DNA from: an uncultured Eubacteriales bacterium
GTDB taxonomy: Bacteria > Bacillota > Clostridia > Christensenellales > CAG-917
Length of the DNA stretch: 32,575 nt
NCBI GenBank assembly: GCA_900322215.1
Contig: ONYW01000013.1
Span: forward strand, 1-32,575
Direction of reading: 5' to 3'
Below the pieces are notes generated by a model. The model did no database searches. It was given only the letters and a program-made list of their open reading frames with translations, and was not told the DNA's origin. Of the stretch, positions 1-32,575 are shown piece by piece (positions within the stretch are counted from its first letter, which is position 1; each line of letters begins with the position of its first letter). The position numbers and the translations under genes are program-made.

Positions 1-581
1 TCCACGTTTGGCGCGGGGAAAAACATATTTCTCGATACGTTTCTCGTTATCTGCGCGCTCCCCGCCATGTCTACCGCAAGCGTAATTGCCGAGTAGTCCG
101 CGGTGTTCGGCTCTGCAACGAGACGTAATGCAACTTCCTTTTGCACCATGACAGTCAAGGACTGCACGGGAAGTTCGCTCTCCAAAAACCGCATGACGAG
201 CGGAGTCGTGATGTAGTACGGCAAGTTTGCGATGACTTTGAACTCCCCTTTCACTATCTCATTGAATTGCTCGTCCTTCATACGTAGCACGTCGCGGAAG
301 ATGACTTCCGCATTGTCGACTCCCTGCAAGGACAGCGCAAGTACAGGCTCCAAGTTTCTGTCCACTTCAAAACTATATACCTTCTTTGCGACCTTTGCGA
401 TAGAGCGCGTGAGAGTTCCGCCGCCCGTACCTATTTCTACGACGGTATCCTCACTCGTCACTCCGCTGTCCGCGACAATCGCGTCGAGCAAATTCGTATC
501 GCTGATAAAATTTTGCCCGAGCGCCTTGTTAAAGCGGAAGTTCGTGCCCTGTATTATGTCTTTAAGGTTTATATTATCCAT
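1..581 (-). CDS. rsmA: 16S rRNA (adenine(1518)-N6/adenine(1519)-N6)-dimethyltransferase RsmA (KsgA), C-terminus off the left edge
   Basis: About 193 residues are visible; the 3' end lies outside the window. The protein dimethylates the two adjacent adenines in helix 45 of 16S rRNA with S-adenosylmethionine, in late 30S assembly in the cytoplasm. Visible family marks are the N-terminal block with KALGQNFI, the SAM-binding motif I EIGTGGGTLT, the acidic FEVDR strand end, and the catalytic motif NLPYYIT. The ATG at 579-581 gives the usual short N-terminus before LGQNFI; no strong Shine-Dalgarno is seen before it, and an in-frame TTG lies four codons upstream. The gene follows the radical SAM gene and structured repeat copy 1. 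rsmA near metG and tatD is a common order in Bacillota. Identity is secure; only the length cannot be judged. Confidence 0.93.
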   Translation of the reverse strand, partial: MDNINLKDIIQGTNFRFNKALGQNFISDTNLLDAIVADSGVTSEDTVVEIGTGGGTLTRSIAKVAKKVYSFEVDRNLEPVLALSLQGVDNAEVIFRDVLRMKDEQFNEIVKGEFKVIANLPYYITTPLVMRFLESELPVQSLTVMVQKEVALRLVAEPNTADYSAITLAVDMAGSAQITRNVSRNMFFPAPNV

Positions 582-643
582 ACTTTTTAACAATCAATTC
601 AATATTTTAGATTTGTTTTTATCCTCTAAAAAACCACCACATC

Positions 644-767
644 AAAACCGGGATATTTGGATGAGTTGCTAGGAAGGGTGTCATTGGGAGAAGGGAGCGT
701 ACTGAAGCGTACGTGACCGACTAACAATGGCGCGCTGACAACGCAAATCGCCAAATAGCACGGTTTT
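644..767. ncRNA. Structured dispersed element, copy 1 (124 nt)
   Basis: A non-coding segment homologous to 10358-10481 and of exactly the same length. The ends pair as AAAACCG (644-650) with CGGTTTT (761-767) and TATTTGG with CCAAATA. Inside, GTGTCATTG (678-686) pairs with CAATGGCGC (725-733), and GCGTAC (697-702) with GTACGT (709-714) around a 6-nt loop. Conserved unpaired blocks shared with copy 2 include TGCTAGGAAGGG, TTGGGAGAAGGG, ACCGACTA and CTGACAACGCA. The stems differ between copies but stay paired. The outer arm overlaps the stop codon of the radical SAM gene by two bases. The transcribed strand is not known: both neighbours are minus-strand genes. I do not recognise the family with certainty. 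It may be a structured RNA or a non-autonomous mobile palindromic element. Confidence 0.6.
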
Positions 768-1383
768 AATATTCCGTATCTTCGTAAATCGTCTCTCTCA
801 CCCTGAATTTCGCGCCCGTGGACTCACACACTTTTCTACACGCCTCGATCTCCTCTTCTCCGATGAAGTCGACGACGCTCATTGTCGTATCGATGCCCTC
901 TTTGACGCAGTCGCTCGCAAATTTCAGCATAGCGTCAAAGGCCTCTTCGCCGTACTTGCTCCGACAAATCTCTTGGTAGAGTTCGCGGTTGGACGCATTG
1001 AGAGATATAGACACGCTGTCAATATACTTGGCAATGAGGTGCGGCACGTCATCACGCTTGTTGATCAGGTTACCGAGCCCGTTCGTATTGAGCCTCGTCT
1101 TGCAGTTCTCGCGCTTGAGCCAAGGTCCTACCATAGACATGACGGACAGCGCGCAAGTCGGCTCGCCGTAACCGCAAAAGACTATCTCCTTATACTTCCT
1201 TATAGGGTAAAGTTGAAGGTCGTCGATGAGTTCTTGATAGGTAGGTTCTTTTGAAAGCCAAAGGTCGTTTCCGCCAACCGTATCTTTGAAATTTCTAAGG
1301 CAAAATTCACAGTTGTTCGGACACCTGTTTGTGAGATTTATATAGAGGCTGTCGCCAAATTCATAGACGTAATTGTTCATCAT
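766..1383 (-). CDS. Radical SAM protein, TatD-family-associated type
   Basis: A short radical SAM protein of 205 residues. Cys21, Cys25 and Cys28 in CPNNCEFC form the CX3CX2C loop that binds the 4Fe-4S cluster used to cleave S-adenosylmethionine. FCGYGEPT is the GGE-type SAM-binding strand, and RLNTNGLG and SVSISLNA are later barrel strands. Only a partial barrel is present, as in the small family described as TatD-associated; the neighbour here is indeed tatD. The substrate is unknown. I take the ATG at 1383, which has AGGTG a few bases upstream; a GTG at 1392 would add three residues but would overlap that site. An 88-nt gap with an inverted repeat separates it from tatD. It probably belongs to the metG-tatD unit. 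Confidence 0.85.
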   Translation of the reverse strand: MMNNYVYEFGDSLYINLTNRCPNNCEFCLRNFKDTVGGNDLWLSKEPTYQELIDDLQLYPIRKYKEIVFCGYGEPTCALSVMSMVGPWLKRENCKTRLNTNGLGNLINKRDDVPHLIAKYIDSVSISLNASNRELYQEICRSKYGEEAFDAMLKFASDCVKEGIDTTMSVVDFIGEEEIEACRKVCESTGAKFRVRETIYEDTEY

Positions 1384-1432
1384 ATCCGTCACCTATCTTT
1401 TGACTGTATTTGCAAATATGGCACTTTATATT

Positions 1433-1472
1433 GCAAAATCCCGCATATAAAGTCGTGATTTTGCGATTTTGC
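1433..1472. repeat. Inverted repeat with tandem 8-mer in the tatD-radical SAM gap
   Basis: GCAAAATC at 1433-1440 is the reverse complement of GATTTTGC at 1457-1464, which is repeated at once at 1465-1472. Either copy can form an 8-bp stem. It lies between tatD and the radical SAM gene. No U-tract follows, so it is unlikely to be a terminator; an mRNA processing or stability hairpin is possible. Confidence 0.4.
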
Positions 1473-1480
1473 TTATCTTT

Positions 1481-2266
1481 TCAGTTTTGCGCTATACGCA
1501 TCTTTTTGAAAAACTCAAGCGTGTTTTGAACGCTTTTCTTTGCAAGTTCTTCCTTGTCTTTTTCAAGGATTTCCGCAGCCTTTTCAAGCACGAGATTTAT
1601 ATATTTCGGCTCGTTTGTCTGTCCTCTAAAAGGCACGGGAGTCATATACGGACAGTCCGTTTCAAAGAGGAGCCTGTCCTCTCTCACGGCTTTCAAAGAC
1701 TCAAGATTGTGCTTTGCGTTTTTGAACGTTATCGCACCGCCAAAGGCATAGTAGCAGTCGTATTTATCAAAGACTTTCACCATCTCGGCAGAGCCCGAAT
1801 AACAGTGCAAAAGCACGCCGTGATTCAAATGTCGTTTGTTGCGTTCAAGGATTTCGCGCGTGTCTTCATACGCCTCTCTTACGTGCAAAATTATCGGCAG
1901 TTCCAACTCGTCCGCAAGGACTATCTGCCTCTCGAACACCTGTTTTTGTATGTCACGAGGGCTTAGGTCATAGTGATAGTCAAGTCCTATCTCCCCGATG
2001 GCGACGACCTTTTCGTCCTTTGAGAGTTCGCGGAGGGTATTATAGTCTTCCTCTCGCATGAGTTTGCTGTCGTGCGGGTGCATGCCGACTGCGGCAAACA
2101 CGCTCTCAAACTTCCTCGCCTGCTCCACCGCAAGCAAGCTGGACGGCATATCGTAGCCGACGTTCACAGCCGCAAGAATGCCGTCGTGCGAAAAGTCGCC
2201 GACGATTCTGTCGGCAAGAGGCGCAAGATCCTCATCGTTCAAATGGCAATGAGAGTCTATGAGCAT
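1481..2266 (-). CDS. tatD: TatD family metal-dependent hydrolase (DNase)
   Basis: A 261-residue TIM-barrel hydrolase of the TatD family, whose studied members are metal-dependent 3'-5' exonucleases acting on DNA and sometimes RNA. Metal ligands typical of the family are visible: His6 and His8 in SHCHLN, Glu92 in GEIGLDY, His128 in ILHVRE, His154 in LHCYSG and Asp204 in FETDCPY. The length matches the family. The start ATG (2264-2266) overlaps the metG stop in TAATG, a classic sign of translational coupling. The metG-tatD pair is widespread in Bacillota, usually next to rnmV and rsmA; here a radical SAM gene takes the next place and rnmV is not seen. Assignment is secure; the physiological role is inferred from the family only. 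Confidence 0.93.
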   Translation of the reverse strand: MLIDSHCHLNDEDLAPLADRIVGDFSHDGILAAVNVGYDMPSSLLAVEQARKFESVFAAVGMHPHDSKLMREEDYNTLRELSKDEKVVAIGEIGLDYHYDLSPRDIQKQVFERQIVLADELELPIILHVREAYEDTREILERNKRHLNHGVLLHCYSGSAEMVKVFDKYDCYYAFGGAITFKNAKHNLESLKAVREDRLLFETDCPYMTPVPFRGQTNEPKYINLVLEKAAEILEKDKEELAKKSVQNTLEFFKKMRIAQN

Positions 2267-4275
2267 TATCTCACCACGCTACCTGACGGAACAGGCTTTT
2301 CGGGAGATACGAGCACGACTTCCTGCTCGCCGTCTTCCTTGTCATAGCAGGCGCAAAGGAGCATACCTGCGGATTCGATACCGCGGAGTTTCGCAGGCTT
2401 CAAATTGAAGACAACGACGACCTTTTTGCCGAGCATCTCCTCCGGCGTATAATACTTTGCGATACCGCTGACGATAGTTCTCGTCTCCTCGCCGATCTTG
2501 ACGGAGAATTTCAAAAGTTTGTCCGCCTTTTCAACCTTTTCCGCCTCGACGATTTCGCCGACGCGGAGTTTTATCTTCATAAAGTCGTCAATTGTGATGA
2601 TGTCGACGACGTTTGCGTTCTCTTCTTTAACTTCCTGCTTTTTGTCTTCCTTTACAGGTTTTGTTTCTTCCACCTTTTCTTCCTCTTTTTCGTCTTTTAC
2701 GATACCGCGCTTTACGAGTTCCGCCTTTATCTTCTCGCCGTCGAGACGCGCGAAGAGATATTCGGGCTTTTCGGCGACCTTCGTGCCGTTTGCAAGAAGT
2801 CCGAATTTGTCGAGGTCGTCGTATTCACGAAGCGTAGCACCGCACTCTTCCACGGCTTTCTTTGCCGTCTCCGGCATAAACGGGAAGAGCAAACTTGACA
2901 CGACGATAATCGTCTCCGTGAGGTTGTAGAGCACGGTCTTCAACCTGTCATGTTGAGATTCGTCCTTTGCAAGCACCCACGGCATAGTCTCGTCGATATA
3001 TTTGTTCGCCCTGCGCACGACCGTAAAGATCTCTCCGAGTGCGTCCGCGACGTGGTAGGAGTCGAGTTTTGCAAAAACCTTGTCGCGCAAGGCTGTTACC
3101 GCGGATTTGAGTTCTTCGTCGACGGCTTCTTGCACGCCCTTGTCCTCGACGATACCGCCGAAATACTTGTTCGTCATAGCGACCGTTCTTTGCACGAGGT
3201 TGCCGTAGACGTTGACGAGTTCGGAATTTATCGTGTCGATAACGATATCCCAGTTGATGATGCCGTCGTTGTCAAAAGGCATTTGCGAAAGCAAGAAATA
3301 CCTCACCGCGTCCACGCCGAAGAAGTCGACGAGGTCGTCGGCATAGATGACGTTGCCCTTTGATTTGGACATCTTTCCGCCGTCTTGCAAGAGCCACGGG
3401 TGGCCGTAGATCTGCTTTGGAAGCGGAAGTCCGAGCGCCATGAGGAAAATTGGCCAGTAAATCACGTGGAAACGCACGATATCTTTGCCGATTATATGCA
3501 CGTCGGCAGGCCACTCCTTCTTGTAGAGGTCGCTGCTGTTTCCGTCTTGGTCGTAGCCGATGCCCGTGATGTAGTTGGTGAGTGCGTCAAGCCAAACGTA
3601 CACGACGTGGCGCTCGTCAAACGTGACGGGAATGCCCCAGTTGAATGACGTACGGGACACGCAAAGGTCTTGAAGCCCGGGTTTTAAGAAGTTGTTGACC
3701 ATCTCGTTCTTTCTTGACAAAGGAACGATAAAGTCGGGGTTGTCGTCATAGTATTTCATGAGGCGGTCCGCGTATTTGCTCATCTTGAAGAAATACGCTT
3801 CCTCTTCCGCCATTTTGACGTCTCTACCGCAGTCCGGGCATTTGCCGTCTACGAGTTGGCTCTCCGTCCAAAACGACTCGCACGGGGTGCAGTACCAGCC
3901 GTGGTAAGAGCCCTTGTATATGTCGCCTTGGTCGTAGAGTTTTTTGAAAATCTTTTGGACTTGCGCCTCGTGATCTTTGTCCGTCGTTCTTATAAACTTG
4001 TCGTACGAAGAATTCATAAGGTCCCAAATGCGCTTGATTTCGCCCGCCGCCTTGTCGACGTACTCCTTTGTAGTGATGCCCTGCGCCTCGGCTTTCAACT
4101 GAATTTTTTCGCCGTGTTCGTCGGTTCCCGTTTGGAAGAACACGTCGTAGCCTTGCATGCGTTTTGCGCGCACGAGCGCGTCGGAGAGCACGATTTCGTA
4201 GGTGTTTCCGATGTGCGGTTTGCCTGACGCATAGGCGATTGCGGTTGTGAGATAGTATTTGCCTCTTTTATACAT
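2266..4275 (-). CDS. metG: Methionyl-tRNA synthetase with C-terminal tRNA-binding domain
   Basis: A 669-residue class I synthetase that charges tRNA-Met with methionine in the cytoplasm. The HIGH-type motif is HIGN (21-24) and the KMSKS loop is at 301-305. Cys129, Cys132, Cys146 and Cys149 form a zinc site in the connective peptide. The anticodon-binding helical domain follows, then a lysine/glutamate-rich linker (about 530-555), and an EMAPII/Trbp111-like domain from about residue 560 to the end. The C-terminal domain helps dimerise the enzyme and hold tRNA. The start ATG at 4273-4275 has a GAGAGGAA ribosome site upstream. A good promoter lies about 70 bp further upstream. It heads the metG-tatD-radical SAM unit. 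Confidence 0.96.
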   Translation of the reverse strand: MYKRGKYYLTTAIAYASGKPHIGNTYEIVLSDALVRAKRMQGYDVFFQTGTDEHGEKIQLKAEAQGITTKEYVDKAAGEIKRIWDLMNSSYDKFIRTTDKDHEAQVQKIFKKLYDQGDIYKGSYHGWYCTPCESFWTESQLVDGKCPDCGRDVKMAEEEAYFFKMSKYADRLMKYYDDNPDFIVPLSRKNEMVNNFLKPGLQDLCVSRTSFNWGIPVTFDERHVVYVWLDALTNYITGIGYDQDGNSSDLYKKEWPADVHIIGKDIVRFHVIYWPIFLMALGLPLPKQIYGHPWLLQDGGKMSKSKGNVIYADDLVDFFGVDAVRYFLLSQMPFDNDGIINWDIVIDTINSELVNVYGNLVQRTVAMTNKYFGGIVEDKGVQEAVDEELKSAVTALRDKVFAKLDSYHVADALGEIFTVVRRANKYIDETMPWVLAKDESQHDRLKTVLYNLTETIIVVSSLLFPFMPETAKKAVEECGATLREYDDLDKFGLLANGTKVAEKPEYLFARLDGEKIKAELVKRGIVKDEKEEEKVEETKPVKEDKKQEVKEENANVVDIITIDDFMKIKLRVGEIVEAEKVEKADKLLKFSVKIGEETRTIVSGIAKYYTPEEMLGKKVVVVFNLKPAKLRGIESAGMLLCACYDKEDGEQEVVLVSPEKPVPSGSVVR

Positions 4276-4277
4276 AA

Positions 4278-4313
4278 GTTCCTCTCTTTGCGGACTAATG
4301 GAATCCGCGCTAA
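4278..4313 (-). promoter_or_regulatory. metG 5' leader hairpins
   Basis: The roughly 60-nt metG leader can fold GCGGAT with GTCCGC (one G-U pair) just upstream of the ribosome site, and GCGC with GCGC before that. It is far too short for a T-box. Whether it regulates anything cannot be told. Confidence 0.25.
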
Positions 4314-4343
4314 GTCTTCGCGCACATCCGTACGCAATTTATT

Positions 4344-4372
4344 ATTATACATAAAATACTTTCGTTTGTAAA
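4344..4372 (-). promoter_or_regulatory. Sigma-A type promoter of metG-tatD
   Basis: On the minus strand TTTACA (4372-4367) and TATAAT (4349-4344) are separated by 17 bp. The -10 box is a perfect consensus match. The predicted start near 4337 gives a leader of about 62 nt before metG. Confidence 0.7.
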
Positions 4373-4487
4373 TTGTTAATAAAACAAAATATTTTTGCCC
4401 CTGCGCATCTACGGCGCAAAAAAACACCGAAAAACCGCAAAAATCCCTCAAAAAAGCAAAAAATATCGCTTTTGCGCGCGAAAGTGT

Positions 4488-4517
4488 TTGACATTCGCAA
4501 AAAATATGCGTTAGATT
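4488..4517 (+). promoter_or_regulatory. Promoter of the ABC exporter gene
   Basis: TTGACA (4488-4493) is a perfect -35 box, followed after 18 bp by TAGATT. The ribosome site GAGG (4524-4527) follows directly and the ATG is at 4534, so the leader would be only about ten nucleotides long. It diverges from the metG promoter. Confidence 0.5.
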
Positions 4518-4533
4518 TGTTGTGAGGTAAATT

Positions 4534-6360
4534 ATGCAAAGCGTTACAGAAGTCGGCAAGACCGCAAAAGATTACGAACTCTTAAACACAAAACAAAAGG
4601 GACTGTTCAAAAGATTTGCCCGCTATTACTCTCCATACAAGCGGACGTTCTTTCTCGATATGCTCTGCTCGTTCATTCTCGCGGTGAGCGGACTGCTTTA
4701 TCCTATACTTTCAAGGTATACGCTCAACACGTTCATCCCGGGCGGGATGCTCAAAGAACTGCTCCTCGCCTGCGCGGGGCTTCTCGGCGTATACTTTTTG
4801 CGCGCCTTTATGAAATACTCAATCAACTACTACGGACACGTCATGGGCGTGCACATGCAGGCGGATATGCGAAGCGACCTCTTTGCGCACCTCGAAAAAT
4901 TGCCATACTCTTTCTATGACAACAACGAGACGGGACAACTTATGACGCGTATGACAAACGACCTCTTTGACGTTGCGGAACTCGCTCACCACGGTCCCGA
5001 AAATATCTTTATCACGTCGTTTATGACGGTCGGCGCGTTTGCGTATCTTTGCACTATCAACTGGAAACTCGCGCTCATCATATTTGCGTTCCTGCCGCTT
5101 TTGTTCATCATCGCCTGGACGTCGAGAAAGCAAATGACGAAGGCGTTTCAAAAGAGCCGCGAGGAGATAGGCGGTATCAACGCCACGCTTGAAAACAGCA
5201 TAGCGGGCATTCGCGTAACGAAGGCGTACGCAAACGGTAAACACGAGCAAGAACGCTTTGAAAAGAACAACCAGGGTTATGTCAAAGCGCGCGGCAAAGC
5301 ATACAAAGCAATGGGCACTTTCCAGGCGAATATGAGTTTTGTCAGCGAACTCTACAACGTCGTCGTTCTTGTCGCGGGCGGACTCTTTTGTTTGTACGAT
5401 TCAGACAATTTCGACTATGCCGACCTCGTGGCGTTTATGATCTCAATCAACCTGTTTATCTCACCGATTCAGACGTTAATCGCCTTTTTCGAGCAATTGC
5501 AGGACGGTATCACGGGTTTCAAACGCTTCACCGCAATCATGGACGTACCCGTCGAAGAGGACGCCGAAGACGCGCGCGTTTTGGAAAATCCGAAGGGCAA
5601 TTTGGAGTTCAAAAACGTCACGTTTGCATACAGCGAAAAGCGCGATATACTTAGCGGTATCTCCTTTGAAATTCCCGCGGGCAAGACGTATGCCTTTGTC
5701 GGCGCAAGCGGCGGAGGGAAAACTACTATTTGCCACCTTATTCCGAAATTCTACAAAATCAAGGGCGGCGAAATCCTCATCGACGGCATAAATATTGACA
5801 AAATCACCAACGATTCGCTAAGACGCAACATAGGTATCGTTCAACAGGACGTCTTCCTCTTCACAGGCACGTTCAAAGAGAATATCGCATACGGCAAAAT
5901 CGGAGCGACGCAGGAAGAAATCGAGGACGCCGCAAAACGCGCCAACATTCACGACTATATCATCAGCCTCCCCGACGGCTACGACACTCAAATCGGCGAG
6001 CGAGGAATAAAACTCAGCGGCGGTCAAAAGCAGCGCCTCTCTATCGCTCGCGTCTTCCTCAAAAACCCGTCCATTCTCATACTGGACGAAGCTACCAGCG
6101 CGCTCGACAACACGACCGAGGCACTCATTCAACACTCTCTCTTCGAACTTTGCAAGGGCAGAACGACGCTCATCGTCGCGCACAGGCTCTCAACCATAAG
6201 GAGCGCGGACAAAATCTTTGTCATCAACAAGGGCGAGATAAAGGAGCAAGGCACTCACGAAGAACTCATGTCCAAAGACGGCCTCTACAAATCCCTCTAC
6301 GAGAGCCAATTCACCGACGTCGAAAACATAGATTTGTCAACGAACGTCAGCATAAGTTAA
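4534..6360 (+). CDS. ABC exporter, fused membrane and ATPase domains (MsbA/BmrA type)
   Basis: A 608-residue half transporter with a six-helix membrane domain (about 35-325) followed by an ATPase domain (about 355-590). It probably works as a homodimer, since no partner gene lies beside it. Walker A is GASGGGKTT (390-398), the Q-loop lies in IGIVQQDV, the signature is LSGGQKQR (494-501), Walker B with catalytic Glu is ILILDEATSALD (514-525), and the switch His is His550 in IVAHR. The family exports lipids, drugs or peptides; the sequence does not say which. The start is fixed by GAGG six bases before the ATG. A gene for a small membrane protein follows from its own promoter. Function as an exporter is secure; substrate is unknown. 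Confidence 0.92.
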   Translation: MQSVTEVGKTAKDYELLNTKQKGLFKRFARYYSPYKRTFFLDMLCSFILAVSGLLYPILSRYTLNTFIPGGMLKELLLACAGLLGVYFLRAFMKYSINYYGHVMGVHMQADMRSDLFAHLEKLPYSFYDNNETGQLMTRMTNDLFDVAELAHHGPENIFITSFMTVGAFAYLCTINWKLALIIFAFLPLLFIIAWTSRKQMTKAFQKSREEIGGINATLENSIAGIRVTKAYANGKHEQERFEKNNQGYVKARGKAYKAMGTFQANMSFVSELYNVVVLVAGGLFCLYDSDNFDYADLVAFMISINLFISPIQTLIAFFEQLQDGITGFKRFTAIMDVPVEEDAEDARVLENPKGNLEFKNVTFAYSEKRDILSGISFEIPAGKTYAFVGASGGGKTTICHLIPKFYKIKGGEILIDGINIDKITNDSLRRNIGIVQQDVFLFTGTFKENIAYGKIGATQEEIEDAAKRANIHDYIISLPDGYDTQIGERGIKLSGGQKQRLSIARVFLKNPSILILDEATSALDNTTEALIQHSLFELCKGRTTLIVAHRLSTIRSADKIFVINKGEIKEQGTHEELMSKDGLYKSLYESQFTDVENIDLSTNVSIS

Positions 6361-6383
6361 AATGAAAATATCATTCACTTTGT

Positions 6384-6412
6384 TTGCTTTTTACAACATA
6401 TAGTGGTAAAAT
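6384..6412 (+). promoter_or_regulatory. Promoter of the small membrane protein gene
   Basis: TTGCTT (6384-6389) and TAAAAT (6407-6412) are separated by 17 bp. It lies in the gap after the ABC exporter gene and ahead of a good GGAGG ribosome site (6437-6441). Confidence 0.5.
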
Positions 6413-6447
6413 GATTTCGATAAAAAATTTTAATACGGAGGCATAAA

Positions 6448-6798
6448 ATGGAAGATTTCGCAAAGAGTTATCTTGACTGGTATCAAGGTCTTTCCAAGGG
6501 CGTAAGAGCAGTGCTCTGCTTGCTTTGGGACATTCCGTCAAATCTCTATCGTTTTTCAAAGAGCGCGCTCAAAAACAACTCTCTCGGCATCATCGTCGCA
6601 GTGTTGCTCGCAATCTTTGGCGGTTGGATTTTGTTTGTCGTAGACCTTTGCTGCATCCTTCTTACAGATAAAGTCCTTTGGATCGACGACCTCGGCTACC
6701 AAGAAACCGACGACGCTCCAAAAGCAGAAAAATCTGAGGAAGCACCTGCAGAAGAACCACAAGACGAAGCAAACAAAGAAGACGAAAAGAATGAATAA
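6448..6798 (+). CDS. Small membrane protein of unknown function with acidic tail
   Basis: A 116-residue protein I do not recognise. Residues 1-42 are mixed polar with aromatic residues. A hydrophobic segment runs from about 46 to 72 (from LGIIVAV to CCILLTD), long enough for one membrane helix or a re-entrant pair. The last 35 residues are almost all Glu, Asp, Lys, Ala and Pro, so the tail is probably disordered. GGAGG at 6437-6441 supports the ATG at 6448. It has its own promoter and is closed by a strong terminator. Its place after an ABC exporter suggests, but does not show, a link to it. Coding is well supported by the ribosome site and by the protein-like composition. Confidence 0.75.
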   Translation: MEDFAKSYLDWYQGLSKGVRAVLCLLWDIPSNLYRFSKSALKNNSLGIIVAVLLAIFGGWILFVVDLCCILLTDKVLWIDDLGYQETDDAPKAEKSEEAPAEEPQDEANKEDEKNE

Positions 6799-6815
6799 TT
6801 CAAACCCAAAAAGCG

Positions 6816-6845
6816 AAACCGCTCGAACGAGCGGTTTTCTTTTTT
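6816..6845. terminator. Bidirectional intrinsic terminator
   Basis: AAACCGCTC and GAGCGGTTT form a 9-bp stem with a GAAC loop. T-rich runs follow on both strands. It sits between convergent genes: the small membrane protein (plus) and the Nudix hydrolase (minus), and can serve both. Confidence 0.88.
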
Positions 6846-6911
6846 GATTTGAGGCAAAGTACAGTTGAATTGCACCCTGCCATGCAACCTTTGTTTTGGT
6901 TTTGCAAATCC

Positions 6912-7466
6912 TCACTCCGGCAAAATGCCGTGCGTGAGGCAATACTTTTGAACGGCGTAGCAAGTTTTTCCGTCCTTTATTTTGCCTGCCAAAATATCCG
7001 CCAAAACGGCTTTTAGAGGGCGTTTGTATGCCGAGATGAATTCGTCATCGTCGAGGTGCATAGCGCGCTTTTTAAGCCCTTTTGCAAGGAATATATACAA
7101 ATGCTCGTTGGTATAGCCTGGCGTCGGGTATATCATGCCAAAAGGCTGAATCTCATCGCAGTCATAGCCCGTCTCCTCTTGGAGTTCGCGCTTTGCCGTG
7201 ACTATTGCCTCCTCGCCCTTTTCAAGTTTGCCTGCTGGGATCTCCTCTATCACTTCCTTGTACGGATAGCGGAATTGTCTGACGAGCCACATATCATCGC
7301 CGTCTATTGCCAGTATCGCCGCTCCGCCCGGGTGCTCGACAAATTCACGCTTAGACTTGTTTCCGTCCGGCAATTCGACGTCGTCGAGGCGCAAATTTAT
7401 GATTCTGCCGTGATACAGTTCTTTGGTTGATAAAGTTTTTTCTTCAAGTTTTTCCGTTTTTTCCAT
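6912..7466 (-). CDS. nudF: Nudix hydrolase, ADP-ribose pyrophosphatase (NudF type)
   Basis: A 184-residue protein with a perfect Nudix box at about 79-101 (G x5 E x7 REL x EE x GY). The box holds the metal-binding glutamates. The N-terminal strand pattern, the VRQFRYP segment and the proline-rich YPTPGYTNE after the box fit the ADP-ribose pyrophosphatase branch, which splits ADP-ribose to AMP and ribose 5-phosphate in the cytoplasm. The ribosome site is weak (AGGAT about eleven bases upstream of the ATG). It is the last gene of a minus-strand unit after two lipoprotein genes, from which it is separated by 32 bp. The exact substrate cannot be confirmed from sequence, as Nudix specificity shifts easily. 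Confidence 0.9.
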   Translation of the reverse strand: MEKTEKLEEKTLSTKELYHGRIINLRLDDVELPDGNKSKREFVEHPGGAAILAIDGDDMWLVRQFRYPYKEVIEEIPAGKLEKGEEAIVTAKRELQEETGYDCDEIQPFGMIYPTPGYTNEHLYIFLAKGLKKRAMHLDDDEFISAYKRPLKAVLADILAGKIKDGKTCYAVQKYCLTHGILPE

Positions 7467-7498
7467 TTCTTATCTAAATCCTATGCTCGCGCGTATTG

Positions 7499-8269
7499 TC
7501 ACAACGCTTCCGTAAGGACGAGGCTTACCATAATAAACTTGACATCGAGTTTGAGTTGCTTTTTGCCCTGCTTTTCGGACATCGTGAAGATGACGAACGG
7601 TTGAGTGTTCTCATTCTTTGCGACGACGTCGCCGACATAGATCGCCTTGTGTGTGTTCCCGTCCGCGTCGACAACGTCTTTCAAAAAGTATTCGTTGTCA
7701 AACGCTATACCAAACGCGAAGTCTTCGGGAAGTCTTGACACGAGATCGGACGGGATTCTGTGCGTCGCTTCGATCTCTTTCACGATCGGATGTTCAAAAT
7801 CTATGCCTATGAGAGACAGCCCGAGGCTCTTTTTCATAAGGTCGAAAGAGTCTTTCAAGTTGTCGAGCGTAAAGCCGGGGAACATATCGACGACATACGG
7901 TTTGACGATAGCCTCGTCGAGGTCGATATCGGACAGACCCGACGCCATCTCGTTTATATCGACATTGAAGATACTGAGCAGTCCGCCGAGCATATCTATG
8001 ATATTCGTCTTCGTTTTGAGTTGTCCGTGGACCTTGCCCGACGACGTGAAGGTGAAATAACTCTCGTTTTTGTCAAACACGCTTGAGAACAGCGCTAGTT
8101 TAAGTCCCATAACTTCGCTGTCGGTGTTGCTGATGGAGAAGAGCATATCGTTTTGGAAATACTCATACTGTTTCGCCGAACCTTTGTCGCAAGCGACAAG
8201 CGAGAGCGCGAGCGACAGCACAAGCACCAAACAAACTGCCAAAGATACAAGTTTAAAACTCTTTTTCAT
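7499..8269 (-). CDS. Lipoprotein of unknown function
   Basis: A 256-residue protein with a lysine-rich start, a hydrophobic signal of about 20 residues and a lipobox ending at Cys27 (LVAC), so it should be lipid-anchored outside the cytoplasmic membrane. The mature part has alternating strand-like segments and no motif I recognise. An FTFTSSGKVHGQLK stretch and a later FAFGIAFDNEYFL stretch read like a beta-rich fold. The start is strongly supported by GAGGAGG (8276-8282), which overlaps the stop codon of the SGNH hydrolase gene, so the two are co-transcribed and probably coupled. A joint cell-envelope role with that hydrolase is an inference from position. Confidence 0.8.
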   Translation of the reverse strand: MKKSFKLVSLAVCLVLVLSLALSLVACDKGSAKQYEYFQNDMLFSISNTDSEVMGLKLALFSSVFDKNESYFTFTSSGKVHGQLKTKTNIIDMLGGLLSIFNVDINEMASGLSDIDLDEAIVKPYVVDMFPGFTLDNLKDSFDLMKKSLGLSLIGIDFEHPIVKEIEATHRIPSDLVSRLPEDFAFGIAFDNEYFLKDVVDADGNTHKAIYVGDVVAKNENTQPFVIFTMSEKQGKKQLKLDVKFIMVSLVLTEAL

Positions 8270-8280
8270 AGCGCGCCTCC

Positions 8281-9555
8281 TCAGCAGTATTTAGGTTGGT
8301 ATCCGCGGATAGCGTCAAAGTACGCGTCCGTAACGCCTTGGAACGTCGTCGCAGCATTTATGCTTGTGACCGCTCCGTTTGTATCAAACACCGTTTCGTT
8401 GCCGTCTTTGGACATTTGACCGTTGTACATCCTGTTCACTTGTTCGATCTTTATTTGCTTGTAGACGTCGACTGCGTTTGCTGCCGCGAACCCTTTCTCT
8501 TCAAATGCCTTTTGCGTGGTCGCCGCAAGCACCGCATGCCCTATGTTGGACGGGTGCGTCCAGTCGCTGAAGAACAGATCCGCACCCTTGCAAGTGCCTT
8601 CCGTATCCGTAAGCATGCCATAATACGGCTTGCCGTCTCTGACGTCCGTCTTTGCATAGTCGTCAAACGCCTTGTTCGCGTCGATAATGTTTATAGAGCC
8701 GGGATTTGCCGCGAGATATTCGTCGAGAATGCCGTTCAAGCAGTTGAGAAGTTCTTGCGCTACCGCCCTCACCTGTTCGATAGTCGCGATAGGCATACCT
8801 TCCGCTCCGAATCTACCGTCGTCCTCGATATCTGCAAGCGCCGAGAGCAGTTCGGGATACAAGAACTTTGAGCCGCCAACTACGGGGTTGTACACCTTTT
8901 GGAAGAAGATCGTCGCACTCGGATTCCATTCGCGCAAAATGTCGACGATGTCGCAAATGTTTTGATACGTATTCGGGAAATTGAATTTTATCTTCCTGTG
9001 ATTGCCGTTTTCGTCAACATCCAAAGACGTTCTCTCCGTCTTACCGCCGTTGTGGAGGTAGTTGATGAGCGTCGTTCCGCTCTTTGAACCGTTGTCATAT
9101 TTTTCAGGGAAAGACGGATCGGCAACTTCAAGCATCAAAAGCCCCAAATCGTATTGGAGCAGGTTGTTGCCGAGAATGGAAATGTGAATGATATCCGCTT
9201 GCTGAATATGCGTTTTCATGAGAGTCGAACTCTCGCCGTTTTCCTTTACTTCTTTAAGCAAACCGAGAAAACCGCCGTCCTCGTTGCCGAGCATATCGCC
9301 CGACGTCTTGTGCCCGGACACGGAGTGGTTGAAATATCTGAAATTGTTCGCCCTGCCGAGAAGCGCATAGTAGCCGTAGTTGTCGCGCTCGGAAAGCGGA
9401 GACGGTCCGATAAGCGCTTCCGCTATCGAGTCTCCGAGAAATACTATCGTCTTGTCAGGCGGAGTCACCTCAACCTTTTTGTCGCACGCGACGACGAATA
9501 CGAGGCAGGCGACTATGACAAGCACGAGTGAAAAAATCAAAAAGCGTCTTCTCAT
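8281..9555 (-). CDS. SGNH/GDSL-family hydrolase lipoprotein
   Basis: A 424-residue secreted lipoprotein. The signal peptide ends in a lipobox at Cys24 (VVAC). The catalytic Ser is Ser43 in FLGDSIAE (block I), a conserved Gly lies in SVSGHKT (block II), an Asn in ILGNN (block III), and the Asp-x-x-His pair is in DWTHPSNIGH (block V). This fits an esterase or deacetylase working at the cell surface, for example on acylated polysaccharide or lipids; the substrate is not visible. About 100 residues follow block V. The gene heads a unit with the unknown lipoprotein and the Nudix hydrolase. Catalytic class is clear, substrate unknown. Confidence 0.87.
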   Translation of the reverse strand: MRRRFLIFSLVLVIVACLVFVVACDKKVEVTPPDKTIVFLGDSIAEALIGPSPLSERDNYGYYALLGRANNFRYFNHSVSGHKTSGDMLGNEDGGFLGLLKEVKENGESSTLMKTHIQQADIIHISILGNNLLQYDLGLLMLEVADPSFPEKYDNGSKSGTTLINYLHNGGKTERTSLDVDENGNHRKIKFNFPNTYQNICDIVDILREWNPSATIFFQKVYNPVVGGSKFLYPELLSALADIEDDGRFGAEGMPIATIEQVRAVAQELLNCLNGILDEYLAANPGSINIIDANKAFDDYAKTDVRDGKPYYGMLTDTEGTCKGADLFFSDWTHPSNIGHAVLAATTQKAFEEKGFAAANAVDVYKQIKIEQVNRMYNGQMSKDGNETVFDTNGAVTSINAATTFQGVTDAYFDAIRGYQPKYC

Positions 9556-9583
9556 TTTTTACCCCTATATCATTGTTAAATTC

Positions 9584-9612
9584 ATTTTACTACCAAAATC
9601 CGCCAAAGTAAA
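9584..9612 (-). promoter_or_regulatory. Promoter of the SGNH lipoprotein unit
   Basis: On the minus strand TTTACT (9612-9607) and TAAAAT (9589-9584) are separated by 17 bp, about 30 bp before the ATG at 9555. Both boxes are one or two bases off consensus. Confidence 0.45.
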
Positions 9613-9706
9613 TAGTCAATTGTACAAAAAGGGGGACTTCGTCTCGCTTTTTCTTTTAATTTTTATTGCAATTATTCATTTCGCATTTATATACACTCCG
9701 TGTATA

Positions 9707-9728
9707 GAAAAAAGGGCGTAACGCCCTT
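9707..9728 (-). terminator. Intrinsic terminator after the cyclophilin gene
   Basis: AAGGGCG and CGCCCTT form a tight hairpin with a three-base loop. On the minus strand it is followed by a run of six T. It lies about 65 bp after the cyclophilin stop codon. Confidence 0.8.
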
Positions 9729-9793
9729 CTCTACTTTTTGATATGTTTTGGCTTAAAGCCGTCATTTTGACAAACTACAATCTTATAGGTTGC

Positions 9794-10303
9794 TTACGCG
9801 GCTTCTACAAAGCGGACAGTCTTCATCTTTTGCTCTTCGAGCGGTCTGTCTCCCCTGTTCGTCTTGACGTTTGCGATTTTGTCAACCGTCTCCATTCCCT
9901 CGACCACTTTTCCGAACGCCGCATATTGTCCGTCCAAAAAGTCGCAATTTGCATGGCAAATAAAGAACTGTGAGGACGCCGAGTTGTAAAATTGACTTCT
10001 TGCCATAGAGATAACTCCGCGCGCGTGAGAGAGGTTGTTTTTGACGCCGTTTACAAGAAATTCGCCCTTGATTTCTTCGTCGGCACCGCCCATACCCGTG
10101 CCTGTCGGATCTCCGCCCTGAATCATAAAATCTTTTATAACTCTGTGGAAGATAAGCCCGTCATAGAAGTGCTTGCCCACGAGTTTTTGGAAGTTCGCCA
10201 CCGTGATGGGTGCGTTTGCGGGATCAAGTTCTACAACGATATAGTCTCCGCTCTCCATTGTGATTTTCACAAAATTCGTAACTTTTTCTGTCTCTTGAAA
10301 CAT
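9794..10303 (-). CDS. Cyclophilin-type peptidyl-prolyl cis-trans isomerase
   Basis: A 169-residue cyclophilin that speeds proline isomerisation during protein folding. There is no signal peptide, so it is cytoplasmic. Active-site segments are FHRVIKDFMIQGGD (Arg54, Phe59, Gln62), GVISMARS (98-104), SQFFI (111-115) and FLDGQYAAFGKV (122-133). The GTGTGMGG stretch after the active-site strand is typical. The length matches single-domain bacterial cyclophilins. GAGG a few bases before the ATG supports the start. The gene lies between structured repeat copy 2 (upstream) and an intrinsic terminator (downstream), and seems to be transcribed alone or by read-through from the flavoprotein gene. Confidence 0.95.
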   Translation of the reverse strand: MFQETEKVTNFVKITMESGDYIVVELDPANAPITVANFQKLVGKHFYDGLIFHRVIKDFMIQGGDPTGTGMGGADEEIKGEFLVNGVKNNLSHARGVISMARSQFYNSASSQFFICHANCDFLDGQYAAFGKVVEGMETVDKIANVKTNRGDRPLEEQKMKTVRFVEAA

Positions 10304-10357
10304 AATTTACCTCGTAAATACTTATAAAATCTAAACTCACTATATTATGCAGTTTGT

Positions 10358-10481
10358 AAAACCGCTCAATTTTGATGAGATGCTAGGAAGGGCGCCTTTG
10401 GGAGAAGGGCGCGTACTAAACCGTACGTAACCGACTACCAAAGGCGACCTGACAACGCAGGTCGCAAAATTGTGCGGTTTT
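10358..10481. ncRNA. Structured dispersed element, copy 2 (124 nt)
   Basis: Homologue of 644-767, in the same orientation and of identical length. The ends pair as AAAACCGC with GCGGTTTT and CAATTTTG with CAAAATTG. Inside, CGCCTTTGG (10393-10401) pairs with CCAAAGGCG (10438-10446), and GCGTAC (10411-10416) with GTACGT (10423-10428). GCGACCTG (10444-10451) can alternatively pair with CAGGTCGC (10458-10465). Compared with copy 1 both arms of the inner closing helix and of the CTTTG helix have changed together. It starts 11 nt beyond the flavoprotein gene's stop codon and lies upstream of the cyclophilin gene. Family not assigned; transcription strand unknown. Confidence 0.6.
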
Positions 10482-10492
10482 TGATCGCTCAA

Positions 10493-11692
10493 TCAAAAGG
10501 TTTTAATTATATGGCGAGCAACAGTCATAGCCGACGTCCAAGCCCACTGCAAATTGTACCCACCGCAGTCGCCGTCTATGTCGAGCGCTTCGCCTATGGC
10601 ATAAGCGTTCATCGCGCGAAGCGACATGAGGTTTTCGTCAAACTCACGCGGATCGAGACCGCCCGACATGACCTGTGCAAGCGACGCGTCGCCGAGCCCT
10701 TCGATTTCAAGTTTATAGCCCTTTATCACGCCTGCGAGCACACCGATTTTTGCCTGTGCGGGCTCGTCGGGAGAGCAGTTTGCCGCGGCGATAATCCGCT
10801 CTTGCACTTTTGAGTGGAAGGTGCCGAGCATAAGTTCGCCGACAGTCATTGTGCCTGCGCGCTTGCGAAGAATATCTTCAACCTCCGCACGTGAATATTC
10901 CGGCATAAAGTCAATTGTCATTATGTCGCCGACTTTTGCTCTGTCGCGAGCGAGTTCGCTGGACAGGTTGAACACGGCGATACCGCTCACGCCGAATTCC
11001 TTAAACAGCACTTCACCGACTTCATAGCGGTAGCCTATGCGCACGCCTGCCTTGACGCGCACGCCTTGCAAGCCCTTGATTTGTTCCTTGTTTGTCTTTA
11101 TCGGACAAAGCGACGGGCGCATCTCGCGGACTTTGTGTCCGAATGCGGTGAACAAACTCGTGCTATCCTTGCCAAAGGTCGCGGGAGAGCCTGTCGCAAG
11201 CACCACTTTGTCGCAGTTTATTGTGAAAGACTCGTTCGGTTTGCCCTCGCATTTGACGATGCCCTGCACGTTGAACGCGTCGTTGAATTGCTCTATAAAA
11301 TTGACAAAGTGAGATGTGAACACCTGCGTGCCTGCCCTATCTACTCCGCGGCGCAAAACGTCGAGGACGGTTGAAGCGCATTCGCTGTACGGATATACGC
11401 GTTTGTCGACCGCCTTTGTGATGAGTCCCATCTTTTCAAACGTTGCGACTGTGTCGTGAGCGTCAAATTTGTCAAGAAACTCTTCGATAAATCCGGGACG
11501 GTTGTAGTGCGCGATGTTCATATCAAGATTTGTGAGATTGCATTTTCCGTTGCCTGTCGCAAGGAGTTTTTTGCCGACTCTGTCATTGCTCTCGAGGAGC
11601 GCGACCTTGATGTTTGCAGGCAAAGACGCCGCAAGGAACAACCCTGCCGCTCCGCCACCGATAATAACTACGTCAAATTTCAAATTTTCCAT
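10493..11692 (-). CDS. HI0933/YhiN-family FAD-dependent oxidoreductase
   Basis: A 399-residue flavoprotein of the HI0933-like family (often annotated as aminoacetone-oxidase-family FAD-binding enzyme). The N-terminal dinucleotide fold shows GGGAAG (12-17) and ends with a Glu at the second strand (LLES). The family signature GNGKCNLTN is at 47-55. A later GGLDPREFDENLMS and a C-terminal GGYNLQWAWTSA bind FAD. The physiological reaction of the family is poorly known. I choose the ATG at 11690-11692; a GTG two codons upstream is in frame, but it falls next to the predicted -10 box. No ribosome site is seen before either, and the promoter places the RNA start on the ATG. The 3' end abuts structured repeat copy 2. 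Confidence 0.9.
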   Translation of the reverse strand: MENLKFDVVIIGGGAAGLFLAASLPANIKVALLESNDRVGKKLLATGNGKCNLTNLDMNIAHYNRPGFIEEFLDKFDAHDTVATFEKMGLITKAVDKRVYPYSECASTVLDVLRRGVDRAGTQVFTSHFVNFIEQFNDAFNVQGIVKCEGKPNESFTINCDKVVLATGSPATFGKDSTSLFTAFGHKVREMRPSLCPIKTNKEQIKGLQGVRVKAGVRIGYRYEVGEVLFKEFGVSGIAVFNLSSELARDRAKVGDIMTIDFMPEYSRAEVEDILRKRAGTMTVGELMLGTFHSKVQERIIAAANCSPDEPAQAKIGVLAGVIKGYKLEIEGLGDASLAQVMSGGLDPREFDENLMSLRAMNAYAIGEALDIDGDCGGYNLQWAWTSAMTVARHIIKTF

Positions 11693-11698
11693 ACACAC

Positions 11699-11727
11699 AT
11701 TTTAGCATACCCAAAGTTTTTTGGCAA
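11699..11727 (-). promoter_or_regulatory. Promoter of the HI0933-like flavoprotein gene
   Basis: On the minus strand TTGCCA (11727-11722) and TAAAAT (11704-11699) are 17 bp apart. The -10 box ends six bases before the ATG at 11692, so transcription should begin at the start codon, giving a leaderless mRNA. Confidence 0.5.
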
Positions 11728-11753
11728 TAACAAACTAAACTATTCAGACAACC

Positions 11754-11781
11754 AAAAAAGCAAGTCGTATGACTTGCTTTT
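11754..11781. terminator. Intrinsic terminator of the oligopeptide transporter operon
   Basis: GCAAGTC (11760-11766) and GACTTGC (11771-11777) form a 7-bp stem with a GTAT loop. On the minus strand a run of six T follows, a few bases after the stop codon of the last operon gene. A T-rich run also follows on the plus strand. Confidence 0.85.
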
Positions 11782-11783
11782 CT

Positions 11784-12044
11784 TTAACGCCAATAGCCGA
11801 AAATAAGCAATATGCTGATTGCAAGTATTGCAAGCACAACTACCGCCGGCAAAAACAAGGAATAGAATGCGGAAAACAATAGCGCGAACCAGTCTTTCTT
11901 GTCCAATTTGAGTTTTTCGCCGGGAGGAAGAGCGTCTCTTTGTTGATTGAGCCTTGTCATCAATTCAAAGAAGCCTTCCCTGTGCTTTATCTCATTCTTT
12001 TCCTTATTCGCCTTTTCGGGATCTTTAATCTTGCGCATTTTCAT
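11784..12044 (-). CDS. Small membrane protein closing the oligopeptide transporter operon
   Basis: An 86-residue protein I do not recognise. The first 55 residues are rich in Lys, Glu and Arg. One hydrophobic helix of about 25 residues (from FYSLFLPAVVV to ILLIFGYW) ends almost at the C-terminus, so the topology may be tail-anchored with the charged part in the cytoplasm. The ATG at 12042-12044 lies inside the 3' end of oppF, overlapping it by 20 bp in another frame; a second ATG two codons on is also possible. There is no clear ribosome site, so translation is probably coupled to oppF. It is followed directly by the operon terminator. An accessory role for the importer is inferred from position only. 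Confidence 0.65.
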   Translation of the reverse strand: MKMRKIKDPEKANKEKNEIKHREGFFELMTRLNQQRDALPPGEKLKLDKKDWFALLFSAFYSLFLPAVVVLAILAISILLIFGYWR

Positions 12045-13800
12045 CAGTCGGCTCTGCTTGTGTAGGCGCCGGAGTCGGTGTCGGATCCATAACGGATTCA
12101 ACAGGTTCGCCGACAGGCTCTACCGTCAGGTCGTTATTCAAAGGTTCTTGCTCGCTTGGATCGACTCTTACGCCGTCGACTTTTGCAGTCTTCTTGACCA
12201 TCTTCGGCAATTCAAACAAGTAGTTGCCGTTCTCGTCAAGTTTCTTTTCCAAACGGTGGCAAGCGACGAAATGTCCCGGTGCGACTTCTACGAGTTGCGG
12301 CGGAACTCTGTCGCACTTGTCGCACTTCATGTAGCAACGAGTATGGAATTTGCAGCCTTGCGGCGGACGAATCGGGCTTGGGATATTGCCTTCAAGCAAG
12401 ATTCTGTCTTTTGACAAACTTTCGATATCCGTCGTCGGAATAGAGCTGAGAAGCGCTATCGTGTACGGATGACGCGGATCGTTAAAGATCGTCTCCGCAT
12501 CCGCATACTCGACAAGGTTGCCAAGGTACATAACCGCTATCTTGTCGGAGATATAACGCACGACTGACAAATCGTGGGAGATGAAGAGATAGGTCAAGCC
12601 CTCTTTTTGTTTAAGTTCGTCAAGAAGGTTGATGATCTGCGACTGAATGGACACGTCAAGTGCCGAGACGCACTCGTCGCAAACAACGAATTTCGGCTTT
12701 ACGGCAAGCGCACGCGCGATACAAATACGCTGCCTTTGACCGCCCGAGAATTGGTGCGGATAGCGGTGCAACATATAATCTTGCAAACCGCACTCTTCCA
12801 TAGTCTTGATGATATAATCCTTCATGGCTTTTGAGCCGTGACGGAAGAACTTGTGAGTGACAAGACCTTCTTCGATGATTTGACCGACTGTCATACGTGG
12901 GTTCAAACTTGAATACGGATCCTGGAAGATGATTTGCAAATCGCGACGAAGAGGACGAATCTCGTTGTATTTAAGACGCGCGAGATCGACGCCTTCATCC
13001 GTCATCGCTTCGTACTTTGCGAATTCCTCGTTGCCTTCGTATCTTTGCTTGATTTCGGCAAGTTTTGCACGTTGCTCGTCGTTGAGAACGAGAAGACGAT
13101 CGATTTCCGCTTGCAAAGCGTCAGCCTTTGCGCGAGACTTGATAAGTTTCGGATTGTCCTCCGCCTTTATCACCGTACCGTCTTTTTTGGTTTTGTCTTC
13201 CAGTCCAAGATAATACTCGGTTTTCGTCTTCTCAACCGCAAGTTTGTCGCGAAGTTGAGCGATACGGACGTTCATATTGTGGATGGCAAGCAGTTGATTG
13301 CAACCGTCTTGTCTATCCTCAACCGCAAAGAAACCGCCGACGATTTTTACGATATGAAGAAGTTGCGTCTTTGCGTTTGCCTTTGCGAGGTTGCAGTTTT
13401 GCAAAAGGAAGAAGTCCGCATTGTCTTCGCCGACCTCGTCGACCTTCTTTTGCAACTCATCGGCTTGCGCTTGGAGTTTTTTGTATTTTGCGATGTATTT
13501 GTTTATGTGAGTGATGGTGTCCTTGATATAACTCGGTGCGACCTCGGCAAGCGTTCTGCCATAATAGATACTCTCGCCCGCAGTTTGATCGTAGAGTTGC
13601 AAAAGGACGCGTCCGAACGTTGATTTTCCGCAACCAGACTCACCGACGACGCCGATAGTCTCACCCTCGCAAATGTCAAGGGAAATATCTTCGTTTGCCT
13701 TGACGTAGAGTTGCTCTTTTTGGAAGATAGAGGATTTTGCTATCGGGAAATACTTTTTGAGATTAGAAATCGACAACAACTTGTTTTTTGTGTTCTCCAC
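12025..13800 (-). CDS. oppF: Oligopeptide ABC importer ATPase OppF with a coiled-coil insertion
   Basis: A 591-residue ATPase, far above the usual 310-340 for OppF. Walker A is GESGCGKST (53-61). Residues about 84-280 are an extra helical, Lys/Glu/Gln-rich segment with coiled-coil character, placed just before LRRDLQIIFQDPYSSLNP, which carries Q-loop Gln293. The signature FSGGQRQR is at 351-358, Walker B FVVCDE at 371-376 with catalytic Glu376, and the switch His lies in ISHD. The C-terminal oligopeptide domain has Cys483, Cys489, Cys493, Cys496 and Cys514, a pattern that binds 4Fe-4S in some family members. A Pro/Glu-rich tail of about 75 residues follows. I choose the GTG at 13800, since AGGAGG lies nine bases before it; the upstream ATG would sit before that site. 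It overlaps oppD by 38 bp. Confidence 0.9.
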   Translation of the reverse strand: MENTKNKLLSISNLKKYFPIAKSSIFQKEQLYVKANEDISLDICEGETIGVVGESGCGKSTFGRVLLQLYDQTAGESIYYGRTLAEVAPSYIKDTITHINKYIAKYKKLQAQADELQKKVDEVGEDNADFFLLQNCNLAKANAKTQLLHIVKIVGGFFAVEDRQDGCNQLLAIHNMNVRIAQLRDKLAVEKTKTEYYLGLEDKTKKDGTVIKAEDNPKLIKSRAKADALQAEIDRLLVLNDEQRAKLAEIKQRYEGNEEFAKYEAMTDEGVDLARLKYNEIRPLRRDLQIIFQDPYSSLNPRMTVGQIIEEGLVTHKFFRHGSKAMKDYIIKTMEECGLQDYMLHRYPHQFSGGQRQRICIARALAVKPKFVVCDECVSALDVSIQSQIINLLDELKQKEGLTYLFISHDLSVVRYISDKIAVMYLGNLVEYADAETIFNDPRHPYTIALLSSIPTTDIESLSKDRILLEGNIPSPIRPPQGCKFHTRCYMKCDKCDRVPPQLVEVAPGHFVACHRLEKKLDENGNYLFELPKMVKKTAKVDGVRVDPSEQEPLNNDLTVEPVGEPVESVMDPTPTPAPTQAEPTDENAQD

Positions 13801-14779
13801 TTTGTCTATCCTCCTTTTTAGCATAGAAACATCTTACTTTTTGTCCGGGTACGACTTCTTCGAGGGTTGGTTCTTCCTCCAAGCACTTTTGCGTGCAGTA
13901 TTTGCAACGCGGAGCGAACTTGCAGCCCTTCGGGAGCGCAAGCGGATGAGGAACGACGCCCGGGATCGGCTCGAGTTTTTCGCCGACCGATTCCATACGC
14001 GGAATAGAGTGCATAAGCCCCTCGGTATACGGGTGCGAATACACGCAATTTGTAAAGATTACGTTTGCAGGTGCTTGTTCGACGACCTGACCGCAATACA
14101 TAACGACAACGTCATCCGCCATCTCGTTGATAACGCCGAGGTCGTGCGTGATGAAGATTATTGACGTACCGTTTTCACGTTGCAAATCGTTCATAAGCGA
14201 AAGAATTTGCGCTTGAATCGTAACGTCGAGAGCCGTTGTCGGTTCGTCCGCGATCAAGATCTTCGGACGGCACGCAAGAGCCATTGCTATCATAACGCGT
14301 TGACGCATACCGCCGGAGAGCTGGTGCGGATATTGTTTCATAACCGCTTCCGGGTTCGGAATCTGAACGGCGGCGAGCATCTCGAGAGCCTTCTTTGCAG
14401 CCTCCTTTTTTGTCATTCCTTGGTGGATGATAAAGGGCTCGGAAAGTTGCTTCTTGACGTTGAAAACCGGGTTCAAACTGGTCATCGGCTCTTGGAATAT
14501 GACGGAGATCGCGTTGCCGCGGATGTGGTACATCTCATCCATTGAGAGTTTTGTGAGGTCCTGTCCGTCGAACAAAATCTCGCCGGACTTTATGTAGCCG
14601 TTCTCGTCAAGCAAGCGCAAGATGCTCATTGCGGAAACGCTCTTGCCCGAGCCGGATTCGCCGACTATACCGATGGTTCTGCCGGCTTCAACCGAATATG
14701 AGACGCCGTTGACGGCTTTTACTATACCTTTTTTTGTAAGGAAGAAGGTATGCAAATCCTTTACTTCTAATAATGGCAT
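13763..14779 (-). CDS. oppD: Oligopeptide ABC importer ATPase OppD
   Basis: A 338-residue ATPase of normal length that pairs with OppF to power peptide uptake on the inner face of the membrane. Walker A GESGSGKS is at 40-47, the Q-loop lies in VIFQEPMTSLNP, the signature LSGGMRQR is at 154-161, Walker B ILIADEP at 174-180, and the switch His in ITHD. The C-terminal domain has Cys286, Cys292, Cys295, Cys299 and Cys317, like the iron-sulfur motif reported for a thermophilic DppD. AAGGAGG upstream supports the ATG. It lies 11 bp after oppC and overlaps oppF. Unlike OppF it has no insertion between Walker A and the Q-loop. Confidence 0.95.
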   Translation of the reverse strand: MPLLEVKDLHTFFLTKKGIVKAVNGVSYSVEAGRTIGIVGESGSGKSVSAMSILRLLDENGYIKSGEILFDGQDLTKLSMDEMYHIRGNAISVIFQEPMTSLNPVFNVKKQLSEPFIIHQGMTKKEAAKKALEMLAAVQIPNPEAVMKQYPHQLSGGMRQRVMIAMALACRPKILIADEPTTALDVTIQAQILSLMNDLQRENGTSIIFITHDLGVINEMADDVVVMYCGQVVEQAPANVIFTNCVYSHPYTEGLMHSIPRMESVGEKLEPIPGVVPHPLALPKGCKFAPRCKYCTQKCLEEEPTLEEVVPGQKVRCFYAKKEDRQSGEHKKQVVVDF

Positions 14780-14790
14780 TTTCTTCCTCC

Positions 14791-17214
14791 TTAATGACTA
14801 TTGTTAGTACGCGGGTCCATGACGTCGCGGAGCGCATCGCCGATGATATTGACGCAAATCGTGGTGATCGCAAGGAATATCGACGGGAACAGCCATAACC
14901 ACCAGTAGTTTCCGATGATGGTAAGGTTTTGAGCAGCATTGAGCATGTTGCCCCAGGTCGGTCTCGGATACATAACACCGAAGCCCAAGTAGGACAAACC
15001 GGATTCGGTAAGCATACAGCCTGCGAAGTCAAGCGTGAGCGTGACTATGATGACTGAGATGACGTTTGGCAAAATGTGCTTGAACGCAATTCTGAACTCG
15101 TTGACGCCCATTGCCTTTGCAGCGGTGATATACTCCGACTCACGCGCGGCAAGAACTTGACCGCGGACGAGTCTTGCAAGACCTGTCCAGGAGAGTACGC
15201 CGAGAATGACCATGATGAGGAATAGACGCGTATTCTCGGGAACGTTCTTCGTAGACAAGATTGCCGACAAAATCATTGCAAACGGCAAGAACGGGATTGC
15301 GCCGACGACTTCCGTCAAACGCATGAGGAACATATCGACCTTGCCTCCGAAATAACCGGAAAGAACACCGATGATGATACCTATAATTGAGGAGATAATG
15401 ACTGCAACCGCACCGATGGTGAGCGTCATACGACCGCCGTTGACAAGACGTTTGAACACGCTTGCGCCGTTTGAGTCCGTGCCGAAGATATAGCCTTTAA
15501 GTCCCGATTTTTCAATCACTTTTCCGTCGCTGTTGAGCGCGTATGATTGATAAGACTCTGCATATACTTCACTGACTTCGCCGTCGCCTTTGCCATTCAA
15601 TTTGAGTTGATTGTGCGTGTTGTCGCCCCAAGCATAGACGTAACCGTCGTTTGAAACGCCGAGGTAGTGCTCGGCACCTGCGGAGATTTGCGTGAAATAT
15701 CTTGAAAGTCCGAGTGCAGGAAGATCCGTTACGTTTTCGGCAAAGTCACCCGAGAACAAAACTCTGTTTTTGCCCGTTGACTCTTGAACCAAAACTGCCA
15801 AGTTGCTGTTTGCGCAAGCAAGCGACAAAATATTGTTGCCGTTCAAAACCAAATCTTGATCCGCAGACGCGGCGTCTTTCATCTTATATTTGAGTTTTAT
15901 AGGCGTGCTTTCATAGTTGACGAGGCTCTTTTGGTCATAAGATACGCCGAAAATCGCCGTTCTCGTTATGTCGATATCATAGAACTTGTCACCCTTGTTT
16001 GCAAACTTGGAAGCGTTTCTATACGTGTTGTTGTTGCCCCAAACTTTGATGGTACCGTCTTTCATCAAAATGATGGAGATTTGGTTGCCGCAAACGAGTT
16101 TTTTGACGTTGTTGACGTCAACTTTTCCGCCGTATCTCAAATCTTCGGGCATCATGATGATGTTGATGTTGTCCTTTTGGTTGTTATAATCGGCTTCGCT
16201 TTCAATAAATTGACCGAGTTCACTGTGTCCCCACGCATAGACCGTGCCGTCGTCACCGATAGCGACGATGTGGTCTGAGCCCGCGGAAACAAATTCGATC
16301 TTTGCGTCCTTGACAGCCTGAGGCATGCTCTTTGCAATATCGACCTTTGTCGTACCTATCTTGGTGACGCCCCAAATATACACCTTTCCTTCGTCAGACA
16401 AACCGACGGTAAAGAAAGAATTTGAATTGATATATTTGATATGCCCGTTGAGTTCCTTCGGAACGGACATCATGCTGACTGTCGGAGGAAGGTATGCCTG
16501 TGACGAAGACTTGTAAAGGTCGGTATACGTTGGCATGCAAAGCGGTCCGATGAACACAAACAGGAACATCGCAACGACGATTACGAGCGCCGCTACGGCA
16601 AGTTTCTTTTCAAAGAAAGCCTTGACGTATTGTCTGCCCGGGCTAACGATCTCTTCGACGTCGGTAAGTTTTGCCTTTTTGTGCTTTTTGCCCTTCTTTT
16701 GCGGTTCTTCTTGCGGATTTTCATCGGCAAGAAGTGCTTGTTGCTGTTCGAGTTCTTTTTCAGCCTTTTCTCTTGCGGCTTCTTCTTCAAACTTCTTTTC
16801 TTGCTTTGCAATTTCCTTTTCGGCAACTTTGCTCGCGCCCCAAATCATGCGGGTGAGCCAACGGCCAAGAGTTGAAAGCACAAGGAAACAGCCTTTGCAA
16901 AATTTGACAAAGCCCTCTTTTGCCTTTGTCTTAGAGTCCTTTGCGGGAGCCTCCGCTTGCTCGTTTTCGCAAGCGTCTTGAACGTCGCCGTTCTCGGCAA
17001 CGTTTTCGGGAGTATAATTCTCCTCTTTTTCAGGTTCCGAAGACAAAGTTTCTTCGGGCTTCTCTTCAAGTACGGGCTCTCTCTCTTGTGGCTTTTCGAG
17101 TTCTTCCGTTTGTTCTACTTGCTCGGAGACCTTTTGTTCTTCTTCAGAGACAACTTGTTCGTTGAGTTTTTGCTCTTCAAGGCTCAAATTTTCGTCTTTT
17201 TTCTTTTTCGCCAT
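14791..17214 (-). CDS. oppC: Oligopeptide ABC importer permease OppC with an RCC1-type propeller in its first extracellular loop
   Basis: An 807-residue permease, against about 300 usually. Residues 1-195 are a Glu/Lys-rich cytoplasmic extension with one amphipathic stretch (about 101-128). TM1 is at about 205-226. Residues about 246-572 form an inserted domain of RCC1-type repeats: KVYIWG (277-282), SAGSDHIVAIGDDGTVYAWG (310-329), VCGNQISIILMKDGTIKVWG (374-393), weaker copies near 406-432 and 460-490, SAGAEHYLGVSNDGYVYAWG (511-530), and a weak one near 548-572. The normal OppC sequence resumes at FGTDSNG (577-583), then the five-helix permease domain with the EAA-loop region at about 689-717. 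The frame is continuous. GGAGG before the ATG fixes the start, 11 bp after oppB. The insertion should lie outside the cell, near the binding protein. Confidence 0.93.
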   Translation of the reverse strand: MAKKKKDENLSLEEQKLNEQVVSEEEQKVSEQVEQTEELEKPQEREPVLEEKPEETLSSEPEKEENYTPENVAENGDVQDACENEQAEAPAKDSKTKAKEGFVKFCKGCFLVLSTLGRWLTRMIWGASKVAEKEIAKQEKKFEEEAAREKAEKELEQQQALLADENPQEEPQKKGKKHKKAKLTDVEEIVSPGRQYVKAFFEKKLAVAALVIVVAMFLFVFIGPLCMPTYTDLYKSSSQAYLPPTVSMMSVPKELNGHIKYINSNSFFTVGLSDEGKVYIWGVTKIGTTKVDIAKSMPQAVKDAKIEFVSAGSDHIVAIGDDGTVYAWGHSELGQFIESEADYNNQKDNINIIMMPEDLRYGGKVDVNNVKKLVCGNQISIILMKDGTIKVWGNNNTYRNASKFANKGDKFYDIDITRTAIFGVSYDQKSLVNYESTPIKLKYKMKDAASADQDLVLNGNNILSLACANSNLAVLVQESTGKNRVLFSGDFAENVTDLPALGLSRYFTQISAGAEHYLGVSNDGYVYAWGDNTHNQLKLNGKGDGEVSEVYAESYQSYALNSDGKVIEKSGLKGYIFGTDSNGASVFKRLVNGGRMTLTIGAVAVIISSIIGIIIGVLSGYFGGKVDMFLMRLTEVVGAIPFLPFAMILSAILSTKNVPENTRLFLIMVILGVLSWTGLARLVRGQVLAARESEYITAAKAMGVNEFRIAFKHILPNVISVIIVTLTLDFAGCMLTESGLSYLGFGVMYPRPTWGNMLNAAQNLTIIGNYWWLWLFPSIFLAITTICVNIIGDALRDVMDPRTNNSH

Positions 17215-17225
17215 AAGTCGCCTCC

Positions 17226-18275
17226 TTATTTATTGACGCGTACGCGCGGATCCGCGAGACCATACGCGAGGTCGATAATCAAGTTGCCCAAGAGGGACAA
17301 CGTGACGTAGAACATTTGCAAGAACAAGACAACGTCAAAGTCTCTCGTCGTGAGCGAGCTGATGAGCAAGTTGCCCATGCCGTTGAGACCGAAGATTTGT
17401 TCTATCATGACAGAGCCGGAGAATATGCCAAGGAACCAGCCGACGACGAGCGTGATGACCGGAATGAGTGCGTTTCTCCAAGCGTGGCTGTAGATGACCG
17501 TTCTCTCTTTAACACCCTTAGCACGCGCAGTACGGATGCAGTCCATACCGAGCGCCTCGATCATAGACGCGCGGACGTATCTCGTCATACCGCCGAGCGA
17601 ACAGAACGTCATAACTATAAGCGGAAGTGCGAGATAATACAGTTTGTCTCCAAATGCTTGTATACCCGTATAAGACGCACCCGGCGTCCCCATGCCTGAC
17701 GCAGGGAACCACCCTGCAGTCCAACAGAACAGATATATGAACAAAATCGCGATGATAAACGTCGGCAAACTGTAGCCGATGATAGTCAGCACCTGCATCG
17801 ACTTATCTCCCCTGCTCCCCTTGTGAACTGCCGAAGCAATACCAAGTGGTATCGTAATGCCGAGTGCGAGAATCGTGGCAAAGATGTTGATAAACACCGT
17901 ATTTCCCATCGGGTCTTTGACGATGTCGATGACGTCGCCCTTTTGGTCAAACGAATAGCCGAAGTTGCCTTGCAACATCCCGTTGAGATTACCGTCGTGG
18001 TATGGATAAAGACCAATCCAGCGCAAATACCTTACTGCAAGATTGTTCGTTTCAGTACCATACTGATATTGCAATTCTTTATATCTTGCTTCAAACATCT
18101 CGGCTTTCTTATCTTCCGGCAAACGCTTGTACGTCGGGTTGCTCTGCATTTCCGCCTTTGCATCCGAATAAGCCCTGTTGTTTGGAACAGACATATAGAT
18201 TACAAACATCAAAATTGACAAGATTATCCAAACGATAACCATATATGCCAATCTTTTGAGAATGTACCTGAACAT
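17226..18275 (-). CDS. oppB: Oligopeptide ABC importer permease OppB
   Basis: A 349-residue permease of the DppB/OppB family. It has the first membrane helix near the N-terminus (RYILKRLAYMVIVWIILSIL), a loop of about 100 residues, then five further helices with the EAA-loop signature around GMDCIRTARAKGVKERTVI and the NALIPVITLV segment. The C-terminal DPRVRVNK is typical of the family. The loop between TM1 and TM2, with YQYGTETNNLAVRYLRWI and GNFGYSF, is of normal size, unlike that of OppC. AGGAGA six bases upstream supports the ATG at 18275; a longer open frame to 18398 lacks such a site. It forms the channel with OppC. It is separated from the binding-protein gene by 151 bp with a strong stem-loop. 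Confidence 0.95.
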   Translation of the reverse strand: MFRYILKRLAYMVIVWIILSILMFVIYMSVPNNRAYSDAKAEMQSNPTYKRLPEDKKAEMFEARYKELQYQYGTETNNLAVRYLRWIGLYPYHDGNLNGMLQGNFGYSFDQKGDVIDIVKDPMGNTVFINIFATILALGITIPLGIASAVHKGSRGDKSMQVLTIIGYSLPTFIIAILFIYLFCWTAGWFPASGMGTPGASYTGIQAFGDKLYYLALPLIVMTFCSLGGMTRYVRASMIEALGMDCIRTARAKGVKERTVIYSHAWRNALIPVITLVVGWFLGIFSGSVMIEQIFGLNGMGNLLISSLTTRDFDVVLFLQMFYVTLSLLGNLIIDLAYGLADPRVRVNK

Positions 18276-18371
18276 GTGAGTTCTCCTTTTTTTTGATATT
18301 TTGTCAAAACAAAACCATGTGTACCGTATCATAACGATACAGATGGGTTTGCTCTGCCTATTTACCCAATA

Positions 18372-18395
18372 GGGCGAAGCCAAAAGGCTTCGCCC
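18372..18395 (-). promoter_or_regulatory. Intercistronic stem-loop between oppA and oppB
   Basis: GGGCGAAGCC and GGCTTCGCCC form a perfect 10-bp stem with a four-base loop, about 30 bp after the oppA stop codon. On the transcribed strand no T-run follows, so full termination is unlikely. Such stems after binding-protein genes protect the upstream mRNA and allow higher expression of the binding protein than of the permeases. Confidence 0.65.
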
Positions 18396-18426
18396 CAATG
18401 GTTGATGTTTAGTTTCTAACTCTCAC

Positions 18427-20871
18427 TTATTTTGCGAGAAGATAGAAGTCTGCGTAGTCTTTGACGTAGCAGATGCTGAGGTCATCATACATTGCAGGGT
18501 TGATTGTCCAGTTGTAAGAATAATCATAAACTGCACTGTTGAAACCTGTTGCAAAGTTGAAGCATGTGTACTTCGGTGTGCCATCATAGTAGCCATGGAC
18601 CGGATATTGGTAGAGTTCGTCAAGCATCGGGTTGAAGTCACCGATTGTTTCGTGAATTGAGAAACCTGCTTGTGCAAATGCTGCGCCGTTCTTGAACTCT
18701 GTGACAAGAAGGTCTGTGAATGGGTTATCTTGTGTGCCAAACCAGTTGAGAACGAGTGGCATATAGTAGCAATTTTCTGCTGCGTCATAAACTGTTGTGA
18801 GTGAACCGTCAATTGCTCTAAATGTCTTGTCAGCGTCGCTCATGAGGTCTGCGTCGATCTTCTTATAACGTACGCCTGTTCCTGCATATGCAGAACCGTC
18901 TGCATTGTAGATCCAGCCGTTTGCCGCCAAGAGGTCTTTTGCTGCTTCAACGCTCTTTGTGTATGTGTTGAGGATGATGTCGTCCTCAACTTCTTGATAC
19001 ATCCAAGCACCTGTGTAGTATGGACCGTCGACAACGCCGCCGTAACCGCCTGTGAATTGTGATGCAAAGTCAGATCTGTCGAGGCAGAGTGCGATTGCTT
19101 CACGAACAGCCATGAATTGGACAGGACCGAAGTCTGCACGGAAGCCGAGTTTGCCGTAGCCTGCACGTGAATAGTGTGTGAGGATTGCTTTGTCGTCCGC
19201 TGTGCCGAGTTGTCCGTCTGTGCCCTTTGCATAGGAGATAACTTCGTTCGTTTCATCGCCGCCTGTGATTGCCGCAAGAACGTCTACGCCGTTAGAATCG
19301 AAGTCTGCAAGTTGTGTCTTTGCAACGATCTTCTTGTAAACGACTGTGCCGATAGATGGCTTTGTGCCTTCATAGTTGCCCTTGTAGTTGTTGTTCTTCT
19401 TGAGAGTTGCCATCTTTTGTGCAGCATCATAAGATTCAACATAGTAAGGACCACTGTACGGATAGTCTGTGTTTGTGTTTGCAGCAGACGCTTTGATGTG
19501 TGCTGCTTTTGCAAAGCTTGTGCCATCCTTTGCATAGAAAGCATCGGAGAGGTAAACACCGTTCTCGCTGTCGAGGATGTCAACGCCTTCGCCGAGCCAG
19601 AGTGGGAGATATTCAGGACCGAAACCTGCTTGGATGAGGCTGTAGAAATAGCCAGCATAGTCAGAAATAACTGTTGCGGAGAACGTATATTCGTCGAGGA
19701 GTCTGAAGCCCTTGAAATATTTGCTTGCCGTTGTGACGACTTCGCCGTCTTCGTCAAGAATGTCTTGACCGTCGTTCGTGCCGTCGTATGCTGCGAATTC
19801 ATCGTAACCGACATAGCTCATACCTGCTTTGTGATCTCTGCCTGCTGCTTGAGCCGCAACCGGTGTAGAGAAAACAAGTGCTGTGACGAGGTAGTTCTTT
19901 GCTTTGATTGCAGAACCGTCGGAGAACTTGAGGTCGTTCTTGATCTTGATCGTGAACGTCAATGTGCCGTCCTCGTTGAGTTCTTGTGAGAATTGATCGA
20001 CAACTGTGTCGTCAACTTGATAGTTGCCTTCTTTGTTTGCCGTGACTGTTGCAAGACCGGAAACAAGACCTGCTACGTCGTTGTCAGCTGCGCCAGGATT
20101 GCTTGCACCGAAGCTTGAATAACGGAACTTACCGGAAAGGTCTGTGCTGTTGCCGATGATGATCTTGTCATCGGAAGACGTCCAATCGATAAGAGCCTTT
20201 GCAGGTCCCCAATATGGGTTGGTCGGATGTTCTGTCACGCCGCCGAGTTTCTTGTTGTAAACGTCATAATACTCGTTGCTGTAAAGCGGTACTTCTGGGA
20301 GCAAGAGGTTCCAACGTTGAATGTAGAGCTTCCACCATTCAGCATAAACGTCTTCTGCTGTTTCGAAGTCGCCAGCCGGTTGCGTGTTGTAGACCATTGC
20401 CATGGAGAGGAAGTCCATACCAAGTTCTGTAAGTTGTGCGCCTTCTGTTGCGGCAGAAGCAAGCTTGCCGTCTTTCAAGTAGATATACGCACGACCGTCA
20501 TTCTTTTGAAGAACGTCAGAAATCTTAACGCTTGCACCGACAAGGTCATACAATGACTTATAATCTGTACCATAAGTCAAATCTGCATACATACCGATGT
20601 TATCCATTGCGAGTTCGTTTTCACCACAAACCGTGCAGATGTGATTTGCACCGAAGTTATGGCCTGTTGCTGCGATAGCACGTGTTTCGACGTTGCCGAG
20701 AGAGCTCTCTCTCTTCTCCAAGCCGGCTTTCGTGCAGTTTGCAGCAGCAACCGTTTCCCAATTGCCCCAAGTCTCTGCAGGTGCCTCATCTTTCTTGTTG
20801 CATGCTGCGAGGACAATAGACAATGAAAGAACAACAACGATTACTAATGCTAACCATTTGAATTTCTTCAT
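18427..20871 (-). CDS. oppA: Oligopeptide-binding lipoprotein (SBP family 5), apparently circularly permuted
   Basis: An 814-residue extracellular binding protein, longer than the usual 530-600. The signal peptide ends in a lipobox at Cys24 (LAAC). Residues about 35-84 form a small module with NCTKAGLEKR, ATGH (68-71) and CTVC (79-82), seen in many surface proteins of gut Bacillota. Residues about 165-232 carry YAEWWKLY, LPEVPLYSNEYYDVYNKKL and PYWGPAKALIDW, which in ordinary family members lie at the C-terminus. The usual N-terminal lobe starts only at about 235 (KIIIGNSTDLSG), and the LKFSDGSAIKAKNYL motif is at about 314-328. The protein ends without the usual last segment. GGAGG before the ATG at 20871 fixes the start. 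Thr ACA, Ala GCA and Pro CCA codons are frequent, unlike the neighbours, as in highly expressed genes. Confidence 0.92.
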   Translation of the reverse strand: MKKFKWLALVIVVVLSLSIVLAACNKKDEAPAETWGNWETVAAANCTKAGLEKRESSLGNVETRAIAATGHNFGANHICTVCGENELAMDNIGMYADLTYGTDYKSLYDLVGASVKISDVLQKNDGRAYIYLKDGKLASAATEGAQLTELGMDFLSMAMVYNTQPAGDFETAEDVYAEWWKLYIQRWNLLLPEVPLYSNEYYDVYNKKLGGVTEHPTNPYWGPAKALIDWTSSDDKIIIGNSTDLSGKFRYSSFGASNPGAADNDVAGLVSGLATVTANKEGNYQVDDTVVDQFSQELNEDGTLTFTIKIKNDLKFSDGSAIKAKNYLVTALVFSTPVAAQAAGRDHKAGMSYVGYDEFAAYDGTNDGQDILDEDGEVVTTASKYFKGFRLLDEYTFSATVISDYAGYFYSLIQAGFGPEYLPLWLGEGVDILDSENGVYLSDAFYAKDGTSFAKAAHIKASAANTNTDYPYSGPYYVESYDAAQKMATLKKNNNYKGNYEGTKPSIGTVVYKKIVAKTQLADFDSNGVDVLAAITGGDETNEVISYAKGTDGQLGTADDKAILTHYSRAGYGKLGFRADFGPVQFMAVREAIALCLDRSDFASQFTGGYGGVVDGPYYTGAWMYQEVEDDIILNTYTKSVEAAKDLLAANGWIYNADGSAYAGTGVRYKKIDADLMSDADKTFRAIDGSLTTVYDAAENCYYMPLVLNWFGTQDNPFTDLLVTEFKNGAAFAQAGFSIHETIGDFNPMLDELYQYPVHGYYDGTPKYTCFNFATGFNSAVYDYSYNWTINPAMYDDLSICYVKDYADFYLLAK

Positions 20872-20919
20872 TTTATTTACCTCCAAAATATTGTTTTTTT
20901 CTTAAATGAAGTTGCTTTT

Positions 20920-20932
20920 GTTGATAATCAAC
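20920..20932. promoter_or_regulatory. 13-bp palindrome in the opp leader (possible operator)
   Basis: GTTGATAATCAAC is a perfect palindrome around one central base, about 50 bp before the oppA start and downstream of the predicted RNA start. It may be a repressor site or a small RNA hairpin; no binding protein can be named. Confidence 0.35.
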
Positions 20933-20968
20933 TTTTATGAAGCGAGCGTGAATTGTGTTCCTTCAAAG

Positions 20969-21003
20969 CGGCTTTTATTCATCGCAAGATAATATAAAAA
21001 CCG
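20969..21003 (-). promoter_or_regulatory. Leader hairpin of the opp mRNA
   Basis: On the minus strand CGGTTTTTAT pairs with ATAAAAGCCG (ten pairs, one G-U) around a 15-nt loop. It lies in the middle of the 175-nt leader. No T-run follows the stem. A role in mRNA stability or regulation is possible but not shown. Confidence 0.4.
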
Positions 21004-21051
21004 CGTGGAGTCCCCCTCATCCCCGCGAACTTCCTAAATTTTGATAATGAT

Positions 21052-21080
21052 ATTCTAACTTTAACCCGCTAAATTGTCAA
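21052..21080 (-). promoter_or_regulatory. Promoter of the oligopeptide transporter operon
   Basis: On the minus strand a perfect TTGACA (21080-21075) is followed after 17 bp by TAGAAT (21057-21052). The predicted start near 21045 gives a leader of about 175 nt before oppA. This is the strongest promoter in the window and fits high expression of the binding protein. Confidence 0.75.
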
Positions 21081-21380
21081 CAAATTTGAAACACAAATAT
21101 TAAAAAAATATTAAATAATGCATTTTGTATGAAATAAAACTATGAATATTTGCATAAACCACCACAATATACAGTATTAAACAGATATTTATGCAAAAAT
21201 TTATACAATATATGCTATCAAAATATTATTTTTTTAAAATTTCTTAAGAAAAAACTCCTCGATTTTTACGCCGTTTTCAAAAGAATTTGACAAATCCGAC
21301 GTATGACGACGCTTTTTATATGGCAAATTGTAACACTTTTCTTCCCTATCGCGACCGTTTTTTGATGACTATTATATTGT

Positions 21381-21419
21381 ACGCGCGTTACGCGCGCTAC
21401 GCGCGAGCGTGTACGCGAG
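21381..21419. repeat. Short GC-rich tandem repeat, 9-bp period
   Basis: The units ACGCGCGTT, ACGCGCGCT and ACGCGCGAG follow each other directly, then a partial ACGCGAG. The core ACGCGCGT is itself palindromic. It stands out from the AT-rich sequence around it. It lies about 50 bp upstream of the adenine deaminase promoter. Confidence 0.6.
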
Positions 21420-21468
21420 TCAAGCGACAAGATAAATCCTCTTTCTCCCCTCACACCCTTTCATACGC

Positions 21469-21498
21469 TTGCGTGAAAAGAGGCGAAAGTGCTATAAT
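21469..21498 (+). promoter_or_regulatory. Promoter of the adenine deaminase gene
   Basis: TTGCGT (21469-21474) and a perfect TATAAT (21493-21498) are 18 bp apart. The predicted leader is about 38 nt, too short for a purine riboswitch. AGGAGA precedes the ATG at 21543. Confidence 0.6.
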
Positions 21499-21542
21499 TT
21501 GAATGAATTAAAATTTGCGTATCGCACAAAAAGGAGAACTCT

Positions 21543-23336
21543 ATGCTGAACGAATTTTGCAAAAAGCCGCTATGGGAAGTCTCTCGCACGCTTGCGGACG
21601 TCGCTATGGGCAGAAAACCCGCCGAACTTGTCATAAAAGGTGCGACGCTCGTAAACGTATGCACGAAAGAATTGCTGAAAAACGTTGACGTTGCTGTCGC
21701 CGAGGGCAGAATCGCTATGGTCGGAGACTGCGCGCACTGCGTCGGAGACGGCACGACCGTCGTCGAGGCGAAGGGCAAATATCTCGCCCCCGCGTTTATG
21801 GACGGACATATCCACATAGAGTCCTCTATGCTCACTGCGAGCGAATATGCAAAGGCGGTGCTCGCGCACGGCACTTGCGCCGTGTTTATAGATCCGCACG
21901 AGATTTGCAACGTTTTGGGCTTTGACGGCGTACGCTATATGCTCGAAGACGCGGCGAGAACTCCGCTCAAAACCATTCTCACAACCCCGTCCTGCGTGCC
22001 TGCCGTTCCCGGATTTGAAGATACGGGCGCGTCGGTCGGCCCCGAGGACGTTGCCGAAACCATGAAGTGGAAGGAATGCGCGGGGCTCGGCGAGATGATG
22101 AACTTCCCCGGCATACTCTCTTCCGACGAGCGCACGCACGCTATCGTCGGAGAGACTCTGAAAGCGGGCAAGATCGTCACAGGGCACTACTCCGTCCCGG
22201 AAACGGGTTCGGGACTAAACGCCTACATCGCGTCGGGCGTGCGCTGCTGCCACGAGTCAACGAGAGAAGAGGACGCGCTCGCAAAGATGCGCCTCGGTAT
22301 GTACGCTATGTTCCGCGAAGGCTCGGCATGGCATGACCTCAAAGAAGTCGGAAAGGCTGTCACAAACCACGATATAGATTCCCGCTTTGCCTGCCTCGTC
22401 TCTGACGACGCGCACCCGCATACGCTCAAAGAGCAAGGACACCTCGATCATATCGTGCGCCGTGCGGTGGAATACGGCATAGATCCAGTCGAAGCGATAC
22501 AAATGGTGACGATAAACGTCGCGCAATGCTTCGAACTCGAACACGACCTCGGCTCTATCGCCCCGTCCAAGTGCGCGAATATGGTGCTGCTCGACGATTT
22601 GAACTCCTGCCACGTGACAAGCGTGTGGATAGACGGCGACCTCGTCGCAAAGGACGGCGAAACTATCGCAAAATGGGAGGCTTACACCTATCCCGAAAAG
22701 GCGACGCACTCGCTGCACCTCTCCCCTCTCGAACTTAAAGATTTTGAGATACCGCACGCGGGAGACAGCGTAAAGGCAAGAGTCATCGAGGCGATAGGCG
22801 GAAAGACGAGCACTATCGAAAGATTTGCGACTCTCCCCGTCAAAGACGGCAAGGTTCAGGCGGACGCAGGGCAAGACGTACTCAAAGCCTTCGTGTTTGA
22901 AAGACACCACGAAACGGGCAAGCGCGGATACGGATTTCTCAAAGGCTTCGGCATAAAAGAAGGCGCGCTCGCACAAACCGTCTCTCACGACGCGCACAAT
23001 TTGCTCGTCGTCGGAACAAACGACGAAGATATGCTCCTAGCCGCAAACGAACTCATCCGCGTCGGCGGTGGCATGATCGCTGTGAAAAACGGCAAAATCC
23101 TCGGCGAAGTCCCTCTCCCTATCGCAGGGCTTATGAGCGAAAAGTCGCTCGACGAGATGGTCGCTCTCGTATCGAACCTCGAAACTGCTTGGAAGGATAT
23201 GGGGTGCACTCTCCCCTCTCCGTTTATGACCATGTCAATAATACCGCTCGCCTGCCTGCCCGAACTCCGCCTGACAAACAGAGGCGTCGTCGACTGCAGG
23301 ACGTTCCGCTTTGTCTCCCCTATCGTTGAAGACTAA
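21543..23336 (+). CDS. ade: Adenine deaminase
   Basis: A 597-residue enzyme of the bacterial Ade family (amidohydrolase superfamily) that turns adenine into hypoxanthine and ammonia in purine salvage. The metal site is marked by DGHIHIESS (87-95, His89, His91, Glu93). Other family segments are FIDPHEICNVLG, GEMMNFPGI, GHYSVP, SGVRCCHEST, SDDAHPHTL and, in the C-terminal domain, TVSHDAHNLLVVG followed by GGGMIAVKNG. The length and two-domain layout match known members. AGGAGA upstream supports the ATG. It has its own promoter, and it converges on the pyrimidine operon with a shared terminator between. No other purine gene is in the window. Confidence 0.95.
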   Translation: MLNEFCKKPLWEVSRTLADVAMGRKPAELVIKGATLVNVCTKELLKNVDVAVAEGRIAMVGDCAHCVGDGTTVVEAKGKYLAPAFMDGHIHIESSMLTASEYAKAVLAHGTCAVFIDPHEICNVLGFDGVRYMLEDAARTPLKTILTTPSCVPAVPGFEDTGASVGPEDVAETMKWKECAGLGEMMNFPGILSSDERTHAIVGETLKAGKIVTGHYSVPETGSGLNAYIASGVRCCHESTREEDALAKMRLGMYAMFREGSAWHDLKEVGKAVTNHDIDSRFACLVSDDAHPHTLKEQGHLDHIVRRAVEYGIDPVEAIQMVTINVAQCFELEHDLGSIAPSKCANMVLLDDLNSCHVTSVWIDGDLVAKDGETIAKWEAYTYPEKATHSLHLSPLELKDFEIPHAGDSVKARVIEAIGGKTSTIERFATLPVKDGKVQADAGQDVLKAFVFERHHETGKRGYGFLKGFGIKEGALAQTVSHDAHNLLVVGTNDEDMLLAANELIRVGGGMIAVKNGKILGEVPLPIAGLMSEKSLDEMVALVSNLETAWKDMGCTLPSPFMTMSIIPLACLPELRLTNRGVVDCRTFRFVSPIVED

Positions 23337-23392
23337 ACAAATATTTTTTCAAAAAACTGTTCAATATAAGAAAAATTCATTTGATAAAAGAC

Positions 23393-23426
23393 AAAACTGC
23401 CCACGAACGTGAGCAGTTTTTGTTTT
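23393..23426. terminator. Bidirectional terminator between ade and the pyr operon
   Basis: AAAACTGC and GCAGTTTT, with an inner CAC/GTG and one mismatch, form a hairpin with a GAAC loop. A T-run follows on the plus strand, and a T-rich stretch follows on the minus strand. It lies between the convergent ends of ade and pyrB. Confidence 0.82.
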
Positions 23427-23446
23427 GAAAATAAGAGTTTGAACGA

Positions 23447-24520
23447 TCAGTCGGCTTCTTTGTCGCAATAGATGCAACGGTATTTGCCGTCGGCGGTCTT
23501 TTTGAACAGGTTCGGGAGTTCTCGTTCGGTCATCGAAACGCATTTTTTGTTCGTGCATTTGAAGCCTTCGACGTATTGGTCTGAGTACGTTTCTTTGACG
23601 GGATTTTTTGCCTCTTCGAGCAACTTCAAGATGAGTGCCATACGCATATACTTGCCGTTGAGAGCTTGCTTGAAATAGCACGCGCGCGGATCGTCGTCGA
23701 CTTTGACGCTGATTTCGTTCACGCGCGGGAGCGGATGCAAGACTATCATATCGCTCTTTGCGTTTGCCATCTTCTCCACGGTCAGCACGTAGCTGTCTTT
23801 GAGGCGTTCGTATTCTTCCGCGCTGTCAAAGCGTTCCCTTTGAATACGCGTCATATACAGCACGTCGAGCGTAGGGAGCGCGTCTTCGAGGCTCGTGGTT
23901 TCCACATAGTCCATTCCCGATTTTTCAACAATCTCGCGCTTGACAAACGTCGGGAGTTCGAGTTCTTTCGGCGAGATAAGCACGATTTTTATTCCCGTGT
24001 ATCTTGACAGCGCCGCTATGAGCGAGTGGACGGTTCTGCCATACTTCAAATCTCCGCACATACCGACCGTAAGGTTGTCAAGCCTGCCCTTTTCGCGGTA
24101 TATGGTGAGCAAATCGGCAAGCGTTTGCGTCGGGTGATGATGTCCGCCGTCTCCCGCGTTGATGACGGGAACTTTCGCGTTCATAGAGGCAACGAGTGCG
24201 GCGCCCTCTTTTGGCGAACGCATGGCGATGACGTCCGCATAGCAAGACACGATTTTTGCCGTGTCTGCAATGCTCTCTCCCTTTGTCGCGGAGGAAGCGC
24301 TCGCCTCGGAAAACCCTATGACGCTTCCGCCGAGTTCGAGCATCGCCGCCTCGAAAGACAGCCTCGTCCTCGTGGACGGCTCAAAGAAAAGCGTAGCGAG
24401 TTTTTTGTGTCTGCACTTTTCCGCGTACAAGTCGGGGTTCTCGCTGATATGCACGGCGGTTTTTATCAGGTCGTACAATTCCTCCACCGAAAAATCTGTT
24501 ATGTCAATTAGGCTTCTCAT
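23447..24520 (-). CDS. pyrB: Aspartate carbamoyltransferase fused to a PyrI-type zinc domain
   Basis: A 357-residue enzyme that joins carbamoyl phosphate to aspartate, the first committed step of pyrimidine synthesis. The catalytic part covers about 1-305, with PSTRTR (48-53), the [14 protein letters not shown] segment (126-139), and HPLPR (262-266). Residues about 318-357 match the zinc domain of the E. coli regulatory chain PyrI: Cys322-x4-Cys327 and Cys349-x2-Cys352, the same spacing as Cys109/114/138/141. The nucleotide-binding part of PyrI is absent. I choose the ATG at 24520, which has AGAGGA upstream; an in-frame TTG at 24553 would overlap pyrE. It is the last gene of the pyr operon, 17 bp after pyrE. 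Confidence 0.94.
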
Positions 24521-24537
24521 ATTGTCCTCTATGCGTT

Positions 24538-25179
24538 TTACTTTTGAATCCAACTCTCGTCGGAGGGGTTGTTTCTGAACTGAATGAGTCTCTTGACCGC
24601 CTCTTGCGCGATATATCCCTCGTCCGCCGCCGCCTGAGCGATGACGTCGAAATTTGTAAGCGACACATTCTTTACGTTCGCTTCGCGGAGTCTGTCAAGT
24701 CCCTTTTGCATGCCGTAGGTAAATATGCTCACGACGCCGAGCACTTCGGCTCCCGCCTCTCTAAGCACGTTCACGACCTCGATGACGCTACCGCCCGTGG
24801 AGATGAGATCTTCGACGACGACGACCTTTTGTCCTGCTTCGAGTTTGCCTTCGATTTGGTTCTGTCTGCCGTGATCTTTTGCGCCCGAGCGAACGTATCC
24901 CATAGGAAGCCCCATGATGTGAGCGGTGATTGCGGCGTGTGCGATGCCCGCCGTCGACGTACCCATAAGGACTTCTACGTCCGGGTAAGTCTTTCTTATG
25001 ACCTCGGCGAGTCCGTTCTCTACGTCGAGACGGACGTCGGGTGCGGTAAGCGTGAGCCTGTTGTCGCAATACACCGGGCTCTTTATTCCGCTCGCCCAAA
25101 CGAACGGCTCTTCGGGGCGGAAAAACACCGCCTTGATCTTCAACAAATCTTTTGCGATTTTGAGTTCTAAACTTTCCAT
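24538..25179 (-). CDS. pyrE: Orotate phosphoribosyltransferase
   Basis: A 213-residue enzyme that joins orotate to PRPP to make orotidine 5'-phosphate. The PRPP-binding motif [13 protein letters not shown] is at about 119-131. The catalytic-loop region [14 protein letters not shown] (98-111) has the Lys and His residues typical of the family. The N-terminal [16 protein letters not shown] is the orotate-binding segment. It starts one base after the pyrF stop codon, with AGGAG inside the end of pyrF, so translation is probably coupled. The length is normal. Identity is secure. Confidence 0.96.
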
Positions 25180-25180
25180 A

Positions 25181-25882
25181 TTATTCTCCTACAAATTGTC
25201 TGACTGCCTCTTTATACGCGGATACCGGATCTTCCGCCGCGGTTATCGGTCTGCCCATAACGATATAGTCCGAACCGATTTCTCTTGCCTCGCTCGGAGT
25301 CATAACGCGCTTTTGATCGCCTTTCTCCCCGCCTGCGAAACGGACGCCCGGCGTGACTGTCAAAAAGTCGTTTCCGCACGCGGAATGCACCTTTTTGCTC
25401 TCGAGCGGAGAACATACGACGCCGTCGAGTCCCGCGCGCTTTGCGTTCAGCGCATAATGTTCCACCACCTTGTCGATAGGCTCGCGAATGAGCAAATCCC
25501 TCTCCATACTCTCTTGGTCGGTTGACGTGAGTTGAGTGACCGCGATAAGGAGCGGACGCGTTCCGTCCTCTCTCGTCAAGCCCTCGAGCGCCGCCTTCAT
25601 CATGTTTATCGTACCGCCCGCGTGGAGGTTGCACATATCCACGTTCAAGTGACTCAGCACCGACATCGCCTTTTTGACGGTGTTCGGAATATCGTGGAGT
25701 TTGAGGTCGAGGAAGATCTTGTGTCCGCGCGCCTTGATTTCGTTGACTATTGCGGGACCTTCGGCATAAAAGAGTTCCATGCCTATCTTCACGTACGGCT
25801 TTACGTCCTGAAACTTGTCAAGAAACGCAAGAGTTTGCTCTTTGCTTGCAAAGTCGCAAGCGACGATTACGTCTTTTCCCAT
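25181..25882 (-). CDS. pyrF: Orotidine 5'-phosphate decarboxylase
   Basis: A 233-residue TIM-barrel enzyme that removes CO2 from orotidine 5'-phosphate to give UMP, the last step of the pathway. The catalytic DxKxxDI motif is DLKLHDI (59-65; Asp59, Lys61, Asp64) with Asp10 in VACD on the first strand. The phosphate-binding end is VTPGVR and YIVMGRPIT. The short form fits the bacterial PyrF of Bacillota and E. coli type. It lies 16 bp after pyrD and is followed at once by pyrE. Identity is secure. Confidence 0.96.
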   Translation of the reverse strand: MGKDVIVACDFASKEQTLAFLDKFQDVKPYVKIGMELFYAEGPAIVNEIKARGHKIFLDLKLHDIPNTVKKAMSVLSHLNVDMCNLHAGGTINMMKAALEGLTREDGTRPLLIAVTQLTSTDQESMERDLLIREPIDKVVEHYALNAKRAGLDGVVCSPLESKKVHSACGNDFLTVTPGVRFAGGEKGDQKRVMTPSEAREIGSDYIVMGRPITAAEDPVSAYKEAVRQFVGE

Positions 25883-25898
25883 ATTTCACCTATACTAT

Positions 25899-26804
25899 TT
25901 AATATCTTTTTATATCTGCGAGTGCGGATATGCCGTACTTTTGCATGACTCTCGGCAAATCCTCTATTATACGCTTGCAGGCAAACGGATCGACGAGGTT
26001 TGCCGCGCCGACTTCGACAGCCGTCGCTCCCGCGTACATCATTTCAAGCACGTCCTCCGCCGAAGACACGCCGCCCATGCCGACGACGGGGATCTTTACC
26101 GTATGGCTGACGTCATACACCATACGCACGGCGACAGGGAACACGGCAGGACCTGAAAGTCCGCCCGTCACGTTTTTGAGAAGCGGTCTTCCCGTCTTCA
26201 AGTTCATTCTCATTCCGAGCAGCGTGTTGATGAGACTTATTCCATCTGCGCCTGCGTCCTCGCAGGCTTTTGCTATCGCCTTTATGTCCGTGACGTTTGG
26301 CGAAAGTTTGACGATAACAGGCTTTTTGACGGCTTTTTTCACCGCCGTCGTAACCTCGGCGACGCCCTTTTCAGTCGTGCCGAAACTCATACCGCCTCCG
26401 TGTACGTTCGGACAGGACACGTTGACTTCGAGCCAGCCGACTTCCTCGCACTCGTCGAGTTTTTGGCAGGTGTAGACGTATTCGTCAACGGAAAATCCGC
26501 TCACGTTTGCCATGACTTTCTTGTCGAACACGCGTCTAAGTTTCGGCAGTTCTTCGCCGATTACCGCGTCTACGCCGGGATTTTGCAGTCCGACTGCGTT
26601 GAGCATGCCCGAGGCACACTCGGCGATTCTCGGAGTCGGGTTTCCGAAGCGCGGTTCTTTCGTCGTCCCCTTGAAAGAAAACGTGCCGAGAACGTTTATG
26701 TCGTACAAGTCGGCAAATTCGTAGCCGTAGCCGAACGTTCCGCTTGCGGGAATAACGGGATTTGTGAGTTCTATACCCAAGAGATTAACTCGTGTATCTA
26801 CCAT
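25899..26804 (-). CDS. pyrD: Dihydroorotate dehydrogenase catalytic subunit, class 1B
   Basis: A 301-residue FMN enzyme that oxidises dihydroorotate to orotate. Cys131 in VNVSCPNVHGG is the catalytic base of class 1 enzymes. The pyrK gene beside it shows class 1B, which passes electrons through PyrK to NAD+. Other family marks are SGTFGYGYEF, LKLSPNV-like VKLSPNVTD, GLSGPAVFPVA and the FMN-phosphate loop GMGGVSSAEDV. I choose the ATG at 26804: AGGAGG lies just upstream and the ATG overlaps the pyrK stop in ATGGTAG. A longer open frame to 26888 lies inside pyrK. Identity is secure. Confidence 0.96.
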   Translation of the reverse strand: MVDTRVNLLGIELTNPVIPASGTFGYGYEFADLYDINVLGTFSFKGTTKEPRFGNPTPRIAECASGMLNAVGLQNPGVDAVIGEELPKLRRVFDKKVMANVSGFSVDEYVYTCQKLDECEEVGWLEVNVSCPNVHGGGMSFGTTEKGVAEVTTAVKKAVKKPVIVKLSPNVTDIKAIAKACEDAGADGISLINTLLGMRMNLKTGRPLLKNVTGGLSGPAVFPVAVRMVYDVSHTVKIPVVGMGGVSSAEDVLEMMYAGATAVEVGAANLVDPFACKRIIEDLPRVMQKYGISALADIKRY

Positions 26805-27523
26805 AAAATCTCCTCCTTGAACATAATCGGTCCGTCCTTGCATATACGTTTGTAGCCGGTGATAGTCTTGCAGGAGCAACCCATACACGCGCCGAATCCG
26901 CAGCCCATCCGCTCTTCAAAGCTGAACTGCCCGCTCGCCTTTGACTTTGCGTATACCGCTTTTAGCATAGGCTCAGGCCCGCAGGTGAAGAAATAGTCGT
27001 AGTCCGCGTCCATAACGTCCGTTACGAATCCGCGCGCGCCGTAACTGCCGTCGACAGTCACGACCCGTACGTCGCACCCGAGCGCCTTGAACTCTTGCTC
27101 GAAAAACACCTCGCTTTGCTTGTTGAACCCGAGAATGACCGTCGGCGTTTTGCCGAGGGCTATAAGTCGCTTTGCGAGAAGATAGAGAGGCGGAACTCCG
27201 ACTCCGCCGCCGATGAGGAGCGGTTTTTCAAAGTCTTTTCCGAGGTCGTAGCCGTTGCCGAGTTCTACAAGCGTATCTAACATGTCGCCGGGGACTGCCT
27301 CCGCCAACTTTTCCGTGCCCTTGCCGACGACTTTGAAAACTATCGTGAGTTCGTCGTCTTGAAGGTCGCAAACGGAGATAGGACGGCGAAGATACAGCCC
27401 GTCTATCAGTATGTTGACAAACTGCCCCGCCTTAATGCCGGATATGTCGCCGCCGAGTTGCATTTTGAAGACGTTTTCCGCAATCTTCTCGTTGTGTTTT
27501 ACCTGAAAATTTGTCTGTCTCAT
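26798..27523 (-). CDS. pyrK: Dihydroorotate dehydrogenase electron-transfer subunit
   Basis: A 241-residue ferredoxin-reductase-like subunit carrying FAD and a 2Fe-2S cluster. FAD is bound by RRPIS (46-50) and the following strands; NAD is bound by IGGGVGVPPLYLLAK (104-118) and TCGPEPML (180-187). The cluster ligands are Cys208, Cys213, Cys216 and Cys228 (C-x4-C-x2-C-x11-C). It passes electrons from PyrD to NAD+. It starts four bases after carB and overlaps pyrD by seven bases, so the two subunits are translationally coupled. Identity is secure. Confidence 0.95.
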   Translation of the reverse strand: MRQTNFQVKHNEKIAENVFKMQLGGDISGIKAGQFVNILIDGLYLRRPISVCDLQDDELTIVFKVVGKGTEKLAEAVPGDMLDTLVELGNGYDLGKDFEKPLLIGGGVGVPPLYLLAKRLIALGKTPTVILGFNKQSEVFFEQEFKALGCDVRVVTVDGSYGARGFVTDVMDADYDYFFTCGPEPMLKAVYAKSKASGQFSFEERMGCGFGACMGCSCKTITGYKRICKDGPIMFKEEILW

Positions 27524-27527
27524 CTTT

Positions 27528-30500
27528 TTATGCGTCTATCGTGGAGATAGTAAGCGTCGTCTCTTCGAGTACGTCAAGGAGAACTCTGACCGTGTCGAGA
27601 GATGTGAATATCGTCACGTTGCTCTCCGTCGCGCACTTTCTTATCTCGTAGCCGTCACGGCTTGTCTTGCCGCCGACCACGCTCGTGTTGATGACGTATG
27701 CGATATGCCCCTGTCTTATGGACTCTTTGATTTCGTCGCTGCCGTCGCTGATCTTTTTGAGAACGTGTGTGCGAATACCATTGGCTTTGAGGAAGTTTGC
27801 CGTACCGATCGTCGCCTCTATGTTGAAACCGAGGTTGTAGAATCTTCTTATGAGCGGGAGCGCCTCTTCCTTGTCCGAGTCCGCGATAGTCGCAAACACC
27901 GTGCCGTAATTTTGGAGTTTCGTACCCGACGCTTGAAGTGCCTTGTAGAGAGCGCGGTTGAGTTTGTCGTCATAGCCGATAGCCTCGCCCGTCGACTTCA
28001 TTTCGGGAGACAAGTAGGCGTCGAGTCCGCGGATCTTGTTGAAGGAGAAGACAGGCACTTTGACGTACCAACGCTTCTTTTCTTCAGGGTATATTCCGAA
28101 TATTCCCTGCTCTTTGAGCGTCTTGCCGAGAATGACGTTCGTCGCGATGTCCGCAAGTCCGAAGCCCGTGGATTTTGAGAGGAACGGAACCGTACGGGAC
28201 GAGCGCGGGTTGACCTCGATGATATAAACTTTGTCGCTTTTGTCAACGATGAATTGAATGTTGTAAAGCCCTCTTATGCCTATGCCGAGTCCGAGCATCT
28301 TCGCATATTGCAAGATGATTCCCTTGACTTTGTCCGAGATCGAGAAGGACGGATAGACGGAGATACTGTCGCCCGAGTGAATGCCCGTTCTTTCAACGAG
28401 TTCCATAATGCCGGGCACGAAGACGTCGTAGCCGTCGCATATCGCGTCGACTTCCACCTCTTTGCCGATGATGTATTTGTCAACGAGCACGGGTTTGTCT
28501 TCGTCGATTTCGACGGCGGTCTTCAAGTAGTGGCGAAGTTGCTCTTCGTCCGCGACTATCTGCATCGCCCTTCCGCCGAGAACAAAACTCGGGCGGACGA
28601 GAACGGGATAGCCGATGCGTTTTGCCGCCGCAACGCCGTCCTCTATCTTCGTGACGGCACAGCCCTCGGGTTGAGGAATGCCGAGTTCTATGAGCAGTTT
28701 TTCAAACAAATCCCTGTTTTCAGCCTTGTCGATAGCCGCGCAATCCGTGCCGACGATCTTTACTCCTCTTGCGTCGAGCGGAGCGGCAAGGTTGATAGCC
28801 GTTTGCCCGCCGAGCGAAGCGATAACTCCCTCCGGATTTTCAAAGTCGACTATTGCCATGACGTCCTCGGGCGTGAGCGGTTCAAAATAGAGTTTGTCCG
28901 CCGTCGTATAGTCAGTTGAGACGGTCTCCGGGTTGTTGTTGATGATGATAGCCTCATACCCGGATTTCTTTATCGTTTGAACGGCGTGTACCGTCGAATA
29001 GTCAAATTCTACGCCCTGCCCGATTCTTATCGGTCCCGCGCCGAGCACGAGGATCTTTTTCTTGTTGGTGAGGCGCGACTCGTTTTTGACGTCCTTGTTC
29101 ACGAGGTTCGCATACGTCGAATAGAGGTATGCGATATAGTGTCCCGTGTGGAGCGTATCGACCATCTTGAACACGGGCGTAAGTCCGTTTGCCTTTCTTG
29201 CGGAATAAATTTCGAGTTCCGTCGTATTCCAAAGAAGAGCGATATATTTGTCCGCAAAGCCCATAGCCTTTGCCTTTGCGAGCAATTCAAGGTCGAACGG
29301 ATGATCTTTAAGAGCGTTTTCCATATCTACGATTTTTTGCAGCGCTTCGAGGAAGAGCGGAGTTATCATAGTCACCTTGTGCGCCTCTTCTATCGTCGCG
29401 CCCTTGCGGAGCATTTCCGTGACGGCGAAGAGTGTGTCCGACTTGAATTCTGACAAATAGTCCGCAAGTTCTTCCTTTGTCATCGCGTCGAATTTTGCAA
29501 GGCGGAGATGCGTCGCGCCGATTTCAAGCGAGCGCACGGACTTTAACATACACTCTTCGAGCGTCGTGCCGATGCCCATAACTTCGCCCGTCGCCTTCAT
29601 TTGCGTGCCGAGAACATTGGTCGCGTTTGTAAATTTGTCAAACGGGAAACGCGGGAACTTTGCCACGACGTAGTCAAGGCTCGGTTCTATCGCGGCGGTA
29701 CCGCCCGCAACGGGGATTTCGTCAAGCGTCATTCCGACGGCGATTTTTGCGGTCACTCTTGCAATAGGATACCCGCTTGCCTTAGACGCGAGTGCGGAAG
29801 ACCTCGATACGCGAGGGTTTACCTCTATGAGGTAATATTCGGAAGAATTGGGATTGAGCGCAAATTGGACGTTGCATCCGCCCTCGATTTTGAGTTCTCT
29901 GATGATTTTTATCGCGCTGTCGTTGAGCATTTTTAGGTCGTGGTCGTTAAGCGACATGATAGGCGCCACGACAACCGAGTCGCCCGTGTGAACGCCGACG
30001 GGATCCACGTTTTCCATACCGCAAATCGTGATGGCTTTGTCCGTGCCGTCGCGCATGACTTCAAACTCGATTTCTTTGTAGCCTTTGACGCTCTTTTCCA
30101 CAAGCACTTGATGGACGGGAGACAGGTTGAAACCGTTTGTCGCGATTTCAATGAGTTCTTGCTTGTCGTTCGCAAAACCGCCGCCCGTACCGCCTAAGGT
30201 GAATGCAGGACGCAACACGACGGGATAGCCGATTCTCTCCGCCGCCTCGACCGCGTGTTCCACGTCATAAGTGATTTCGGACGGAATGACAGGCTCGCCT
30301 ATCGACTCGCACATCTCCTTGAAGAGTTCTCTGTCCTCCGCGCGTTCGATGCTCTTGCTGCTCGTGCCGAGAAGTTCTACTTCGCACTCTTTAAGCACGC
30401 CCTTCTTTTCAAGTTGCATGGCAAGGTTGAGTCCCGTCTGTCCTCCGATGCCCGGGACGATCGCGTCGGGACGTTCATAACGCAATATCTTTGCGACGTA

Positions 30501-30716
30501 TTCGAGCGTAAGCGGTTCCATATACACCTTGTCCGCTATCTGCGTGTCCGTCATTATCGTTGCGGGGTTTGAGTTTACAAGTACGACCTCATACCCCTCT
30601 TCTTTGAGCGCAAGGCAAGCCTGTGTGCCCGCATAGTCAAACTCCGCCGCCTGTCCGATGACAATAGGACCTGAGCCGATGATCAAGATTTTTTTCAAAT
30701 CCTTTCTTTTCGCCAT
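27528..30716 (-). CDS. carB: Carbamoyl phosphate synthase large subunit
   Basis: A 1062-residue enzyme with two homologous ATP-grasp halves. It makes carbamoyl phosphate from bicarbonate, ATP and ammonia from the glutaminase subunit CarA. The first half begins with KKILIIGSGPIVIGQAAEFDYAG, the second with KKILVLGAGPIRIGQGVEFDYS. Repeated GGTGGG- and GGRAMQ-type nucleotide loops and the LASLGGQT/GIGGQT segments are visible. The C-terminal MGS-like domain (about 925-1062) is the allosteric site in other bacteria. AGGAGA ten bases upstream supports the ATG. No carA lies beside it, although the pair is often adjacent. The length is normal. Confidence 0.97.
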   Translation of the reverse strand: MAKRKDLKKILIIGSGPIVIGQAAEFDYAGTQACLALKEEGYEVVLVNSNPATIMTDTQIADKVYMEPLTLEYVAKILRYERPDAIVPGIGGQTGLNLAMQLEKKGVLKECEVELLGTSSKSIERAEDRELFKEMCESIGEPVIPSEITYDVEHAVEAAERIGYPVVLRPAFTLGGTGGGFANDKQELIEIATNGFNLSPVHQVLVEKSVKGYKEIEFEVMRDGTDKAITICGMENVDPVGVHTGDSVVVAPIMSLNDHDLKMLNDSAIKIIRELKIEGGCNVQFALNPNSSEYYLIEVNPRVSRSSALASKASGYPIARVTAKIAVGMTLDEIPVAGGTAAIEPSLDYVVAKFPRFPFDKFTNATNVLGTQMKATGEVMGIGTTLEECMLKSVRSLEIGATHLRLAKFDAMTKEELADYLSEFKSDTLFAVTEMLRKGATIEEAHKVTMITPLFLEALQKIVDMENALKDHPFDLELLAKAKAMGFADKYIALLWNTTELEIYSARKANGLTPVFKMVDTLHTGHYIAYLYSTYANLVNKDVKNESRLTNKKKILVLGAGPIRIGQGVEFDYSTVHAVQTIKKSGYEAIIINNNPETVSTDYTTADKLYFEPLTPEDVMAIVDFENPEGVIASLGGQTAINLAAPLDARGVKIVGTDCAAIDKAENRDLFEKLLIELGIPQPEGCAVTKIEDGVAAAKRIGYPVLVRPSFVLGGRAMQIVADEEQLRHYLKTAVEIDEDKPVLVDKYIIGKEVEVDAICDGYDVFVPGIMELVERTGIHSGDSISVYPSFSISDKVKGIILQYAKMLGLGIGIRGLYNIQFIVDKSDKVYIIEVNPRSSRTVPFLSKSTGFGLADIATNVILGKTLKEQGIFGIYPEEKKRWYVKVPVFSFNKIRGLDAYLSPEMKSTGEAIGYDDKLNRALYKALQASGTKLQNYGTVFATIADSDKEEALPLIRRFYNLGFNIEATIGTANFLKANGIRTHVLKKISDGSDEIKESIRQGHIAYVINTSVVGGKTSRDGYEIRKCATESNVTIFTSLDTVRVLLDVLEETTLTISTIDA

Positions 30717-30740
30717 ATTGCGTTTCTCCTAATGTATAAA

Positions 30741-31943
30741 TTAAATTTTTTTATATACGACCTTACCTTTATATACGGTGAGCAAATTTTCACCGTACAC
30801 ATGGGCGCCCTCAAACGGCGTCGCTTTGCCCTGCGACAAAAACTCGCGAGAGTCTATCTTTACGCACTTTTCAAGGTCCCATACGGAAAACCCGTCGAAG
30901 GGGATCCCGAAACGTTTGCGCGGATTTACGGCAAGCAAATCGACGAGTTTTTCAAGCGTAATCACGCCCGCCTTTACGAGGTGCGTATAGAGGAGCGGGA
31001 ACGCGGTCTCGAGCCCTACTATGCCGAACGCGCTACCCTCGAGCCCTTTTGACTTCTCCTCTTGCGAGTGAGGCGCGTGATCCGTTGCGATCATGTCGAT
31101 CGTGCCGTCTTTTATGCCCTCTATGAGTGCGAGTTTGTCCCCTCTCGAGCGAAGAGGCGGATTCATCTTGAAGCGTCCTTCCTCTCTCAAATCGTTCTCG
31201 TCAAGTATGAGATAGTGAGGGGCGGTCTCGCAGGTCACGTCCACGCCCTCTCTCTTTGCCTGTCTTATGATCTCCACGCTCTCCTTTGTCGAAATGTGGC
31301 AAACGTGGTATTTTGCGCCCGTCTCCTTTGCGAGTTGCACGTCTCTTGCGACCTGCTCGTATTCGCTTGCAGAGCATATACCCCTGTGTCCGTGCGCCTT
31401 TGCGTACTCTCCGTCATGGATATATCCGCCTTTAAGCAGCGAGTTTACCTCGCAATGCGCGACTATAATCTTGCCAAGGCGCTTCGCCCTCGTCATCGCC
31501 TCGCGCATAAGGTCGTCCGTTTGCACGCCCTTGCCGTCGTCCGAAAACGCGACTACTCCGCTCGCCATACCCTCGAGGTCGGCAAGTCTCTCGCCCTGTT
31601 CGCAGACGGTTATTGCGCCGTAGGGCAACACGTCTATAACGGCGTCACGGTCTATTATGTCCCGTTCCTCTTTCAAATGCTCGACGCTGTCGATGACGGG
31701 TTTTAAGTTCGGCATAGCGCAAACGCAGGTGTAACCTCCGCGCGCCGCGGCACGCGATCCCGACGATATAGTCTCCTTATAAGAAAAACCCGGTTCTCGC
31801 AAATGTACGTGTACATCGCAAAAACCGGGGAATATAAAACAATTGTCAAATTCGTTGCCAAACAAAGAAAAGTCGGCAGATATTCTGTCTTTTATGCTCG
31901 AATCGGCGGAGCCGAGCACTATGTTCTCTCTTCCTTTCTTCAT
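30741..31943 (-). CDS. pyrC: Dihydroorotase
   Basis: A 400-residue amidohydrolase of the class I (Bacillus PyrC) type that closes the dihydroorotate ring. Metal and substrate residues are DVHVHLREPG (43-52; His45, His47, Arg49), FSDDGKG (133-139, the metal-bridging Asp), AHCE (162-165), CHIST (215-219) and ATDHAPHS (286-293, catalytic Asp288). The N-terminal beta domain is short. AAAGG upstream supports the ATG at 31943. It is the first gene of the pyr operon, 25 bp after a leader terminator. Identity is secure. Confidence 0.95.
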   Translation of the reverse strand: MKKGRENIVLGSADSSIKDRISADFSLFGNEFDNCFIFPGFCDVHVHLREPGFSYKETISSGSRAAARGGYTCVCAMPNLKPVIDSVEHLKEERDIIDRDAVIDVLPYGAITVCEQGERLADLEGMASGVVAFSDDGKGVQTDDLMREAMTRAKRLGKIIVAHCEVNSLLKGGYIHDGEYAKAHGHRGICSASEYEQVARDVQLAKETGAKYHVCHISTKESVEIIRQAKREGVDVTCETAPHYLILDENDLREEGRFKMNPPLRSRGDKLALIEGIKDGTIDMIATDHAPHSQEEKSKGLEGSAFGIVGLETAFPLLYTHLVKAGVITLEKLVDLLAVNPRKRFGIPFDGFSVWDLEKCVKIDSREFLSQGKATPFEGAHVYGENLLTVYKGKVVYKKI

Positions 31944-31947
31944 ACGA

Positions 31948-32037
31948 TCACCTTTGGCAAAAACTTACAAAAAAAACCTTGCCGTATTCGGCAAGGCGAA
32001 AGCCATCATCATGCGGTGTATCGCAGCGTCTACTCAT
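31948..32037 (-). CDS. Possible 29-residue leader peptide of the pyr operon
   Basis: An ORF of 29 codons starts with ATG at 32037, six bases after AAGG. It runs through the whole leader terminator and stops four bases before the pyrC ATG. It begins MSRRCDTPHD and ends VSFCQR. Its layout resembles the pyrBI leader of E. coli, where a ribosome following the polymerase closely prevents terminator folding. The AAGG is also part of the segment that can pair with the terminator. The ORF could be chance: it is short and not matched to any known peptide. Confidence 0.4.
   Translation of the reverse strand: MSRRCDTPHDDGFRLAEYGKVFFVSFCQR
31969..31996 (-). terminator. Intrinsic terminator inside the pyr leader (attenuator)
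   Basis: On the minus strand CCTTGCCG pairs with CGGCAAGG around AATA, followed by eight T. It lies upstream of pyrC and downstream of the pyr promoter, so it must be bypassed for expression. TTCGACAAGG at 32051-32042 can pair with CCTTGCCGAA (9 of 10 positions), which would break the terminator. This is the usual layout of transcription attenuation. Confidence 0.75.
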
Positions 32038-32090
32038 TTAACCTTGTCGAACACTTTTGGAACGACTTTCAAGATTTTTAAGTTGTTTGG

Positions 32091-32120
32091 AGTATAACAT
32101 ATTCCGCACTTTCGTGTCAA
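32091..32120 (-). promoter_or_regulatory. Promoter of the pyr operon
   Basis: On the minus strand a perfect TTGACA (32120-32115) and TATACT (32096-32091) are 18 bp apart. The predicted leader is about 140 nt long and contains the attenuator. Confidence 0.7.
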
Positions 32121-32133
32121 CAACTTGCGCCCT

Positions 32134-32169
32134 TTCCGCAAAAACTATTTATAGTTTTTTTGCGCGGAA
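32134..32169. repeat. Imperfect AT-rich palindrome between divergent promoters
   Basis: TTCCGC (32134-32139) pairs with GCGGAA (32164-32169), and AAAAACTA with TAGTTTTT inside, with a four-base bulge on one side and a four-base loop. It lies between the pyr and the response-regulator promoters. It may be a regulator site or a hairpin; no function can be assigned. Confidence 0.4.
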
Positions 32170-32259
32170 TAAACTTGAAAAAGTTTTGCGAGCGCAAACC
32201 CTCAAACCAGCGTACTTTCACAAACAGACAAAACACCCTTCTTATGTTTGAGTCCGATA

Positions 32260-32288
32260 TTGACAAGGGGAAAAATGTCAATTATCAT
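32260..32288 (+). promoter_or_regulatory. Promoter of the response regulator gene
   Basis: A perfect TTGACA (32260-32265) and TATCAT (32283-32288) are 17 bp apart. The predicted RNA start near 32295 leaves a short leader with AGGTG before the ATG at 32310. Confidence 0.6.
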
Positions 32289-32309
32289 AAACACATTACA
32301 GGTGTACAA

Positions 32310-32575
32310 ATGACAAAAATCGCCATTGTAGAAGACAAGAACGAAGCGCTGCTTGCGCTCGAAAATCACATCGCACGCTACACGCGGGAAAAAGGCGTGG
32401 AATGTTCGTATACGCATTTTGCAAACGGACTGTTTTTCCTTGAAAACTACAAGGCGGATTTCGACGTGGTGTTTATGGACATAGACATGCCGCTCATGAA
32501 CGGTATGGAAGCCGCAAAAAGACTTCGCGAAGTCGACGGTCACGTCCCTCTCGTTTTCATCACGGATCTCAAACA
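32310..32575 (+). CDS. Response regulator, LytTR-type receiver domain, C-terminus off the right edge
   Basis: The first 88 residues of a two-component response regulator. The receiver domain starts MTKIAIVEDK with the acidic pair Glu8-Asp9. The phosphorylated Asp is Asp57 in FMDIDMP, and LVFIT holds the switch Thr. The MDIDMPLMNGMEAAKRLRE stretch is typical of the LytTR (AgrA/LytR) class, so a LytTR DNA-binding domain is expected beyond the window; it is not visible. The start at 32310 has AGGTG upstream and fits the usual receiver N-terminus; an in-frame ATG at 32244 lies upstream of the promoter. A partner histidine kinase would be expected downstream. Confidence 0.85.
   Translation, partial: MTKIAIVEDKNEALLALENHIARYTREKGVECSYTHFANGLFFLENYKADFDVVFMDIDMPLMNGMEAAKRLREVDGHVPLVFITDLK

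Follow-up and report, generated by a model that had tools for sequence, protein, structure and literature searches.

An OppC-type ABC permease of Clostridia with a predicted RCC1-like propeller in its outer TM1-TM2 loop

The window (the whole stretch of DNA that was analysed, 32,575 nucleotides) carries an OppC-type permease gene in an operon with genes for OppA, OppB, OppD and OppF. The OppC-RCC1 gene is a single unbroken frame of 807 codons on the minus strand. The features are given below, with residue numbers of the protein concerned and the basis of each call in brackets.

12025..13824, minus strand: OppF ATPase with an insertion between Walker A and Q-loop (Pfam, motif spacing)
12934..13623, minus strand: OppF Walker A-Q-loop stretch, 230 residues (motif spacing)
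13763..14779, minus strand: OppD ATPase, ordinary Walker A to Q-loop spacing (Pfam)
14791..17214, minus strand: OppC permease with inserted RCC1 propeller, P0001, 807 aa (Pfam, AlphaFold2, structure alignment)
14806..15381, minus strand: BPD_transp_1 permease domain (Pfam)
15475..15486, minus strand: FGTD motif, start of the permease domain, residues 577-580 (sequence alignment)
15502..16497, minus strand: inserted RCC1-type propeller, predicted, residues 240-571 (Pfam, PDB search, AlphaFold2, structure alignment)
16369..16440, minus strand: blade 1 strands, residues 259-282 (AlphaFold2, RCC1_2 match)
16228..16299, minus strand: blade 2 strands, residues 306-329 (AlphaFold2, RCC1_2 match)
16033..16107, minus strand: blade 3 strands, residues 370-394 (AlphaFold2, RCC1_2 match)
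15889..15984, minus strand: blade 4 strands, degenerate, residues 411-442 (AlphaFold2)
15748..15834, minus strand: blade 5 strands, degenerate, residues 461-489 (AlphaFold2)
15625..15696, minus strand: blade 6 strands, residues 507-530 (AlphaFold2, RCC1_2 match)
15502..15570, minus strand: blade 7 strands, directly before the conserved junction to GTD, residues 549-571 (AlphaFold2, alignment)
16537..16605, minus strand: TM1 within OppC_N, residues 204-226 (AlphaFold2 helix, model residues 27-49)
16660..17214, minus strand: N-terminal charged extension of OppC, residues 1-185, cytoplasmic by family topology, weakly conserved
17226..18275, minus strand: OppB, from its ATG; the TTG frame reaches 18398 (Pfam, NCBIfam)
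18427..20871, minus strand: OppA, SBP_bac_5, circularly permuted (Pfam, sequence comparison, predicted model, structure alignment)
20167..20427, minus strand: OppA permuted segment, C-terminal in unpermuted relatives, residues 154-240 of P0003

Pfam recognised OppC_N at residues 191-244 (E 4.4e-9) and BPD_transp_1 at residues 612-803 (E 1.4e-35) of window OppC, both above the curated cut-offs, and the PDB sequence search matched residues 566-804 to OppC and DppC. None of the named NCBIfam equivalogs tested (Opp4C, OppC and others) was reached. The best model, Opp4C, scored 294.5 bits against a cut-off of 350, and for that reason the permease was named as general OppC type and not as an equivalog. 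Judged by its sequence, the gene encodes an OppC-type permease of a type I ABC importer, whose peptide substrate is assumed from the family. The extension of about 185 charged residues at its N-terminus is shorter or different in most aligned relatives. The predicted structure of window OppC (an AlphaFold2 model of residues 178-807) shares the fold of the solved OppC and DppC. E. coli OppC aligned with all of its 278 resolved residues, to model residues 12-624, and across the aligned span the window protein has 335 extra residues, which are taken to be contiguous between TM1 and FGTD because they lie so in the sequence. On either side of this insertion, the model and E. coli OppC superpose. 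The Pfam order and the superposition bear out the preliminary description, which had put a propeller in the outer TM1-TM2 loop; by family topology this loop would be outside the cell.

The RCC1-type Pfam matches span residues 251-537. RCC1_2 was found in four stretches (E 5e-31, 106 bits, cut-off 22), the RCC1 model scored 30.4 bits (cut-off 21.7), and WD40_RLD reached 111 bits (E 8.9e-32), under its whole-protein cut-off of 150. In the PDB, stretches within residues 245-568 matched UVR8, RCC1, HERC2 and BLIP-II. The AlphaFold2 model has 21 strands of at least three residues between residues 259 and 571, followed by the permease helices; the grouping into seven blades of three strands is our reading of the DSSP strand list. 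A seven-bladed RCC1-like propeller is predicted with good confidence, in agreement with the fold named in the preliminary description. That description had distinguished four clear repeat units and some three weak ones, where Pfam finds four and the model seven, and it had given the interval as 15495-16475 (residues 247-573); the insertion stands, and its limits are moved to 15502-16497. Among 31 aligned sequences the junction residues G571, G574 and G578-T579-D580 were invariant, as were, by eye, a few positions outside the repeat motif, while identity outside the repeat motifs was low. Mean identity was 0.35 for the propeller versus 0.65 for the permease core. In its genome, nothing but the window gene matched the full-length OppC protein at E 0.001. 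All four RCC1_2 matches in this genome fall within the OppC gene and no second RCC1 protein was found there, which eliminated a donor RCC1 protein from the same genome.

Compared with E. coli OppC and DppC (of OppBCDF and DppABCDF), the window protein has the additional residues with the predicted propeller, and its operon differs further in the OppF insertion and, in the window's subclade, in the permuted OppA. Unlike the propellers of BLIP-II, UVR8, HERC2, RPGR and RCC1, that of the window is spliced into a loop of a membrane permease; the Pfam repeat is found in four of its seven blades, and nothing indicates an exchange-factor function. The P2 domain of MalF is not known to be a propeller, and it is the second periplasmic loop of that protein, unlike the TM1-TM2 position in window OppC. 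Its likeness is one of function: in the available parts of two papers on the maltose importer it is an extra outer permease domain that contacts the binding protein (PMC3150292, PMC8134467). The scoop motif of DppB, according to the accessible text of PMC12136057, also follows TM1 on the outer side of a peptide permease subunit and docks the binding protein, but it is built of a loop and two short helices and belongs to the B subunit, whereas the window has a whole domain in the C subunit. The literature search found no description of a permease with an RCC1 propeller; preprints and most subscription papers were outside its scope, and such an absence is not proof. One candidate precedent, PMC10804542, was set aside, RCC1 being a strain name in the part of the paper available. 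The loop of ordinary OppC had been described as short. This is correct for E. coli OppC but not for six unfused OppC of 521-735 residues chosen for their length (L019, L110, L114, L107, L131 and L116), which have 244-456 residues between OppC_N and BPD_transp_1 versus 367 in the window. No Pfam family was found in this stretch of the six proteins. The TM1-TM2 loop of OppC seems to be open to insertions, the propeller being one of them.

A match spanning the insertion was found in four of 44 genomes of the family: the window genome (G000), G005 (78% identity), G042 (67%) and G001 (50%). Among the other 20 genomes of the genus, G005 has the fused gene and 14 have an unfused permease domain as best match, at 39-43% identity. 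The insertion was matched in 72 of 397 genomes of the order, and all of the 30 best order-level loci encode fused OppC of 609-822 residues; at least four further genomes of the order with frames of similar size lie outside these 30. In the phylum sample 98 of 398 genomes were matched, 14 of them (window included) over nearly the whole profile. The other 13 are all fused, and the next match had E 2e-27. The scan of public genomes gave, among the 80 loci listed, 40 fused (L061-L100, with the gene of L097 cut by a contig end) and 40 unfused (L101-L140). L006, a further unfused OppC, appears to have a long loop, as judged by length only. All 39 proteins of alignment A3 matched OppC_N, RCC1_2, WD40_RLD and BPD_transp_1 at E <=0.001.

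Two fused records carry strain titles and are not MAGs, Butyrivibrio sp. AE2015 and Clostridium sp. Cult1 (a 2.6 Mb contig). The window genome is an assembly of 65 contigs, as an assembly chimera or annotation artefact might be expected to come from, but the fused frame of these two records and of dozens of other assemblies makes that explanation negligible; a chimera was ruled out by the fused relatives, and the insertion is conserved. The fused OppC and its conserved family across Clostridia are well supported; the bacteria that carry it are gut-dwelling and other anaerobes of one lineage. One fused record titled Anaerolineaceae (L085) is a metagenome bin and may be wrongly labelled. In a tree of 90 permease domains, one branch (support 100/99) separates 47 unfused from 43 fused rows; six rows lie on long end branches, those of L026 and L024 being very long, and the program flags the stem of the fused group itself as long. 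No unfused member was found inside the fused clade among the 80 listed loci and the 44 family genomes, although such members could be overlooked because the rows were drawn from searches with fused queries. A single origin of the fusion is the simplest reading of these sequences. Some similarity was found in 3248 of 72,556 plasmid records, none with one place covering 80% of the OppC protein, and phage families matched only by generic permease and RCC1 profiles.

The gene order oppA, oppB, oppC-RCC1, oppD, oppF is kept at the listed loci wherever no contig end interrupts the operon. The OppA, OppB, OppD and OppF genes also accompany fused OppC in the order-level set, L183 being without OppA on the available stretch. 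Some 180 residues are inserted in the window OppF, and by eye they look charged and helical. Among the 40 fused and 40 unfused loci listed, 32 of 34 OppF from fused loci had a Walker A-Q-loop gap of at least 187 residues and 24 of 25 from unfused loci had one of 41-46, counts that leave out six fused and 15 unfused loci yielding no OppF. Of 20 order-level operons (one of which, L186, has a second OppF-like frame), 18 had a gap of at least 219 residues, and the two others had gaps of 137 and 46. The window stretch matched the other 33 long ones of the set, including that of the unfused locus L103, which points to a homologous insertion. The preliminary description had asked whether the propeller always occurs with modified OppF and OppA. 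For OppF this is true of most fused operons, but L076, L090 and L179 are fused operons without the insertion, L180 has a short form, and L103 has the insertion beside an unfused OppC. Because exceptions exist on both sides, a strict link between the two alterations was dropped.

For OppA the association is narrower. Among the listed loci, 14 of 29 OppA beside fused OppC, the window's included, are permuted and 15 have the ordinary order; in the order-level set 12 of 19 are permuted, the two sets having at least two records in common. In the permuted proteins the closing segment of ordinary OppA, roughly 85 residues, lies close to the N-terminus, immediately ahead of where the mature domain normally begins. 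Residues 154-240 of window OppA matched every one of the 15 unpermuted relatives at its C-terminal end with 41-87 bits (best of 100 shuffles, 24.6), and the part from residue 241 matched their N-terminal parts, in L090 only in the middle. From residue 228 on, the OppA model (pLDDT 83) aligns with E. coli OppA over residues 27-474 of the latter (425 of 517 residues), which is what would be expected if the C-terminal part were permuted. As read from its sequence, window OppA is a natural circular permutation. A permuted glucose-binding protein, Tp0684, has already been published (PMC4990184, as far as the accessible text goes). All 14 permuted rows fall in one tree group of 18 (97/85), which has no known unpermuted member and also holds L063 and L065 (partial OppA frames ending without the segment), L071 and L003; the OppA of the genome of L004 (L188) is unpermuted. 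Among fused operons, modified OppA goes with the propeller in one subclade only. The propeller as a consequence of the permutation was excluded because 15 of the 29 OppA keep the normal order. The window genome has a second SBP_bac_5 gene on another contig; in its product (L198, G000:C41) the segment seems, by eye, to be N-terminal as in the permuted OppA.

The explanation that we favour, with a probability of roughly one half (0.48), is that the propeller faces outward and serves to dock or gate OppA. On this view OppABCDF would be a type I ABC importer of peptides whose OppC subunit bears the seven-bladed domain in its TM1-TM2 loop, on the outer face and beside the mouth of the pore. There the propeller would serve as a protein-binding platform for OppA, and could keep loaded OppA above that half of the permease which OppC forms, or else seal the chamber during release, a job comparable to that of the MalF P2 domain and to that of the scoop motif in the partner subunit. 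In E. coli DppABCDF, DppB uses the scoop motif behind its TM1 to bind the DppA cleft, and its TM1-TM2 periplasmic region differs from that of DppC (PMC12136057, accessible text). The OppC loop with the propeller corresponds to this docking loop of DppB. BLIP-II, the top propeller match, was solved with a beta-lactamase, and RCC1-type propellers bind varied protein partners (PDB titles).

Propeller divergence was compared with that of the other importer parts by partial correlation, with quadratic controls for the permease core, OppB, OppD and the OppF core and 500 label permutations. The five sets, which are nested or overlapping, were the 28 loci with all five genes out of 41 (the 40 listed and the window), 13 with permuted and 15 with unpermuted OppA, 19 of 20 at order level, and the 12 permuted ones of the order-level set; L175/L069 and L178/L098 are apparently the same records. 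In this order, the partial r of propeller and OppA was 0.45, 0.72, 0.30, 0.64 and 0.72, with 0, 0, 11, 0 and 0 of the 500 permutations as high. The corresponding values were 0.01, -0.09, 0.06, -0.10 and -0.18 for propeller and OppB (0.08 in linear form in the first set) and 0.15, 0.54, -0.13, 0.44 and 0.57 for the propeller and the OppF insertion, a fast-evolving control. OppA gave -0.08, 0.34, -0.01, 0.36 and 0.73 with the OppF insertion, 0.30, -0.11, 0.30, -0.03 and -0.14 with the permease core, and 0.05, 0.31, 0.34, 0.05 and 0.22 with OppB. In the last set the cytoplasmic OppF insertion tracks OppA no less closely than the propeller does, and in the permuted sets the fast-evolving parts tend to correlate with each other. 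OppA also tracks the permease core in two sets and OppB in two. Since the OppF insertion correlates too, shared fast evolution or niche may explain much of the signal. The pattern lends modest support to OppA as the partner. Among the roles suggested in the preliminary description (recruiting or gating the binding protein, binding cell wall, capturing a peptide), position and divergence favour the first. Ordinary OppABCDF works without a propeller domain, which counts against docking.

The varied partners of RCC1-type propellers would also suit a receptor for something other than OppA, such as a peptidase, a wall or surface polymer or the peptide itself, through which the source of substrate would be brought to the importer. 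The outside position given by family topology and the fast divergence relative to the permease core are consistent with this possibility, which we consider doubtful: among the importer's own parts propeller divergence follows OppA best, with mixed controls. It is unlikely that the domain is a ligand-free rigid cap or spacer that would keep OppC stable or OppA at its proper height, with folding as its sole constraint. The low identity outside the repeat motifs would fit such a role, and other OppC carry long but unrelated sequences between the same two domains, so that bulk may count for more than sequence; yet the junction and a few non-motif positions are invariant, and the residual divergence of the propeller follows OppA.

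Other readings take in the OppC-OppF half. In E. coli, DppB pairs with DppD and DppC with DppF (PMC12136057, available part), so that by analogy the propeller and the altered OppF would be on the same half. This correspondence, and the joint occurrence of both alterations in 32 of 34 and 18 of 20 fused operons, could suggest a sensor in which a propeller ligand alters the state of OppF through its insertion. The exceptions described above (L076, L090, L179, L180 and L103) speak against it, as do the divergences of propeller and OppF insertion, which go together in just three of the five sets, and we regard it as highly improbable. A broader version, in which this half is a receptor whose propeller senses what state OppA or another ligand is in and relays this to OppF, the insertion being a regulatory arm, and in which propeller-guided docking allowed the permutation of OppA in one subclade, is quite improbable as well.

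Peptide importers are a much-studied class of ABC systems, and a propeller in the outer loop of their permease is apparently undescribed. The occurrence of permuted and unpermuted OppA in one operon family would offer a test of how far a binding protein can change its topology and still dock. More generally, this conserved family of Clostridia would be a natural test of binding-protein docking and of the gain of outer domains by permeases.
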